A stretch of 64,000 nucleotides of DNA from Pseudomaricurvus alkylphenolicus. GTDB taxonomy: Bacteria; Pseudomonadota; Gammaproteobacteria; Pseudomonadales; Cellvibrionaceae. The notes beneath the pieces were generated by a model. It did not search any database, was not told where the DNA came from, and was given only the letters and a program-made list of their open reading frames with translations. Positions within the stretch are counted from its first letter, which is position 1, and each line of letters begins with the position of its first letter. The position numbers and the translations under genes were made by a program. Below, piece after piece: positions 1 through 64,000 of the stretch. Where the stretch lies: assembly GCF_011683955.1 (NCBI RefSeq), contig NZ_JAAQPI010000007.1:248001-312000 (forward strand). The letters are read 5' to 3'.

Positions 1-695
1 GAAACACCGGGCAAGTCGAAAGGCACCAGTGCCACTAAACTGTTTAGGCCGCCGTCTTCACGATAGATACCATTGCCATCGTAATCACAGGGGCAATTGA
101 GGAGGCCACATTCTGCGATGGGAGCGCCGCTGACCCAGGCCGAGCTCTGGCCGTTGACAATGAGTTCGTTGCCTTCCACCCGAGCGTGCAGGTTGGGTTT
201 ATTGTGCCGACTGCCGACGACGGCCTCGCTCTTGTCGTAGTCAACCATGTCGCTGCCACGGTCTGGCTGGGTACCAATCCAGCAGCCTCTCAGGTGACCA
301 AAGCGTTCAATCAACTCGGGGTTACCGGTGTTGTAGGCGGCAAAAGCAGGAAAAGCGCCCGCCAGCGCGCAGATGGTCAGACCGGAATCGCCCCAACCCA
401 ACTCTTCAAAAATAATGGGAACCAGGCGAGCTTTTTGCGCGTTGTCCATGGCGGCGATCGCCTCCAGATCAATTAATCCGGAGTCACGCAGCTGTTGCAG
501 AAAACTCCACAGCGGAGATTCCGGAGCCGCCACTTGCTCGGGTGTCATTTTGTCCAGTTGCTCACCGATGGGTCGCATCACATCACGGGCAAAACGGTGG
601 GCCACGTCCTGGATCGCCAGCTCCTCTTCGCTGAGGTTAACGGCCAGGCCGGTGAGCCCAAGATTGGGCATGGGAATCTGTTCAACGGTAAACAT
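1..695 (-). CDS. acyl-CoA dehydrogenase, N-terminal part (cut by window edge)
   Basis: About 231 residues are visible, reading from an ATG at 695 off the left edge. The protein has the helical N-terminal region of acyl-CoA dehydrogenases, then the start of the middle beta domain. A GCWIGTQPDRGSD stretch stands where the family has its flavin-contacting (C/A)xTEPxxGSD motif. Family members are FAD flavoproteins that oxidise acyl-CoA to the 2-enoyl-CoA. It lies 113 bp downstream of the LAL-type regulator on the same strand, so co-regulation is plausible. The substrate cannot be read from the fragment, and the C-terminal domain with the catalytic base is outside the window. Confidence 0.85.
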   Translation of the reverse strand, partial: MFTVEQIPMPNLGLTGLAVNLSEEELAIQDVAHRFARDVMRPIGEQLDKMTPEQVAAPESPLWSFLQQLRDSGLIDLEAIAAMDNAQKARLVPIIFEELGWGDSGLTICALAGAFPAFAAYNTGNPELIERFGHLRGCWIGTQPDRGSDMVDYDKSEAVVGSRHNKPNLHARVEGNELIVNGQSSAWVSGAPIAECGLLNCPCDYDGNGIYREDGGLNSLVALVPFDLPGV

Positions 696-779
696 AAAGG
701 CTCTCCCCTTCATCAGTGCATGAGAAGAGATTACCGCTGCCCCCAGGGGATGAATTCACTAGAAAGAACCAATTTGAGA

Positions 780-797
780 CTCACCCGAACGGGTGAG
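780..797. promoter_or_regulatory. perfect 8-bp inverted repeat between regulator and dehydrogenase
   Basis: The sequence CTCACCCGAACGGGTGAG is a perfect palindrome with 8-bp arms and a 2-base centre. It lies between the stop of the LuxR-type gene (809) and the start of the acyl-CoA dehydrogenase (695). There is no T-run on either side, so an intrinsic terminator is weakly supported. The compact dyad fits a dimeric repressor operator equally well. Confidence 0.4.
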
Positions 798-808
798 AAA
801 CGATTGGG

Positions 809-3556
809 TCAGTCGAAAATGGACAGTTCCTGCAGACGTCTGACCGCCTGAGTGCGGCGGCTGACGCCGAGCTTGGCGTAGGCGGACTGGAGATGGGTTT
901 TGACCGTGTTGATAGAAACGTGCAACCGATCGGATATTTCTTTGTTGGAACAACCGGTCACCAGCAACTCCAGGGTTGCCAACTCACGCTTGGTCAGGGA
1001 TTCGACCATCAGGCCATCGACTGGAATTTTGTCCGGGGCCGATAACCCTTGAGAGGATTGTGGTTTAAAAGCCTTGTCTTGCTCGAGAATACGTTGAATT
1101 TGTCGTTGCCAAAGCAAATGTTGTTCTTCACCCGTGGTCTGCTGCAGCTCTGTAAGCAAGGCCTGCAGCTCCTGCAACACAACGTCGCCCTCTTCCCGAA
1201 ATAACTGGATGACACTGTTTTCGGTATCCAGCGCCAATGCCTGGGTCAATGCTTCATGAGCCGATGGTTGTTGACCCTGCAATGCGTAGCCCTTGGCCAG
1301 CAGTATCAGAACCTCCATCGCCCTAATATTGCGCCCATGTTCCAGAAACTGCGTCAGCAAGGCTTTCAGTAAGACGGCGGCGCGGTTGATATCTCGCTCT
1401 GCAATCGCCAGACGCGCTTCAGTCATGGCTTCCCACTCGTCCCCCTGACGAGTCAGGATCTGGTGGGCGCGGGGTTTGGGTGCCTGCGTTTGCTTCCACT
1501 GCCGGTAAAACGTTTGCGCCTGTTGTATTTCTCCAAGCGCGAGATATGAACGCACCCGCTCATGCATGACACAAGCCAGTAGTCGTTGCCAGCCTCTCTG
1601 CTCACCGACCTGCTGGGCTTCCTGTAAATAGGTGAGAGCTTCGTCAGTTCGCCGCAGATACAGCAGCATGCGTACGCTGGTGCGCAATACCACCACCATC
1701 AGGTCAGGGCTGGCATTATGGCGCTGGGCATCCAAGCCGTGTTCAAACAGGGGTTCGGCGACGCTGAGATCCCCCTGATAGTAGCGCATCACGGCCAACA
1801 GAGGTTCCATCAGCATAACCACTCGCGAATGTGTGCCAACCAGCGCTGTCAGGCGCTTGATTTCGCCGCTGAGATGAGTGTCAGCCTTAAGAAGATGTGC
1901 GCGGGTAAAGCTCAATAGCGCCGATAAACAGGCCGCATAGGCTTGCGAATAGGCCAGGTCGGCGTCCGCATCGTAATCGCGCATCCAACCAATTTCCGCT
2001 TCCGCCTCGGGATATTCAAGCGCGTTGAAATGTTGATAGGCTTTAATGGTTTTGAGCGTGGCCTTTATGTATACGCGTGATTCGGGCGCACGTGGCAACC
2101 AAACATCAATCAGTTTTCGCGCCGCCGTGTAGTCATCGGTAATAAAGTGCAGCATCACCTCAATGGTATAAACCTCAACAAGACGCTCTTGGGGAAGCTC
2201 TTCCTCTGAGCGATGCAAACGCGCCAGTAACTGTCGGGCTTCTGCCAGTTGATTGTTGAGGGAGTTGAGCCAGGCCATTTGAATCCAGATTTCACGACTC
2301 TGTTCCGTCAGTTCCGGCGGTAAACGTTTGAACAGGCTGAACATCAATGAGAAATGACCACAGGCCGTCAGGTGTATACCGTAATCCTCCAGCAGCTCCA
2401 GCGCACGACTGGCTTCACCGGCACTGAGCGCATGTTGAATGGCATCGCCGCCCAGCCCTTCGGTTTCGAACCAGTGGCTGGCACGCCGATGCAGGTCCGC
2501 CAGGTCTTGGCGATAGCGCCGCTGCAACAGTCTCAGGCAGTAGCCTCGGAACAGCGGATGCAGACGATACCAGCCATTTTCTCCCCCCAGGCGCTGCAAC
2601 AGATAGCGCGCCTCGCACAAAGCCTGCAGTTGTTCTCCCGTATCAGCCTCGCCGGTGATTGCCTGGCAAAGCGGTGCGCATAAACGCTCTACAATGGATG
2701 ACCGTATCAGCAGCCGCGCCTGTGGCTCCGGCATTTGACTGATAACCTCCTCGGCAAAAAAGTCGGTCACTGAATCCTGGTGCCCGAGGGACGCGGTCAG
2801 GAACTCCTGGGGATCACTGACGCTTTTGACAGAGAGTGTCGCCAGCTGCATAACCGCCGCCCAGCCCTCAGTACTGCCGTGCAACAGGTCAATGTCACTG
2901 TCCGACAGTTGCAGAGCATTGGTGTCCCGGATAAGAGCCCCGGCTTCCTCCCGATCAAATCGCAAGTCGTCCCGATCCAGGCTGACCAACCGGTTGTTGG
3001 CTCGTAGTTTCGCTAGGGCAAACGGCAGCGGATTTCGCGAACCGATCACCAGAGTGAAATGGGGCGGCATGTGCTTGAGTAAGAAAGCCAGTGTATTGTG
3101 GATGGATTCCTGCTCAATCACATGATAGTCATCCAGAAACAGCACCATGGGGCGCTCTGATCGCGCCATGGCCTGCAACACGGCTGAAATAAAGTGTTTT
3201 CCCTGTCTATCTCCCTCCAGACTCAGGCAATCTTCCGCCAGGCTTTGAGCAATATCCGGATGCAGTGTGTGGAAAGCTGCAGCGGCATAGTAGTAAAACT
3301 GTGCCTCTTCGTTGTCGTCCTCGTCCAGCGTCAGCCAGCTGACCGCTTGACCCGCCTCTTGCAACTGCCGATGGCATTGGGCCAATAGAGTGGACTTGCC
3401 ATAGCCCGCGGGAGCCGATACCGCCAACAATGCTCCCCCCAGCTGCGCTCCCTCCACCAGCCTTTGCTGCAGACGGACACGCTCCAGGGTGCCAGCGGAC
3501 AGCGTTGGCGGTATCAAACGGGTGGTAATCAACGGTACAGGCGAGATGAACGGCAT
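809..3556 (-). CDS. LuxR family transcriptional regulator, MalT/LAL type
   Basis: The 915-aa protein has the large-ATPase LuxR (LAL) layout seen in MalT and AlkS. A Walker A motif (APAGYGKST, residues about 48-56) and a Walker B-like stretch (LFLDDYH, about 140) start an N-terminal STAND ATPase. A long TPR-like helical middle follows, then a C-terminal LuxR helix-turn-helix from about residue 850, containing LTKRELATLELL and SNKEISDRLHVSINTVKTHL. Such proteins bind an effector plus ATP, oligomerise and activate transcription. It is divergent from a TonB-dependent receptor and upstream of an acyl-CoA dehydrogenase on its own strand, which are its likely targets. The effector is unknown. The start has no strong ribosome site. 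Confidence 0.88.
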   Translation of the reverse strand: MPFISPVPLITTRLIPPTLSAGTLERVRLQQRLVEGAQLGGALLAVSAPAGYGKSTLLAQCHRQLQEAGQAVSWLTLDEDDNEEAQFYYYAAAAFHTLHPDIAQSLAEDCLSLEGDRQGKHFISAVLQAMARSERPMVLFLDDYHVIEQESIHNTLAFLLKHMPPHFTLVIGSRNPLPFALAKLRANNRLVSLDRDDLRFDREEAGALIRDTNALQLSDSDIDLLHGSTEGWAAVMQLATLSVKSVSDPQEFLTASLGHQDSVTDFFAEEVISQMPEPQARLLIRSSIVERLCAPLCQAITGEADTGEQLQALCEARYLLQRLGGENGWYRLHPLFRGYCLRLLQRRYRQDLADLHRRASHWFETEGLGGDAIQHALSAGEASRALELLEDYGIHLTACGHFSLMFSLFKRLPPELTEQSREIWIQMAWLNSLNNQLAEARQLLARLHRSEEELPQERLVEVYTIEVMLHFITDDYTAARKLIDVWLPRAPESRVYIKATLKTIKAYQHFNALEYPEAEAEIGWMRDYDADADLAYSQAYAACLSALLSFTRAHLLKADTHLSGEIKRLTALVGTHSRVVMLMEPLLAVMRYYQGDLSVAEPLFEHGLDAQRHNASPDLMVVVLRTSVRMLLYLRRTDEALTYLQEAQQVGEQRGWQRLLACVMHERVRSYLALGEIQQAQTFYRQWKQTQAPKPRAHQILTRQGDEWEAMTEARLAIAERDINRAAVLLKALLTQFLEHGRNIRAMEVLILLAKGYALQGQQPSAHEALTQALALDTENSVIQLFREEGDVVLQELQALLTELQQTTGEEQHLLWQRQIQRILEQDKAFKPQSSQGLSAPDKIPVDGLMVESLTKRELATLELLVTGCSNKEISDRLHVSINTVKTHLQSAYAKLGVSRRTQAVRRLQELSIFD

Positions 3557-3875
3557 GAAGTGTGTGTCAGGTCCCTGTTCAACAGATCAATCACTAATCC
3601 GGACTATAGACAAGGTACCCTTGCCCAGCCTCACCCAAAAGTATGACCCAAATCTCTGAACTCTGCGCGAAATCCCCCTCGGCAACAAGTTTTCTTTATA
3701 TTTCAATCAGTTACAAATCAAAGCAGGAGCCGGTGTGTACGCTGGGAAATCGATGCCGGGCGCGACTAAAATATCGTAATAACGGGTGAGGTGATGGCCA
3801 GCGGGAATCGATAGCCTAATCAAACGATGAGCTAACGATACAGCCAGCCAATAACAAGCCTTACAGGAGAGACCC
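3557..3875. other. 319-bp divergent intergenic region
   Basis: This stretch separates the LAL-type regulator from the TonB receptor gene and must hold the promoters of both. It is AT-rich around 3690-3720. I found no clear sigma-70 promoter, no convincing inverted or direct repeat, and no small coding sequence. The receptor has a good ribosome site (CAGGAGAGACCC) just before its ATG. Confidence 0.5.
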
Positions 3876-6224
3876 ATGCAACGTTCACTACTCTGTGTTG
3901 CGATTGCCACAGCCGCCTTTTCACCCATCAGCCATGCGTTGGACGACGGACTAATGCTGGAAGAGGTGATTGTCACCGCTCAAAAACGCGCCGAAAGCAT
4001 CCAGGATGTACCTCTGTCAGTTACTGCCATGAGCGGCGAAAAGATCGAAAAGTCTGGCATTTCTGATCTGTCTGAGCTGTCGGCCTATGTACCCAATCTG
4101 AATATCGCCGAGGGCACTGTTAGCACCAATATCTATATGCGCGGTATGGGCTCCGGCATTAACCGGGCCTTTGAGCAGTCCGTGGGGATGTTTATCGACG
4201 GCATTTACATGGGGCGCGGCCGTCAGTTTCGCTCACCCTTTCTCGATCTGGAACGGGCGGAAGTGCTTCGCGGCCCCCAGGGCATTCTGTTCGGCAAGAA
4301 CACCATTGCCGGCACACTCAACCTGACCACCGCCAAGCCCGAAGTGGGGGAAGTGCTCAATGGCCAGGTAAGCCTCGAATACGAACCCGAATACAACACT
4401 CAAGTCATCAGTGGTTACGTTACTGGCAGCCTTAATGATGAATTTGCCCTGCGCCTGGCAATTAAGGACAGCCGCTCCGATGGCTATATCGAAAACACAC
4501 GGGTGGACCGCGATGGGCCTGAGACGGAAGAACAGATTGCTCGCCTCACTTTTACCTGGGAGCCCAGTGACGAGCTGAAGTTTACCGGCAAACTGGAAAG
4601 AGATGAATTTGAAAGCCTGGGCACCAGTGTTCAGGTCACTCATTTTGACCCGCTGGATCCACTGGCGGGCTTTATGGCCAGTGTTATCCCCACTCTCGAC
4701 CCCAACTTTGAGACCCGCGCGGATCACCGTAAATCCAGCGACGACGAGCTGGCAGACGATTCCCGTTGGACACAGGTGGACAACGCGGTGGTTACCATTG
4801 AATACGCTCTGGGCGAGCACACTCTGACATTGGTCAGCGGTTATTCCGCCTATGAGTCTTCTGATCGTCAGGAAGTGGATTTTGGTCCTGTGCCCTTCCT
4901 GGCCACCAATGATGATCACGACTACACCCAGTGGAGCCAGGAAATTCGCCTGACTTCTCCTGGCGGTGAGACTTTTGACTATATCACCGGCATCTATTGG
5001 CAGGGCAGCGACTTCCAGGCCGACTTTTGGTCTGATGTGGATATCGCCACCATCAATCCGGTTCTGCAGGCGGTTTACGGTAGCACCGGCGCTGTGGACC
5101 CCACTCAAGCGGTTGGCCCCGGTAATCCCAGCCTGAGCGATGTCGGGCTGGCACCCACACCCTTCTCGCGGGATACCGCGTTCGAGCAGGATGTGGAGAC
5201 ACTGTCGGCATTCTTTCAGGGTACCTGGTCGATCACCGAAAATGTGCGTTTGATTGGCGGTGTTCGCTATACCCATGAAACCAAAGAAGCCACTCGCCGC
5301 TCTGCCATTACCCGGTTTCAGGATTTGAATACTCCCGCCGGCATGCAGGAAGTGGTCATGGCCACGGCCCTGAAGGTCAATGTGACCCTGCCGCAATTCG
5401 AAGGTAAACGCACCGAGAAACAATTCACCCCCTCGCTCAAGCTGCAGTGGGATGTAAACGAGGACGTAATGGTCTATGCCTCGGCTGAAAAAGGTTTCAA
5501 GGGAGGCGGCTTTAACGCCAATCCGGACGCCACGCTGGAAAATCAGGAGTTTGAAGAAGAGAGTGCGCTGGGACTGGAAGTGGGTCTGAAATCGACGCTG
5601 CTGGACGGCCGGGCCCAGCTCAATGCCGCCCTGTTCCGTACCAACTACGAAGACCTGCAAGTCACCACCTGGAATGGTTTTGGGTTTGAAGTGGGTAATG
5701 CGGCGGAGTCCGTCACCCAGGGTGTCGAACTGGACGGTATGATCCGTCTCACCGAGGGCCTGACGCTGGGCGGCGCCATCGCCTATCTGGATGCCTATTA
5801 CGAGAACTTTGACACCGCACCCTGCCCGGCGACCACGATTGCAGCCGGTACCTCCGTGTGTGATTTGTCGGACCAACCCACCACCTATGCCCCCGAGTGG
5901 TCCGGCAGCCTCTACGCTGACTACTTCACGCCCCTGGGCGACAAGCTGGAGTTGCGGGCTGGTCTGGATATCAACTACTCCAGCGAATTCTATTATGACT
6001 CGGATCTGGACCAGCACACCCGCCAGGACAGCTTTTACAAGCTCAATGCCCGTCTGGCCATCGCCGATATTGATGATCGCTGGGAGGTCGCCTTGGTGGG
6101 CAAAAACCTGAACGATGAGAGCACGATATCCTACGGCCTGGACATGCCATTGGTGGCCGGCGGTATTGTGGGATATGTGGAAGCCCCGAGAGAAATTTCA
6201 ATTCAGCTCAAGGCCTCATTTTAA
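3876..6224 (+). CDS. TonB-dependent outer-membrane receptor 1
   Basis: The 782-aa protein starts with a signal peptide (cleavage expected after about residue 21, SHA). A TonB-box-like segment (LEEVIVTAQKRAES) follows, then a plug domain with the usual LRGPQGILFGKNTIAG motif (about residues 130-145), and a 22-strand barrel that ends in Phe. These receptors use TonB-ExbBD energy to import large or scarce substrates across the outer membrane. It is closely related to the receptor at 52125-54608: the plug segments align almost residue for residue. The divergent MalT-type regulator is its probable controller. The absence of siderophore genes and the lipid-rich neighbourhood suggest an organic, perhaps hydrophobic, ligand; this is inference. 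Confidence 0.92.
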   Translation: MQRSLLCVAIATAAFSPISHALDDGLMLEEVIVTAQKRAESIQDVPLSVTAMSGEKIEKSGISDLSELSAYVPNLNIAEGTVSTNIYMRGMGSGINRAFEQSVGMFIDGIYMGRGRQFRSPFLDLERAEVLRGPQGILFGKNTIAGTLNLTTAKPEVGEVLNGQVSLEYEPEYNTQVISGYVTGSLNDEFALRLAIKDSRSDGYIENTRVDRDGPETEEQIARLTFTWEPSDELKFTGKLERDEFESLGTSVQVTHFDPLDPLAGFMASVIPTLDPNFETRADHRKSSDDELADDSRWTQVDNAVVTIEYALGEHTLTLVSGYSAYESSDRQEVDFGPVPFLATNDDHDYTQWSQEIRLTSPGGETFDYITGIYWQGSDFQADFWSDVDIATINPVLQAVYGSTGAVDPTQAVGPGNPSLSDVGLAPTPFSRDTAFEQDVETLSAFFQGTWSITENVRLIGGVRYTHETKEATRRSAITRFQDLNTPAGMQEVVMATALKVNVTLPQFEGKRTEKQFTPSLKLQWDVNEDVMVYASAEKGFKGGGFNANPDATLENQEFEEESALGLEVGLKSTLLDGRAQLNAALFRTNYEDLQVTTWNGFGFEVGNAAESVTQGVELDGMIRLTEGLTLGGAIAYLDAYYENFDTAPCPATTIAAGTSVCDLSDQPTTYAPEWSGSLYADYFTPLGDKLELRAGLDINYSSEFYYDSDLDQHTRQDSFYKLNARLAIADIDDRWEVALVGKNLNDESTISYGLDMPLVAGGIVGYVEAPREISIQLKASF

Positions 6225-6245
6225 TCTCAACCACCAAAACTCTGA

Positions 6246-6286
6246 CCGGCACCAAGGTATACCCACTCGCACCACTTTGGTGCCGG
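6246..6286 (+). terminator. hairpin after TonB receptor 1
   Basis: Arms CCGGCACCAA (6246-6255) and TTGGTGCCGG (6277-6286) pair perfectly over 10 bp with a 21-base loop, 22 bp after the receptor stop codon. There is no T-run, so termination by this hairpin alone is uncertain. The remaining bases up to the lipase gene are AT-rich and probably carry its promoter. Confidence 0.45.
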
Positions 6287-6520
6287 CTCGATAATTTGCA
6301 CCATCGTTCAAGCTCGCAGGTTACGGAGCGGTAAGAAAAAAGCTGACTAGTTCGCTGGAATTTTTGACGGAAAATTTAAGCAAGTGAATTACGGCCATAA
6401 TCGACTTTTTCGATCACAAAAATATGCATAAATGATCAAGCGAAAATAAACGAAAAAAAATCTTTGGCATTTTGAAAATCGGATGTTAGCTTCTGCCTGA
6501 CGTTGGTAGAGGACAGATGG

Positions 6521-7375
6521 ATGAAGCAGTCCGAAGGTAAATTGGTCACTCAGGGTTTGGATGAGACCGACAGCTTCAATTGTCATTATCGGCAATGGTT
6601 GCCCGACAATTGTCCGAATGCGCTAATGCTGATTGTCCACGGAATGGGAGAACATTGCGCCCGCTATCAACACGTCGCTAAATATTTTGTCGAACGTGGC
6701 TTTGGCGTTTACGCGCTCGATCACAAAGGCCATGGCAAGTCCGAAGGCCGCCCCGGTCATATCGACCGCTTTTCAAATTATTCCGCCGGTGTGAATTCGC
6801 TGCTGCAAAAAATCAAGGCGGAATATCCAGAGCTGCCTCGCTTTTTGGTCGGACACAGTATGGGCGGATTGATCAGCGCCGACTTCCTGCTGCAACAACA
6901 GGATGAATTTGTCGGCTGTGTTCTCTCCGGCCCGGCGATGAAAGCCGTGGACGAACCTCCGGCATGGCTGTTAGCGATTAATCGATTGATCTCCCGTATT
7001 TTTCCAACGCTGGGAATGATGCAGCTGGATGCCAATGGCGTCAGTCGCGACCCGGCGGTGGTCCAGGCCTATCTCGATGATCCCTTGGTATATAAGGGCA
7101 AAATGTCGTCGCGCCTGGTACACGAACTGCTCAGCACCATGACCAGCCTGATGAATCAGGCTGCCAAAATACGTTTGCCCGTGCTGGTGCTTCACGGCGA
7201 AAGCGATACTCTCACCTCTGTGGATGGCTCCAGGCAATTTCACCAGAGTATCAGCTCAACAGACAAAGATTTGCGCATCTATCCCGGCCTGTATCACGAG
7301 ATTTTTAACGAGCCGGAGCAGGAGCAGGTTCTCAATGATATGGCAACTTGGTTGAGGCAACGCCTCCCCCAATAA
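6521..7375 (+). CDS. alpha/beta hydrolase, monoacylglycerol lipase-like
   Basis: The 284-aa serine hydrolase belongs to the lysophospholipase/monoacylglycerol lipase group. HGMGEH forms the oxyanion-hole region near residue 45, VGHSMGG carries the nucleophile Ser113, GESD holds the acid, and LYHEIFNE holds the histidine. The usual product is glycerol plus free fatty acid from monoacylglycerol. I chose the ATG at 6521 because AGAGGA lies 6 bases upstream; an upstream in-frame TTG at 6503 has no ribosome site. There is no signal peptide, so it is probably cytoplasmic. It opens a cluster of lipid genes on the same strand but is separated from them by 375 bp. Confidence 0.85.
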   Translation: MKQSEGKLVTQGLDETDSFNCHYRQWLPDNCPNALMLIVHGMGEHCARYQHVAKYFVERGFGVYALDHKGHGKSEGRPGHIDRFSNYSAGVNSLLQKIKAEYPELPRFLVGHSMGGLISADFLLQQQDEFVGCVLSGPAMKAVDEPPAWLLAINRLISRIFPTLGMMQLDANGVSRDPAVVQAYLDDPLVYKGKMSSRLVHELLSTMTSLMNQAAKIRLPVLVLHGESDTLTSVDGSRQFHQSISSTDKDLRIYPGLYHEIFNEPEQEQVLNDMATWLRQRLPQ

Positions 7376-7750
7376 GTCTCAAAATAACTGGAAGCGTCGA
7401 AACAATTGGAAACCTCAAAACCATAAGAACAACGACGAGGCGTGGCACCTGGGGGAAAACTTCCAGGATGAAATTGCTGTAGTCTTTTCATCATCTTCGC
7501 CCAGTAGAATGCCGGGCTTTTGCCACTATTGACCCATACTCTGGCCGCCAAAGACTGCTAGTATTCAAGTAAGATCTCGCACCCTGGAGGCTGGCCCAAT
7601 AATTGCTCACTGATGGCGTTATTAAATTGATTGGTGGCGTTACTTAGCTGACTGATAGCCAAATGCTCTGACTATGCTGTTTAGATATGCAGAAACACCT
7701 CACCACAGAATTCAAAAATTTTTGCTTTACTATCTCTGAGGGTTCAAACC
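7376..7750. other. 375-bp intergenic region upstream of the lipid operon
   Basis: No coding sequence is evident. The region should hold the promoter of the five-gene lipid operon that starts at 7751. The one structure I can point to is the TGGCGTTA direct repeat at 7614-7642. The weak ribosome site GAGG precedes the ATG at 7751 by about 9 bases. Confidence 0.5.
7614..7642 (+). promoter_or_regulatory. 21-bp-spaced direct repeat TGGCGTTA
   Basis: TGGCGTTA occurs at 7614-7621 and again at 7635-7642, exactly 21 bp (two helical turns) apart and about 110 bp upstream of the HAD-PlsC start codon. This spacing is typical of activator half-sites on one face of the DNA. No regulator gene is adjacent, so the factor is unknown and chance is possible for two 8-mers. 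Confidence 0.3.
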
Positions 7751-9202
7751 ATGAACGTACATGCTGATGTTATTAAAGGAATAGAACGCCAACCGGATGG
7801 CCCACACATTGGCGCCTTTTTCGATTTTGATGGAACCGTTATCGCCGGCTTCTCCGTCAAGGTGTTTTTGCAGGAACAATTGCGCCGTGGCGACCTGGGT
7901 CCGCGTGAGTTTGCGGAACTGATGGCCACATTTACCAACTTCTCGATGGGACGCCTGGGTTTCTCCGGTTTGATGGTGGCCAGCGCCCAGATCATGAAAG
8001 GCGTACCGGAGCAACAGTACATCGATTTTGGTGAAGAACTGTACGAAAAACACATCTCCCGTATGATTTACCCGGAATCCCGCGCGTTGATCGAAGCACA
8101 CCTGCGCAAGGGGCACACGGTTGCACTGATTTCCTCCGCCACTCGTTATCAGGTGGAGGCCGCCGCTCAGGATCTCGGCTTTGACCACATTCTTTATACC
8201 GAGCTGGAAGTTGAGGATGGCGTTTTCACCGGTAACGTCATTCGTCCGACCTGCTACGGTGAAGGCAAGCTGACTGCCGCCCAAAAGCTGGCCAAAGAGG
8301 AAGGCATCGACCTGGATCAAAGCTTCTTTTATACCGACAGCCATGAAGACCTGCCTTTACTTGAAGGTGTGGGTCACCCACAGGTGCTTAACCCCAACAG
8401 CAAACTGGTGACCATAGCAGAGCGCCGCGGTTGGCCGATTCGCCGATTCGGCAGTCGTGGACGGCCCAAAGTGACTGATTATCTGCGCACGGCCGCAGCC
8501 ACCTGGAGCCTCGTGCCCAGCTTCGCCGCCGGCCTTCCGATTCGTTATCTGACTGGCTCAAAGCGCGAATCCCTGAATTATTCCATGGCGCTGTTTGGCG
8601 ATACCGCCGCCGCGCTGATTGGTATGCATGTGGAAGCCCGCGGAGAGGAACACCTGTGGTCCCAGCGCCCGGCGGTCTTTATCTTTAATCACCAGAGCCA
8701 GGCCGACGCCGTCATTATTGCGAAACTTCTGCGACGGGATTTCGCATCAGTGGGTAAGAAAGAAATCAAAGACGATAACTATATTATCGGCAAGATCTTT
8801 GAGTACGGCGGCACCGTGCTGATTGATCGCAAGAATGCACCCAGCGCCATTGAAGCCATGCAACCGCTGGTGGATACCCTGCAGAATGAGGGCCGATCCG
8901 TGGTGCTCTCACCGGAAGGAACGCGGACCATCGGCCCCAAACTGGCGCCGTTTAAAAAGGGTGCTTTCCACCTTGCGATCCAGGCAGGGGTACCCATTGT
9001 ACCCATCGTGATTCACAACGCCGGCGACGTGCAGCCCAAGGGGGATTGGGTATTCCGCTCCGGCACAGTGGAAGTGGACGTACTGCCGCCGGTGGATACA
9101 TCCAAATGGACCGTGGAAAACATCGATCAGCATGTGACAGACGTACGCAATATGTTCCTGGAAACCCTGGGACAGACCGAGGAGGAAACTGTCGATGCCT
9201 AA
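7751..9202 (+). CDS. HAD-IB hydrolase / 1-acylglycerol-3-phosphate acyltransferase fusion
   Basis: The 483-aa protein fuses two enzymes. Residues 20-225 are a HAD-superfamily IB phosphatase with the nucleophile motif FFDFDGT (Asp25 and Asp27) and a late FYTDSHEDLPLL motif. Residues about 285-470 are a PlsC-type acyltransferase with NHQSQAD (His314 and Asp319, the HX4D motif) and PEGTR (Glu389). The acyltransferase should convert lysophosphatidate to phosphatidate. The HAD domain resembles SerB-like phosphatases, but its substrate is not known; dephosphorylating the lipid product is an attractive guess given the next gene. The stop overlaps the wax synthase start by 8 bp, implying translational coupling. 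Confidence 0.88.
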   Translation: MNVHADVIKGIERQPDGPHIGAFFDFDGTVIAGFSVKVFLQEQLRRGDLGPREFAELMATFTNFSMGRLGFSGLMVASAQIMKGVPEQQYIDFGEELYEKHISRMIYPESRALIEAHLRKGHTVALISSATRYQVEAAAQDLGFDHILYTELEVEDGVFTGNVIRPTCYGEGKLTAAQKLAKEEGIDLDQSFFYTDSHEDLPLLEGVGHPQVLNPNSKLVTIAERRGWPIRRFGSRGRPKVTDYLRTAAATWSLVPSFAAGLPIRYLTGSKRESLNYSMALFGDTAAALIGMHVEARGEEHLWSQRPAVFIFNHQSQADAVIIAKLLRRDFASVGKKEIKDDNYIIGKIFEYGGTVLIDRKNAPSAIEAMQPLVDTLQNEGRSVVLSPEGTRTIGPKLAPFKKGAFHLAIQAGVPIVPIVIHNAGDVQPKGDWVFRSGTVEVDVLPPVDTSKWTVENIDQHVTDVRNMFLETLGQTEEETVDA

Positions 9203-10991
9203 CCATCAGCTTTCCGCCCAGGATGCCCAATTTCTGTTTTTGGAGACGGATAACAATCTGGGTTATGTCACCGGCATACAGGTTTTCGAGCCCACCAGAG
9301 GCAAGGCCAAGGCCAACTCTTTGGAAACATTCCTGGAACATGTTCAATCACGGCTGAATGTCTCTCCCATCTTTACCCAGCGTTTACAGAAAGTCCCCTT
9401 TGAGCTGGACTTTCCCTACTGGGTGACGGACGAATACTTTGACCTGAAATCCCATGTCTCGTCTATTTCACTGCCCAAGTCCGCCACCTGGTCGGACTTT
9501 CGCGAGATCGTGGGTCGCTTTCACAGCCGCCCGCTGAATATGCAACGCCCATTGTGGGAAATGCTGCTGATTGAAGGCGTAGGTCACATAGAAGGCTTTG
9601 CCGCCGGCAGCTTTGCCGTTGCGTCCAAATTCCATCACTGCGCCATTGATGGGACCTCCGGCGTCCGCGTGATGGCAGCCTTAACGGATATCGACGCCAA
9701 GGGAACTCCGGTATTCCCTGTACCGGAAAAGCCACCTGCGCCAATCAAGCCACTGTCCTGGAAGCAGATGATGAGCAACGCGGCGCGCAGCAACATCAGC
9801 TCGCCGGTGAAGCTGGCCAGCTCATTGCTGAGTGCCTACCCGATGGTGGTGCCCGCGCTGCGACGTGCCATTGCCGGTGGTGACGAGGAACATAGCTCGG
9901 AAGTGGCGGAAACACGCTTTAACGCCAACACCTCGCCGCACAAGGTTTTCGACGGTACGGCATTCGATCTGGCGGACTTTAAAAAGATTCGCACCCTGAT
10001 CGAAGGCTCAACCATTAACGATGTGGTGCTGGCGATTTGCAGCGGCGGTTTGCGCAACTATCTCAAGCATCATAAGGAACTGCCCAAAGAGTCCCTGGCC
10101 GCCTGTGCTCCCATCAATGTTCGCGCTAAGACCGGAAAACAAAAAAACGCGAATGAGGTCAGCGGCAACAACATCACCGCTATGAACATTTCGCTCTTCA
10201 CGCAGGAAAGCGACCCCGTCATACGCCTGGCGCGCATTCATCGCCTCGCCTCGGAGTCGAAAGCCGGAAAGGCCGGACTCTCGGCCCGACTGATGACGGA
10301 TATCTCCAAGCACATCCCCGGTTTTACCTTGTCTATGGCGACCCGCATGCTGGTCCGCTCCGGCAATGTCAGCAAAATGGTCAACACTTTTATCTCCAAT
10401 GTGCCCGGCCCACAGATGCCCGTGTATCTGAACGGCGCCAAGTGTACCCACAACTATGGCATGGCACCTCTCGCTGATGGCATGGGCCTGTTTATCGCCA
10501 CGCCCAGCTATAACGGCAAAATGTATTTCTCAATAACTTCCACCAAAGAGATTCTGCCTGACATCGGTTTCTTTATTACCTGTCTGCAGGAGGCATTCAA
10601 CGAATTGCTGAGTTTTGCGGAAAAGGCGGCTTCTCAAGAAAAGCCCAAAGCCAAAGCAGCGGCCAAGAAGGCGCCTGCGGCCAAAAAGACGGTGGCGAAA
10701 AAAACCACCCGTAGAACAGCCACCAAAACCACGGCAAAAGCGGTGAAAGACAGCGCTGCTCCGACCAAGAAGAAAGCACCAGCTCGCAAACCGACTGCCG
10801 GCAAAAAGAAACCCGAAACTGCAAAAGAAGAGGCGCCGCTCAAGCCCAAAGCCGATACCGAGCAAACCGCTGTGGAGACCGCTGCTGCTCAGACGCCCGA
10901 ACCGGCTCAAGCTGAAGCCAACTCCAGGCCTGAAACCAACGCCGTTACCAACGAAGCAGCCGCCCCTGCCGAAGAAAAGGCCACCCCATAG
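9195..10991 (+). CDS. wax ester synthase / diacylglycerol acyltransferase with lysine-alanine-rich tail
   Basis: Residues 1-475 are a WS/DGAT family enzyme, which esterifies an acyl-CoA onto a fatty alcohol or diacylglycerol to make storage wax esters or triacylglycerol. The catalytic HHxxxDG motif is HHCAIDG (residues 147-153), with a conserved NDVVLA (from Asn275) and an SNVPGP block near residue 400. Residues about 477-598 are an added low-complexity tail of Lys, Ala, Pro and Thr (AKKAPAAKK-type units) turning acidic at the end, like histone H1. Ordinary members are about 450-480 residues, so the tail is an extension. The gene starts inside the end of the HAD-PlsC gene. Confidence 0.92.
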   Translation: MPNHQLSAQDAQFLFLETDNNLGYVTGIQVFEPTRGKAKANSLETFLEHVQSRLNVSPIFTQRLQKVPFELDFPYWVTDEYFDLKSHVSSISLPKSATWSDFREIVGRFHSRPLNMQRPLWEMLLIEGVGHIEGFAAGSFAVASKFHHCAIDGTSGVRVMAALTDIDAKGTPVFPVPEKPPAPIKPLSWKQMMSNAARSNISSPVKLASSLLSAYPMVVPALRRAIAGGDEEHSSEVAETRFNANTSPHKVFDGTAFDLADFKKIRTLIEGSTINDVVLAICSGGLRNYLKHHKELPKESLAACAPINVRAKTGKQKNANEVSGNNITAMNISLFTQESDPVIRLARIHRLASESKAGKAGLSARLMTDISKHIPGFTLSMATRMLVRSGNVSKMVNTFISNVPGPQMPVYLNGAKCTHNYGMAPLADGMGLFIATPSYNGKMYFSITSTKEILPDIGFFITCLQEAFNELLSFAEKAASQEKPKAKAAAKKAPAAKKTVAKKTTRRTATKTTAKAVKDSAAPTKKKAPARKPTAGKKKPETAKEEAPLKPKADTEQTAVETAAAQTPEPAQAEANSRPETNAVTNEAAAPAEEKATP

Positions 10992-11054
10992 GGTGGCCGC
11001 GGCAGAACATTTAACGCAAGACATGGAAGCACTGACGTTTAATAGAGGTATTCA

Positions 11055-12035
11055 ATGTACTGGGTTCTGTATGCCCTCATAATAGCAATCGCCATCTTTG
11101 CCGGGCTCTATTTTTACAACCCGCGCGCGCTGTTTCATCACACCATCGACCTGATGCGGCGCCTCACAGGGTTTCAACGCAAAACGCTGAACGTAGACGG
11201 CGAGCAGTGGTACTACCTGGAAGGCGGTGCCAGTGATTCAGCGGTCATGGTTTTGGTGCATGGTTTTGGCGCCAATAAAGAAAGTTGGCTGCCCTACGCC
11301 CGGCTGCTGACCAGCAAGTATCGGGTTATCATTCCCGATGTGCCGGGTTTTGGTGAAAGCCCCCAGATCATGGACAAGGACTACCGCTCCAAAACTCAGG
11401 CCGATCGCCTCAACGCCTTTTTGAATCGGATTGGTATTGACCATTGTCATATTTCCGGCAATTCGATGGGTGGATTGATCGCCGCACGATACACCATTGC
11501 TTACCCTGAACAGGTGGACACGCTGACCCTGTTTAACAACGCCGGCATAGACGCGAAAAAGCAGACACCCTTTTATGAGCAAATGCTCGGCGGCGAAGCC
11601 ACTCTGGTCATTCGTACCCGCGAAGAATTCCAGCAACTGTTGTCCGTTGTTTCCCATCGTCCCATGAAAGTACCGGCAAGATTCCTGGACGTGATCGCCG
11701 AAGAGTCGATCGAACGCGCGCCGCTGCTGGACCGGATTTTCGCGTCTCTCAAGGAAGAGATCATGGACGACTACCTCAATCAGTACCTGCCGGACATTCG
11801 GGTTCCGACTCTGGTACTCTGGGGCCGACAGGACAAAATTTTTGATTATGGGCTGGTCAATGTGATGGTGGAACAGATTCCCGACAGCCATGGCGTGATT
11901 CTCGAAAGTACCGGACACACCCCCATGATCGAGCGGCCGGCGGACACCGCCAGGCACCAGCTGCACTTTTTGGAGACCCGTGCACTGAGTGCAGGCAAGA
12001 CTGATACATTGGCAGGGCTGACCAATGACGCATAA
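11055..12035 (+). CDS. alpha/beta hydrolase, membrane-anchored lipase/esterase-like
   Basis: The 326-aa protein starts with a hydrophobic helix (residues about 3-22, ALIIAIAIFAGLYF), so it is probably anchored in the inner membrane. The alpha/beta hydrolase core follows, with HGFGANKES (about residue 71), GNSMGG holding nucleophile Ser137, LWGRQD for the acid and STGHTPMIE for the histidine. It resembles bacterial MGL-type lipases. It sits 63 bp after the wax synthase and 65 bp before plsB, inside the operon, so it may release acyl groups from the stored lipid or act as a lysophospholipase. The ribosome site AGAGG is 6 bases before the ATG. Confidence 0.83.
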   Translation: MYWVLYALIIAIAIFAGLYFYNPRALFHHTIDLMRRLTGFQRKTLNVDGEQWYYLEGGASDSAVMVLVHGFGANKESWLPYARLLTSKYRVIIPDVPGFGESPQIMDKDYRSKTQADRLNAFLNRIGIDHCHISGNSMGGLIAARYTIAYPEQVDTLTLFNNAGIDAKKQTPFYEQMLGGEATLVIRTREEFQQLLSVVSHRPMKVPARFLDVIAEESIERAPLLDRIFASLKEEIMDDYLNQYLPDIRVPTLVLWGRQDKIFDYGLVNVMVEQIPDSHGVILESTGHTPMIERPADTARHQLHFLETRALSAGKTDTLAGLTNDA

Positions 12036-12100
12036 CAAAATGACCGATAACCACAGGGCGTTAGGCACCACAACAACAATAACATCGGAGGTAGTTCAGT

Positions 12101-14533
12101 ATGTATTCTCTTGAAACCGCGTGGCCCGATGAACAACATTCCAATGTGGTGTTTCTGATCGAAGGCAACAACCGACTGCAAACCCGGGTGCTAAAACGCT
12201 GGATCGATGCCACCAATAGCGATCAACGTGAATACGACGCCATTGTATTTACCAAGGGGTCGCGAACGCAGATGGCCAACAGCCTCAAGGCTCTGTACGA
12301 CCTGCCCGATGATACCTACCTGGTACCATTGCGAACCCTGTGGTTTTCAAAAAAAGCCAGCCAACGTACGTCGCTGCAAGAGTCACTCAAGTGGCGTCAT
12401 TTGATCTTTGGTGATCCGAGAACGCCTGGAAATTGGCGTCAGTCGATGATTCACATGCTCGATCCGCAACGCTGCAAACCGCTTTCCGCCGAGGGCGCTA
12501 CCTTCAAGGATTTAAAGCAGCGCTTTGAGATGGCCCACCCGGAGGCTGGCAATGCCCCGGACCTGCTGGTTGATTACGTTGGCCGCCAGGCAATGCTCAC
12601 GCTTGAGCGGGCCGAACGCCTGATTCGTGGTGTGCGTTACAAAATCCCGGCTCTGGTGGCGGAAGAAGTACTGTCCAAGCCCAATCTGGTAAAGAAATTG
12701 GTGGATGAATCCGAACGCTCACTGAAGCCCATGGACTCATTGATGACCTACGCGGGCAAATGTCTGACGGAAGTTGCCGCCCGCCCCACCTCCCTGGCGG
12801 TGGATACCCTCGCCAGTCTGGGTCGCTACCTCTATACCCGGGGATTTGACCCGGAAATTGAGATGCAGGAAGAAGACGTCAAACGTGTCCGGCAACTGGT
12901 GAGTGAGCGGCCGGTGGTATTTCTGATGACTCACCGCTCGCATCTGGACGGGTTCTTGATGACGACCCTGTTCTACGATATGAATCTGCCGCCGCTGCAC
13001 ACCTTTGGTGGCATTAACATGAATTTCTTTGGCTTCGGCACACTGTTTCGCCGAGGCGGCGCTATTTTTATCCGTCGCTCATTTGAAGGGGATCGGGTCT
13101 ATAAGTCGGTCTTTTCCCAGTACATCGAATATCTGGTGGAAAAGCGCTTCCCATTGCTCTGGGCGCTGGAAGGAACCCGCTCGCGTACCGGCAAGATGAT
13201 GCCTCCCCGCTATGGTCTGATCCGCTACGTGGTTGACGCCGCCAAGCGCAACGAAAATGCCGACGTGCTGTTTGTACCTGTTTCGATCGTTTACGACCAG
13301 GTACCTGAAGTCAAAGACTACGGCAATTTGCAGTCGGGTGGTAAAAAACGCCCCGAGTCCGCCAGCTGGTTTATGCAATATATCAGCGGTCTGAAAAACC
13401 CCTTCGGCAAGATACACGTGAAGTTCGGCCAGGGGGTAGCCATGTCTGACGTCACCCAGGGAACCAAGGAGATGTCGACACTGGAGATCCAGAAGTTGGC
13501 CTTCCAGTTGTCCGTCGATGCCAATAACGCCACGGCGGTGGCGCCGACATCCATCATTACCTATGTACTGCTGATTCAGGGCACCCGAGCGCTGACGCAA
13601 AATGAACTGGTTACTGAAATTTCCAGTTTGCTGGAACTGTTGCGACGCCTGAATTACCCGCTGACGGCTGACGCCGACCTCAGCCAGCCGGAAGTGCTGA
13701 GCAAGGTTCTGGACCAGCTCACCCAGACCGGCGTTATCGTGACTTACAAAGATGGCCCCGAGCCGGTTTACGCCGTGGCTCCTGAATCCGTCCGTACCGC
13801 CGCTTACTATCGCAACGGCATGATTCACTTCCTGGTTGTCGGTGCCATTGCAGACCTGGCGCTATTGCACTTGGCGGAACAGCCACAATTCAGCAGTCGT
13901 GATCAGGCCCTGGATGCCATGCGCGAAGAGGCGCTGCGCATTCGTGATTTGATGAAGTTTGAATTCTTCTTTGCGGAGAAGGAGGCCTTTATCGAACAAC
14001 TGGAAGACGAATTGACGCGCCGCGTGGGTGAGACCGACTGGCGCAATCTACTCACCGCAGGCCGACAGGAAATACGCGCTCTGCTGTGGCGCATCAATCC
14101 CCTGCTGGCCCATGGGGCCTTGAGGCCGTTTGTTGAGTCTTACCACTTGGCCGCCGAAGCTGCGGTGACCGAATTACAGGCTGAACCCAACGAAGTGCCT
14201 GACAAAGGCACGATTGCCAACTCCGCTCTCTCGCTGGGTAAGCAACGCGTGTTGCAACAGCGTATCAACTGCGAAGAATCGGTCTCTCAGACCTACATCG
14301 ACAATGGTCTGAAACTGCTGGAAAGCAAAGGGTGTTTGAATGGCAGCCGACTGCAGCAGCTGGAACACTGTAATGTGGCCCTGCAGGAGTTGAGTGCGCT
14401 GGTCCGCCGAATCGAGTTTGTCGCCTCGCTCGCCGAGAGCCGGCGCACCCGCAAGTCTCCAGAGTATCTCGATACTGCGGTGGCTACGGAAGCACATGAT
14501 TACAACAATAATCAGCTGGATAAGGCTGTATAA
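12101..14533 (+). CDS. plsB: glycerol-3-phosphate 1-O-acyltransferase
   Basis: The 810-aa protein matches PlsB in length (E. coli PlsB is about 807 aa). The acyltransferase domain has HRSHLDG (His278 and Asp283, HX4D), a GGAIFIRRSFEGD block and EGTRSR (Glu357), followed by a long C-terminal region typical of PlsB. It transfers an acyl chain from acyl-CoA or acyl-ACP to sn-1 of glycerol-3-phosphate at the inner membrane, giving lysophosphatidate for the PlsC domain encoded upstream. Only 12 bp separate it from gpsA, whose product makes its acceptor substrate. Confidence 0.95.
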   Translation: MYSLETAWPDEQHSNVVFLIEGNNRLQTRVLKRWIDATNSDQREYDAIVFTKGSRTQMANSLKALYDLPDDTYLVPLRTLWFSKKASQRTSLQESLKWRHLIFGDPRTPGNWRQSMIHMLDPQRCKPLSAEGATFKDLKQRFEMAHPEAGNAPDLLVDYVGRQAMLTLERAERLIRGVRYKIPALVAEEVLSKPNLVKKLVDESERSLKPMDSLMTYAGKCLTEVAARPTSLAVDTLASLGRYLYTRGFDPEIEMQEEDVKRVRQLVSERPVVFLMTHRSHLDGFLMTTLFYDMNLPPLHTFGGINMNFFGFGTLFRRGGAIFIRRSFEGDRVYKSVFSQYIEYLVEKRFPLLWALEGTRSRTGKMMPPRYGLIRYVVDAAKRNENADVLFVPVSIVYDQVPEVKDYGNLQSGGKKRPESASWFMQYISGLKNPFGKIHVKFGQGVAMSDVTQGTKEMSTLEIQKLAFQLSVDANNATAVAPTSIITYVLLIQGTRALTQNELVTEISSLLELLRRLNYPLTADADLSQPEVLSKVLDQLTQTGVIVTYKDGPEPVYAVAPESVRTAAYYRNGMIHFLVVGAIADLALLHLAEQPQFSSRDQALDAMREEALRIRDLMKFEFFFAEKEAFIEQLEDELTRRVGETDWRNLLTAGRQEIRALLWRINPLLAHGALRPFVESYHLAAEAAVTELQAEPNEVPDKGTIANSALSLGKQRVLQQRINCEESVSQTYIDNGLKLLESKGCLNGSRLQQLEHCNVALQELSALVRRIEFVASLAESRRTRKSPEYLDTAVATEAHDYNNNQLDKAV

Positions 14534-14545
14534 GAGGTAGCAGAT

Positions 14546-15547
14546 ATGAAATTGAAAGTGGGCGTATTGGGCGGCGGCAGCTGGGGCACCACAGTGGCGT
14601 CACTGGCAGCCAGAAACACGGAAACCGTTATCTGGGCCAGAGACGAAGACACCGTTGCCGAGATTAATGACAACAACTCAAACGAAAAGTACCTGCCGGG
14701 AGCCAAGCTGTGCCCGCGTCTGACGGCCAACAGTGATATCGCCAAGGTGGTGTCTTCTGCCGATGTGTTGGTCGTCGGCATTCCCTCACAATCCTTTCGC
14801 GATGTACTGGAGAGCGTTAAGGAGCATGTGCGCCCCTGGATTCCGGTGGTCAGTCTGACCAAAGGCCTGGAGCGCAACACCAATAAGCGCATGACCGAGG
14901 TGATCAACGAGATATTACCCGGCCACCCCACCGGTGTACTGACCGGACCCAATCTGGCCCGCGAGGTTATGGCCGGGCACGCGGCGGCCAGTGTGATCGC
15001 CATGGAAGACCCCTTTATCCTTAAAGAGCTCCAGAAAGTGTTTAACTCTGGCCTGTTTCGCGTATACACCAACCGTGACGTGATCGGCTGTGAACTGGGC
15101 GGTGTGCTCAAAAATGTGATCGCCATTGCCGCCGGTATGGGAGACGGACAAGGTGCCGGAGTGAATACTCGCTCCGCCATTATCGCCCGTGGTTTGGCGG
15201 AAGTGACTCGCCTGGGCGTGGCAATGGGGGGAGAACCACAGACCTTTGCCGGCCTCGCCGGTCTGGGTGACCTGGTGGCCACCTGCACCAGTGAACAGAG
15301 CCGCAATCGCCATGTGGGTTTTCACCTGGGGGAAGGGCAGACCATCGAAGAGATCATCGAAGCCATGCATATGGTGGCGGAAGGGGTGAAAAGCGCCCCG
15401 ACGGTGATCGAACTGGCGAAACAATACGACGTCAAGATGCCGATCGCCTACGAGGTGCACAAGGTTGTTACCGGTAAGGGTACCGCGCGGGATGCCTACC
15501 GGGGCCTGCTGCGCTCTACTGCGGGGGCAGAACGGGACGCCGGATGA
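14546..15547 (+). CDS. gpsA: glycerol-3-phosphate dehydrogenase [NAD(P)+]
   Basis: The 333-aa enzyme reduces dihydroxyacetone phosphate to sn-glycerol-3-phosphate. The nucleotide fold begins GVLGGGSWGTT (residues 6-15). GPNLAREV, ELGGVLKNV (catalytic Lys near residue 189) and GLAGLGDLVATC are all family signatures, and the length is normal. It lies 12 bp after plsB, so the cluster makes both the substrate and the first enzyme of glycerolipid synthesis. It could also be the housekeeping gpsA of the organism, which the window cannot settle. Confidence 0.95.
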   Translation: MKLKVGVLGGGSWGTTVASLAARNTETVIWARDEDTVAEINDNNSNEKYLPGAKLCPRLTANSDIAKVVSSADVLVVGIPSQSFRDVLESVKEHVRPWIPVVSLTKGLERNTNKRMTEVINEILPGHPTGVLTGPNLAREVMAGHAAASVIAMEDPFILKELQKVFNSGLFRVYTNRDVIGCELGGVLKNVIAIAAGMGDGQGAGVNTRSAIIARGLAEVTRLGVAMGGEPQTFAGLAGLGDLVATCTSEQSRNRHVGFHLGEGQTIEEIIEAMHMVAEGVKSAPTVIELAKQYDVKMPIAYEVHKVVTGKGTARDAYRGLLRSTAGAERDAG

Positions 15548-15820
15548 TCAGTCACGGCCACATCAATTTCACTGATAGCCCAATTTAGAAATTCTGATTT
15601 TGCAACTCACTGAGAGAAAAGGGCATAATTAAGGATAACTATTCAGGTTACACATCAGGGACGACACGTTACCAACGTACGCCGGGGGTTTAGACACCGA
15701 TTTTAACCCGGCTGGCCCATTAAACAGCCTTGCAGAGAGCTGGGGTCACAGACCCGGGATGAGTGCATACACAAAAAACCGCACCTCCTGAGTCGCCGCT
15801 TGACTGAGAGTAACTTGTCA

Positions 15821-17308
15821 ATGCTCGTATCTACAACTCGGAAATTTGAAAAGGCCATGGCCGCCGCCACGACCTACGATGAATGGCGCGATGCCGCTCT
15901 GGCCTTCGACAAAAAACAGGGGCTGGATCGCTGGAAGGCGATGGACCAATCCCGCCGGTACGATTACGTCTCCATCCGCACCCGCCTCGACCGTTTACGG
16001 GTGATGCGCGCCCGCCACGATGACCAGGGCCTGCTGTTTACCCTCAATGAAGGTATCCACGGCAATATGGGAGGCATGGGCAGCTCCAAGCTGTACCTCA
16101 AGGCCAAATTCGGCACCAAGCAATTGGTCGTTGATTACGTCAATGAGATCGTCGATGCCCTGGAGCATTTGGCCGACGACAAAACCGACAGCATTCCATT
16201 CGAACAAAAGCTGGACTTCTTCCGTCGTGCCCACCATTGCTTTGGCAGCAGCGCGTTTATGATGAGTGGCTCGGGAACCCTGCTCTACTTCCATATGGGT
16301 GTGGTCCGTACATTACTCGATCACGATCTGTTGCCGAACGTGCTGTCCGGCTCCAGTGGTGGCTCCCTGGTGGGTTCAATCGTCAGCTGCTACCCCAAGG
16401 ATAAGCTGCAGGAAATGCTCAGCGTTGAAACCATGCTCAACGCCTATGAGCGGGACGAGGAGCGCGGTGGAGTCCTGGGCAATTTGTTGAATGAAATCAT
16501 GCCCCGGCAAATGGGCGCAGAAGCTGTGCGTGAGACCATCAGCCGAATTCTGCCGGACCTGACCTTTCAGGAGGCATTCGAGCTCACCGGTCGCCACCTG
16601 AACGTCTCTATCGCGCCAGTGGAAACCCACCAGACTTCACGCCTCCTGAATGCGTTTACCTCACCCAATGTGTTTGTTCGCGAAGCCATCTTTGCGTCTA
16701 CCGCGGTACCGGGTGTTTACCCACCGGTGACACTGGCGGCCAAGAACGATCACGGTGAGCGTCAGGCGTACCTGCCCTCAAGGCAGTGGGTAGACGGCTC
16801 GGTCAGTGACGATCTGCCGGCCAAGCGCCTGGCACGCCTTTACGGTGTGAACCACTATATCGTCAGCCAGACCAATCCCCATGTGATTCCGTTTGTTACC
16901 GACAGCAAGCGCGAAGGCGGCCCCATGTCGCAGATCAAGTACGCGGGAATGCAAACCGCTCGCACCTGGCTGAACACCAGTGCCGAGATTATGCGTAAAC
17001 CCATGTCCCGCAGCCCCGCGCTCTCGCGGCTGTCCAACATGGCACTGTCCGTGGTGAATCAGGATTATATCGGTGACATCAATATTTTGCCGTCAACGAA
17101 GTTCTTTAATCCCGCCAAGCTGTTATCTCAATTGAACGAAAAGGATGTACGCAAGCTGGTATTGATGGGCGAGCGCGCCACCTGGCCGAAGTTGGAAATG
17201 ATTCGGGTGCAGACGTTGATTGGCCGCACCCTGGATCGTATTTTGAGTGAGTACGAGGACAGGTATCTGGAAAAGTATCAGCCCTGTAAGAAAGCAGCCG
17301 AGAGCTGA
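15821..17308 (+). CDS. patatin-like phospholipase/lipase with DUF3336 domain
   Basis: The 495-aa protein combines an N-terminal DUF3336 region (about residues 1-135) with a patatin domain, the architecture of yeast Tgl3/4/5 triacylglycerol lipases and bacterial homologues. The catalytic dyad is visible: GSSGG carries Ser179 and VDGS carries Asp325. It should hydrolyse acyl esters of triacylglycerol or phospholipid. The ATG at 15821 has GAGAG 10 bases upstream; in-frame TTG codons at 15800 and 15815 are less convincing starts. A 273-bp gap separates it from gpsA, and it probably has its own promoter near the CATAAT at about 15625. Its position suggests lipid mobilisation. Confidence 0.88.
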   Translation: MLVSTTRKFEKAMAAATTYDEWRDAALAFDKKQGLDRWKAMDQSRRYDYVSIRTRLDRLRVMRARHDDQGLLFTLNEGIHGNMGGMGSSKLYLKAKFGTKQLVVDYVNEIVDALEHLADDKTDSIPFEQKLDFFRRAHHCFGSSAFMMSGSGTLLYFHMGVVRTLLDHDLLPNVLSGSSGGSLVGSIVSCYPKDKLQEMLSVETMLNAYERDEERGGVLGNLLNEIMPRQMGAEAVRETISRILPDLTFQEAFELTGRHLNVSIAPVETHQTSRLLNAFTSPNVFVREAIFASTAVPGVYPPVTLAAKNDHGERQAYLPSRQWVDGSVSDDLPAKRLARLYGVNHYIVSQTNPHVIPFVTDSKREGGPMSQIKYAGMQTARTWLNTSAEIMRKPMSRSPALSRLSNMALSVVNQDYIGDINILPSTKFFNPAKLLSQLNEKDVRKLVLMGERATWPKLEMIRVQTLIGRTLDRILSEYEDRYLEKYQPCKKAAES

Positions 17309-17407
17309 TCACCTCCCGCTCACATTGACCATAAATCACACGTCAACGATATCCAGCTTGCCTGCTGTTTGACCGCCTTCCCAAGCGACGTATAATCGCA
17401 CGAAGTT

Positions 17408-17426
17408 AGCGCCCTCTGTGGGCGCT
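17408..17426 (+). terminator. short GC hairpin before the giant gene
   Basis: AGCGCCC (17408-17414) pairs with GGGCGCT (17420-17426) around a 5-base loop. It is 100 bp after the patatin stop and 38 bp before the giant gene start. There is no T-run. It may act as a weak terminator or sit in the leader of the giant gene. Confidence 0.35.
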
Positions 17427-17463
17427 CTGACCAAGGACATTATATCCCAGGGAAAGGCGGAGC

Positions 17464-20400
17464 ATGGCTTCTGAGCTAGAAAGCAACAACACCTACAACA
17501 CTGCAACCCATACCTCTCTTGATACTCCCACCAGCGGACAACTTTCCGATAGCAGTGATCAGGACTTTTTCAGAATCGATCTGAAAAACTCCGGAATACT
17601 GAATATTGACTTGGACCTGCCAACCGATCATCAACATATCGATTCTTTTACCTTTTCTGTACTGGATGTCGAAGGAAACACGATAACGGAGCACCGTACC
17701 GGGGCGGGCGGAAATTACAGAGTGTTGGCACAATCCGCAGGAGCGTATTACGTTGGGATCTCGGTAGGCCATAGCTTCTACTACGACGATGGCATCTACG
17801 AGTTTACCGCAAGTCTCGATGATGTGCCGCTTGAACAAGAACCCAATGACACCTCCGGGAGTTCGACCTCAGTAGTCCTGGGCCAATCCATTGCTGGCCG
17901 CTTGTCATCAGGCACCGACGAAGACTATTTCGCTCTGGAGCTAGAAAGTGCTGGCATTGTTGACATCAGTCTGAACCAGGCCTCGGAAAACACTAACTAT
18001 CCTTTTGCTATCACGCTACTACACAGCGACGGTACGCTCCTGGGGCGTTTTCTCAGCTCGGACGGGGGCGATTATCAAATCGCCAACCCGGAGTCAGGTA
18101 CCTATTATGTAGGTGTATCAGCCGAAAGCCAGTACCGATTCAGCTCTGAACACTATGAGATTACGGTCAACCACGAGAATGGCTTTGCCCGGCAATTCGA
18201 AAGAGAGGGCAACGACTCGACGCTGGCAGCAAACAGCCTGACCATGGGTGAATCCATATCTGGTCAACTGGCCTTCTCAGATGACCTCGACTTCTACGTA
18301 TTCAGTGTTGATGAAGCAGGAGCTGTAGATATAGAACTTGACCTGGCTACCAATTACGGTCAAGCCGAGTTCTTTAGTCTGTCGATACTGGACCAGCAAG
18401 GCCAGGAGATGGCCCGATACAATACCGGGCAAAATGGAACCTATCCGGTCGGGTTAGCCGAAGCCGGGATTTATTATCTAAGCATCGGTTCCAGTGAAGG
18501 CCGACATGACTCAGGCGTTTACAGTATTACTGTCAAGAACACCCAAGAGTCTTCCAACGCTTTTGAGTTCGAAAACAACAACACCATTGGTACTGCCAAC
18601 CGACTTCCCCTCGAAGTAGCGACTACAGGTCAAGTATCTAGCAATAGCGATAGCGACTTTTTCTCAGTCGAAGTTACGTCAGCGGGATTCCTGACCATTG
18701 AACTGGACATCCCCGAGCTTACTCACAGCTACCGCAACTATTTTGCATTACGCCTGCGCAACTCCGAGGGTGAGTTGCTGCAACATGTAGAGACACGGCA
18801 GGACAGCACCTACAGCTTTCCCGTACATGCAACTGGCACCTACTTTGTAGAGATATCCGGCACTGACGAAGGTGGTTTTACATCCGGCGCTTATCAACTC
18901 TTTGCCTCCCTGACCAGCGGTGGTCTTGATGGCCTGGAAATTGAAAACAACAATTCCATGAACAGTGCCACCGCCATTCATCTCGACGAGAATATGAGTG
19001 GGCAGGTTGTCTCCAATACAGACCGGGATTACTTTTTCTTTACAGTCGAAGACGCTGGCACCCTCACAGCGGCGTTAGACGTGTCATCCAACAACCAATA
19101 CTACGATTACCTTGAGTTTTCCATTTTGGATGCCGCTGGTACTCCCCTGGCCACCTACCCAACCGGGGCTGACAAGCCGGTTAAAGTCGCCTTGCCTGCT
19201 GCTGGAACCTATTTCGCCGAATGGTCTGCTGGTTTTAGTTACAACCATTTAGCGTACCGGGATTACGAGTTTTCCCTCAGTTTTTCTGAAGGTGATACGA
19301 CTTCCGTAGAAAGTGAACCCAACCATACACAAAGTACCGCCGATGAACTCAGCATAGGCATTTCCATCAACGGACAACTGATTGACAAGGAAGATCAGGA
19401 TTATTATTCCGTCAATATCGACGAACCGGGAATACTGGATGTCACATTGGACTTACCGACCATCTCCAGTTACGAGAAATACTTTAGCCTGGAGTTCCTT
19501 GATGAAACGGGAACCCTCCAGAGTCGGTTTATGGCAGGAATGAATGGAAACTACAAAGTAGCCGCTCCAGAGGCTGGAACCTACTATTTTCGGATCGCCA
19601 CCGCCAACGATTACCTGCATGACTCCGGCAGTTATGAGTTAACCACCTCTATCAGCTCAGCGACTGCAGCAGGCTACGAAATCGAAAACAACGACAACCT
19701 GGCCGACGCAAATATTCTCATTGCCGGCAATAGCGTGATCGGTCAACTGCTGAGTACCGATGATCGAGACTATTATCGGCTCGAGTTCACCGAACCCGGT
19801 TTATTGAATATCGAATTTGATGCTCCCTCGGATCAATACCGTAACAACTTCAAACTCGCCTTTCACGATAATGAAGGCAACAACCTGGATGAGTTTGAAA
19901 CCGGCAGGGATAGCAGTTTCCGATTGGCGGTACACTCTGCAGGAACCTATTTCGTGAGCCTCACCAGCGCCTCTTCGCACGACGACCGCAACTATCAACT
20001 GAACACTGGCTTTGTTGCCGCTCCGACTGATGGATATGAACAAGAAGTTAATGGCACCCCGGCCACGGCCTCTACCCTGACACTGAACACCGACATGATT
20101 GGGCATTTAACCAATGCAGATGATGTTGATTACTTCGCTGTTACCTTTGTTGAAGCTGGAGTCGTGGATATTGATCTGGATGTTCCCACCAACCGCACCT
20201 CAGACTATTTCAATCTTAACCTGAGCAACGATGAAGAAACCATACTCTCTCAATTTCAAACCGGCCGGGATGAGGTTTTCAGCACTTATATAGCGGAGCC
20301 AGGTACCTATTACATTGGCCTGTCTGCCACTGGGCGCTATTCGTTCGACTCAGGTGATTATCGGTTTAACGTCAGTATCACCAGTGACTCCAGCAGGGAT

Positions 20401-23400
20401 TTTGAAAGAGAAGATAACGACAGCCTGATGGAGGCAAACACGATAATCCTTGACGGAACGATGAACGGGCAACTGGCGAGCAGTGACGATCAGGATTTCT
20501 ATCAGGTTGACATAGACAGCGCCGGACTCATCACCATTGAGTTAGATGTACCTACTTCAAGTAATTCAGATATATTCCGGCTTTCTGTCCGAAATGCCGA
20601 GGGAGCCGAAATTGCCCGCTATCATACTGGACAAGACAGGACCTATCTAGTCGCTGCACCTGACGCCGGTCGCTACTATGTCGAAGTCGGGACCGCCATA
20701 ACGAACGCTTTTGACTCAGGAACCTACGGTATTACTCTCAGCCATTCTTCCGGCAGCAATAATAACTATGAGCTGGAATCCAACAACACCCCCAATACTG
20801 CCAATCCAATAGAGCTTGGTCAGACTGTTACGGGGCAACTGGCCAGCGAGATCGACGAAGACCTTTATCGATTTTCCGTAGGCGAGATAGGTCTGCTCGA
20901 TATCAGCATGGCTGTTCCAACCGACAGCTGGCAAGCCTATTTTCGTTTAACACTGCTGGATGCAAACGGCTCTCCCCTTGCTCGACAAAGTATGGGGAGA
21001 GATCAAGTCGTCGAATTCTCCACCCCCTATGCCGGTGATTACTTCTTGCAGGTTTCGGGAGAGGAGCATTATCTGGAAACAGACAACTACACATTTACAG
21101 CTTCCCATACAGCCACTTCTCTGGAAGGCTTGGAGATAGAAGGTAACGACTCCATCGAAAACGCCAATTCACTTGCATTGGGGCAAAACATTGCGGGGCA
21201 ATTGGTTACCATTGATGATGTAGACTTCTATGCCGTTGAAGTTGATACCAGTGGACACCTGCAAATCAATCTGAATGTGGTTTCTACTAACTATTATGAC
21301 GATCACTTCGCGATAAAAGTTCTGAACAGTGAAGGCTTGCGCCTGGAACAATGGCAAAGTTGGCAGGATGACAGCTTCAGTGTCACTGTCCACAGTGCCG
21401 GTATCTATTATATTGCCATGTCAAACAATATGGATAGGTACAATTCCGGCGCCTATGAGATATCTGTCGATCACATTGCAGAACCCATCATTGGGCAGGA
21501 AGTAGAAAATAACGACTCTTTGCAAAATGCCACCCCTATAGACCCTGGCAACCCAATTACCGGATATTTGATTGATCGTGATGACAGGGATGTATTCTCA
21601 TTTGATGTCGATTCCCCAAGCGCCCTGCAACTTAACCTGACGTCGTTGATTGGCAACAGCTCCCAGACCCGATACCTTATGCAGCTGTTGGATTCAGAAG
21701 GAAAAACGCTGGCAAATTTTCATGTGCAGGATAATTCCGTATTTTACGCTGCCGCTCCCGAGGCTGGTCTCTATTACTTAGAGGTGTCTCCCTACTCGTC
21801 GAACAACTACAGCCTTGAAGATTACGCACTCGAAGTCAATCTGACCGCCATGGGTTCTGAAAACTTCGAAATCGAAAACAACGATCTGATCGCTCAAGCT
21901 AATCCACTTGACCTGCACGCAAGTGTTATCGGGCAATTGTCCAACGCCGAAGATGTCGATTTATATGAAATAGAAACGGACAGTTCCGGTGTATTAAGTA
22001 TCGACGTTGATGTTCCAACAGACAGCAGTAGTGATCACTACACGTTTAGCCTATTGGATAACGAAGGAACCGAGCTGGTGCAGTACCGTACAGGTAGAGA
22101 TGAAGATTTTCGTTTCGCGGCACATGCAGCGGCAACCTATTACTTGAAGGTATCTACGGAATCTTCATATTACTTCCACTCCGGAAACTACACGCTTACA
22201 ACCGGGTTTAGCGAAATCCCAGCAGATGCCTTCGAGCAAGAATCAAATGACGACCTTGCCAGTGCCAACGCTATCGCTATTGGTGGCACAAAAACCGGAC
22301 AGCTTTCCAGAGGCGACAAGGACAGTTATAAAGTTGATATCGACTCCCCTGTTTTGTTGACGACTGGGGTAACGGTCGACGAGGAAGAAGTGGTTTCCAT
22401 CGAGGTATTTACTCAGCAAGGTGAGCAAATCGCTTCGGCAAGAGCACAAGGTCAACAAGATTACAGCTTTTTACTGCCTGCTGCAGGCAGCTACTATTTT
22501 CGTCTCTCCTCCTACGACACTATCAACAGCTATCATTTTAGCGTTAATGAGGTGTCGAGCCCGCTGGATGACTTTGAGTCCGATCACAATGACCTTCTCG
22601 TTACCGCCCAAATAATTGAGCTGGGCCGCGATGTCATCGGCACCTTCGAACAATCCAACACTAGAGACGTATATCGGGTTGACATTGGCAGTGGCGGCAT
22701 AATCGGCCTGGAAGTAGAGCCACCGGAAGGAGCAGTATCGTTCTCATTGACAGTCATGGATCAGGCCGGCAACGTCATTGTACGATTACCCTCCAGCTTC
22801 GACCGGCAGTACCAAATTGCACTCACCAATGCTGGCACCTACTTCTTCGAGTTCCAGTCCGATGGTAATCACTATGCCGGTACTTCTACTTACAAATTCA
22901 GTGTCAACCAAGAGCCCTTGCCAGACGGAGTATTTGAGTCAGAACCCAATAACAGCTTTGAAACCGCCGAACCGCTGATAATGGGAAGGGGAATAGAGGG
23001 AAATCTACTGCAGGGGGATGAACGGGATATTTACGCTCTGACACTGGATCGACCGGGGTTGCTGTCACTAGGGCTGGAATCGTTAATTCGCAACGGCTTC
23101 AGTAGATTCAGTGTCAAATTCTACGACAATGAAGGGGTATTGCAGGCCAAGGAATCTGGATGGGGAGAGCATGTTTTCACATTCGCGGCACACCAGGCAG
23201 GCATATACTATGTGGAATTGACCCCGGCTACCGGAACAACCCCGGTATCCGACGGCTATCGTCTGACACCACTGTCCCTGGATGATTTCACTCAGTCCTA
23301 TGAGCAGGAGGATAACGACACAGCCGTCGGATCCACGGAGTTGATCCTGGGTGAACCGGTAGCTGCTCAGCTGATGGACAATTTCGACATCGATTTCTTT

Positions 23401-26400
23401 AGCGTTTCGGTCGCCGGCGAAGGCGTCCTCGATTTGGCATTTGATCTTCCAACTTTTGGCAACGATACCTCGCCTTATTCTATGGTTGTGAGTGACGCCT
23501 CAGGAAATGTCCTATCGACCTATCTTGTTCACGGAGTAGGCACTCGCAGTCTTCCACTCCATGAAGCGGGGACCTACCAGATTTCTGTGTCCTGGAGTGG
23601 TTATTATTACTTTTCCGGCTTTCATTATCAGCTGACGGCTGATTTTAACCAGGGTAGCACAGCTGCATTTGAACAAGAGAACAACGATAGCCGCAGTGAA
23701 GCCAACGAACTGAGTCTCGAACAGACACTGTCAGGACAATTGAGTTCTCAAGCAGACACCGACATTTATAGCATCGATGTCGATAATAGTGGTTTACTGA
23801 CTATTGAACTCGAATATCCGGATAACCACTGGCACTACACCAATGTTTTCGTTTTCCATGAAGATGGAAGGGAATTGGCGTACTTTCAAGCACTGGACCA
23901 ATCTGCCTTTCATGTCACTACTGAGAACGCAGGCCGCTATTACATTCAGTTATCCGCCGACCGATTTTATTACCGGCCTGAGGTCTACCGCCTCTCGGTG
24001 TCCCACGATACAGATCTGGCGGATGCTTTTGAATCCGAATCAAATGAAAACAGCACATCGGCCAACTCCCTCGCTCTGAATTCCACCATAGCCGGCCAAA
24101 TCGCTAACGAACATGACACTGACCTGTATGAACTTGTGATCGATGAAGAAGGCGTACTGACACTGGATTTTAATGTACCCACCCATGACTTTTACGACGA
24201 TGATTTCAGACTGTCTGTGCTGAATGAACAGGGTCTTCAGATCGTTCAGTTCCAGACGGGGGTCGATAGAGTCTATGAGGCAGCCATCAGGTCGGCAGGC
24301 ACCTACTACCTTTCCGTCTCCGCGGGAGAGGAATTCAGTTACCCCCGGGATACCAGCGCCTATGTGTTGACCACCTCGCTTGCTGCAGGCGATACCGGCC
24401 ATTTTGAGTTGGAAGACAATGATAATCCTGAACACGCGAACGTTATTGTTGCTGGTCAGACCATCAATGGTCAGATAGTGGACTCCTCCGATCAGGACCA
24501 CTTCCGGTTCGAGACGAGCGACGCAGCAGTGCTAAACGTTCACTTCGATGCGCCATTTGAAAACTCAGAAGACTATTATTCACTTTCTCTACTAAACGGC
24601 GACGGCAACCTGATAAATACATTCGGAATCAGTGGCGACACTTCATTGCTCATGCCGATCGCCAACGCCGGTGTGTACACTCTAAGAGTGACCTCGGAGG
24701 GATATTGGACCCACTATGACTCTGACCCCTACGCGATTTCCACTGAGCTTCTGCCCAGTACCTTTGCGGTTTTTGAGGTTGATCACAATAACACTCTCGA
24801 TCTTGCCACCGATATCGAGCTCAATCAGGCCATCAACGGGCAGCTGCTGGGCTACGACGACCAAGACTATTTTGCGGTCACCGTCGACTCTATCGGAATT
24901 TTGTCTGTTGAACTGGACTTGCCGACGGACGATCCAAACTACTCCACTTTCGTTTTCACGGTTCTCGACGGCAATGGGCAATTATTGGCCAGACATCTTA
25001 CGGGTTCAGATGGCATTCACCGCGTCATAACAGAGGCCGCTGGAACTTATTATCTGGGGCTTTCTGGTGACAGCCACAATGATTTTGACTCAGGCCCCTA
25101 TCGAATCACTGCCAGTCATGTAAGCGGTAGTGTGGAGGGGTTGGAGTTCGAACTAAACGACAGTCTCTCAAGCGCCAATATCATAGGGATGGACACTTCG
25201 ATCAGTGGCCAAATCATTGCCCCACCTGATAAAGACTATTTTGCTTTCGATATAAGCTTGCCCGGCACACTGTCCGTTGATTTTGATACTTTCAGGGATC
25301 GCGACTGGAATGCATTTACGCTGACGCTATTGGATGAAAGTGGTAATCGATTGGCAGAATATCGAACAGGCGCCGATCAGGATTTCAAACTGTCGCTTGC
25401 TGAGTCGGGCCGCTATTTTCTTGGTATCTCTGCAACCAATGACTACGACTACAGCTCTGACACTTACCAGTTTACCCTCAGTCACGAGCATTTATCCTGG
25501 CAAGCCGAGATTGAAAAAAACGATTCCGCGGTCAATGCCACTCCGCTGCTGCTGGGACAAGAAATGACTGGTCAGTTGCTCGATGCTATTGACAACGATT
25601 TTTTTGCTGTAGAAGTTACCGAAGCGGGGATTGTGGGTATCGATTTCAATCTACCCGACAGGGAATATGGGGATTATTTCATCTTATCCTTGTTAGACGA
25701 GCAACAGGAAAGTCTGGCGTACTTTGAAACTGGAACCAGCGACTATTTCCAAGCCGCGATTCGCGAACCAGGTATCTACTATCTACGACTATCCACCAAT
25801 AACGACCGGCACCAGAGCAGCGGAGTTTACCAAGTATCAGTCGAGTTTGATGCTGGAACCCAGAATCTGATCGAGCAGGAGGATAACAACAGCCTAGACA
25901 CTGCTGAGTTCTTGAATCTCGGCTCCAACAAAACCGGTCAGATTGCAGGAGCGACAGACCAAGATTTTTACGCCATCGACCTGGATAACAGGGGAGTACT
26001 AAGCCTGTTCCTGGATACGCCCAGCACCAGTGGCACTAATTATTTCACCCTGTCATTGTTTGATAGCGAAGGGGTTGAAATCACGGAGTTTTCGACCGGC
26101 AACGACCGCAGTTATCATCTTGGCGTCGATAGCGGTGGACGCTACTACATTGGAATAGCGCCATTCGGCACGGACAGATATGATACCGGCAATTACCAAT
26201 TAGCCGCCAATCTGGAAAAAATTCCCTTGGCACAGTTCGAAAGCGACGGCAACGACTCGCTGCGCAATGCCGACCGCCTCTCATTGGAAACCGCAACGAA
26301 CGGTTGGCTCTCCAATCAGGATAAGGTTGATACCTACAGTTTAAACCTGGGGGGCGCCGGCAATTTGAACCTCGATCTGAATGTTCTTCCGGGTAACACT

Positions 26401-27753
26401 CTCGGCGACATTACCATCACAGTCTTTGATGAAAACCGGGAAAACTTGGTGCGCTATACCACTACCCACAGCGATAGTTTGACCTTGCAGACCCATTCTG
26501 AAGGACTGTATTACGTTGTTATCTCCGCCGAAGATAATAGCTCTTGGGAAAATTATGCAGCTTATCAATTGACGGTATCACACGACGGTCCTGAACCCCA
26601 GAGTTCAGTGAATACTCCCGTTGCCGGCTCCATTGAAATTCTGGGTGATACACGAGAGGGAGAAACTCTCACCGTTAATGCCGGGCTAAACGATCCGGAC
26701 GGTTTGGGAGATCTCAACTATCAGTGGTACGCAGACGGCGACGAACTTGAGGGCGAGACGGGAGTTAATCTGAATCTGCGTCAAGAGCACACGGGCAAAC
26801 AGATTCACGTTATTATTAATTTTACAGATGCTAAAGGACACGTTGAACGACTGGGCAGTGCCGCCACCGCGGCAGTCACCGATGTATCGGAATCACGATA
26901 TGGAGATGAAGGTGACAACATCCTGATTGGGACCAAAGGGGACGATGACGTATTTGGAGGCGCTGGTACCGACATTTATGCCGTCCGCTACCTCCCCAGT
27001 CAATATATCTACCTTGACGGTGCCATCCAAAGTGATGAGGGTAATGACCAACTCTCCGATATTGAATACATTGGCTTCGGTCACGAACTCGGTGATGCAT
27101 TTACTGTCAATGTCGAACTACAAGATCTTATTGACCCTGATGGCAGTGAAGGCGAATTGGAGTCGACCGTGTCGCAACAGCTAGACAAGCTCAGTGATCT
27201 CTATCTGGCCTATTTCGGCCGTGCTCCCAACACTACGGGTCTCAGTTATTGGTTTAAGGAACTTTACAGTGGATCAATGACCTTCGCGGATATCGCTACC
27301 AGTTTTTCTCAACAACCTGAGTACCAGTCCACCTATCCGGCGGGCTCCAGTAGTAGCGATTTTGTCAGTGCCATATACCAGAACCTGTTTAACCGCGCGC
27401 CCGCGCAGAAAGGCCATGATTATTGGGTGGCCGAACTTGACAGAGGTCTGCCCAAAGAGCTTTTTATTCTGGCAGTGATCAATGCGGCGTACAGCCCTAC
27501 CGGAGGTGAACAGGATCGCGCCCTGCTTAGGAACAAACACGATGTCTCTATGTATTATGTTGAACAACTTATGCTGCATTCTGATAGAGAATTTGAATAC
27601 GGTATCAGCGAGGTACTGTCGGCCGTTTCTTTCGACACCCGCACAGTGGAAGCCGCCAAGGAGGTAATCGATTATTCTATTGACAGTGACAACATGACTT
27701 TAGAAAACGTTATTGAAAATCAAGCACTCTGGAACTCCTTTTGGATTTCCTGA
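17464..27753 (+). CDS. giant repetitive protein: 25 PPC-like repeats, Ig-like, RTX-like and DUF4214 modules
   Basis: The 3429-aa protein has no N-terminal signal peptide and starts directly in its first repeat. Residues 1-3040 are 25 tandem units of about 122 residues. Each opens with an E-x-E-x-N-(N/D)-(D/N)-S-type line, then GQL...D.D(F/Y)F, LDxPT, a FxLSLLDxxG strand, a YxTGxD turn and AGTYYL, the layout of bacterial pre-peptidase C-terminal (PPC) beta-sandwich domains. Residues about 3050-3140 resemble an Ig-like repeat (YQWYADG), about 3145-3170 hold one RTX-like stretch (GTKGDDDVFGGAGTD), and about 3235-3429 are a DUF4214 domain (LYLAYFGRAP and YQNLFNRAP). The lack of a leader plus acidic, glycine/aspartate-rich C-terminal modules suggests type I secretion to the cell surface, by inference. 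No secretion genes adjoin it, and no protease or other catalytic domain is seen. Confidence 0.85.
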   Translation: MASELESNNTYNTATHTSLDTPTSGQLSDSSDQDFFRIDLKNSGILNIDLDLPTDHQHIDSFTFSVLDVEGNTITEHRTGAGGNYRVLAQSAGAYYVGISVGHSFYYDDGIYEFTASLDDVPLEQEPNDTSGSSTSVVLGQSIAGRLSSGTDEDYFALELESAGIVDISLNQASENTNYPFAITLLHSDGTLLGRFLSSDGGDYQIANPESGTYYVGVSAESQYRFSSEHYEITVNHENGFARQFEREGNDSTLAANSLTMGESISGQLAFSDDLDFYVFSVDEAGAVDIELDLATNYGQAEFFSLSILDQQGQEMARYNTGQNGTYPVGLAEAGIYYLSIGSSEGRHDSGVYSITVKNTQESSNAFEFENNNTIGTANRLPLEVATTGQVSSNSDSDFFSVEVTSAGFLTIELDIPELTHSYRNYFALRLRNSEGELLQHVETRQDSTYSFPVHATGTYFVEISGTDEGGFTSGAYQLFASLTSGGLDGLEIENNNSMNSATAIHLDENMSGQVVSNTDRDYFFFTVEDAGTLTAALDVSSNNQYYDYLEFSILDAAGTPLATYPTGADKPVKVALPAAGTYFAEWSAGFSYNHLAYRDYEFSLSFSEGDTTSVESEPNHTQSTADELSIGISINGQLIDKEDQDYYSVNIDEPGILDVTLDLPTISSYEKYFSLEFLDETGTLQSRFMAGMNGNYKVAAPEAGTYYFRIATANDYLHDSGSYELTTSISSATAAGYEIENNDNLADANILIAGNSVIGQLLSTDDRDYYRLEFTEPGLLNIEFDAPSDQYRNNFKLAFHDNEGNNLDEFETGRDSSFRLAVHSAGTYFVSLTSASSHDDRNYQLNTGFVAAPTDGYEQEVNGTPATASTLTLNTDMIGHLTNADDVDYFAVTFVEAGVVDIDLDVPTNRTSDYFNLNLSNDEETILSQFQTGRDEVFSTYIAEPGTYYIGLSATGRYSFDSGDYRFNVSITSDSSRDFEREDNDSLMEANTIILDGTMNGQLASSDDQDFYQVDIDSAGLITIELDVPTSSNSDIFRLSVRNAEGAEIARYHTGQDRTYLVAAPDAGRYYVEVGTAITNAFDSGTYGITLSHSSGSNNNYELESNNTPNTANPIELGQTVTGQLASEIDEDLYRFSVGEIGLLDISMAVPTDSWQAYFRLTLLDANGSPLARQSMGRDQVVEFSTPYAGDYFLQVSGEEHYLETDNYTFTASHTATSLEGLEIEGNDSIENANSLALGQNIAGQLVTIDDVDFYAVEVDTSGHLQINLNVVSTNYYDDHFAIKVLNSEGLRLEQWQSWQDDSFSVTVHSAGIYYIAMSNNMDRYNSGAYEISVDHIAEPIIGQEVENNDSLQNATPIDPGNPITGYLIDRDDRDVFSFDVDSPSALQLNLTSLIGNSSQTRYLMQLLDSEGKTLANFHVQDNSVFYAAAPEAGLYYLEVSPYSSNNYSLEDYALEVNLTAMGSENFEIENNDLIAQANPLDLHASVIGQLSNAEDVDLYEIETDSSGVLSIDVDVPTDSSSDHYTFSLLDNEGTELVQYRTGRDEDFRFAAHAAATYYLKVSTESSYYFHSGNYTLTTGFSEIPADAFEQESNDDLASANAIAIGGTKTGQLSRGDKDSYKVDIDSPVLLTTGVTVDEEEVVSIEVFTQQGEQIASARAQGQQDYSFLLPAAGSYYFRLSSYDTINSYHFSVNEVSSPLDDFESDHNDLLVTAQIIELGRDVIGTFEQSNTRDVYRVDIGSGGIIGLEVEPPEGAVSFSLTVMDQAGNVIVRLPSSFDRQYQIALTNAGTYFFEFQSDGNHYAGTSTYKFSVNQEPLPDGVFESEPNNSFETAEPLIMGRGIEGNLLQGDERDIYALTLDRPGLLSLGLESLIRNGFSRFSVKFYDNEGVLQAKESGWGEHVFTFAAHQAGIYYVELTPATGTTPVSDGYRLTPLSLDDFTQSYEQEDNDTAVGSTELILGEPVAAQLMDNFDIDFFSVSVAGEGVLDLAFDLPTFGNDTSPYSMVVSDASGNVLSTYLVHGVGTRSLPLHEAGTYQISVSWSGYYYFSGFHYQLTADFNQGSTAAFEQENNDSRSEANELSLEQTLSGQLSSQADTDIYSIDVDNSGLLTIELEYPDNHWHYTNVFVFHEDGRELAYFQALDQSAFHVTTENAGRYYIQLSADRFYYRPEVYRLSVSHDTDLADAFESESNENSTSANSLALNSTIAGQIANEHDTDLYELVIDEEGVLTLDFNVPTHDFYDDDFRLSVLNEQGLQIVQFQTGVDRVYEAAIRSAGTYYLSVSAGEEFSYPRDTSAYVLTTSLAAGDTGHFELEDNDNPEHANVIVAGQTINGQIVDSSDQDHFRFETSDAAVLNVHFDAPFENSEDYYSLSLLNGDGNLINTFGISGDTSLLMPIANAGVYTLRVTSEGYWTHYDSDPYAISTELLPSTFAVFEVDHNNTLDLATDIELNQAINGQLLGYDDQDYFAVTVDSIGILSVELDLPTDDPNYSTFVFTVLDGNGQLLARHLTGSDGIHRVITEAAGTYYLGLSGDSHNDFDSGPYRITASHVSGSVEGLEFELNDSLSSANIIGMDTSISGQIIAPPDKDYFAFDISLPGTLSVDFDTFRDRDWNAFTLTLLDESGNRLAEYRTGADQDFKLSLAESGRYFLGISATNDYDYSSDTYQFTLSHEHLSWQAEIEKNDSAVNATPLLLGQEMTGQLLDAIDNDFFAVEVTEAGIVGIDFNLPDREYGDYFILSLLDEQQESLAYFETGTSDYFQAAIREPGIYYLRLSTNNDRHQSSGVYQVSVEFDAGTQNLIEQEDNNSLDTAEFLNLGSNKTGQIAGATDQDFYAIDLDNRGVLSLFLDTPSTSGTNYFTLSLFDSEGVEITEFSTGNDRSYHLGVDSGGRYYIGIAPFGTDRYDTGNYQLAANLEKIPLAQFESDGNDSLRNADRLSLETATNGWLSNQDKVDTYSLNLGGAGNLNLDLNVLPGNTLGDITITVFDENRENLVRYTTTHSDSLTLQTHSEGLYYVVISAEDNSSWENYAAYQLTVSHDGPEPQSSVNTPVAGSIEILGDTREGETLTVNAGLNDPDGLGDLNYQWYADGDELEGETGVNLNLRQEHTGKQIHVIINFTDAKGHVERLGSAATAAVTDVSESRYGDEGDNILIGTKGDDDVFGGAGTDIYAVRYLPSQYIYLDGAIQSDEGNDQLSDIEYIGFGHELGDAFTVNVELQDLIDPDGSEGELESTVSQQLDKLSDLYLAYFGRAPNTTGLSYWFKELYSGSMTFADIATSFSQQPEYQSTYPAGSSSSDFVSAIYQNLFNRAPAQKGHDYWVAELDRGLPKELFILAVINAAYSPTGGEQDRALLRNKHDVSMYYVEQLMLHSDREFEYGISEVLSAVSFDTRTVEAAKEVIDYSIDSDNMTLENVIENQALWNSFWIS
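17470..26580 (+). repeat. array of 25 divergent ~365-bp protein-level repeats
   Basis: The 25 repeat openings can be followed by their E-x-(E/D)-x-N motif, for example LEQEPNDT, FEFENNNT, YELESNNT, FEQENNDS and FESDGNDS. The units share protein pattern and length (about 110-125 residues) but little DNA identity, so the array is old rather than recently expanded. The fourteenth and fifteenth units are the most divergent. Confidence 0.85.
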
Positions 27754-28022
27754 GCGCTGCTATTCGTCGACTACACCGCAATATTGATGTAGCCTCAGTG
27801 GTTTACTGCCCAATGCCAAGAATCTAATGGCGATCTCATCGGGGAAAAGCGCTCGTTCAGAATCATCGTAGCCGTGGCATCGGTAGGGAGTGTAGATCAT
27901 CCCGTCGATTACGACATGACACCATACCCTTGATTTTGCTGCGTAAGATACCGATCGCGATCAGCACTTCTATCTTTTCGTGCTCTAGCATATTGGCCAG
28001 GACTTTGGAAGATGACCGAGGC

Positions 28023-28805
28023 CTATTCCTGAGTCAGCGAAGGCTTCCATTCATAGGGCTCACTGGGTCGATAGTCAAATTCCATATAACGATCGCCCAT
28101 TATCTCTTTTAGGGTCCCATCCTCTTTCATATGCAGCAACGCGTATGAAATCTTCTCCGCAAAACGACGGCCTTTGGGATTGTTCCAGACGATAATATAG
28201 TCGTAGCCAACTTCTATCGGAAATTCGGGGTCATAGGACAGCGACTCCAGAAACGGGATCCAGTCAGGCAGAAAACCAACGATCGCATCGACACGTCCCG
28301 CATATAGTCTGTTAAATTGGTATTTCTCGTTGGAAAAGTGCTGTAAGTTTATTTGGTACTTGTCCCATTGAACGGAATTAAATTCGTAACCAAGCGTTAT
28401 CCCCACGACCTTGCCATTAAGTTGGCTCATACTTGATATGGCCGGTTCGCCCTTCCTGGTAAAAATAAAAGCCTTGTACACGCTTAGAGGGTATGTGGCC
28501 ACGATATTCTTGCTATCGACATTCCGCAGTATTTCAGAGGCCAAACCGACGACTGCCAGGCTTCGCCCCGACATGAAGGTCATAATTGCGCGTTTTATGG
28601 GATATACGTTCTCAGAAATTGAATAACCTGATCTCTTTGAAGCTTCGGCTAATATTTTCTGGTATGGGCCCGGTGCATCAGCCTGAATTAGGCCATATAT
28701 TTCGGGCAAGGAGACTTTGACGTCTTCAGCAGCGCAAGAACCACTGTACCAACAAGAAAGGGTAATGGCCGACAAGTGAAGAAAAGTAGTCATCACCGAT
28801 TTCAT
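28023..28805 (-). CDS. periplasmic substrate-binding protein, family 3-like
   Basis: The 260-aa protein has a signal peptide (MKSVMTTFLHLSAITLSCW.., cleavage expected near residue 25 at SCA-AE). Its mature part resembles the two-lobed family 3 solute-binding proteins that carry amino acids and related small ligands: GPYQKILAEASKRSGY, a GKVVGITLGYEF hinge segment and a KEDGTLKEIMGDRY C-terminal helix. Stand-alone members are common in gammaproteobacteria and are often not tied to an ABC transporter; none is seen here. I prefer the ATG at 28805 over a GTG nine codons earlier because the signal peptide then begins in the normal way. The ligand is unknown. Confidence 0.78.
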   Translation of the reverse strand: MKSVMTTFLHLSAITLSCWYSGSCAAEDVKVSLPEIYGLIQADAPGPYQKILAEASKRSGYSISENVYPIKRAIMTFMSGRSLAVVGLASEILRNVDSKNIVATYPLSVYKAFIFTRKGEPAISSMSQLNGKVVGITLGYEFNSVQWDKYQINLQHFSNEKYQFNRLYAGRVDAIVGFLPDWIPFLESLSYDPEFPIEVGYDYIIVWNNPKGRRFAEKISYALLHMKEDGTLKEIMGDRYMEFDYRPSEPYEWKPSLTQE

Positions 28806-28931
28806 TTTGCCCACTTGTCGGCATGTTGTCACAAATGCAATAGTAGCATGTTTTTATGCTTTCATGGTTTTAGTCGATATGCTCAATGTCAATTGGAATC
28901 GCACCTTCCCTGTGCGTTTTCAGAGTGTAAC

Positions 28932-30098
28932 TTAACGATTACGCCCCAACGCATCGTGACTGGTCACCCAGTCTCCGGCCAGCACTGCACTGCTGAGCGA
29001 CAACTCACCAGCAAGCACCACACCACCAATAATTTCCGCCAGCTTGCGGGCCTTGCCGGCACCGTCACAGCCCAGCAATTTCAGGCACTCCTGCTGTGTC
29101 GGCAAACCGGTGCCACCGCCAAAGGTGGCGACAATCAGGGAAGGTATGGTGATGGCGATGTAGTAGTTGCCTTCGTCATCCACGTCGGCAAAGGTAACCG
29201 CTGCGGAAGATTCTGAAACATTGGCAACATCCTGCCCGGTGGCGATAAACATCGCGGTAATACCGTTGGCGGAGTGGGCACCGGTATTGGAGGAGCCGGC
29301 CATAAAGTTGCCGACCTGAGTAATGGAACGCTGTTTATAGAGCATGTCTGGCGTCACGCCCATAATAGATTGCAGCAAGTCACCCGGAATGGTGGCCTCG
29401 GCGATTACGCGCTTACCGCGGGTATGCAGGGTATTGAGTTGGGAATGCTTTTTGTCAGTATCCATAGCACCGCTCAACACATAGCGCTTGGCACCCGGAT
29501 AGTTAGACATGATCCACTCGCAAGCCACAAAAGTCGCTTTGCCCACCATATTCTGCCCGGCGGCATCGCCGGTAGTGTAGTTAAAGCGCAGGTACTGCAT
29601 GCGGGCAGCGGGGTACTGTTCAATATTGCGAAGCTTGCCGGATCGGGTGGTGGTTTCTGCCACTTCCTTGATCAAAGCAAAGTTCGCGGTTACCCATTCA
29701 CTGAAATCGCGTGCTTCGCGAGCATCATCAAAAATAAAGACTGGGGCACGCTGCATGGCGTCATCCACCACGGAGACCTTTACGCCGCCGGCCTCACGCA
29801 GCAGGCGCATACCGCGATTGTAGCTGGCCACCAGAGTGCCCTCGGAGGTAGCCATGGGGATATAAAACTCGCCTTTGGCGTGCTCGCCATCGATCAACAG
29901 GGGCCCGGCCAGACCGACGGGGACTTGCGCCACCCCCATAAAGTTCTCTATGTTGCCGGCGGTGACCGCTGGGTCAAAAGCATAATTGCCGATATGCTCA
30001 AAGGCAACGCCGGATTTTTCCGTGGCGAAGTCACGCCGGGCCTGGGCGATTGCGTTGGTGTAGTCGTTGTTCTTGTCTCTGGGGATGCGATTTGACAT
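28932..30098 (-). CDS. hydroxymethylglutaryl-CoA reductase
   Basis: The 388-aa protein has the hallmarks of HMG-CoA reductase: ENFMGVAQVPVGLAGPL at the substrate site, TSEGTLVAS, the catalytic-lysine region (AMDTDKKHS), GQDVAN, the glycine-rich TFGGGTGLPTQ and the catalytic histidine near the end (TSHDALGRN). It interconverts HMG-CoA and mevalonate. The ATG at 30098 has GAGAGAC upstream; a TTG nine codons earlier is less likely. No other mevalonate-pathway gene is in the window, so its role is open: isoprenoid synthesis, or disposal of HMG-CoA or mevalonate from branched substrates. It is divergent from a Crp/Fnr regulator, 134 bp apart. Confidence 0.93.
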   Translation of the reverse strand: MSNRIPRDKNNDYTNAIAQARRDFATEKSGVAFEHIGNYAFDPAVTAGNIENFMGVAQVPVGLAGPLLIDGEHAKGEFYIPMATSEGTLVASYNRGMRLLREAGGVKVSVVDDAMQRAPVFIFDDAREARDFSEWVTANFALIKEVAETTTRSGKLRNIEQYPAARMQYLRFNYTTGDAAGQNMVGKATFVACEWIMSNYPGAKRYVLSGAMDTDKKHSQLNTLHTRGKRVIAEATIPGDLLQSIMGVTPDMLYKQRSITQVGNFMAGSSNTGAHSANGITAMFIATGQDVANVSESSAAVTFADVDDEGNYYIAITIPSLIVATFGGGTGLPTQQECLKLLGCDGAGKARKLAEIIGGVVLAGELSLSSAVLAGDWVTSHDALGRNR

Positions 30099-30121
30099 GG
30101 GTCTCTCTGTCTCTGGTTCAG

Positions 30122-30131
30122 TCAATATTGA
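30122..30131. promoter_or_regulatory. palindrome TCAATATTGA in the HMGR/crp-like divergent region
   Basis: A perfect 10-bp palindrome sits 24 bp upstream of the HMG-CoA reductase start and about 100 bp upstream of the Crp/Fnr-type gene. It is shorter than a full Crp or Fnr site (TTGAT-N4-ATCAA), so it is only a candidate operator. Confidence 0.25.
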
Positions 30132-30232
30132 GAAGTGATGGAAACATAATAGGGATTTACCCCAATGAGACCGTTAAAAATGTTACATTCTTTGGCGATT
30201 ACCGGACAGGACACCAGAGGGAGCCCAGACAC

Positions 30233-30910
30233 TTGGCTATCACCATTCGACAGCAGCTGGACCAAAGTGGCCTGTTCCAGCACTTTCCAGCCGACGCCAA
30301 ACAAAAGCTCGCCGGCTTCTGCCACACGCAGATATACGCTGATGGAGAGATGATCTACCTGAAGGGCGACGAACCTACGGCGCTGTACGGGGTTCTCGAT
30401 GGCGCCATCAAACTGATCGGTGAAAATCCCAGCGGCAAGTTCTTCCTGTTTGGTCTGGAGGGCCCCGGCCGCTGGTTTGGTGAAAGCTCCGCCCTGGACG
30501 GTGAACGCCGGGGCCAGAGCGCCCAGGCAGTGGGAGAAGCGCGCATACTCTCGCTTCCCCGTGGCGATCTGATGAAACTGCTGGATGCAAAACCGGAGCT
30601 GTACCGGCATTTTGTCTCCGTATTCTGTCGCCGACTGCGACTGGCCGGTGAACGCTTTGAGGATACGGCCTTCCTGCCCGTCAATATCCGGCTGGCCAAG
30701 AACCTGCTGCAAATGCACAGGGTACGCGAACAACATGGGATCAAACTGCCCCAGGAAGAGCTGGCGGCGAGCCTGGGCGTGACCCGCCAGAGCATTTATC
30801 GTGTCATCAAGGAGTGGCAACAGAAGGGGTGGGTCAGTACCCACTACGGTGATGTGAGGGTTGAGTCTGTGGAGCAGTTGCAACTGCTGGTCAATAACTA
30901 TGTAGGATAA
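30233..30910 (+). CDS. Crp/Fnr family transcriptional regulator
   Basis: The 225-aa protein has a cyclic-nucleotide-binding-like beta barrel (about residues 20-120, with GDEPTALYGVLDGAIKL) and a C-terminal winged helix with the Crp helix-turn-helix (QEELAASLGVTRQSIYRVIKEW, about residues 175-200). It lacks the N-terminal cysteine cluster of Fnr, so oxygen sensing through an iron-sulfur cluster is unlikely. I chose the TTG at 30233 because AGAGGGAG lies 9 bases upstream and the resulting length is typical; longer in-frame readings would run through the divergent promoter. It probably controls itself and the HMG-CoA reductase gene. Confidence 0.85.
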   Translation: MAITIRQQLDQSGLFQHFPADAKQKLAGFCHTQIYADGEMIYLKGDEPTALYGVLDGAIKLIGENPSGKFFLFGLEGPGRWFGESSALDGERRGQSAQAVGEARILSLPRGDLMKLLDAKPELYRHFVSVFCRRLRLAGERFEDTAFLPVNIRLAKNLLQMHRVREQHGIKLPQEELAASLGVTRQSIYRVIKEWQQKGWVSTHYGDVRVESVEQLQLLVNNYVG

Positions 30911-30961
30911 TGGTTCTCGGGATAATAGAATAACCGGCTGACACCGCATTGAGATTCATCC

Positions 30962-31528
30962 GTGACCGCCAACACCATCGAAATCAATCGCCTGATGGCC
31001 GACTTTGACCCGCACGAACCCGTGTGGGTGTTCGGCTATGGGTCCCTGATCTACAAAGTGGACTTTCCGTATCTGCAGCGACGTCCCGCCAGCATCCGCC
31101 ACTATGCCCGGCGTTTCTGGCAGGGCTCCCATGATCACCGGGGCACCCCTGACTCTCCCGGTCGGGTCGTTACCTTAATCGAGGAGCAGGATGCCCACTG
31201 CGGCGGCGTGGCCTATCTGATCACCCCCGGGGAATTTGAGCATCTGGATTACCGGGAAAAAAACGGATATCTGCGGGTGGCCACCGAGCTGACTTTTGAC
31301 GATGGCAACCATGCCACTGGCGTGGTGTATATAGCCCGGGAGGACAATGGCGCTTTTCTGGGGCCGGCTCCCGAACGGGATATCGCACAGCACATTGCCT
31401 CATCTCAGGGCCCCAGCGGCCACAATAGTGATTATCTTACCGAGCTGGCCCAGTCACTGCGGGAGCTGTGTTACGAGGACGAGCATGTGTTTCGGCTGGA
31501 GAAATATCTGGCAGAGATCAGTTGTTGA
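30962..31528 (+). CDS. gamma-glutamylcyclotransferase, ChaC-like
   Basis: The 188-aa protein has the ChaC fold signature VFGYGSLIYK (residues about 23-32, substrate-binding loop) and YREKNGY with the catalytic glutamate. Family members cleave glutathione to 5-oxoproline and Cys-Gly in the cytoplasm. It uses a GTG start with a modest upstream TGAGAT. It follows the Crp/Fnr gene by 51 bp on the same strand and may be co-transcribed with it. It converges on the OmpA-type lipoprotein gene. Confidence 0.88.
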   Translation: MTANTIEINRLMADFDPHEPVWVFGYGSLIYKVDFPYLQRRPASIRHYARRFWQGSHDHRGTPDSPGRVVTLIEEQDAHCGGVAYLITPGEFEHLDYREKNGYLRVATELTFDDGNHATGVVYIAREDNGAFLGPAPERDIAQHIASSQGPSGHNSDYLTELAQSLRELCYEDEHVFRLEKYLAEISC

Positions 31529-31532
31529 TATT

Positions 31533-31572
31533 GCCGACACCTGCCCGCCATGGACGGAGGGCAGGTATCGGC
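31533..31572. terminator. 14-bp-stem hairpin between convergent genes
   Basis: GCCGACACCTGCCC (31533-31546) and GGGCAGGTATCGGC (31559-31572) form a stem with one mismatch and a 12-base loop. It lies between the converging stops of the ChaC gene (31528) and the OmpA lipoprotein gene (31604), where a two-way terminator is expected. No T-run is present. Confidence 0.55.
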
Positions 31573-31603
31573 TGCAGGCAATGCCTGGTTGGACCTCAAA
31601 CCA

Positions 31604-32287
31604 TCAGGTGGTCGACTCTACAGGAACCAGTGTGATTTCCACACGTCGGTTCAATTGTTTACCCTCAGCTGTCGAATTGCTGGCCACAGGCTGGCTTTCG
31701 CCAAAACCCACGGTTTCCAGTCTATCCTTCAGGATGCCCTGGCTACTGAGGTAACCCGTCACGGAACTCGCCCGACCTTCGGACAGGGTCTGATTATAGC
31801 TGGCGGCTCCATCGCTGTCGGTGTGGCCACCGACTACAACCAGCGTACGGTTGTATTCTTTCAACACCAATGCCACAGAATCCAGAATCGGGAAAAAGTC
31901 CGATGCGATATTGCTGCTGTCGGTGGCAAAGGTAATATTGCCTGGCATGATCAGATTGATGTTATCCCCAACCCGCTCAACACTGACGCCTGAACCACGT
32001 AGCTGTTTACGCAGTTTGGCTTCCTGTACATCCATGTAATAGCCGATACCACCGCCAATAGCGGCACCACCCGCGGCGGCGGCCAGAATGCGTTGATTGC
32101 GTTTGCGACTGTCATCGTCCCTGTTGTCCAGATAGGCCAGTACGGCAGCTACGCCGGCACCAACACCGGCACCAATGGCAGTATTGGTGGTTTTTTCTTC
32201 GCCGGTATAGGGGTCGAAGGTGGTGCATCCTGGCAGGGCGCCAAGGAGGCAAAGACCCGTGAGTATGCCCGTAAAGCGCTTGTTCAT
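31604..32287 (-). CDS. OmpA family lipoprotein (YiaD/YfiB-like)
   Basis: The 227-aa protein has a lipoprotein signal with lipobox LPGC (Cys about residue 21), a glycine-zipper segment (GAGVGAGVAAVLAY and AAAAGGAAIGGGIGYY), and a C-terminal OmpA domain. That domain has GHTDSDGAASYNQTLSEGRA and NRRVEI, which bind peptidoglycan diaminopimelate. It should tether the outer membrane to the cell wall. AGGAGATACA gives a good ribosome site. The proline/threonine-rich lipobox region is normal for the family. Confidence 0.9.
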   Translation of the reverse strand: MNKRFTGILTGLCLLGALPGCTTFDPYTGEEKTTNTAIGAGVGAGVAAVLAYLDNRDDDSRKRNQRILAAAAGGAAIGGGIGYYMDVQEAKLRKQLRGSGVSVERVGDNINLIMPGNITFATDSSNIASDFFPILDSVALVLKEYNRTLVVVGGHTDSDGAASYNQTLSEGRASSVTGYLSSQGILKDRLETVGFGESQPVASNSTAEGKQLNRRVEITLVPVESTT

Positions 32288-32407
32288 TGTATCTCCTGAA
32301 ACTTCCGTTAAACCAATCTTGAGCCTAACAGTATAGTGATTGGCGGAAATCCGCGACGGGCGCCGTTGGCATTTTTCAAAGTTTTTACAGGTGGATGCCT
32401 GTCAAAA

Positions 32408-33082
32408 TCAGTAGGCGTATGTGAGCCCAACCGCCAGCTGATCTCTGCGCGGCTCCTGCGGATTTCGCTCCTGTAAAATCGCAAGCGCCTCTACAAATAC
32501 CGAAATACCTGCTATTGGCAATGACCAGGCTGCCTTGGCTTTGCCGTAGACAATGGGATCATAGGCAAAAGGGCCGTCTACGTAACTCAAACTTGCTTCC
32601 AGCTCGAGACCGCCTTCCAGGCGCCAATGCCCACCACCACCGAAAAGGTGGCCGTCATCAGCGCCGTCAGCCTCATAGTGAATTGCCTCCAGGTACCAAC
32701 CTCCCCGGCTCAGCATGACCTTGGGGCTGAGAATATCACCGACAAAGTCCAGTACCCGAGGGTTTTGGATATCGAACAGAGTCAGCGATAAATCCCATTG
32801 CCAATCACCCAGTTGGCGGCGGTAACCGATACTTGGCTCAACTTCGAACGAGCGCCTGGGATTGCCGTCTTCGAGGGGAATATTCAGCCACAGGTAACCG
32901 TACCAGCCGTTGTCGTGGCTAGCCCCGATATAGGGTTGCAACACCGCGTGATCATCAACCGTGGTACCCAACTTGCCCAGATACTTGGTTTTTACGGAAA
33001 CCTGGGCAGCGTAGGACACTTCTTGCGCCTGAAGGCCAAAACCCAAAAGAAATAACACAACAACCCAAATCATTGATTTCAT
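32408..33082 (-). CDS. putative outer-membrane beta-barrel protein, unknown function
   Basis: The 224-aa protein has a signal peptide (MKSMIWVVVLFLLGFGLQAQ), then alternating amphipathic strands with many aromatic girdle residues, and it ends in TYAY, a common C-terminal signal of outer-membrane barrels. I do not recognise a named family; size and pattern suit an 8- to 10-strand barrel. The ATG at 33082 is preceded by AGGAGG at good spacing. It lies between the OmpA lipoprotein and a divergent GlxA-type regulator, which could control it. Confidence 0.65.
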   Translation of the reverse strand: MKSMIWVVVLFLLGFGLQAQEVSYAAQVSVKTKYLGKLGTTVDDHAVLQPYIGASHDNGWYGYLWLNIPLEDGNPRRSFEVEPSIGYRRQLGDWQWDLSLTLFDIQNPRVLDFVGDILSPKVMLSRGGWYLEAIHYEADGADDGHLFGGGGHWRLEGGLELEASLSYVDGPFAYDPIVYGKAKAAWSLPIAGISVFVEALAILQERNPQEPRRDQLAVGLTYAY

Positions 33083-33216
33083 CGTCAACCCTCCTGTTTC
33101 CTTGGTTGCGTTTCTGGAGGGATATTGTTGGTTAATTTACGACCGCCAGACACTGGCTTAAAAGACAATCTTCGTTAATAATGAGCCATGTGTAGCGATC
33201 CACCGCAGGAGACGAA

Positions 33217-34191
33217 ATGATCAACGTCGCCATCCTTACCTACGACAACCTCGCCACCTTTGAATTTGGTTGTGCCGTCGAGATCTTTGCGATGGAGCGG
33301 CCGGAATTTAAGGACTGGTACCGGGCCGAAGTGGTGTGTTTTGATTCAGACCGAATCAGTGCGCGGGGCAATGTGGAAATCCAGGTCAAGAAAATCGAGA
33401 ACCTGGACGACTACGACATGCTGATTATTCCCGGCTGGTGCATCGCTGATGTCGCCGTGGATTCTGACTGGGATGCATCGCCAAGCAACCTTACGCAGCA
33501 ACTGCAACGGTTTTACACCAACGGCGGTCGCATTCTGTCATTTTGTACCGGTGCGTTTTTACTGGCCGAAGCGGGATTACTGAACGGCCGTGAGGTGACC
33601 ACTCATTGGCGTTACGCCGAACGTTTTACCCATCTTTTTCCGCAAGTGACGTTTGTGAACAATGTTCTCTATGTGTACGACGGACGCATCGGTTGTTCCG
33701 CCGGCAGTGCGGCGGCACTGGATCTGGGGCTGGAGGTGGTGCGGCAGGATTTTGGACACGACAAAGCCAACAAGGTGGCTCGTCGGCTGGTGATTCCTCC
33801 CCATCGCAGCGGCGGCCAGGCGCAGTTTGTAGAAACACCAATGATTGCCACCCAAAGTCATTTTTCCTCGACCCTGGATTGGGCAATACAACGGCTTCGC
33901 AATCCCATCGACGTCAATATTCTCGCCGAAAAAGCCAATATGTCGCGCCGAACTTTTGACCGTCACTTCCGCGCTTCGCTGGGTATGAGCCCAAAGGAGT
34001 GGATAACCCGACAACGATTGAACCTGGCACAAAACCTGTTGGCCGCTGGAGACGAGTCGATGGAGACCATTGCTCAACGCGCTGGTTTCGAAACTGCAAT
34101 GAATATGCGTCACCATTTTCGTAAAGTGTTTGGTATCTCACCGAGCCAATACCAGGCCCAGTTTGCTGAGCAAGGTCGTGCCGTGGGCTGA
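33217..34191 (+). CDS. GlxA/FtrA-type AraC regulator with DJ-1/PfpI domain
   Basis: The 324-aa protein joins an N-terminal DJ-1/PfpI-like domain (residues 1-190; the nucleophile-elbow cysteine is in SFCTGAFLLAEAG) to a C-terminal AraC helix-turn-helix pair (about 225-320; NILAEKANMSRRTFDRHF and IAQRAGFETAMNMRHHF). The first domain is usually a sensor without protease activity. AGGAG lies 5 bases before the ATG. Its stop is one base from the stop of the convergent lipoprotein gene. Targets are not evident from position; the beta-barrel gene opposite is one candidate. Confidence 0.9.
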   Translation: MINVAILTYDNLATFEFGCAVEIFAMERPEFKDWYRAEVVCFDSDRISARGNVEIQVKKIENLDDYDMLIIPGWCIADVAVDSDWDASPSNLTQQLQRFYTNGGRILSFCTGAFLLAEAGLLNGREVTTHWRYAERFTHLFPQVTFVNNVLYVYDGRIGCSAGSAAALDLGLEVVRQDFGHDKANKVARRLVIPPHRSGGQAQFVETPMIATQSHFSSTLDWAIQRLRNPIDVNILAEKANMSRRTFDRHFRASLGMSPKEWITRQRLNLAQNLLAAGDESMETIAQRAGFETAMNMRHHFRKVFGISPSQYQAQFAEQGRAVG

Positions 34192-34192
34192 G

Positions 34193-35554
34193 CTATCGCT
34201 CAACGCTGGTAAGGCGATCGCCGTACAAATCGAGCAACTGATTAACCGAAAATTCCCCGCTGTTACCAAACTCCAAGGCCAAGTGACGCCTGAGATCCGC
34301 TTCCACATTTCGGTTGCGGGCGCCATCTCCCGCCAGGCTATAGGCGACCCAGTATTCAAACCGGTCTGAAGGAGAATCTGAACTGCGGGCGGCCAACAGG
34401 AAAGCCTCTCTGTGCTCCCGAACGGCTCCGCGTAAGATATCTGTAACGCGAGCACCGGCCTGCGCCTGTAACCGGTCGCGCAGAGTCTCATCGCTCAAAC
34501 GCACACTCGCTTTCGCCGGCAGCTCAATAGTAGGGTGGTGGCCGTGTTCAAAATCGGTGTGTTCCACCGCGACTTGATTCGATCTTTCCACATCATTGAG
34601 GAGATAAACCAGATCAGCCGTCAGGATTTGACTGAGCAAGGTAACATCGTAGCGATAGGTTGAGAAAAGATCCCGTTCAACCGTAGGTGCGGTATAAGAC
34701 AGGCGCTCGTAGTGATGCTCAAGATTGCGCTCGGCACGGCGGCAACGGCGTTGGTATTTATTGAGCTTTTTCTCACTATTGTTGAGCCTGTGTTGCAGCT
34801 CCGTCAGAGTCTCCCGCTGTTGTTCCAGCTGCGCTTCGTTACCTTCGAAATTGTCGAGTTCGGTCTGCGCCCGTTGCAGACGTCGCTCCAGTCGGCGATG
34901 ACGCTTGCGATGTTTGCGGTAGGTTTGCCGACTGTTATATACATCCGAGCGCAGATGTTCAATGTCGTCCTGAAGGTGGACAAAGTCAGGATTGGCAATG
35001 ACTTCCACCCCACTCAGATAATCTTGCTGACGGGTTTCGTCTGTGTAGGCGACGTTGCCGTTAAGGTTCTGTAGCGAAAACCGGTACTGATCTGCCGCGC
35101 CCGGGAGAACTTCCAGGCCGGCAACATGGTGGAAGCTATCGTCGAACAGCTCCGCATCGAACGCCTCAAAAGCAAGATCAACCTGAAGCCGATATTGTTG
35201 TTTAAGCTGGCTGTAGAGTTCGCGATAGCGCTCCAGTGAGGCTGAATCGCCACGTGCCTGTGCCAGCTTACCATAGAGCAACAGGGCTTTTCCCGGTTGA
35301 TGATTGTCGTAGGCGTGGTCAGCGGCCTGCTGCAGGTTTTGCAGCCACGCGTCCAGGTGATGCTTTGCCGCCCGGTATCCCATCTGGCTCTTGGCGTGGT
35401 CGGGCTTTTCCCTGAGCGCTTGATCATACTCTCGCAGCGCCAATTCATAGCGCCCCTGATGCAGGTGGTCCTGAGCACTGTCCACCAGGCGTTGGTGCGC
35501 GCAACCCGCCAGGGTGCCAAGGGCAATCATCACCAACACCAGCTTGCTCCACAT
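34193..35554 (-). CDS. lipoprotein with TPR-like repeats and coiled coil
   Basis: The 453-aa protein begins MWSKLVLVMIALGTLAGC, a lipoprotein signal with the cysteine at residue 18. TPR-like helices follow (HLHQGRYELALREYDQALRE), then a long charged coiled coil (about residues 180-280; RKHRKRHRRLERRLQRAQTE and LTELQHRLNNSEKKL) and a C-terminal alpha/beta region. I do not recognise a named family. An AGAGGA site 7 bases upstream fixes the ATG at 35554; a longer in-frame reading would cover the promoter region. It should sit in the outer or inner membrane facing the periplasm. It is divergent from the LexA-box operon. Confidence 0.75.
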   Translation of the reverse strand: MWSKLVLVMIALGTLAGCAHQRLVDSAQDHLHQGRYELALREYDQALREKPDHAKSQMGYRAAKHHLDAWLQNLQQAADHAYDNHQPGKALLLYGKLAQARGDSASLERYRELYSQLKQQYRLQVDLAFEAFDAELFDDSFHHVAGLEVLPGAADQYRFSLQNLNGNVAYTDETRQQDYLSGVEVIANPDFVHLQDDIEHLRSDVYNSRQTYRKHRKRHRRLERRLQRAQTELDNFEGNEAQLEQQRETLTELQHRLNNSEKKLNKYQRRCRRAERNLEHHYERLSYTAPTVERDLFSTYRYDVTLLSQILTADLVYLLNDVERSNQVAVEHTDFEHGHHPTIELPAKASVRLSDETLRDRLQAQAGARVTDILRGAVREHREAFLLAARSSDSPSDRFEYWVAYSLAGDGARNRNVEADLRRHLALEFGNSGEFSVNQLLDLYGDRLTSVER

Positions 35555-35670
35555 TGATCGATCCTCTCCCCAAAACGCATTTGTCATAGTGACATCGAAG
35601 CGAAGTATAGAAATTTCAATCTGAATCAGTACTGAATCGAACAAAGTCTTACAAAACTCTAACAACCTGA

Positions 35671-35690
35671 TACTGTACAAAACAACAGTA
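35671..35690 (+). promoter_or_regulatory. LexA-type SOS box
   Basis: The 20-mer TACTGTACAAAACAACAGTA matches the enterobacterial LexA operator (TACTG-N10-CAGTA; core CTGT-N8-ACAG). The dyad extends to 11 bp on each side (CCTGATACTGT at 35666-35676, ACAGTATCAGG at 35685-35695). It overlaps the -35 region of a promoter reading into the 58-aa gene at 35742 and is 116 bp upstream of the divergent lipoprotein gene. Confidence 0.8.
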
Positions 35691-35696
35691 TCAGGG

Positions 35697-35702
35697 TATA
35701 AA
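35697..35702 (+). promoter_or_regulatory. probable -10 element of the SOS-controlled operon
   Basis: TATAAA begins 6 bp after the LexA box and about 40 bp before the start codon at 35742. The hexamer 17 bp upstream (TGTACA) falls inside the box, so LexA binding would block RNA polymerase directly. Confidence 0.55.
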
Positions 35703-35741
35703 TAGCCACATCCTGTATTAGGCTTGCCAAGGAGGAAGTCA

Positions 35742-35918
35742 ATGCGCAATTTGCTGGTATTTGTTGTGCTGCTGGGCAGCTGCCTGGCCACAAGCCGCGG
35801 CTGGAGTTGGATTGGCGGCATCGGGATGATCGCTGTCATCTTCCTGCTGGCTTCCGCCGATAATATGGCGATCAATAAGTCCGACTCTGATCTTGCCTGC
35901 AGGGACGAGTGCCACTGA
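35742..35918 (+). CDS. 58-aa hydrophobic protein under a LexA box
   Basis: This short gene has an ideal ribosome site (AAGGAGGAAGTCA-ATG). It encodes 58 residues with two hydrophobic stretches (about 3-17 and 22-41; LLVFVVLLGSCLA and WIGGIGMIAVIFLLAS) and a polar tail with two cysteines. It is probably an inner-membrane protein. I know of no homologue. The LexA box 52 bp upstream suggests induction after DNA damage, as for small membrane proteins such as TisB or SidA-type division inhibitors; that parallel is based on size and control only. The next gene starts 3 bp after its stop. Confidence 0.7.
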   Translation: MRNLLVFVVLLGSCLATSRGWSWIGGIGMIAVIFLLASADNMAINKSDSDLACRDECH

Positions 35919-35921
35919 GTT

Positions 35922-36698
35922 ATGCCTTCGAACCGGCAGTTTTATCGCCGCAGTCCAATTGCGCGGCAGCAGCAGCGGGTGACCTTCGGCGATATTCGGC
36001 GCCGTTTCGATTTCCGCTCCGTCAGTATTGGCCGCTGGGTGACAGAGCCCGAACAGGAGCGCGCCGCCGGGCTCTTTTACGATGCCCTGGTGGACTTGAT
36101 GGCCATACTCCAGGGCCCTGAGAACCTGATCTCGCTGCGAAGCACCCTGTCGTTTCAATACGGCATTGGTGGCCGCCCCGGTATCTCCGCTCACTACGAT
36201 CTGTCACAGCGCAGTTTCTCACTGGCCAAGAACGCCGGACCCGGCAGTATCGCTCATGAGTGGTTTCACGCCCTGGATCATTACCTGGGTACCAAGGCCT
36301 TTAGTGATGCGCCCCAACAGATGTTTGCCTCGCAAGCCTGGCTCAAGGATGCAACCCCTGTCGCGCACCCACTCAACGATCTGCTGTTTAAATGCTTCCA
36401 GGCCATCATGCTGGATGAGGCGGGTGATCAGCCCAGCGAGCTGTTTCAGATATCCTCCCGGGTGGACCGAGACAACGGCATCGTTTATTACAGTCAGCCC
36501 GAAGAGCTGTGCGCCCGAGCCTTTGAAGCCTTTATCCAGGACGCAGCCATTCGCAATAATTTTCTGGTAAAAGGCACCAAGGAAAGCGAAGAAGCCAAAA
36601 TGGGGCTCTACCCTCAAGGCGAGCACCGAGCCCGGATTGCCACCGCCTTTAACCAGTACTTCGCTGCCTTGGGCGGCGCCCTTCGCAGAGGCGCGTAA
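35922..36698 (+). CDS. CLCA_X/LPD1-like protein with HExxH motif
   Basis: The 258-aa protein contains GSIAHEWFHALDHYLGTK, an HExxH zinc-metalloprotease motif (His112, Glu113, His116, with a further Asp119/His120). It is flanked by YGIGGRPGISAHYD and by a late YYSQPEELCARAFEAFI segment. This pattern is shared with LPD1-type domains of polyvalent proteins and with the poorly described CLCA_X family. Peptidase activity is inferred from the motif. It starts 3 bp after the 58-aa gene and has no clear ribosome site of its own, so it is probably translated by coupling and shares the LexA-controlled promoter. Its 3' end overlaps the convergent malonyl-CoA decarboxylase gene by 50 bp. Confidence 0.72.
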   Translation: MPSNRQFYRRSPIARQQQRVTFGDIRRRFDFRSVSIGRWVTEPEQERAAGLFYDALVDLMAILQGPENLISLRSTLSFQYGIGGRPGISAHYDLSQRSFSLAKNAGPGSIAHEWFHALDHYLGTKAFSDAPQQMFASQAWLKDATPVAHPLNDLLFKCFQAIMLDEAGDQPSELFQISSRVDRDNGIVYYSQPEELCARAFEAFIQDAAIRNNFLVKGTKESEEAKMGLYPQGEHRARIATAFNQYFAALGGALRRGA

Positions 36699-37971
36699 CC
36701 ACATCAGAGGCAGCCACCGTCCCCTGATTCACAAACTCCTCGTGGTTCTTTTCCACCGTCGGCAAGTCGTATTGATAGTTGACCAAAATGCCATAGGACT
36801 GAGCCAGGCCATTTTCTGACAGATCACCCTGCCAGTTAAGCCGCTCCAGTCGCGCACCGTTGCCTAAATGGAACCGGGCCACCGGATCTCTGGGTTGTTC
36901 AGCGCGTTTGGCCAGGCACAAATATTGTGCGCATAGGCGCATTAGCAGGCTCTGCATTTCTGACGATTGCTGGAGATACCATTGCGGATCGTTCAAGGCC
37001 TCAATTAGTGCTCTGTCGTCGGCGTTGATCAGAGGACTGGAGTCTTCCCCCAATTGCGCCCGCAGCCAGGTCCGGAACCCGGGAATGGGTGACAAGGTTG
37101 CGAACTGCTTGAGCTGGGGTAACTCCGCCTGAAGCTCCATCACCACCTGCTTGATCAGAAAGTTGCCAAAACTGATGCCTGTCAGGCCCTCCTGACAGTT
37201 GCTGATTGAGTAGAAAATGGCGGTGTCCACCTGATCGTCCAGTGGTCGTTCCGGGGCTTCCAATAGGGTTTGTACATTGTCTGCCAGGCCATTCACCAAC
37301 GCCACTTCCACAAAGATCAGGGGCTCTTCCGGCAGTGCCGGGTGGAAGAATGCAAAGCAGCGTCGATCACTGGCCAGACGCCGACGCAGGTCATCCCATC
37401 CGTCCATTTCATGCACCGCCTCATAGGCAATCAGCTTTTCCAGGATCAGAGCGGGCGTTTTCCAGTCGATGGCCTGCAAACTCAGGAATCCGCGATTAAA
37501 CCAGGAAGATAGCAAGTGCTTGAGGTCTTCATTGACCGGTTTGAAGGAGGCATCTTCTTTTAAGAGACCCAATAAATCCCGCCTCATCGCCACCAGCGTT
37601 GAGGTGCCTTCGGGGGCCATATTGATCCGCCGAAACAGATGCTGTCGCGGCGCCTCCAGCGCGCGGCTCAAGTCTGACAATGAAGCCGAATCGCGATTGA
37701 GCCGAAAACGTTCCGCGCTCTCAATGACACGATCCGCATTGACACTGTATTGCTCCAACAGCAGTTGAAAGAACTCGCGCTTTTGCTCCAAAGTCATCTG
37801 CTGGTAACGTTCAACCACCTGCCGGGCCAATGCCGTGCCCAGAGCTTCTCCTTTGCGGGAGTAGAGTTCCGAGCACAACTGCTTAAGTGATTTTTCAGGT
37901 TCCCGCTCTCGCCTGCGCAGCAGTTTGCTGCCGGCCTCTGCCACGGAATTCAGCCAAAGATTAAATCCCAT
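36649..37971 (-). CDS. malonyl-CoA decarboxylase
   Basis: The 440-aa protein is an MCD-family enzyme, converting malonyl-CoA to acetyl-CoA and CO2. Visible family marks are FFHPALPEEPLIFVEVAL, SNCQEGLTGISFGNFLIKQV, SPIPGF and the histidine region FHLGNGARLERLNW. Two starts are possible. The ATG at 37971 has GGAGG 15 bases upstream; an ATG at 38013 would overlap the MatB gene by 37 bp and has no ribosome site. It directly follows matB in the same operon, as in rhizobial mat operons, where the pair turns malonate into acetyl-CoA. Confidence 0.92.
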   Translation of the reverse strand: MGFNLWLNSVAEAGSKLLRRREREPEKSLKQLCSELYSRKGEALGTALARQVVERYQQMTLEQKREFFQLLLEQYSVNADRVIESAERFRLNRDSASLSDLSRALEAPRQHLFRRINMAPEGTSTLVAMRRDLLGLLKEDASFKPVNEDLKHLLSSWFNRGFLSLQAIDWKTPALILEKLIAYEAVHEMDGWDDLRRRLASDRRCFAFFHPALPEEPLIFVEVALVNGLADNVQTLLEAPERPLDDQVDTAIFYSISNCQEGLTGISFGNFLIKQVVMELQAELPQLKQFATLSPIPGFRTWLRAQLGEDSSPLINADDRALIEALNDPQWYLQQSSEMQSLLMRLCAQYLCLAKRAEQPRDPVARFHLGNGARLERLNWQGDLSENGLAQSYGILVNYQYDLPTVEKNHEEFVNQGTVAASDVVTRLCEGRRPRQRSTG

Positions 37972-37976
37972 AGTGA

Positions 37977-39509
37977 CTAGTGAGAACCTCCGGACAGACA
38001 GTCCGCGTAGCATTCGCGCAAAACGTTTTTCTGCACCTTGCCCATGGTATTGCGCGGAAGTTCATCCACATAAAAGACTTTTTTGGGGACTTTAAAGTTC
38101 GCCAGATTCTGTTTAACCGCATCAATTAACTGCGCGGGTTCTGCTGAGCATCCACTCTGCGGCACAACAACCGCAACCACCGCCTCACCAAAGTCAGCGT
38201 GGGCAACTCCAATAACCGCGCTTTCCGAAACTCCATCCAGATCATCGATAAAGGCCTCGATTTCCTTCGGGTACACATTCAGCCCGCCACTGATAATCAT
38301 GTCCTTGGCTCGGCCGACAATCGCCACATAGCCATCTTCGTCCACACGGCCTTTGTCCCCGGTATTGAAAAATCCGTCTTCCGTAAAATCCTCGGCGGTT
38401 TTCTCTGGCATACCCCAGTAGCCCTTAAATACGTTGCGCCCCCTGACTTGCAGATTGCCAATCTCACCTATCGGCAGAGGTTGATTCTGTACATCGGCAA
38501 TACGGACCTCTACACCCGGCAGTGGCAAGCCTACTGTCCCCGCCTTACGCTCACCTTCCAGGGGATTGCTGGTGTTCATATTGGTTTCGGTCATGCCATA
38601 GCGCTCAAGAATGGTATGGCCAGTGCGCTCGCGGAAGGCATTGAAGACTTCCACCAACAAAGGTGCAGAGCCGGAAATGGCCAATCGCAGCGAGCGGCAC
38701 TCTTCCCGACCGAACTGCGCTTCTTCCAGCAGTCGTGTGTAATAGGTCGGCACGCCCATCATCACTGTACAGTCAGGCAACGCCGCCATCACGGCTTTAC
38801 TGTTGAACGAGGGTAGCCAACGCATGCGCGCACCACTCATTAGTACACAGCCAAGGGCGACAAATAAGCCGTGAACATGGAATATAGGCAAGGCGTGAAG
38901 CAAGCAATCATCCGCACTAAACCCCCAGGCTTCGACCAGCGTTTGCGCGTTGGCTGCCAGGTTTTCGTGAGTCAACATAATACCTTTGGGGCGACCCGTG
39001 GTGCCGGAGGAATACAGCAGAGCCGCCAGATCATCCGCTGCCCGGGCTACGGTGTCAAAATCAGCGGGGTAATTGGCTGAGCGTTCGGTCAAACTGCCCT
39101 GGCCGTCGGCATCCAGCGTCAATACCGGAATGCCTTGCTCCGCCACCAACTCACTCATGGTGTTCTCAGCATCACTGCCGCAAACCACCAGCGAAGGCGC
39201 GGCATTGCTGAGGAAGTACTCCAACTCACTGCGCTGGTAAGCGCTGTTAAGTGGATGGAACACCAGACCGGCTCGCAAACACGCCAGATATAACCACAAC
39301 GCCGTCGGGCTCTTTGGCACCTGCACGGTAACGCGATCACCGGGCTTAAGGCCCAGGGAGACCATAAATCCGGCCAGGCGCGACGACTCCTGCTCCGCGT
39401 CACCATAGCAATAGATCACGCCTTCATCGGTCTCCATCAGAGGTTGGTTGAGGTCACTGGGAAAATGTTGCCGAAAACCGCTGTACAGATTGTGGTCCTG
39501 TTGCGTCAT
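37977..39509 (-). CDS. matB: malonate--CoA ligase (malonyl-CoA synthetase)
   Basis: The 510-aa adenylate-forming enzyme has SSGTTGRPKGIMLTHENL (ATP-binding loop), the malonyl-CoA-synthetase-type RYGMTETNMNTSNP motif (about residue 300), TGDKG and a C-terminal GKVQKNVLRE with the catalytic lysine. It activates malonate with CoA and ATP. GGCAGG precedes the ATG. It is divergent from an AraC regulator, and a TTGAC direct repeat lies 75 bp upstream of its start. The malonyl-CoA decarboxylase gene follows within 6 bp. Confidence 0.9.
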   Translation of the reverse strand: MTQQDHNLYSGFRQHFPSDLNQPLMETDEGVIYCYGDAEQESSRLAGFMVSLGLKPGDRVTVQVPKSPTALWLYLACLRAGLVFHPLNSAYQRSELEYFLSNAAPSLVVCGSDAENTMSELVAEQGIPVLTLDADGQGSLTERSANYPADFDTVARAADDLAALLYSSGTTGRPKGIMLTHENLAANAQTLVEAWGFSADDCLLHALPIFHVHGLFVALGCVLMSGARMRWLPSFNSKAVMAALPDCTVMMGVPTYYTRLLEEAQFGREECRSLRLAISGSAPLLVEVFNAFRERTGHTILERYGMTETNMNTSNPLEGERKAGTVGLPLPGVEVRIADVQNQPLPIGEIGNLQVRGRNVFKGYWGMPEKTAEDFTEDGFFNTGDKGRVDEDGYVAIVGRAKDMIISGGLNVYPKEIEAFIDDLDGVSESAVIGVAHADFGEAVVAVVVPQSGCSAEPAQLIDAVKQNLANFKVPKKVFYVDELPRNTMGKVQKNVLRECYADCLSGGSH

Positions 39510-39584
39510 GTCCTGCCTGCCCTTTGTTGATCAGTTATGCATTAAACAAAAGATGAGTATAGTTGCCCACCGGGGATTTGGGCT

Positions 39585-39616
39585 TTGACATTAGCGGTCA
39601 AGCTCTTGACGCGATA
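39585..39616 (+). promoter_or_regulatory. TTGAC direct-repeat operator upstream of matB
   Basis: TTGACA at 39585 and TTGACG at 39606 lie exactly 21 bp apart with GGTCA between them. The 32-bp element matches 45864-45895 (upstream of TonB receptor 2) at 23 of 32 positions, in the same orientation and at nearly the same distance from the start codon of a minus-strand gene (75 versus 69 bp). This is the architecture of AraC-family operators. The AraC gene at 39657 is the likely binder. Confidence 0.65.
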
Positions 39617-39656
39617 ACCGTTGACGCCCGGGGCGGGGCAAACATACACTGAGGAC

Positions 39657-40673
39657 ATGAAACTTTCACCCACACTCTCTTCTCGGCATGTCCTCTACGT
39701 CAGGGATCATCTGGTTGACCAGGGGGCTGATCCCAAGGCAGTCTTCCACAGTGCCGAACTGGATCTGGAGGCTCAGCTGGCACACAACACTCCCCTGCCG
39801 GTCGCCGACTTTGCACGGCTGCTGAGGGTCGGTGCAGCCGAGCTTAACGACGATTACTTTGGTATGCATGTCGCCCGCGGCTTCCATCATGAAAGCAGTG
39901 GCCTGATGATTTTGACCATTTTGTCGGCCCCCAGTGTGGAAGCGGGATTAAAGACTCTGGTTCGATATGACAAGTATATCGATCCCGGCATCGATACCCG
40001 CCTGGCCCTGAATCCCGATGGCTGTGAACTCTCGCTGACGCTGCTCGACCCGCTTAATACGGAACGCAGCCAACTCAATGAATACTTGATCACTCTACTG
40101 TTGCAACTGCTGAGAACCGCCACTCGCCTCGACATCAGTCCCAAAGAGGTACGACTGCAGCACGCTGCCACTCGCCCCAAAGGCGCCCTGGCCGATTTTT
40201 TTGATTCACCCATACACTTTAACTGTGAACGCAACGCGCTGGTGTTTGACAATGCCCTGCTAAAGGAAACCTTTGTCACTTCTCATCAGTTGCTCTACAG
40301 CTTGTTAACCAAGGCTCTGCAGAGCTATCTTTCCTCCACCGGAGAAGAACACGACTTTATCGATCTGGTGTGCCGGGAAATTATCAAGCAAACCGAAAAG
40401 GAAACACCCAATATCGAAACGGTGGCCAATAACCTGTCCATGTCGGTTCGCACACTGCGCCGTCATCTATCGGACGAAGGCTACAGTTTTCAGGATATCA
40501 AGCGGGTCGCGAAAGAGAATCAGGCAAAGTACTTCCTGACCCATACCAACATGGGCCAGGCAGAAATCGCCTATGAGTTGGGTTATTCCGAAGTCAGCGC
40601 ATTTTCACGCGCTTTTCGCTCCTGGACGGGAGAAACGCCGCAAGTCTATCGGGAAAAGCACACCTCAGAGTGA
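39657..40673 (+). CDS. AraC family regulator of the malonate-type cluster
   Basis: The 338-aa protein has an N-terminal arabinose-binding-like sensor domain (residues about 15-200) and a C-terminal AraC DNA-binding domain. The latter includes NIETVANNLSMSVRTLRRHLSDEGYSF and QAEIAYELGYSEVSAFSRAFRSWTG. It is divergent from matB, with the operator in between, and its end overlaps the convergent AtoE-type gene by 9 bp. I use the ATG at 39657; the GAGGA just before it is closer than usual. It probably activates matB-mcd, the receptor at 43653 and perhaps the amidase/carrier pair. Confidence 0.88.
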   Translation: MKLSPTLSSRHVLYVRDHLVDQGADPKAVFHSAELDLEAQLAHNTPLPVADFARLLRVGAAELNDDYFGMHVARGFHHESSGLMILTILSAPSVEAGLKTLVRYDKYIDPGIDTRLALNPDGCELSLTLLDPLNTERSQLNEYLITLLLQLLRTATRLDISPKEVRLQHAATRPKGALADFFDSPIHFNCERNALVFDNALLKETFVTSHQLLYSLLTKALQSYLSSTGEEHDFIDLVCREIIKQTEKETPNIETVANNLSMSVRTLRRHLSDEGYSFQDIKRVAKENQAKYFLTHTNMGQAEIAYELGYSEVSAFSRAFRSWTGETPQVYREKHTSE

Positions 40674-42077
40674 TGCAACCAGTAACAACCCGCCACCGAA
40701 AATAAAAAAGCAAAGCCCGAAGATGATAAACGTGTAACCCATAATGTGTTTGAGTTTCAGACCGGCGATGGCAAGCAACGGAATCATCGGCAGCGGCTGA
40801 ATCATATTGGACCACTGGTCGCCATAAGCAACACCCATCACCACCAGAGAAATGTCCACCTCCAGAGCTTTGGCCGCCTCTACAAATACCGGCCCCTGCA
40901 CCGCCCACTGTGCACCGCCGGAAGGAATAAAGATATTGACCACACCGGCGGATACGAACGCCCAAAACGGCAAGGTTACTTCTGTCGCCACGCTGGCGAA
41001 CCAGTCAGACAGTGTATTCACGAGCCCACTGTCCATCATCACCCCCATGATTCCGGCGTAAAAGGGGTACAGCAAAAGAATGGGGCCCACGGTGCGAGCG
41101 CCATCGGTGATAAGATCAATGTAGTGCTTGGCACTGTTGCATAGCAGTAACCCGGCGCACAACAGACTCCAGTTAACAACGTCCAGCGTCAGGCTGAAAC
41201 CGTTGCGGGTGAACCAGCTGATAAGGTAGGCACCGATCAATGCGGCCACCAGTAACGGTAAAACGCGAGTGTTCTCCAGCTTTGCTACCGGTCGATCGGT
41301 TGCAGGGTCGGCGCTTTCGGTTTGGGGTGACTCCGGGGAGGGCGTGTATTCAATCAAGCGATTTTTAGATGGGTGCATGCAGGCACAGATAATGGCGACT
41401 CCGGTGAGCGTCACCAATGCGATCAGCAGGTTCCAACCGGAGAATATTGTCTCCGTCACCGGTATCAGGCCGCCGATGGCGTCCTCCATTCCATTTCCGG
41501 GGGTGGCAACAAACAGCGCGGCACTGGATGAGTAGCCCATATGCCATATCACAAAGCCACCATAGGCACTCGCCACCAGCAGGGGATAATGCAACTTCAG
41601 CCCCCGCTCTGCACCACCGGCAGCGACGTTGCGAGCGATAATGGCCCCGGCGATTAAACCCAGGGGCCAGCAGATGTAGCTGAAGAGACCTGCGCACAGA
41701 ACGACCGTGACATAAGCGCGAAAGGCGGTGGTCGGTACTCTGCCAATATAATGCAGAAGTTGTTGGATCAACGCGGTATGAGCCAGGGCAAATGCGGCAA
41801 TCACCATAAACGCCATTTGCGAGCCGAAAGCTAACAGGGAAGACAGGGAATGTCCCCACGCGTCCAGAGCTTCCACGGGGGTGATCGCAGTGGTTCCCAA
41901 CACCAATGCCAGCGTGAGAAAGCTCAACAGAATCGTAAAGACAAACACGTCCGGGTAGTACTTTTCCACCAACACAACCAGCGGCGAGACAATTCTGTCA
42001 AGCAGACTGACGGATTCCTGCTCCCGGGATACTCCCGCGCTGTACGCCATGATGTTCTCGGTTTTGGTTTCTCTCAC
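40665..42077 (-). CDS. AtoE-type short-chain fatty acid transporter
   Basis: The 470-aa inner-membrane protein has about 12 hydrophobic segments and the features of the AtoE/short-chain fatty acid carrier family: VEKYYPDVFVFTILLSFLT, an HMGYSSSAALFVATPG block and a VNIFIPSGGAQWAVQGP block near the end. It probably brings in a small carboxylic acid. It begins at a GTG with AGGAA at good spacing; an internal ATG at 42050 is an alternative. It follows the amidase gene by 24 bp in the same operon, so its cargo may be malonate or the acid made by the amidase. Confidence 0.88.
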   Translation of the reverse strand: MRETKTENIMAYSAGVSREQESVSLLDRIVSPLVVLVEKYYPDVFVFTILLSFLTLALVLGTTAITPVEALDAWGHSLSSLLAFGSQMAFMVIAAFALAHTALIQQLLHYIGRVPTTAFRAYVTVVLCAGLFSYICWPLGLIAGAIIARNVAAGGAERGLKLHYPLLVASAYGGFVIWHMGYSSSAALFVATPGNGMEDAIGGLIPVTETIFSGWNLLIALVTLTGVAIICACMHPSKNRLIEYTPSPESPQTESADPATDRPVAKLENTRVLPLLVAALIGAYLISWFTRNGFSLTLDVVNWSLLCAGLLLCNSAKHYIDLITDGARTVGPILLLYPFYAGIMGVMMDSGLVNTLSDWFASVATEVTLPFWAFVSAGVVNIFIPSGGAQWAVQGPVFVEAAKALEVDISLVVMGVAYGDQWSNMIQPLPMIPLLAIAGLKLKHIMGYTFIIFGLCFFIFGGGLLLVASL

Positions 42078-42101
42078 AATGACTTCCTCACCTAATCAAC
42101 A

Positions 42102-43514
42102 TCACAGCGCGGGACGTTGACGGCCAAACTGAGTGGCCTGTTCAAACGCACTTGCCAGTTGTAGCACCTCCAAATCACTCTGGGGCTTGCCGACAATCTG
42201 TAGCCCCACCGGTAATCCTTCGGCCGTAAAACCGCAGGGCACGGAAATGGCCGGCAGCCCTGTTATGGATATCACACAGCAGATCTGCATCCAGTCCAGA
42301 TATGTCTGCATCTGCACGCCTTCGATCTCCCGCACCCACTCAATGTCGCCATCAAACGGCGCCACCTGGGTCGCGGGCAGTACCAGAAAATCGTAACGCT
42401 TGAAAAAGTCCAGGAACTGATGATAGATCGCCGTGCGTTTAACATCTGCCGCAGTGATGTCTGCGCCAGACAGACTCAAACCCTGTTCAATATTCCATAC
42501 CGCCGTGTCTTTGATATTAGCCCGTTGTTGCTCAAAAAAGGCGCGAGTCGACTGGGCAAAATAACTGGCCCGCAATACCTCAAATACTCCCATCGCGTCA
42601 CGCAGGTCTGGGTGCTCCCGGTCCAGCTGACAACCCAGGTCTCTAAAGATGCTTAATGCGCCCTCGCAGCGTTCCGCCACCGAGCGTTCCACCGGCAAAA
42701 AACCCAGGTCAGCGCTCCAGCCAATTCGGGCTCCCGAGAAGTCCCTCTCCAGTGACTGCGTAAACGTCTCTGCAGAGTCTGGCAATGACAAAGGATCACG
42801 ATTATCTGGCCCGGCCATCGCCGACAACAACAACGCGCAGTCTTTTACGGTGCGGGCCATCGGGCCCTCCACGGCGATGCGACTCTGCCAGGCCATATCC
42901 GTGGGCCACAGTGGCACGCGGCCCATGGACGGACGCAAGCCCACCACATTACAGAAGGCCGCGGGGTTACGCAGCGAGCCCCCCATGTCACTGCCATCGG
43001 CCAGGGGCACCATGCCCGCCGCCAAGGCAGCTGCCGCACCACCGCTACTGCCGCCGGCGGATTTGGACACATCGTAGGGGTTGTTGGTTTTACCGAACAA
43101 GGAGTTAAAGGTATGGGAGCCGGCGCCGAATTCCGGTGTATTGGTTTTTCCGATAATCAATGCACCCGCGGACTTTAAGCGCTCGACATAGAGCGTATCG
43201 AAGTCCGGCACAAAGTTCTCAAACACTCGCGAACCGCAGGTTGTGCGAATACCTTTGGTAAACGCAAGGTCTTTGACAGCCATGGGCAGCCCGTGCAGCG
43301 GCCCAATGCTTTCGCCCCTGGCTAGTGCGGCGTCGGCCTCATCCGCCTGTGTTAGCGCCTCCTCCGCCGGGATCAGGGTACAGATAGCGTTCACCGACGA
43401 ATTGACCCGCTCGATTCGTTCCAGAAACGCGCTCATGACTTCGCGAGCGGATAGGGCGCGTGTCGACAGAAGATGCGACAGATCAACGGCGTCCATATAG
43501 CAGATATCATTCAT
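42102..43514 (-). CDS. amidase (amidase signature family)
   Basis: The 470-aa protein shows the Ser-cisSer-Lys triad of amidase-signature hydrolases: Lys81 in MAVKD, the cis-serine Ser156 in SAGGSSGG, and nucleophile Ser180 in DMGGSLRNPA. The 24-residue distance between the two serines equals that in FAAH. These enzymes hydrolyse amides to acid and ammonia. Malonamidase E2, the family member that makes malonate from malonamate, is an appealing parallel because matB and malonyl-CoA decarboxylase are nearby, but the substrate cannot be read from sequence. AGAGGTAGGG precedes the ATG. Confidence 0.88.
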   Translation of the reverse strand: MNDICYMDAVDLSHLLSTRALSAREVMSAFLERIERVNSSVNAICTLIPAEEALTQADEADAALARGESIGPLHGLPMAVKDLAFTKGIRTTCGSRVFENFVPDFDTLYVERLKSAGALIIGKTNTPEFGAGSHTFNSLFGKTNNPYDVSKSAGGSSGGAAAALAAGMVPLADGSDMGGSLRNPAAFCNVVGLRPSMGRVPLWPTDMAWQSRIAVEGPMARTVKDCALLLSAMAGPDNRDPLSLPDSAETFTQSLERDFSGARIGWSADLGFLPVERSVAERCEGALSIFRDLGCQLDREHPDLRDAMGVFEVLRASYFAQSTRAFFEQQRANIKDTAVWNIEQGLSLSGADITAADVKRTAIYHQFLDFFKRYDFLVLPATQVAPFDGDIEWVREIEGVQMQTYLDWMQICCVISITGLPAISVPCGFTAEGLPVGLQIVGKPQSDLEVLQLASAFEQATQFGRQRPAL

Positions 43515-43577
43515 CGTTTTACCCTACCTCTGGTTTATCGTCTCTAACAACCATAGTCGTGCGAACTCTATTTCACT

Positions 43578-43601
43578 AAAAAAGAGTGGGCTGACGCCCA
43601 C
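43578..43601 (-). terminator. intrinsic terminator after TonB receptor 2
   Basis: Read on the minus strand, GTGGGC-gtca-GCCCAC forms a 6-bp GC stem with a 4-base loop, followed by TC and six Ts (43583-43578). It lies about 50 bp after the receptor stop and separates the receptor from the amidase operon. A second hairpin (AGCTCTGA at 43608, TCAGAGCT at 43626) sits just before it. Confidence 0.8.
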
Positions 43602-43652
43602 ATTAAGAGCTCTGAGAGGAGAGATTCAGAGCTTGCTCGTTTTGTCCAGGCC

Positions 43653-45794
43653 TCAAAAGTTCAGCGTCAGATCTACGCCAAATGTGCGCGGTTCGCCGTA
43701 GAGTCCGGTCCATTCACTAAAAGGCCCGTCACGAAGGAAGGTAAAGTACTCCTTATCCGCGAGATTTCGCCCCCACAGGAATAGGCTCCAGTGCTCGTCG
43801 GCAGACGTGTAGCCGATGCGGCCATTCAACAGAGAATAACTGGAACCGGTGATCAGGGGATCATTGGTTACGTCATAATAGGTGTCGTCTTTATAGGACC
43901 ACTCACCGACCAATACCAGCTCACCCGTATCGGCAATAGGGTAGCGGTACTCTGCCACCAGATTCGCCGTTACCTCGGGTGCATTGCGCAGGGCATTGCC
44001 ACTGTGATCCTGGACGGTTCCGCTGACATTCTGTAAGAATTTGTCGTATTTTGAATCGGTATAGCCAACTCCACCGGAAAGCAGTAGCCCCTCACTCGCC
44101 CTGAATTGGAAGTCCAATTCAATGCCCTGAAGCGTGGCTTCCGCTGCGTTTGCCCCGACAAATTGCAAGCCATTGAGGTCAATAGTCTGCAGATCTTCGT
44201 AGTCCATGCTAAAAACGGCGGCGTTCAGATGCAGGCGTCCATCCAGCAGTTTGGACTTGAGTCCGAGCTCGTAGTTGGTAACTGTTTCCGGATCCAGTAC
44301 GAAACCGTCATTGCCAATCAGGTCCGTCATAAAGCCACCGCTTTTGAAACCCCGTGACACCTTACCGTAGACAGTCGCATCCTCATTGAGCGCATAGGTC
44401 AGCGCAATCGTGGGAGAAACCTCAGAAAAGGTTTCATCGCCGCTTTGTACCAGGGTTGGAAATCCAAAGGCGCCGCCCACCTGACTCCAAACGGCTTCCT
44501 TTTCATCCCGTGTGTAACGCAATCCCACATTAAGATCGAGATTCTCGGTCATGTGGTAATCGCCGCTAAAGTAAACCGCCGTCGATTGTGACTCCACATT
44601 ACCATCGCCGGTGATGTTCACTGTCGCACCAAAGGCTTGGGTCAAACGGCTGGATTCCACCTCCTGATCGTAATAGAACACGCCCAGGATCCAACTGAAG
44701 TCTCCGTCGCCCGGAGACGTCAATCGCAGCTCCAGGGATTGCTGTTCGGCTTCGTCGGTAAAGTAACTGTTGAGAATATCCGCAGGCAGGTTATCGTCAT
44801 CGAAAGTGGCATAGAGATCCATTTGCCTCCAGGCACCAATCGCCGTCAGGCTGTAGTTATTCTCCAGATCGTAGTCGACAGTAACGGCAAGGCCCTTGAC
44901 CTCTTCCTGGTAAATCTGGGGGCCGTCTTCGTTCACTTCAAACGGGTCGGACTGGCCGGCAAACGCTTCCCCAGCACCGAGCCCGGAGGGCGTAAGAATT
45001 TGCGAAGCCACCACGTCGTTGTCTTTCTCCGAGTAATCCGCCGCAACCAAAACTCTGAGGGAATCACTGGGATTGAACTCCAGCTTGCCGGCGACTCCGT
45101 ACTGGTCAACCGCCTGCAGTTCATCACCATTGAACAGGTTATCGATATAGCCGTCTGTTTGCTTGTTGGTGAATGACAGGCTACCACCCACCTGGTCGCT
45201 GAATTTACCGGATACAGAACCCTTAATATGCTGCAAGCCATAGTTACCCAGGCTGGCGGAGACCTTACCCTCCAGCTCCTCCGATACGCCCTTGGTAGTG
45301 ATATTCAAAGCACCGGCGATAGTGTTCTTGCCAAACAGAGTTCCCTGGGGGCCCCGCAGGACCTCAATTTGAGCTACATCCGCCAGATCGATGTTGTAGA
45401 ACATGGGGCGGCCAATATAAACCCCATCCACATAGATACCAACGCTGTCTTCCAGGCCGATATTCCGCACATTGGAGCTGATACCGCGAATGCCTATGGA
45501 GGTCTGGTGACCACCGGCGCGGTCCTGATAGGACAGGTTGGGCACCGAATGGGTGATATCGGCGACATCGGAGACACCCCGCATTTCCAGAGCGGCCGCG
45601 CCGAATACCGTGGCGGCCACCGGAATATCCTGCAGGCTTTCCTCCCGTTTACGGGCTGTGACCACCACCTCTTCCAGAGTCAGAACTGAGTTTTCTGCAA
45701 AAGTCGCCGTGGGGGCGAGCATCTGAGTGACTGGTACCAATAACATGGTCGCCAGCTTGGTGCGTGTGAATTGTCTCCGGTGCTTGTATCCCAT
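43653..45794 (-). CDS. TonB-dependent outer-membrane receptor 2
   Basis: The 713-aa protein has a signal peptide ending near residue 33 (PTATFA), a TonB-box-like LEEVVVTARKREES, a plug with LRGPQGTLFGKNTIAG and a barrel ending DLTLNF. AGAGAGAG precedes the ATG. The operator copy 69 bp upstream matches the one in front of matB, which ties this receptor to the malonate-type cluster and its AraC regulator. The imported ligand may be a larger compound from which the amidase releases a small acid; this is inference. Confidence 0.92.
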   Translation of the reverse strand: MGYKHRRQFTRTKLATMLLVPVTQMLAPTATFAENSVLTLEEVVVTARKREESLQDIPVAATVFGAAALEMRGVSDVADITHSVPNLSYQDRAGGHQTSIGIRGISSNVRNIGLEDSVGIYVDGVYIGRPMFYNIDLADVAQIEVLRGPQGTLFGKNTIAGALNITTKGVSEELEGKVSASLGNYGLQHIKGSVSGKFSDQVGGSLSFTNKQTDGYIDNLFNGDELQAVDQYGVAGKLEFNPSDSLRVLVAADYSEKDNDVVASQILTPSGLGAGEAFAGQSDPFEVNEDGPQIYQEEVKGLAVTVDYDLENNYSLTAIGAWRQMDLYATFDDDNLPADILNSYFTDEAEQQSLELRLTSPGDGDFSWILGVFYYDQEVESSRLTQAFGATVNITGDGNVESQSTAVYFSGDYHMTENLDLNVGLRYTRDEKEAVWSQVGGAFGFPTLVQSGDETFSEVSPTIALTYALNEDATVYGKVSRGFKSGGFMTDLIGNDGFVLDPETVTNYELGLKSKLLDGRLHLNAAVFSMDYEDLQTIDLNGLQFVGANAAEATLQGIELDFQFRASEGLLLSGGVGYTDSKYDKFLQNVSGTVQDHSGNALRNAPEVTANLVAEYRYPIADTGELVLVGEWSYKDDTYYDVTNDPLITGSSYSLLNGRIGYTSADEHWSLFLWGRNLADKEYFTFLRDGPFSEWTGLYGEPRTFGVDLTLNF

Positions 45795-45863
45795 CTCTCT
45801 CTACCCGTGTTATCTGATTGTTCGGTTGAGTGGATAGAGTAGAGAGTTGGTGGGGAAAGAGGA

Positions 45864-45895
45864 TTGACATAAGGGGTCAGGTTATTGACACATCA
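45864..45895 (+). promoter_or_regulatory. TTGAC direct-repeat operator upstream of TonB receptor 2
   Basis: TTGACA at 45864 and 45885 are 21 bp apart with GGTCA between them. The element is 69 bp upstream of the receptor start and matches the element in front of matB (39585-39616) at 23 of 32 positions. The enoyl-CoA hydratase gene ends just to its right, so the element serves the receptor only. Confidence 0.65.
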
Positions 45896-45916
45896 GAGAC
45901 CCTTGCTCCTTCTCGC

Positions 45917-46702
45917 CTATCGCCCCTGAAACACCGGGGTTCGTCTTTCCAGAAATGCGCCGATTCCTTCTTCAGCATCGGCGCTGTCTGCCACCACATT
46001 CTGTATTTTGCCCTCGATATCGATGGTGTCCGAGAGATCCATCAACAGCGCCATCTGCAACGCCTCTTTGGAATACCCCAGTGCCAAAGGCGCTTTCTTC
46101 GATAATCTTTGCCCCCAGTTTTGCGTGTATTCCAGCAGACTGTCAGCCGGCACGACAGCATTGGCCAGCCCTAATTGCAAACAGGTATCAGCGGGCATTT
46201 TTTCGCCTTCAATAACCATTTCATAGGCACGTCGGTAACCCAATTGCTGCACCAAATGCCAGCTTGCTCCACCGTCCGGGATAAGACCGACATTCACAAA
46301 TGCCTGATAAATACAAGCGTCGTCGGCCATTACCGTCAGATCGCAGACCATCGCCAGGGCACTGCCCACTCCGGCAGCCACGCCATTAATCGCGCTGATA
46401 AATGGTTTTCTGGTGTTGTATATTGTCATCAACAGGGGCTTGACGACTTCATTCAAAATGTCGGAGGCCTTGCGTTCAGCGGTTTGCCTGGTGGAGGCCA
46501 AATCAGCACCGGCGCTGAAATTCTTTCCCTCGCCAGTAATGATCACAACCCGAACTTGGCTGTCGTCCGCAACCCTCTGAACAGCAGCCAATAATTCACG
46601 CTGCATTTGATCGTCGATAGCATTGGAGACATCGGGACGGTTTAGAACAATGGTTGCCACGCCATTGTTCAGGTCATATTTCAGGGTTTGATAGTTACTC
46701 AT
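45917..46702 (-). CDS. enoyl-CoA hydratase/isomerase family protein
   Basis: The 261-aa crotonase-fold protein has the oxyanion-hole segments KNFSAGADLAS and INGVAAGVGSALAMVCDL and the active-site region NVGLIPDGGASWHL. It probably hydrates a 2-enoyl-CoA in beta-oxidation, though crotonase members also isomerise or cleave. AGAGG lies 6 bases before the ATG. It is the last gene of a three-gene operon with an acyl-CoA ligase and a 3-hydroxyacyl-CoA dehydrogenase. Confidence 0.88.
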   Translation of the reverse strand: MSNYQTLKYDLNNGVATIVLNRPDVSNAIDDQMQRELLAAVQRVADDSQVRVVIITGEGKNFSAGADLASTRQTAERKASDILNEVVKPLLMTIYNTRKPFISAINGVAAGVGSALAMVCDLTVMADDACIYQAFVNVGLIPDGGASWHLVQQLGYRRAYEMVIEGEKMPADTCLQLGLANAVVPADSLLEYTQNWGQRLSKKAPLALGYSKEALQMALLMDLSDTIDIEGKIQNVVADSADAEEGIGAFLERRTPVFQGR

Positions 46703-46741
46703 AATTACCTCTAACAGCGAAGGTATACTCCCGCTGATTTG

Positions 46742-48469
46742 TTAATGCCTTAGAGCCTTCTTGTCCACTTTACCCACGCTGGTCAGAGGAACCTGTTCAC
46801 AGAACTCAATAATTTTAGGCACTTTGTAGGGTGCTAGTTTTTCCCGGCAATGTGCGGTGATTTTGTCCTTGAGATCGGCGTTGCCGATGCTCTTATCCGA
46901 GGCTTTCAACTGAATGACCGCTCTAACAATTTCACTGCCGGGGCGTTCTGGATTCGGTTTACCCACGATGGCGCAAAGTTCGACTTCCGGCAATTCATAA
47001 AGAACATCTTCGACCTGTTTGGAATAGACGTTGTAACCGCCAACCAGCAGCATGTCTTTGGTGCGGTCTACAATATACAGGAAGCCATCTTCGTCCATTC
47101 TGGCAACATCGCCGGTATAAAAGTATCTGTCGCCGTCGAATTCCCTGAACGATTCCTCGGTGGCCTTGGGGTTGTTGTGGTAACGCTCAAATACCTGCGG
47201 ACCGCTAACAATCAGCTCGCCAGGCTCACCGACAGGCATTTCGGTTGTTTTGTCTTCAACGTCAACGATTTTTATTTTTGTGCTCTGTACCGGAACACCC
47301 ACAGAGCCGATCTTCTTCTTGCCATTCACCGGATTCATAGAGGTAAAACATTCCGTCAACCCATACTTCTCTACAACCTTGCCCTGGCCCACAAAGGTCT
47401 CCAAGCGTTTGATGGAATCGACATCAAAAGGCGCTGCAGCGGACACACAGAATTTTACAGAAGAGAAGTCAATACCGGCGAACATCGGATTGTCCATTAA
47501 CATTTGATAGAGCGTAGGCACATTACCCAGCTGTGTGGGTCGATACGATCTGATGTCTCTGCAAATCTGATCAGTGTCCCTGGGGTCCGGGATCAGGATT
47601 TGAGTGTTACCCATGGCCATATTGAACGATCCGTACCCGGTTCCCGCTGCATGGAACAAGGGAAAGGCCGCGCACATGATGTCCTGCTCCTTTTTGTTGT
47701 CCTTTATAGCGGCATTGGGGTCTTTGGCAATGCCCAGCCACTGGCCTATCTGACTCATACAGGTAACGAAGCCTTTTTGCGTCAGCACCACCCCTTTGGA
47801 TGCCCCGGTGGTGCCTCCGGTATAGGACAATAAGCAGGTATCGTCTGGAGAAAGATCAACTTCGGGTTTATTCGCCGGATAACTGGAAACCAATTGGTGA
47901 TAAGAAACAACCCGTTTTCCATCGATTTGCTCAGGAGAGCCCATAGGATCCCTTTCAGGCTCTCCATGTTGAGACACCCCCTGGCCGGACAAAAAGTCGA
48001 CCATATTGGTAACCACTACATTTTTCAGGTTCGGGATCTGGTCAGCGATACCGATAATGCAATGAGTATAAAAGAGATCCAATGTTATCAACGACTTCGC
48101 GCCGGAGTCGTTTACCTGATGCACAAATTCGGTTGGGGTCAACAGCGGCGAGATACCCGTAACAACACATCCCGCCTTAACGGTACCCACCAAAGCAATG
48201 AGGTACTGGGGGAGGTTGGGTAAATGGATACCCACCACATCCCCTTTTTGACAGCCCTCATTAACGAGAAACCTGGCGAAACGATCGGAAAGATCGTTGA
48301 GCTGTTTATAGGTACAGGTGCTGCCAAGAAAGTGGAATGCCGCCTTTTCCTCGTCCGCGTACAGCCCCCTTTCAATAAATTCGAGAAACGTGGTGTCCTT
48401 GAGATCCAGCTCCGCGTCAACATGGTCGTCATACCATTTTAACCAGGGTTTATCGCTGTAGGTTGTCAA
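46742..48469 (-). CDS. acyl-CoA synthetase (AMP-forming), long-chain type
   Basis: The 575-aa adenylate-forming ligase has LSYTGGTTGASKGVVLTQKG, EKYGLTECFTSMNP, YTGDVARMDEDGFL and a C-terminal LTSVGKVDKKAL with the catalytic lysine. It activates a carboxylic acid to its CoA thioester. The TTG start at 48469 has AGAGG 9 bases upstream, and no ATG or GTG codon occurs in frame near the N-terminus. It lies 54 bp after the SDR gene and 39 bp before the enoyl-CoA hydratase gene. The substrate is unknown; neighbours suggest a branched or bulky acid. Confidence 0.88.
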   Translation of the reverse strand: MTTYSDKPWLKWYDDHVDAELDLKDTTFLEFIERGLYADEEKAAFHFLGSTCTYKQLNDLSDRFARFLVNEGCQKGDVVGIHLPNLPQYLIALVGTVKAGCVVTGISPLLTPTEFVHQVNDSGAKSLITLDLFYTHCIIGIADQIPNLKNVVVTNMVDFLSGQGVSQHGEPERDPMGSPEQIDGKRVVSYHQLVSSYPANKPEVDLSPDDTCLLSYTGGTTGASKGVVLTQKGFVTCMSQIGQWLGIAKDPNAAIKDNKKEQDIMCAAFPLFHAAGTGYGSFNMAMGNTQILIPDPRDTDQICRDIRSYRPTQLGNVPTLYQMLMDNPMFAGIDFSSVKFCVSAAAPFDVDSIKRLETFVGQGKVVEKYGLTECFTSMNPVNGKKKIGSVGVPVQSTKIKIVDVEDKTTEMPVGEPGELIVSGPQVFERYHNNPKATEESFREFDGDRYFYTGDVARMDEDGFLYIVDRTKDMLLVGGYNVYSKQVEDVLYELPEVELCAIVGKPNPERPGSEIVRAVIQLKASDKSIGNADLKDKITAHCREKLAPYKVPKIIEFCEQVPLTSVGKVDKKALRH

Positions 48470-48523
48470 CTTATTGCACCTCTATCCTTAACTAGTTGCT
48501 TAATTACCACTGAGCACTGTGAC

Positions 48524-49432
48524 CTAAAATGAAATCCCTACATTTTTGAGTAAGGGTGTCAAAGACTCCGAGATATTGGTGGGGTTATCAAATTCCGAAA
48601 AGTTGCAGATTTCACCCCAGGACTCAGCTACATCTTCTGCGGAGAATCCCGCTTTCACATCGAAATTCACCCCCATGGAACGCTGCCAACGCACCTTGGC
48701 CATCCAACCGGCGCCAAGCTCAAACAATCCCCCGGATTCCTTGCAGCTTTCACTGCACAGATTCACCACCAGGGGTGTAATAAACTCGGGCTTTAGCGCA
48801 GAAACCACTTCCGTCGGGAAGACCGTCTCCGTCAAACGGGACCCCGCCGCAGGAGCAATAACATTTGCCTGGATACCCTTAGCAGCTCCCTCTACGGCCA
48901 GGGTATTGGTCAGCCCCACCAATGCCATCTTGACGGCGCTGTAGTTGGCCTGGCCAAAACTGCCATAAAGACCGGCACCGGATGCGGTATTAACGATACG
49001 TCCATAACCCTGCTCCAGCATATGTGGCCAGGCTGCTTTAGTCACCTTGTAGGAACCCAGTAAATGCACGCGATAGACAAGATCCCAATCCTTATCAGAC
49101 ATGTTTTTGAAGCTGCTATCGCGTAATATCCCTGCATTATTAACCAGGACATCCACACGGCCATAATGGTCTAACGCCGCCTGAATGATGGCATCACCAT
49201 CCTCTACAGAGTCATAGCTGGCTAAGGCTTCGCCACCGGACGCCTTGATTTTCTGCACCACAGCATCGGCGGCGGCGGAACTTTTACCACCGCCAGTGAC
49301 GTCACCGCCCAGATCATTGACAACCACCTTCGCTCCGCGGCGGGCGAACTCCAGTGCATAGCTTCGCCCCAGGCCGGAACCAGCCCCCGTGATCACAACA
49401 ACTTTATCATCGAATCTTTGCTGCGTATCCAC
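48524..49432 (-). CDS. 3-hydroxyacyl-CoA dehydrogenase, peroxisomal D-bifunctional-protein type SDR
   Basis: The 302-aa short-chain dehydrogenase is very like the N-terminal domain of animal HSD17B4 (D-bifunctional protein). It has TGAGSGLGR (about residues 15-23), VVNDLGGD, NNAGILRDSSF and the catalytic Ser151, Tyr164 and Lys168 (FGQANYSAVK). The segment GGLFELGAGWMAKVRWQRS after the Rossmann core is also shared. That enzyme oxidises (3R)-hydroxyacyl-CoA with NAD in side-chain and branched-chain oxidation. The GTG at 49432 has AGGAGG 5 bases upstream and is preferred to a TTG nine codons earlier. It leads the operon, and the 40-bp element lies 108 bp upstream. Confidence 0.9.
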   Translation of the reverse strand: MDTQQRFDDKVVVITGAGSGLGRSYALEFARRGAKVVVNDLGGDVTGGGKSSAAADAVVQKIKASGGEALASYDSVEDGDAIIQAALDHYGRVDVLVNNAGILRDSSFKNMSDKDWDLVYRVHLLGSYKVTKAAWPHMLEQGYGRIVNTASGAGLYGSFGQANYSAVKMALVGLTNTLAVEGAAKGIQANVIAPAAGSRLTETVFPTEVVSALKPEFITPLVVNLCSESCKESGGLFELGAGWMAKVRWQRSMGVNFDVKAGFSAEDVAESWGEICNFSEFDNPTNISESLTPLLKNVGISF

Positions 49433-49540
49433 TACACCCTCCTGCAAACCACTTAACAAATATTGACTTCAGCAGGCTGCAAAACTCTTCATTTGTCGGC
49501 AGCCTGTCAGCCCTAACTTTGCCGACTTTGGATTTTGGAA

Positions 49541-49580
49541 GGAATGCTAGAAACGGTGATTTGGCTTAGCCAAAAAATTC
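49541..49580 (+). promoter_or_regulatory. 40-bp shared element, copy 1 (upstream of SDR operon)
   Basis: The element begins GGAATGCTAGAAAC and contains GGCTTAGCC. It matches 54742-54781 at 31 of 40 positions without gaps. It is 108 bp upstream of the SDR start codon, on the strand opposite to that gene. The AraC-type regulator encoded just to its right is the likely binding protein. Confidence 0.65.
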
Positions 49581-49621
49581 ACAAGAGAAGTGATGAATAA
49601 CCAGGGCTCTGGATAACGAGA

Positions 49622-50644
49622 CTATCCGTCGTTTCCTTTCTTATATTTGGCTCTGTAATCGGATGGGCTGAGACCCACCCAGCGATGAAAAGCTCGGGCA
49701 AAAGATGAGGGCTCAACAAACCCGATATGAAAACCAATATCGGCGACCGACTGCTCACTGTGTACGAGCTTGTCAATGGCAATGTCTCGACGAATCTCAG
49801 TCTTTATTTGTTGATAATTTGTGTTCTCTTTAATGAGCTTGCGCCGGATAGTCTGTTCGGTAAGGCTCAGCATCCTCGCTATGGCACTGAGTTCAGGAAA
49901 GCCATTGTCCTTTTTGTACTCTGAAATCAAAATGCCCTTCAATTTAGTGGTCATGCTATCGTCGCTACCAGGAATGGTAATAAACCCGGCGGGCGATTCA
50001 CCCATAAAGGCCTTTGCTTCTTTCCAGTTTCTTACCACTTGGTAGTTAAGGCAATTTTTATCAAAGTAAAAGCCATTGGACTCACTATTGAAACTGCAGT
50101 CGCCTGGAAATAGATCAGCGTATGCACCCGCATATTCGGGTCGTGGATAGATAAACGTGCTTTCTATCAATGCTATGCGTCGATCTGTAATCCAACAGAA
50201 TAACCGATGCATGGTTGTCATGACCAGTTCGGTTAGAAAATGATCGACATCCAACTCTGGCTCCGCCAATACAACAACAAACCCTACCCTGTCCTCGGTG
50301 TAGTCCAATTCGAAATGAAAGCCGGCGCCTACCGTTCTGTAAAAACGGCAGACCTCCCGCATAACGATTTCCAGGGTTTCGAATTGCAGCACATACCGAA
50401 TCATCAGGTCAAAGAGCCCCACCTGACAGGGGTAGCGGGTCATACCAAAGCCTTCATCGCCGGAGATTTCCCACACCCGACGCACCAACTGAGAGTATTT
50501 ATTGGTTGAAATTCGGACGCTGCTTCCTTCATTTAATACATCGATGGGAATACCGATTTCTTCCAGCAGCTCTTCTGAATTGATACCGAGTGCTTTATCG
50601 TGCCTTAAGAGTGCACGGATAAAATGGTTATCTGTTGAGACCAT
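49622..50644 (-). CDS. AraC family regulator of the acyl-CoA degradation regulon
   Basis: The 340-aa protein has an arabinose-binding-like N-terminal domain and a C-terminal AraC pair of helix-turn-helices. Visible motifs are ELSAIARMLSLTEQTIRRKL and VADIGFHIGFVEPSSFARAFHRWVG. It lies in the middle of the regulon that shares the 40-bp element and is divergent from the thiolase gene. I use the ATG at 50644; a TTG nine codons upstream is possible, and neither has a clear ribosome site. Confidence 0.87.
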   Translation of the reverse strand: MVSTDNHFIRALLRHDKALGINSEELLEEIGIPIDVLNEGSSVRISTNKYSQLVRRVWEISGDEGFGMTRYPCQVGLFDLMIRYVLQFETLEIVMREVCRFYRTVGAGFHFELDYTEDRVGFVVVLAEPELDVDHFLTELVMTTMHRLFCWITDRRIALIESTFIYPRPEYAGAYADLFPGDCSFNSESNGFYFDKNCLNYQVVRNWKEAKAFMGESPAGFITIPGSDDSMTTKLKGILISEYKKDNGFPELSAIARMLSLTEQTIRRKLIKENTNYQQIKTEIRRDIAIDKLVHSEQSVADIGFHIGFVEPSSFARAFHRWVGLSPSDYRAKYKKGNDG

Positions 50645-50764
50645 TGGCAAACCATTGAGATGTTTAAACAATAAAACGGCTATAACAGCTTGCTAACAGT
50701 CTAACGAGCCCATCACTCCAGTGTCAACGCGGATTCTGTGAAGACAATGGCAGCTAGACTGTAA

Positions 50765-50804
50765 GCCCGGTACGGACAAGTCGATGGAATGTTACCAACA
50801 TTCC
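50765..50804 (-). promoter_or_regulatory. 40-bp shared element, copy 2 (upstream of thiolase)
   Basis: On the minus strand this reads GGAATGTTGGTAACATTCC and then TCGACTTGTCCG. It matches the copy at 54742-54781 at 27 of 40 positions. Its first 19 bases also form a perfect dyad (GGAATGTT-3-AACATTCC). It is 62 bp upstream of the thiolase start and on the strand opposite to that gene, the same relation as the other copies. Confidence 0.6.
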
Positions 50805-50866
50805 CTGTCACCCGCTGCTTCGGCAAACTCAATGGTTTAATCGAACGTATCATTGAGGATAACTTT

Positions 50867-52045
50867 ATGGCAAACCCTGTTGTAGCCGGCGTTGACATGG
50901 TCAAATTCGTCAAACCCGGTACTCAAGATCCCTACCGCGTGATGGCATCAACAGCCATTAACAACGCCATGGCAATGGCTGGAATCGAGGCCGGGAATGT
51001 TGACCAGGCCTACGCCTCCTACGTCAATGGCGACAGTACCGCTGGCCAACACGCCCTGTACGATGCATTTCAAACCGGCATTCCGGTGATCAACGTCAAT
51101 AATAACTGCGCTTCGGGATCCACTGCGCTGTTTCTGGCTCGGCAGGCCGTCGCCTCCGGAGCTGCCGACTGCGTTCTCGCCTTCGGTTTTGAAGAGATGC
51201 AACCGGGCGCACTGGGTTCATCATCAGAAGGTCTTGAGGACCCGATTTCACGTTTTGCTGAAGTGTTGCAAAAACTGGATTACCCCCCCGGCCCCCCTGC
51301 ACTCCAATGCTTCGGTGCCGCCGGCAGTTACTACATGGACAAGTACGGTGCGAAAGCGGATATTTTTGCGAAGGTGGCCGTAAAGACTCGAAACCATGCC
51401 GTACGCAATCCCTACTCTTTGTTTTCAACGCCCTTGAGTGTTGAGGAGGTGGCATCGGCACCCGTCATTTGGGGGAACTACCTGACCCGTTTGATGGCAT
51501 GCCCGCCCACTTGTGGTGCCGCGGCGGCCATCGTCGTCAGTCAGGCATTCGCCCAACGCCACGGGATAAAGCGGGGCGTGGAAATTATCGGCCAGGCCAT
51601 GACCACCGACACCCCCACAACCTGGTCGGACCCGATGATGACCGTGGGCTACGACATGACCCGGCGCGCCGCGCAAGCGGCTTACGAACAGGCCGGCGTT
51701 GGCCCGGAATCCGTACAAGTGGTGGAACTGCACGACTGCTTTACCCCCAACGAAGTCATCACCTATGAAGCCTTGGGATTGTGTGATGAAGGGGAGGCGA
51801 CGGCATTGATCGAACGGGGTGACAATACCTATGGCGGCAAATATGTTGTCAATCCATCAGGCGGTTTGATGTCGAAAGGCCATCCCGTCGGAGCCACCGG
51901 TCTCGCACAGTGTTTTGAGTTGTTTCATCAGCTTCAGCATAGCGCCGCCGACCGCCAAGTGGACAATGCCAATATCGCCCTGCAGCACAACGTCGGCCTG
52001 GGCGGCGCTGCGGTAGTGACCATGTATAAGAACTACAAAATATAA
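50867..52045 (+). CDS. SCP2-type thiolase (lipid-transfer protein/acetyl-CoA acyltransferase)
   Basis: The 392-aa thiolase-fold protein has the nucleophile Cys81 in NNNCASGSTALF and the late active-site block SKGHPVGATGLAQ (His339). It resembles SCP-x/lipid-transfer thiolases rather than FadA. Those enzymes remove acetyl- or propionyl-CoA from branched or sterol side-chain beta-ketoacyl-CoA. GAGGA is 7 bases before the ATG at 50867. It is divergent from the AraC gene and shares the 40-bp element with the SDR operon. Confidence 0.87.
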   Translation: MANPVVAGVDMVKFVKPGTQDPYRVMASTAINNAMAMAGIEAGNVDQAYASYVNGDSTAGQHALYDAFQTGIPVINVNNNCASGSTALFLARQAVASGAADCVLAFGFEEMQPGALGSSSEGLEDPISRFAEVLQKLDYPPGPPALQCFGAAGSYYMDKYGAKADIFAKVAVKTRNHAVRNPYSLFSTPLSVEEVASAPVIWGNYLTRLMACPPTCGAAAAIVVSQAFAQRHGIKRGVEIIGQAMTTDTPTTWSDPMMTVGYDMTRRAAQAAYEQAGVGPESVQVVELHDCFTPNEVITYEALGLCDEGEATALIERGDNTYGGKYVVNPSGGLMSKGHPVGATGLAQCFELFHQLQHSAADRQVDNANIALQHNVGLGGAAVVTMYKNYKI

Positions 52046-52051
52046 GCGTAT

Positions 52052-52093
52052 AAAAAATCGCGCCTTATTTCTCGATAGAGGAACAAGGCGCGA
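52052..52093 (-). terminator. intrinsic terminator after TonB receptor 3
   Basis: TCGCGCCTT and AAGGCGCGA (52058-52066 and 52085-52093) pair perfectly over 9 bp. On the minus strand the stem is followed by six Ts (52057-52052). It lies between the convergent receptor and thiolase stops and may also stop plus-strand transcripts. Confidence 0.8.
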
Positions 52094-52124
52094 CAAAGGA
52101 CTTATATTTTTGACGCTACAGGTA

Positions 52125-54608
52125 TCAGAATCTGTAGGTGCCCCGCAGCCCCCAGACGCGGCCTTCATCAGCGTAACCGATGTAGGCGCCCGGTAGTAAC
52201 GTCGCATCCTGAACGTGGGTTAAGGTTTGTTCATCGGTCACGTTATTGCCGTAGAGCATCACTTCCCACTTTTCATCAACCGAGGTGATTCCCGCGCGAA
52301 GATTGAACTTCCAGGTTGCTTCCTGAAGGCCCTTCTCATTGAGGTCATCATCGGCATAGTATTCGTCTTTGAAGTTGGCATCCGCTCCCAGCTTCAATTC
52401 CATGATGTCATTCAGGGATCGACTGTAGTCCGCGCTTATCCCGGCACTCCACTCAGGCGCAAATACGCCGGTTTCTCCTGACAGGTCGGTGGTACAGGCT
52501 CCGGCCTCCGCACTGGGGTCAGCCAGCACCAACTGCAATTGCTTTTGCGCACTGCATGCGGCTGTCTTGAAGTTATCGTAGGCATAGTCCAAATAGGCAA
52601 TATTGGCTGCCAAACGCAGATTTTCCGAGGCCGCCCATTCCCAATCCGCCTCAAAACCTTCAATGGTTGTCGCTGCTGCGTTACCTACCGTAAAGTTGGT
52701 ACCGCTATAGGACGTCACTTGCAAATTGGTGTACTTGGTATGAAAAAGTGCCCAGTTCAAACGCATACTGCGGTTGGCCAGAACAAACTTGCCACCGATC
52801 TCAAAGGTTTTAACCTCCTCATCTTCATATTCAAAGTCATCCAGCGGTGTTTCACCGATGCCGTCGCCGTCGGTATCAACAACACCTACGCTGGCGGCAC
52901 CGTTAAACCCACCGCTTTTGTAGCCCTCCGAATAGCTGAAGTAAAGCATTGCGTCCTCCGCCACATCCCATTCGATATTCAAGGCCGGCGTCAGATTATC
53001 TGTTTTTCGGCTAAAGCCGCGGAGGTCGTGCCGCTGTGTACCAAAACCACCCCACATGGCATCCAGGAAAGGTTGAAAGGCGTAATTCTCAGGGTCGGCG
53101 TCTCCGGGCTCCAGTCCCAGATTGGAATCTGAGAACCACAATTGCTTGTCGACTTCTTTGCGCTCTTCGGCATAGCGGAGCCCGACAGTTGCCCGCAGAG
53201 TATCGCTGATCGACCAGGTCGCCTGCGCAAAAATAGAGGCCGATTGCGTCTCATCTTCACTGCTGCCATGGCGAACAATGGCGTCGACATCGTAAATCCC
53301 GCCAGTTAAAGCCCGGAATAAACTCGTATGCCCGATAATCGCGTTGAGAGTCTCGGGCTCGCCAAAGCTGGAGTTAATGACAACAGAGCCGTCGCTGTTG
53401 CGGTTTTGCCGCTCAACATAGGCTCCCGCCACCCACTCAATAGGCCCCTCAGTGTTGGAAGTGAGACGAATTTCCTGACTGATCTGGTCGAATTCCTCGT
53501 TACCGCCAGTCGGGATAAAATCCAGCGGACCAAAATCCCCGTCCAGCCCACGGGCAAATTCGTAGCCCGAGTAACCCGTGACGGAAGTCAGGGTATAACC
53601 GTCGAACAACCATTCGGCGTTGAGGGCGACACCTTTGGTTTCCAGATCCATTCCGGGCTTGTTTAACACCGAGCCGCTGTCTTTGTAGCCGCTAAAATCC
53701 TTGCCGGCAATCTCCAGCATCTCCGGGTGGGTGGACTGCAGTACAGCAAAAAGGGCCGGCGCCAGAGCCGATACCGCACCCAGCTCAGCCGGATTGTCCG
53801 ATACCGGTGCATAATGAGGAAATACGATGGGGTTGCCTACTTTGGTCACGTCGGCCTGCGAGAGTTTCAGGGTTGCCCGAAAGTCGTCGTCAGGTGCCCA
53901 AGTCAAGGAAACACGCACACTGCTCTCATCGGATTGAGGTTCTGTCTCACCGAGGAGTTTATTATCCACCCAGCCATCAGTCTCACGGTACTTGAGCGCA
54001 ACACGAGCCGCCAGTGTATCGCTCAGAGAGGTGTTAAACATGGCGCTATAAACCTGCGTATCCGCCTCCGGTTCGTAGGCCGCACTGACCTCACCATAGG
54101 TGTCGTCGCCCGGTTGTGGAGAGGCCGTGGTGATATTGACCACTCCGGCAACGGTATTCTTACCGAACAATACCCCCTGAGGTCCACGCAGGACTTCCAC
54201 CCGTTCGACATCCATGAATGGAGTGCGGTACTGGTGGCTTCGGCCCATGTAGATGCCATCAATGTACATACCCACCGATTGCTCGAAGGAGGCATTGATG
54301 CCCGAGCCGATACCGCGAATATAGATATTGTCATTGATAGGACCGGCGCCAATCTGTAAGCCCGGTACGCGACTCGACAGTGCTTGCATATTGTTAATGC
54401 CGGCGTCCGCGATAGTCTCCCCGCTGATTGCTGCCATGGAGATAGGCACATCCTGCAGACTCTTCGCCACCTTTTGAGCGGTGACGATTATCTCCTCAAG
54501 CTCCACATGTTCGTTCATCCCTTGGGCCGCACCGAGATTCGCGTGTGCCCCCAGGGTGGGAATCAGTGCTATGGACAGAAGCAACCTGGAATTCTTATTA
54601 ATTCTCAC
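52125..54608 (-). CDS. TonB-dependent outer-membrane receptor 3
   Basis: The 827-aa protein has a signal peptide, LEEIIVTAQKVAKS as TonB-box-like segment, a plug with LRGPQGVLFGKNTVAG and a barrel ending GLRGTYRF. It starts at a GTG with GAGGA 7 bases upstream. It is a close paralogue of the receptor at 3876-6224 (for example GSGIN.xFEQSVGM.IDGIYMGR in both). Copy 3 of the 40-bp element is 133 bp upstream, which links it to the thiolase and SDR genes, so it probably imports the compound that this regulon degrades. Confidence 0.92.
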   Translation of the reverse strand: MRINKNSRLLLSIALIPTLGAHANLGAAQGMNEHVELEEIIVTAQKVAKSLQDVPISMAAISGETIADAGINNMQALSSRVPGLQIGAGPINDNIYIRGIGSGINASFEQSVGMYIDGIYMGRSHQYRTPFMDVERVEVLRGPQGVLFGKNTVAGVVNITTASPQPGDDTYGEVSAAYEPEADTQVYSAMFNTSLSDTLAARVALKYRETDGWVDNKLLGETEPQSDESSVRVSLTWAPDDDFRATLKLSQADVTKVGNPIVFPHYAPVSDNPAELGAVSALAPALFAVLQSTHPEMLEIAGKDFSGYKDSGSVLNKPGMDLETKGVALNAEWLFDGYTLTSVTGYSGYEFARGLDGDFGPLDFIPTGGNEEFDQISQEIRLTSNTEGPIEWVAGAYVERQNRNSDGSVVINSSFGEPETLNAIIGHTSLFRALTGGIYDVDAIVRHGSSEDETQSASIFAQATWSISDTLRATVGLRYAEERKEVDKQLWFSDSNLGLEPGDADPENYAFQPFLDAMWGGFGTQRHDLRGFSRKTDNLTPALNIEWDVAEDAMLYFSYSEGYKSGGFNGAASVGVVDTDGDGIGETPLDDFEYEDEEVKTFEIGGKFVLANRSMRLNWALFHTKYTNLQVTSYSGTNFTVGNAAATTIEGFEADWEWAASENLRLAANIAYLDYAYDNFKTAACSAQKQLQLVLADPSAEAGACTTDLSGETGVFAPEWSAGISADYSRSLNDIMELKLGADANFKDEYYADDDLNEKGLQEATWKFNLRAGITSVDEKWEVMLYGNNVTDEQTLTHVQDATLLPGAYIGYADEGRVWGLRGTYRF

Positions 54609-54741
54609 AAATTCATCCTCTCACAAAACCTGTTTATAGTAGTTTTAGATCAACCAATGCCAGAGCTATAACCTTTAGAAATATATAACCCCTAAGCTGT
54701 GAAATGTTGCAGATAAAATGTATGAACTTTTGTCCTTTGGC

Positions 54742-54781
54742 GGAATGTTATAAACAGTACTTCGACTTAGCCGAAACATTC
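54742..54781 (+). promoter_or_regulatory. 40-bp shared element, copy 3 (receptor 3 / aldehyde reductase region)
   Basis: The element begins GGAATGTTATAAACAG and contains TTCGACTTAGCCGAAACATT. It lies in the divergent region between receptor 3 (133 bp away) and the aldehyde reductase gene (120 bp away), so it could control both. Identity is 31/40 with copy 1 and 27/40 with copy 2. Confidence 0.65.
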
Positions 54782-54901
54782 GAGTGCTGAAGTGACCAAA
54801 ACTTATCTGTAAATGACGATTTCTTGCCGCCGTCGCTGTGTATAGTCCAAAACCCATATTGTGCCTGCCGGCCTCTTAATTCACAGTGAGGAGTAACCAT
54901 T

Positions 54902-55912
54902 ATGATTAAAGCCTACGCCGTACAAGAGCGCGGAGCAAAACTGACCGCTTTTGAGTACGACCCCGGTGAGCTGGGTAATAACGAGGTGGAAATCGCTGTA
55001 GAACATTGCGGCATTTGCCAAAGTGACATCAGTATGATTGACAACGACTGGGGGTTTTCTCTGTATCCACTGGTTCCTGGCCATGAAGTCATCGGCACTA
55101 TTGTTGCTGCTGGATCACAAGTCACTCATCTGAGCATTGGACAACGGGTGGGCCTGGGCTGGCAAGCCGGAGCCTGCATGGGTTGCGGCAGCTGCATGTC
55201 CGGCGACCACAACCTGTGCCCCTCTCGGCAACAGACCATTCTCGGTGGCCACCACGGAGGATTTGCCGATCGCGTGCGGACACAAAGCGAATTTGCCATC
55301 CCGCTGCCATCAACTCTTGACCCGGCAAGCGCCGGGCCGCTGCTCTGTGGTGGCATCACCGTCTTTAATCCCCTGTTGCAACTCAATGTGAAACCAACTG
55401 ACCGCGTCGGTGTTATTGGTATTGGTGGACTGGGCCATTTGGCTTTGGGGTTTCTAAACGCCTGGGGCTGCGAAGTCACCGCCTTTTCTTCCAGCAGCGA
55501 CAAAAAAGATGAAGCAATGCGGCTGGGGGCAACCCACTTTGTGGATTCCACAGACTCTGACGCTCTGAGCGCCATCAGCGGCACCCTGGACTTTATCCTG
55601 TCCACCGTTAATGTCGCACTTGACTGGAACAGCTATCTTGGTGCGCTTACGCCCAAGGGGCGGTTGCATATGGTAGGCGTCACCGCGGAACCCGTCTCCG
55701 TCAGTTCACCCCTACTGATGGCCAAGCAGAATTCGCTGTCTGCCTCCCCTGTAGGCAGTCCAGCAAACATCGCTACGATGCTGGAATTTGCGGCGCGTCA
55801 CGACATTAAACCACTGGTGGAGAAATATAGCTTCAGTCAGATCAATGAAGCGATTGAACGTATGCGATCGGGCAAGGCAAGGTATCGTATTGTGCTATCT
55901 CACGACAATTGA
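54902..55912 (+). CDS. zinc-dependent aldehyde reductase/alcohol dehydrogenase, Ahr (YjgB)-like
   Basis: The 336-aa medium-chain dehydrogenase closely resembles E. coli Ahr (YjgB), an NADPH-dependent aldehyde reductase. Shared blocks are EYDPGEL, CGICQSD (catalytic-zinc Cys39), SMIDNDWGFS, GHEVIG (His61/Glu62), GPLLCGGITVF, VGVIGIGGLGH (cofactor loop), TVNVALDW and GKARYRIVL. The structural-zinc loop keeps several cysteines (GACMGCGSCMSGDHNLC). It should reduce medium- or long-chain aldehydes to alcohols. AGTGAGGAG precedes the ATG. It is divergent from receptor 3 and converges on the LuxC/LuxE operon, whose product could be its substrate. Confidence 0.88.
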   Translation: MIKAYAVQERGAKLTAFEYDPGELGNNEVEIAVEHCGICQSDISMIDNDWGFSLYPLVPGHEVIGTIVAAGSQVTHLSIGQRVGLGWQAGACMGCGSCMSGDHNLCPSRQQTILGGHHGGFADRVRTQSEFAIPLPSTLDPASAGPLLCGGITVFNPLLQLNVKPTDRVGVIGIGGLGHLALGFLNAWGCEVTAFSSSSDKKDEAMRLGATHFVDSTDSDALSAISGTLDFILSTVNVALDWNSYLGALTPKGRLHMVGVTAEPVSVSSPLLMAKQNSLSASPVGSPANIATMLEFAARHDIKPLVEKYSFSQINEAIERMRSGKARYRIVLSHDN

Positions 55913-55922
55913 TGTAACGAAA

Positions 55923-55939
55923 GGGGGCGTCGCGCCCCC
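55923..55939. terminator. GC-rich hairpin between convergent genes
   Basis: GGGGGCG (55923-55929) and CGCCCCC (55933-55939) pair around a 3-base loop, between the stops of the aldehyde reductase (55912) and receptor 4 (55954) genes. There is no T-run. The position suggests a two-way terminator. Confidence 0.55.
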
Positions 55940-55953
55940 GGTCTGAAAGTGAT

Positions 55954-58194
55954 TTAGATCTCGTATATAAACTCTAAACCCAGACGTCGGCCCTTTTTCA
56001 TCGGACTGGCGTAGTGACCGATAACGGGAACAACTCCACCCACTACCGTCCTGTCCATCAGGTTTTTGGCGTAGAAATTGATTCTCCAATCCCCCTCTAC
56101 CGGACGATAAGACAGCCCCAGATTGGCCTGCTTGTAAGACGGAAACCAGGTTCTGTTGCTGTCGGAATAAGGTGCCTTCGAGCGATAACTGTAATCCGCT
56201 CTCGCCGTCAGTGAGCCCGCGTCAGCGATTGCAATTTCATAGCTGATGCCAACAGTTGCCGTTCTCTCCGTCATGTACTTGATCACCAGATCCTCGTCCT
56301 CTGGGCCGGCAAAGGTTTCGGCCAGGCCAGTGTCAGCATCTATAGAGCCATCCAGGTTGGCACTCACGTTATCGTATTCACCGTCCAATAACCCTAACCC
56401 GGCATTAAGTACGAGATTCTCGTTCACCATGTAGGTCGCATCAAATTCGAATCCGTTGACGGTAGCATCTCCGGCATTGAGGAAGTCCTGCACCGGAAAC
56501 TCGGTAATAGGATCCTGATACATAGCCTCAATAACAAATCCCTCTATCTGGTTTTGAAACAGCGCGGCGTTCAAGCGCAGACGCCCATCAAGCACGGTGG
56601 ACTTTAGCCCAATTTCGATGGAATTGGTTTCTTCCACATCCGTCGCCCTGGGAGGACCTGATACCGGTGTACGCATGTTATACATGCCTGATCGGTAGGC
56701 TCTGCTCCAATGAGCGTAGAGCTTGGAATCCTCCTTCAACTGCCACTGTAGACCCAGCTTGGGGGCAACATTGCTCCAGGCATCACTGGTAAACGGCCGG
56801 TTATTCTCGCAGTATCCCTTTCCTCCCCCAGGGACCACACTGCATCCGGAAGTCGGTGTACGGGGCCAGACTTTGACTTTTTTGTCTTCCCGGGTGTAGC
56901 GAATACCAGCGCTTAGCGTTAGAAAATCAGTCAATGCGTAAACATTATTCACAAACAGGCCCTTGGTTTTCTGCTCTTGAAGCCCGCCACCGGCGGTTAC
57001 GTTGCCAAAGGCGTTCATATCCGCATAGAGACGGAACGTCTGCTGGAAGTAATAGCCTCCTATCGTCAAATCCCACTGTTCATTGGGCGATACATTGTAG
57101 CGCAGCTCGTTGCTGACTTGATGCTGAAGGAGATTGCTGGAAGTGATAATGTCGAGACTGCGTGTGTCAGGATCAGCGCGGGACATACTGTCCAGCTCGT
57201 GATAACCCAGAATATTGGTAATGCGACCTCCACCGAGATCAAAACCACTTTCAAAGGTAACCTGACTCCACTCGTTGTCACTGAGGCCCGTGTAGTTCTG
57301 ATCAGAATTGGAAGTATCCCCATGGTTGCGGGCATCCTGTGCTTCAATTTCAGGGCTCACCAGACCATCGCCATCCGTAGTGCCGTGCTCGTAAATCAGC
57401 GTAAGATCAACACGGTCATCGGGTGTGTAGACCAATGTCGCACGTTCCACTTGAGTTCGGTTTTCGCCCAGAGCGTCACCGGTAAGATTACTTTTAAAAT
57501 ACCCGCCATCATCCTTGTGATAGACCGAGAGTTTGGCAGCCAATGAATCTTCTACCAGGCTGCCCTGAACGGAAAAGGCCGTGGTGTATTGGCTTTCTTC
57601 TCCTCCGACCTCCATCCCTGTTTTGGCTTTAGCGCCAAACTTTCCGTCAGGACGGGCAGAACGGAGCAACACGGCTCCCGCGCTCACATTACGGCCGAAA
57701 AGAACACCTTGAGGCCCCTTGTGAACTTCAACGCTTTCCAGATCAAAAGTGTCGGTAACAACTCCGTAAGTGACGCCTTTATAGATACCGTCCACAAAGA
57801 CGCCCACGCTGGGATCGATTGAGGGGATAGAACTGGCAATACCCTGCCCTCGTATAAAAAAGCTGGCGACGGTGGGATAGGTACCGAAACCGGAAAGGTT
57901 GGCATTGGGGTTAGAGAAAGCAAGGTCTTCGATGCTGACAACCTGGCGAGCCTCCAGTTGTGCCGCGTCAAAGGCGCCGACCTGGCCCGCCACGTCCTGG
58001 GCTGCCTGAGCAGTACTTTGCTTGGTACCGTAGACCATCACCTCCTGCAGTATAACGGCTTCGGAGGAAGAATCCCCCGGCTGCGAACCCTTATCCACCG
58101 CAACGGCCTGCAGGCTCGAAGTAACACCGATGGCGGCACTCACCGCTACGGCAATGGGATTGAAATGAACCTTTGCTATTATGGTTTTCATCAT
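55954..58194 (-). CDS. TonB-dependent outer-membrane receptor 4
   Basis: The 746-aa protein has a signal peptide (about residues 1-32), a TonB-box-like VILQEVMVYGTKQS, a plug with HKGPQGVLFGRNVSAG, and a barrel ending LGLEFIYEI. AAGGAGAGA precedes tandem ATG codons. The plug motif begins HKG instead of the usual LRG, and the protein is less like the other three receptors. It is the last gene of the LuxE/LuxC/MFS operon (28 bp after the MFS gene), so it should import the substrate of that pathway. Confidence 0.9.
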   Translation of the reverse strand: MMKTIIAKVHFNPIAVAVSAAIGVTSSLQAVAVDKGSQPGDSSSEAVILQEVMVYGTKQSTAQAAQDVAGQVGAFDAAQLEARQVVSIEDLAFSNPNANLSGFGTYPTVASFFIRGQGIASSIPSIDPSVGVFVDGIYKGVTYGVVTDTFDLESVEVHKGPQGVLFGRNVSAGAVLLRSARPDGKFGAKAKTGMEVGGEESQYTTAFSVQGSLVEDSLAAKLSVYHKDDGGYFKSNLTGDALGENRTQVERATLVYTPDDRVDLTLIYEHGTTDGDGLVSPEIEAQDARNHGDTSNSDQNYTGLSDNEWSQVTFESGFDLGGGRITNILGYHELDSMSRADPDTRSLDIITSSNLLQHQVSNELRYNVSPNEQWDLTIGGYYFQQTFRLYADMNAFGNVTAGGGLQEQKTKGLFVNNVYALTDFLTLSAGIRYTREDKKVKVWPRTPTSGCSVVPGGGKGYCENNRPFTSDAWSNVAPKLGLQWQLKEDSKLYAHWSRAYRSGMYNMRTPVSGPPRATDVEETNSIEIGLKSTVLDGRLRLNAALFQNQIEGFVIEAMYQDPITEFPVQDFLNAGDATVNGFEFDATYMVNENLVLNAGLGLLDGEYDNVSANLDGSIDADTGLAETFAGPEDEDLVIKYMTERTATVGISYEIAIADAGSLTARADYSYRSKAPYSDSNRTWFPSYKQANLGLSYRPVEGDWRINFYAKNLMDRTVVGGVVPVIGHYASPMKKGRRLGLEFIYEI

Positions 58195-58222
58195 TCTCTC
58201 CTTGGCTAGTGCTTAGCCTTCG

Positions 58223-59521
58223 TTAAAAACTGTTGTGATTTACGGAGCACCCCTCCTGTGCTTTGGCGACGACGTCCTCAACGGAACAATACAGAACGAA
58301 AATCAGCGATCCTCCCAGACACATAATGGCCGCCACGATAAACGCCATATTGTAGCCACCTGTCCACTGTACAATCGCACCGGTAAGTGCCACTGAGATA
58401 AAACCGGCTACGGAAACAAAGGAAGTCAGGGGGCCGGACAATACGTCGGCGTATTGAGGAGATACTTCGATAATATTGGCGCTAAAGCTGGCAACCGTGA
58501 ATGCCATAAACGAAAAGATAATGCACATCAGGGCAAACGCCGCATCGATGGACTGAACATAATTTAGTGAAATTATGCCTATGGCTGTGCCCATCTGCCC
58601 TAAGCCGAGCATCAGTTTGCGAACAAGGGCTTTACTCAATCCCCGCGCCACCAGCCAGTCCGCCACCCAGGCGTTGGCGTTCATCATCACAAACTTTACG
58701 CCCCAGCTGCCGGCGGCATACAAACCCGCGCTGGCGAGGGAAACCTGATAAACATCATTGAAATAGCTTGGCAACCAGGCGACAAAGGTATAGGACGTCC
58801 AGCCATAGGTAAAAGCCACGGCAAATACTGCGAGCACGGCGGGTTGAGTTAACATCAGCCTCCAGGGAATAGAGCCGTTGGCGTCTCGACTCTGCCTTTC
58901 CTGACTGGAAACCGTGCTCTGCTTCGGCACGAGCTTAAACCAGACGGGAACCCATAGAAGCCCCACAATACCAAATAGATAAAAGACGGATCGCCAGCCG
59001 TACTCGGTAATCAGCCAACCCGTTACCGTCAGTGCAAAGAGAGTTCCCAGAGAAGCGCTGGACATTAACAGGGCAATGGTGCGAGATCGCTCCGCGACCG
59101 GAGCCCATTGAACCGCAATATTAAAACTCGCAGGAAAAGCCGCACCTTCCCCCAGCCCCATCATCAATCGGGTTGTCAGCAGCACCAACAGTAAGGATGC
59201 CGCCGCCAAGGGTGTCACCAGCGTGAACAGCGACCACAACAACACCGATATGCCCAGCACCAGACGCCCCCCAAAGCGATTGGAAAGCACCCCTCCGAAC
59301 GTCTGCATGACAAAGTAGCCGGCGAAGAAGGCTGAAAGCACGATACCCTTGGTGGCTTCGTCCCAACCAAACTCCTTTTGCATATCAATAATCGCTACCG
59401 AGATAATGACACGATCGATGTAGCAGATGCAGATCGCCAGTGCCGCGAGCAGGATCACCGTATAGCGTTTTTGCCATTGGTTTCCGGATTGTCGGCCAGA
59501 CTCCATCGGAGGCTGCGTCAT
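58223..59521 (-). CDS. MFS transporter, ACS (anion:cation symporter) type
   Basis: The 432-aa inner-membrane protein has 12 hydrophobic segments and the ACS-family loop CYIDRVIISVAI (about residue 30) with GVLSNRFGGRLVLG after helix 2. ACS members such as sugar-acid and phthalate-type transporters move organic anions with protons. I chose the ATG at 59521, with GAGGAG 9 bases upstream, because the in-frame extension upstream has no membrane or signal character. It lies between the LuxC-like gene (31 bp) and receptor 4 (28 bp), so the operon encodes transport across both membranes. An organic acid is the likely cargo. Confidence 0.87.
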   Translation of the reverse strand: MTQPPMESGRQSGNQWQKRYTVILLAALAICICYIDRVIISVAIIDMQKEFGWDEATKGIVLSAFFAGYFVMQTFGGVLSNRFGGRLVLGISVLLWSLFTLVTPLAAASLLLVLLTTRLMMGLGEGAAFPASFNIAVQWAPVAERSRTIALLMSSASLGTLFALTVTGWLITEYGWRSVFYLFGIVGLLWVPVWFKLVPKQSTVSSQERQSRDANGSIPWRLMLTQPAVLAVFAVAFTYGWTSYTFVAWLPSYFNDVYQVSLASAGLYAAGSWGVKFVMMNANAWVADWLVARGLSKALVRKLMLGLGQMGTAIGIISLNYVQSIDAAFALMCIIFSFMAFTVASFSANIIEVSPQYADVLSGPLTSFVSVAGFISVALTGAIVQWTGGYNMAFIVAAIMCLGGSLIFVLYCSVEDVVAKAQEGCSVNHNSF

Positions 59522-59552
59522 CGGATTTTTCTCCTCATTGATTCTTCCTCGC

Positions 59553-61028
59553 TCAACTGTACTCGGAAGGATGCATCCAGGGCCCCGGGACCGACAGGGG
59601 ATCACAGGTACTGTCTGCAATCCATTTGCACATACGTCGAATAGGCTCAATGGCGTCTTGAGGCCCGGCGCCTGAGGCACGGGTGGCGTAACCCAATGAG
59701 GTAATCATTTGACCGCCACACAGAGCCGCGCGCGTCCTTATGCGTGTCTTTAGGCTGTCGGGATAAATACCGACGGTCTGTGTGTAGGCAGAAAAGTTGT
59801 CGAGTGCGTCGTCAATGGCATCCACTGGCACAATATTGCCCACCCGGCCACTGAGCAGCGCAGAAAAATCAACCGCCTCGCCTAACTGCGAGACTATCAC
59901 TGCACCTTTCTCCAGACCTTGCTCATCCGCATAGACCCGATACCAGTCGGCGAGATCGATTACCGAGTTAATCTCTGCCTTTAACGCTGGATCAAACCGC
60001 TTGGGTCCGTTGCTGATGGTCGAAGGCAGTTGCTGCAATGCCTCATAGAGATATTTACCAAACTTGTTGGCTCTTTCGATCCCCTCCGCATCGGTGCCCG
60101 ATTCCAGGTACATCACACGGGCGTTAAGGCAGGCCTCCTGATCGAGACCGCCCATATCAGCGGCTGCCCTGCGGGCGACTTCTCTCATGGTTGACTCGCT
60201 CGAAAACACTTCAGACCCAATCAGACTGGTACTGCTTTTGGGGTCGAGAGTTATCAGGTCAATACCGGGTTGCAGGTATTTGGTAATGTGTTTGACCGAG
60301 TTGAGCCCGCCCCAGGCCACAATTTTCTCGATAAATTGTGGCTGGTAGATTTTTTCCTCGACTTTTTCGTCCCCGCCCTTCCAATAGGCTGCCGAGAAGT
60401 GTTTGGTCAGCGGGTGGTCTGGAGCCATATCGATCATGGTTCTGACAATGGCCAATGCCGTCAGCGGATCGTTTGAGGGCAGTTTGATAATCGTGTCGCT
60501 GCGCGTTAGGGCCGAACGCATGACCGTGCTCATTGCCACACCAGGCAAATTGCCCGCGATCACGTGTATTGCACGCGCTCCCAGAGCCCTCAGCGACAGT
60601 GTTCGACCGTCGATAAGTTTGTGAGAAACCCAAGACTCCAGATACCGGCTGCCTCCGAGGCGGTTCTCAACGATTTCATCTATAGCCGCCTTATTGAAGA
60701 CCCGCGTTGCGCCCCGGTAATAAAACTCCATGACAGCATCAGAAAGATTGGAGATGCGCTTGCTTTGCTCGAAAGCTTCTCGCCAGTAAGGATTATGATC
60801 CAGATCAAGGCGCTGTCCCAATGCACACAGAAACTCGACAATGTCATCGTAGGAAATATCATACAAGTCCATCAGAGACTGGGAGTTGTCACTGAGCAGT
60901 TGTGCGCTGTATTTGCTGACGTCCGGAGTCAACAAGGTACTTTCGCCACTACGGTCGCGATGCTCAATGTCATAATCTTCGATAATTTCCCCGCGTATAA
61001 TCAGCGGAATCTTTACGTAGGTCGTCAT
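59553..61028 (-). CDS. LuxC-like acyl-CoA/acyl reductase
   Basis: The 491-aa protein is of the LuxC family (aldehyde-dehydrogenase fold), which reduces acyl groups to aldehydes with NADPH. The catalytic cysteine lies in GLDQEACLNARVMYLE (Cys300), the typical LuxC context, with an earlier HVIAGNLPGVAMSTVMRSALTR block and IIKLPSNDPLTALA. Its partner LuxE-like gene is 32 bp upstream in the operon. No luciferase (LuxA/LuxB) or LuxD transferase is in the window, so a role other than light production is likely. The substrate could be a fatty acid or another imported acid. Confidence 0.87.
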   Translation of the reverse strand: MTTYVKIPLIIRGEIIEDYDIEHRDRSGESTLLTPDVSKYSAQLLSDNSQSLMDLYDISYDDIVEFLCALGQRLDLDHNPYWREAFEQSKRISNLSDAVMEFYYRGATRVFNKAAIDEIVENRLGGSRYLESWVSHKLIDGRTLSLRALGARAIHVIAGNLPGVAMSTVMRSALTRSDTIIKLPSNDPLTALAIVRTMIDMAPDHPLTKHFSAAYWKGGDEKVEEKIYQPQFIEKIVAWGGLNSVKHITKYLQPGIDLITLDPKSSTSLIGSEVFSSESTMREVARRAAADMGGLDQEACLNARVMYLESGTDAEGIERANKFGKYLYEALQQLPSTISNGPKRFDPALKAEINSVIDLADWYRVYADEQGLEKGAVIVSQLGEAVDFSALLSGRVGNIVPVDAIDDALDNFSAYTQTVGIYPDSLKTRIRTRAALCGGQMITSLGYATRASGAGPQDAIEPIRRMCKWIADSTCDPLSVPGPWMHPSEYS

Positions 61029-61060
61029 CTTTGTACTCCATCAATAAAGTCGCAATGCAT

Positions 61061-62524
61061 CTATCCCAGCAGCGCCTGTAAAGACGCATCGGTATTATCG
61101 ACCGTGGCGGCGCAGGTAATCTTGTCGTCTCCGGTCACTTTCGAACTGTAGCGCTCGATTTGCCCCACTGCGTAGGCACCCTTGCGCCCGCAGGGGCAGG
61201 GGCTGTCCCACTCAATAGTCACCTCGTCACCTGTTATGAAACCACCCCAGTAGGTCTGGGGCATCAGGTCATAGAAGGCGAAACGACCGGTCCGGCGTCC
61301 ATTCCTCGGCAGACATTCACCGCTGTTAGGATCAAGCAGAAAAGGAATATGTAAGGGTTGAATGTGATAATGGCCGAATTCACACATTGGCATAGTCCCG
61401 GTAATTTCGGTCATCGCGTACGAGGAAGCCCACTGGTTGATACCGGTAAAGGCACTCACTCTTTGTTTCCAGTCGTCCGGCAAGATAATGTCTTTGCCGC
61501 CACCACCGGCTGAACCAAAACTATCGGCGGAGAATATATTGGACATTCCCAGCTCTTCCGCCTTCAGCGTTGCTTTAAACAGATAGCTGGCCTGGGAAAT
61601 AACAAAAACACGCTCACCTTGCAGTTCACGGGCCATACTTTCAAAAAACGCCGACATTTCTTCGGGCCTGCGTTCCAATTCTTCAAAATAGGCGCGCATC
61701 TTGGCTCGCATGGCGTCACTCAGGTGCAGGTTACTCAGCTCTCCCTTGGCCTGAGCAACGCGTATGCGACCGGCGAGGGAAGCCAGATCCGCGCTCAGCG
61801 AACCGCTGGACTGGGTATAAAGCTGATCCGGACTCGGCGCCACCTGTTCGGCCAACATGCCAATGAGTGTCTGGGCGATGTAGCGTCCGTGACGAACCGA
61901 GGGATAAATAACCGGCACTCGAACACCGTCTCCACCCAGTTTAAAACCCGGCTGCTCGCCAAAGCCTTCATAGTTTTTGGTGTAGGCTTTGAAGTAGAGA
62001 TCACGCTCAAGGGTTGTTCTCGGGATAAACGACAGCTTTCCGGAAGTCCCTGTCGTATGGTTCGGACGTAATGCTGTGTGGCTTTCCAATGTATCTAACC
62101 ACTCATCAATGCCTCCGCAGTGAGCCACGGAGATACCGGACAGGTCCACACTGGTAAGGTCATCAAACCAGCGGGTCAGAAGATCGAATCGATTTTTCTC
62201 CAGAAGTGAAAGCGGATACGACTTATACTCCGTATGATCGAATAGCAGTGGTACTACATCGGTCAGTGTATGAATCGAAGCTATTTTGGCCCGGTCAGCC
62301 TTCGACTTCAGCCGTTTCAGTCCTGGTGCCAGACTGTCAAAGCGAGTCTTGAGCGCTTGCAATTGAAAAGCTTCAATCTCCCCTCGCTCCATTCCGAAAA
62401 GTTCGTCCCAACTCTTATGGATATATGCGCTGATTGCGTCCTCTACCACGTTATTTTCCTCCCCGACTTCGAGTCTGAAATATTCGAACAAGGCGGGTTG
62501 AATGACAACGTCATCTGCTGTCAA
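61061..62524 (-). CDS. LuxE-like acyl-protein synthetase/acyl-activating enzyme
   Basis: The 487-aa protein matches the LuxE/PaaK-type adenylation fold: RPNHTTGTSGKLSFIPRT (ATP loop), DSFGSAGGGGKDIILPDDW, SSYAMTEITGTMPMCEFGHYH and a C-terminal CPCGRKG. LuxE activates an acid as acyl-AMP and passes the acyl group to its own cysteine and then to LuxC. It is longer than light-organ LuxE (about 370 aa). The start is most likely the TTG at 62524 with GAGATGA upstream; the first in-frame ATG comes 44 codons later. It sits directly before the LuxC-like gene, which supports a two-subunit acid reductase. Confidence 0.83.
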   Translation of the reverse strand: MTADDVVIQPALFEYFRLEVGEENNVVEDAISAYIHKSWDELFGMERGEIEAFQLQALKTRFDSLAPGLKRLKSKADRAKIASIHTLTDVVPLLFDHTEYKSYPLSLLEKNRFDLLTRWFDDLTSVDLSGISVAHCGGIDEWLDTLESHTALRPNHTTGTSGKLSFIPRTTLERDLYFKAYTKNYEGFGEQPGFKLGGDGVRVPVIYPSVRHGRYIAQTLIGMLAEQVAPSPDQLYTQSSGSLSADLASLAGRIRVAQAKGELSNLHLSDAMRAKMRAYFEELERRPEEMSAFFESMARELQGERVFVISQASYLFKATLKAEELGMSNIFSADSFGSAGGGGKDIILPDDWKQRVSAFTGINQWASSYAMTEITGTMPMCEFGHYHIQPLHIPFLLDPNSGECLPRNGRRTGRFAFYDLMPQTYWGGFITGDEVTIEWDSPCPCGRKGAYAVGQIERYSSKVTGDDKITCAATVDNTDASLQALLG

Positions 62525-62568
62525 TCAGTCGTCATCTCGTGATAAGCAGTCATTAATGAGGAAAACGC

Positions 62569-63588
62569 TTATGGATTGGTGGTGCGTCTGTACTCACTCG
62601 GTGTTAATCCAGTCCAGCGTTTGAATGAGCGAGAGAAGTTGCTGTAGTCCGAGTAGCCAACCTGATAGGCGACTTCCTTGATGGACAACCTGTTTTGCTG
62701 GATATATCGTTTGGACAACTCCGCACGCGTATCGTCGAACACTTTCTGGAAACTGGTATTATTCTGCTTTAATCGAATATAGAGCATTCGAACACTGACA
62801 CCGAGTTTGCCGGCGACAAGCTCAATTCTGATATCTTCTGACGGTAACAAATGCAGAATCTGTGCTCGGACCAATGCCACTACATCCGAACGGTCAACCT
62901 CAATCACCAGATCAGCGAGTATAGACTCCATTTTTGTCAGAAATTGAGCGTCCCCGCCAGGGAGTTCCTCGTCCAGCACGCTGCGATCGAAATATAGCGC
63001 GCTTTCCGGTGTATCAAACTGCGGTTTAACGCCAAACACTGCCAGGTACCTGTCTTTGTGTTCTCTCGGCTCCGGTCTGCTCACATCTACCCGCACCGGG
63101 TACAGATCCGGACGATACACCTGCTGCATATCGGTCAATAGCGCAGCGGCCCACCAGTCTGTTAACACTGGCTGATGGCTGACGCCGGGTTGGAGTTTTA
63201 ACATCACCTTTGCCTGGTCACCTGTCTCCGTCAACTCCGAATGCCAGAAGGTGGACACCAGACTCGCGTACTTTCTTCGTAAGCAAAAATATTCTCTGAG
63301 ATTGCGGCTGGCATACAGTGCCGAGCTCAGGGGCCCGTAACGTAGTGGATGTGTGCATTGGGCAATATAGAGCCCCAAAGTTGGATCGGACAACGTATTA
63401 GAAATGATATCAATGAGGCGGGTAATGGACTTTTGCGGAATGTGCTGATGGTCCGATTGGATAGTCCTGAGATCGAGACCCACTTGTGAAAACAGATGAT
63501 CGGCGTCCAGGCCGACGCCGGTGATAGCCCTGGCGAGCGATAAAGTAACCCTGCCCAAGGTGGCTTTTTTGCTGTCATCTGTTTTCAT
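62569..63588 (-). CDS. AraC family regulator of the LuxC/LuxE operon
   Basis: The 339-aa protein has the arabinose-binding-like N-terminal domain and the AraC C-terminal domain (RIELVAGKLGVSVRMLYIRL and IKEVAYQVGYSDYSNFSRSFKRWTGLTPSEYR). It precedes the LuxE-like gene by 44 bp on the same strand, so it is probably autoregulated and controls the operon. The start is uncertain: ATG 63588 gives the usual short lead before the sensor domain, while a GTG at 63642 would add 18 residues. Neither has a clear ribosome site. Confidence 0.86.
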   Translation of the reverse strand: MKTDDSKKATLGRVTLSLARAITGVGLDADHLFSQVGLDLRTIQSDHQHIPQKSITRLIDIISNTLSDPTLGLYIAQCTHPLRYGPLSSALYASRNLREYFCLRRKYASLVSTFWHSELTETGDQAKVMLKLQPGVSHQPVLTDWWAAALLTDMQQVYRPDLYPVRVDVSRPEPREHKDRYLAVFGVKPQFDTPESALYFDRSVLDEELPGGDAQFLTKMESILADLVIEVDRSDVVALVRAQILHLLPSEDIRIELVAGKLGVSVRMLYIRLKQNNTSFQKVFDDTRAELSKRYIQQNRLSIKEVAYQVGYSDYSNFSRSFKRWTGLTPSEYRRTTNP

Positions 63589-63660
63589 CACATGTGTGCT
63601 ATCGCCCAAGGTATCTGGGCTCGCGCTTTTCTGCGAACGCACGAGGCCCCATTGGTTAGT

Positions 63661-64000
63661 TCAGTAGTCCAGTTGAACAAGGGACTCACTGATCTTTTCC
63701 TTTAGATAGTCCAGGCTTTTCCCCGCTGAAAACAGGGAGGTGGAATCCCGTACATAGCGCTGTATATCGTACTCCATGGTATAGCCATAACCGCCCAGGA
63801 TCTGAAGACCGTCCATGGCCGACTTAACGGCGACCTCTGCCCCAAGGCAGCGGGCCATATTGATCGCGTCAGAACAGCTTTTGCCCTGTTCCCTTAACCA
63901 GGCCGCCCGATAGACCATCAGGCGAGCCGCCTCTGTTTTTGCGGCAACATCAGACAGCATATGGCCAATCGCGGGATAGCGCGCAATCACTTGCCCGAAC
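63661..64000 (-). CDS. acyl-CoA dehydrogenase, C-terminal part (cut by window edge)
   Basis: About 112 residues of the C-terminal helical domain are visible, entering from the right edge. FGQVIARYPAIGHMLSDVAAK and LQILGGYGYTMEYDIQRYVRDS are standard for acyl-CoA dehydrogenases. The GGYGY and RxxRD-type residues line the flavin and dimer interface. It oxidises an acyl-CoA at C2-C3. It lies 72 bp before the AraC gene on the same strand and may be the first visible gene of the LuxC/LuxE transcription unit. Confidence 0.88.
   Translation of the reverse strand, partial: FGQVIARYPAIGHMLSDVAAKTEAARLMVYRAAWLREQGKSCSDAINMARCLGAEVAVKSAMDGLQILGGYGYTMEYDIQRYVRDSTSLFSAGKSLDYLKEKISESLVQLDY

Follow-up and report, generated by a model that had tools for sequence, protein, structure and literature searches.

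The locus considered here raises the question of what a putative metalloprotease gene is doing behind a box of the LexA type, and which of two closely spaced genes, one for a small hydrophobic protein and one for the protease, is the part that evolution has kept with that box. Within the window (the whole stretch of 64,000 nucleotides that was analysed), the features concerned are the following:

34193..35554, - strand: divergent gene for a coiled-coil/TPR-like lipoprotein (start assigned by reading)
35666..35695, no strand: LexA-type operator, an 11-bp perfect inverted repeat around 8 bp (dyad and pattern counts)
35674-35679, + strand: -35-like hexamer TGTACA, four of six, inside the box (by eye, 17 bp upstream of TATAAA)
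35697..35703, + strand: possible -10 element TATAAAT (by eye, TATAAA at 35697-35702; absent from the strict scan)
35730..35735, + strand: Shine-Dalgarno sequence AGGAGG of the 58-aa ORF (-11.4 kcal/mol)
35742..35918, + strand: 58-aa hydrophobic small protein (ORF, ribosome site, hexamer score)
35922..36698, + strand: clcaX, 258-aa CLCA_X putative zincin metalloprotease (family match, LPD1, motif)
36649..38013, - strand: convergent malonyl-CoA decarboxylase gene, context only (50-bp tail-to-tail overlap with clcaX)

The LexA-type box

The box consists of a left arm, CCTGATACTGT (35666-35676), and a right arm, ACAGTATCAGG (35685-35695), around the centre ACAAAACA, and its core at 35671-35690 is an exact TACTGT-N8-ACAGTA. 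The pattern TACTG-N10-CAGTA occurs once in the window against an expectation of 0.05, and TACTGT-N8-ACAGTA also occurs once, with none of 100 shuffled sequences containing any. Throughout the 8.88-Mb genome (70 contigs), the exact TACTGT-N8-ACAGTA is present at three sites: the box of the clcaX operon, a site before recA (TIGR02012, 565.9 bits versus a cut-off of 325.3), and a site before a umuD-like gene for an S24 peptidase (95.2 bits, under the cut-off of 110). The 12 arm bases of the window box are identical to those of the recA and umuD-like boxes. Thus, the near-consensus operator with 11-bp arms that an earlier note on this DNA had described is indeed a perfect dyad and one of only three exact sites in the genome. 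In addition, two CTGT-N8-ACAG boxes lie upstream of the genome's lexA gene (TIGR00498, 240.6 bits). Sites with one mismatch include those of imuA (NF033429) and of a PA0069-family radical SAM gene (NF033668), both over their cut-offs; no SOS gene was recognised beside the other four one-mismatch sites in the genome. Near-matches alone are not evidence, because there are 9 genome-wide with at most one mismatch and 18 for the reversed pattern.

The box had also been said to overlap a promoter. This part is less secure: a TATAAA can be found by eye with a four-of-six -35-like hexamer inside the box, but a strict sigma-70 scan of the region called no promoter on either strand, where shuffled sequences average 1.0. 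A further proposal, that the same box could control the divergent lipoprotein gene, is unsupported: apart from the nearness of the two, nothing points to it, the scan having called a promoter on neither strand, and the gene clusters with no other clcaX neighbours.

The dyad could have arisen by chance, or it could bind a different regulator, leaving the operon outside LexA control. Such an explanation would fit with the missing promoter call, with the lack of enrichment of near-matches genome-wide, and with the arms, which run beyond the LexA core, unlike those of nine other boxes compared. However, it is made highly improbable by the restriction of the exact sites to recA, the umuD-like gene and the clcaX operon, and by the boxes that accompany the same gene in relatives far above background (see below). 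LexA control is well supported because of the genome's own SOS boxes together with the boxes before the same gene or operon in relatives. Consequently, as judged from sequence, the window box is very probably a LexA operator through which LexA would control the clcaX operon.

The 58-aa protein

The first ORF behind the box has features expected of a gene. Its AGGAGG gives an anti-SD energy matched by only 0.4% of the 896 window ATGs, in keeping with the ideal ribosome site originally claimed for it, and its hexamer score is 0.518, a value exceeded by 4 of 139 small ORFs (clcaX, 0.646). The product is hydrophobic, as had also been claimed, with two hydrophobic segments, one at about residues 3-18 and the other at about 22-39. 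The ORF is probably a translated, lineage-specific gene. No convincing relative was found in 57 other genomes of relatives, in 189 clcaX-linked loci, or among plasmids, phages and viral contigs. The best match in the 57 genomes (E 4e-4, 44% over 32 aa, in a 45-aa frame) was rejected as a homologue, being judged noise from its gene neighbourhood. After the protein itself, the next match in the clcaX-linked loci has an E of 0.13; plasmids and phages gave zero matches at E up to 1, and of 28 pattern stretches in viral contigs, none was confirmed. The best family scores are E 0.12 (Pfam) and 0.47 (PHROGs), and NCBIfam and PADLOC gave no match.

The ATG of clcaX follows the TGA of this ORF by 3 bp, and its own ribosome site is ordinary (-4.8 kcal/mol, a value reached by 21% of window ATGs). 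This combination suggests that the translation of clcaX is coupled to that of the 58-aa ORF.

SidA and TisB, small LexA-controlled membrane proteins of other bacteria, act as division inhibitors or toxins. The 58-aa protein is likewise small, hydrophobic and situated behind a LexA-type box, and it might be the working SOS effector of the operon, a division inhibitor or membrane-active peptide like SidA or TisB, with clcaX either riding along or processing it. Its ribosome site, which is stronger than that of clcaX, its gene-like hexamers, its two hydrophobic segments and its first position behind the box would all be consistent with such a role. However, the protein differs from SidA and TisB in having two hydrophobic segments, no detected relatives and a protease gene 3 bp on. 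Furthermore, at the seven loci of relatives with a box directly before clcaX, the box lies only 47-67 nt from clcaX, so that there is no room for a 58-aa gene. A role as the sole division inhibitor is also weakened by the gene that follows lexA in the window genome, which is called only SulA-like because both of its scores are under the cut-offs (49.9 bits versus 150; Pfam SulA, 19.9 versus 23.1). An effector of this kind is thus very unlikely. A conserved pair of the 58-aa gene and clcaX has been rejected, given the lack of any convincing 58-aa relative and of room for the gene at the seven loci. The conserved SOS-linked element is the box with clcaX, not the 58-aa/clcaX pair; when the conservation of both was checked, as the earlier note had proposed, the box with clcaX proved to be kept in relatives, but the two-gene order did not, since no convincing relative of the 58-aa protein was found.

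CLCA_X as a putative zincin

The clcaX product matches the CLCA_X family (NF041907) at 363.6 bits (cut-off 260), its residues 7-254 corresponding to positions 1-249 of the 250 in the model. It has HEWFHALDH at residues 112-120 and a Pfam LPD1 match at residues 182-253, so that the CLCA_X/LPD1-like gene reported 3 bp after the small ORF has been verified. Ten positions listed here are invariant in 43 of 43 aligned CLCA_X proteins: H112, E113, H116, D119, H120, Y189, E195, A198, R199 and E202. The family was named, and a protease function predicted, in PMC3650047, the excerpt of which prints the active-site consensus as HExxHxxxD; all 43 aligned proteins, Marinobacter included, instead read HExxHxxDH, with the Asp one residue earlier than printed. 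As far as that excerpt goes, the founder of the family, Maqu_3852 of Marinobacter aquaeolei, resembles clcaX in being a solo protein of about 260 aa with an Asp close behind the HExxH.

The predicted structure (pLDDT 86.8, pTM 0.87) has the HExxH on a helix at 110-126 and E195 and E202 on a helix at 193-206. E195-L-C-A198, with E195 and A198 invariant in 43/43, fits the gluzincin glutamate-helix motif (E,H)xx(A,F,T,S,G) given in the excerpted text of PMC7213743. Judging from the model, LPD1 would be the second half of the peptidase fold and no separate module. CLCA_X is thus likely to be an active zincin, with zinc-dependent proteolysis its presumed activity. The protein is probably cytosolic, because its N-terminus, by reading, is not hydrophobic.

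The zincins ArdC, Spartan and IrrE, as presented in the same part of PMC7213743, share with clcaX an HExxH helix, a glutamate helix and a DNA-linked biology. However, searches of clcaX against Pfam and NCBIfam gave no ArdC, SprT, IrrE or DNA-binding family match; with E up to 1 allowed, LPD1 was the sole Pfam family reported, without any SprT-like match. No ssDNA-binding domain was found in clcaX, and other zincins lead the PDB lists. The PDB fold matches are weak: the best Foldseek E is 0.049, in a list led by exported peptidases rather than repair proteases, and VIA-align gives Z values of about 9 (an M34-type catalytic domain) and about 8 (PPEP peptidases). With Z about 9 at best and a Foldseek E of 0.049, this search gives the fold class only. 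Wss1 (E 0.19) and Deinococcus PprI/IrrE (rank 25, E 0.62) appear in the Foldseek list with weak scores; SprT/Spartan is not among the best 50 matches of either PDB fold list, an absence that excludes nothing. Only one match (E 0.13), and not a credible one, came from a profile search against PDB sequences.

The clear fold relatives of clcaX are phage polyvalent proteins, with E down to 5e-12 in the viral list, which also contains a phage SprT-like protein (E 0.07) and phage IrrE-like proteins (ranks 29 and 38). The excerpt of PMC5512222 describes LPD domains and phage metallopeptidases, among them a class in which an Asp follows the HExxH at a distance of three residues. The polyvalent metallopeptidases described there have the LPD1 C-terminus, the Asp spacing and the fold match in common with clcaX, but polyvalent proteins in that account are large and multidomain, of phage or conjugative origin, whereas clcaX encodes a chromosomal, solo protein of 258 aa.

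Distribution of clcaX and its boxes

CLCA_X is encoded in 4 of 58 genomes of relatives, in 53 of 144 genomes of the family (51 over the cut-off) and in 6 of 369 genomes drawn from the class (3 over the cut-off); these counts include the window's own genome. After removal of 25 duplicate proteins, 132 CLCA_X loci left 107 distinct ones. An exact CTGT-N8-ACAG is present between -320 and +20 in 9 of these 107, as against 0.49 predicted from the remaining sequence of those loci; the mirrored pattern is present in 0 of 107. The nine loci are those of the window, Aestuariicella hydrocarbonica, six Microbulbifer and Mangrovitalea. A. hydrocarbonica belongs to the window's genus (its protein is the same as that of genome G002) and has clcaX behind a box at -51. 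Among the 107 loci, no exact box was found at any from Halomonadaceae, Marinobacter, Amphritea, Zobellella, Oceanisphaera or Nitrincola, and two solo copies from the class search (L247 and L248) have no box upstream in the stretch available. A general SOS control of all CLCA_X genes has consequently been rejected, the exact boxes being limited to one clade plus Mangrovitalea.

A tree of the 107 proteins places the window protein as sister to a clade of 45 from Microbulbifer and A. hydrocarbonica (support of the 46, 96/81). The A. hydrocarbonica protein nests within the Microbulbifer clade, but its long branch and that of the window protein make the placement less sure. Genes around clcaX differ: lipoprotein and malonyl-CoA decarboxylase genes in the window, esterase-like and flavin-oxidoreductase-like genes (named by reading) in A. 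hydrocarbonica, and the operon described below in Microbulbifer. LexA-type boxes accompany clcaX in all three of these settings. LysR-like genes lie near some copies of clcaX. The direct boxes require 7 changes on the tree, and 8 of 500 shuffles give a number as low, which suggests that direct boxes come and go or that the fan1 promoter takes over control. Given all of these findings, it is strongly supported by sequence comparison that clcaX would be a previously unreported gene of the LexA regulon in the clade of the window genome and Microbulbifer.

The fan1-helicase-clcaX operon

Forty-four loci were assigned to Microbulbifer, 24 of whose proteins are identical, over the compared stretch, to those of named Microbulbifer loci. 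At 35 of the 44, clcaX lies at most 200 nt behind a gene for a Rad3/DinG-type helicase, and fan1 precedes the helicase gene in 34 of 34 loci with a visible start, one contig ending first. At one locus (L208), the helicase is a C-terminal fragment only. The operon genes were typed on one representative, L195, and recognised at the other loci by tblastn. FAN1_HTH and VRR_NUC were recognised in the L195 nuclease, which also matches PDB 5y7g, the structure of a FAN1 homologue, at 3e-82; Helicase_C_2 and DEAD_2 were recognised in the helicase, whose matches to the rad3, YoaA and DinG models are below their cut-offs.

At the 35 helicase-adjacent loci, an exact box stands before fan1 in 24 (at 46-129 nt) and before clcaX in 6 (at 47-67 nt), so that 28 have one before fan1 and/or clcaX; the remaining 7 have a one-mismatch box, before fan1 in six and before clcaX in one. 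The nine non-adjacent Microbulbifer loci have no exact box, and two have a one-mismatch box before clcaX. Seven of the 44 have no box, exact or one-mismatch, before clcaX, and their fan1 starts are not visible. A count over 50 loci (420,328 bases) placed 31 of 32 exact boxes within 200 nt before fan1 or clcaX, as compared with 1 occurrence of the mirrored pattern and 5.1 in shuffles anywhere, although the loci share ancestry and the counts are not independent. At five of the six non-Microbulbifer loci in this count, no box was found before clcaX or a visible fan1, with one mismatch allowed. The window genome has its fan1 elsewhere, with no adjoining helicase and no box within the roughly 145 upstream nt that are visible.

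A second association comes from Marinobacterium sediminicola (L081) and M. alkalitolerans (L104), in which fan1 and clcaX are head to head (2 of 56 named non-Microbulbifer loci). These pairs have no helicase and no box between the genes. Loose box-like matches at both loci sit inside fan1. The Marinobacterium FAN1 proteins are 31-34% identical to those of Microbulbifer (E about 1e-67), and the Marinobacterium CLCA_X proteins are far from Microbulbifer on the protein tree, which suggests a second, independent origin of the neighbourship. This independent-looking pairing argues for a functional connection with FAN1 that goes further than the inheritance of a single operon.

The pairing also bears on the possibility that CLCA_X is a domesticated phage or plasmid protease acting on phage or plasmid proteins, with its SOS link arising through prophage induction or conjugation. 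Outside the family, its strong relatives in fold and sequence are phage polyvalent proteins; most CLCA_X proteins are placed among mobile-element sequences in the excerpt of PMC3650047, and a further frame of the window genome, 2887 aa long, matches CLCA_X in part. The differing settings of clcaX would be compatible with mobility as well, as would the A. hydrocarbonica copy within Microbulbifer, with the uncertainty of its long branch. However, clcaX occupies a single place behind the helicase in those 35 of 44 Microbulbifer loci, and PADLOC, run on the window proteins, gives it no match. The Marinobacterium fan1 neighbours make this explanation less likely and an action in a FAN1 pathway more so; a phage- or plasmid-directed protease is accordingly considered unlikely.

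Another hypothesis is that CLCA_X is a LexA-controlled regulatory protease in the style of IrrE/ImmA, cleaving a specific repressor or regulator after damage. Its HExxH and glutamate helices and the presence of PprI/IrrE and phage IrrE-like proteins in the fold lists agree with this hypothesis, but the fold scores are weak, and in Microbulbifer it is repair enzymes that recur as neighbours. Furthermore, inspection of the neighbour clusters by eye revealed no repressor as a recurrent partner (a count that leaves out 7 of 84 loci, at which the gene caller missed clcaX). Such a regulatory role is thus distinctly unlikely.

A model for CLCA_X in the SOS response

Taken together, these results have led to a model for the clcaX operon. 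DNA damage would generate RecA filaments and LexA cleavage, releasing the promoter at the box. The short operon would then be expressed, with the 58-aa membrane ORF translated first and clcaX after it by coupling, to give a cytosolic single-domain zincin. This protease may act at damaged DNA, trimming covalently or tightly bound proteins or clearing a repair intermediate. The FAN1 nuclease and the helicase of Rad3/DinG type, encoded together with it in the LexA-boxed operon of Microbulbifer, may work in the same pathway.

A comparable pair of genes exists in P. aeruginosa, whose PA1044 is presumably FAN1. LexA regulates both PA1044 and PA1045 (DinG) according to the excerpt of PMC12796719, where the two gave no UV-C response. 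The likeness to Microbulbifer lies in a DinG-type helicase gene and its neighbour under LexA regulation, and in the fan1-helicase genes behind a LexA-type box; the difference is that the excerpt mentions no metalloprotease with PA1044-PA1045. FAN1 is a nuclease of interstrand-crosslink repair in the portion of PMC4103454 consulted.

The chance that a LexA-controlled clcaX operon yields a zincin acting at damaged DNA in a FAN1/helicase pathway is judged to be just short of even. The narrower claim, that CLCA_X acts on DNA-bound proteins in the FAN1 pathway and not on a regulator or a phage or plasmid protein, is put somewhere between a tentative proposal and that nearly even chance, and it is ranked first mainly because of the fan1 neighbourships. 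More tentative still is a LexA-controlled FAN1-helicase-protease module for crosslink repair, a reading held at about one chance in three. In such a module, CLCA_X would degrade proteins that are crosslinked to DNA or block it, as a functional counterpart of Spartan/Wss1 that derives from a zincin of the phage type, and FAN1 would cut and the helicase unwind the DNA at one and the same lesion; in the window genome, the protease would have a LexA operator to itself and, encoded in front of it, a 58-aa membrane protein as a new partner. It should be noted that outside the clade, a box is found at one locus only (Mangrovitalea) and fan1 at two.

The protein family itself was already known; what is new is the regulon member and the operon arrangement. 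No paper joining CLCA_X or LPD1 to LexA/SOS was among the best matches of a literature search, and the excerpt of PMC3650047 describes neither LexA/SOS control nor a FAN1 link for CLCA_X. If the model is correct, a family of proteases that has been met chiefly in phages and plasmids would now be part of the bacterial SOS response and tied to an interstrand-crosslink nuclease. CLCA_X would then be a candidate for a bacterial protease devoted to DNA-protein crosslinks, or else for a step of proteolysis that is new to the SOS response.

Surroundings of clcaX in the window

Between the start of the divergent lipoprotein gene (34193-35554, minus strand) and the LexA-type box upstream of clcaX, the window carries at 35620-35639 the sequence TGAATCAGTACTGAATC, a repeat built around the palindrome CAGTACTG; this repeat is not a LexA box. 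The lipoprotein itself gave a weak match (34.5 bits, cut-off 500) to TraC, a myxobacterial lipoprotein of outer-membrane exchange, a match that is probably driven by the coiled coil. On the minus strand at 36649-42077, a malonyl-CoA decarboxylase gene (assigned by Pfam) lies near acyl-CoA-ligase-like and short-chain-fatty-acid-transporter-like genes, the latter two named by reading, and the region is possibly a malonate locus.

Elsewhere in the same genome, a strong LexA-type box is found upstream of a PA0069-family radical SAM gene (L120, G000:C11:957253-957272). In addition, a 2887-aa open frame has a split, partial CLCA_X match (L035 and L036, G000:C7:105598-106839), such as is likewise carried by phage polyvalent proteins; this region may be a prophage or an integrated element.

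clcaX in other genera

The CLCA_X protein of Aestuariicella hydrocarbonica (L085/L034), of the window's genus, falls, on a long branch, within the Microbulbifer clade. Because of this nesting, horizontal transfer of the gene is suggested, either together with a LexA-type box or followed by gain of the box.

In four Marinobacter loci (L101, L111, L112, and L114), the genes two and three positions upstream of clcaX were named by reading as ribonucleotide-reductase-like subunits.

Association with fan1

Outside the Microbulbifer operon (fan1-helicase-clcaX), clcaX and the FAN1-type nuclease gene fan1 stand head-to-head in two Marinobacterium species, with no LexA-type box in the stretch between them at either locus:

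2277-3902, minus strand, fan1 of Marinobacterium sediminicola (L081), head-to-head with clcaX
2269-3888, minus strand, fan1 of Marinobacterium alkalitolerans (L104), head-to-head with clcaX

In Microbulbifer locus L208 (genome G141), whose protein is the same as that of L058 from Microbulbifer thermotolerans, the helicase gene between fan1 and the clcaX gene behind it is reduced to a C-terminal fragment. It looks as though most of the helicase had disappeared from a locus in which fan1 and clcaX remained neighbours.
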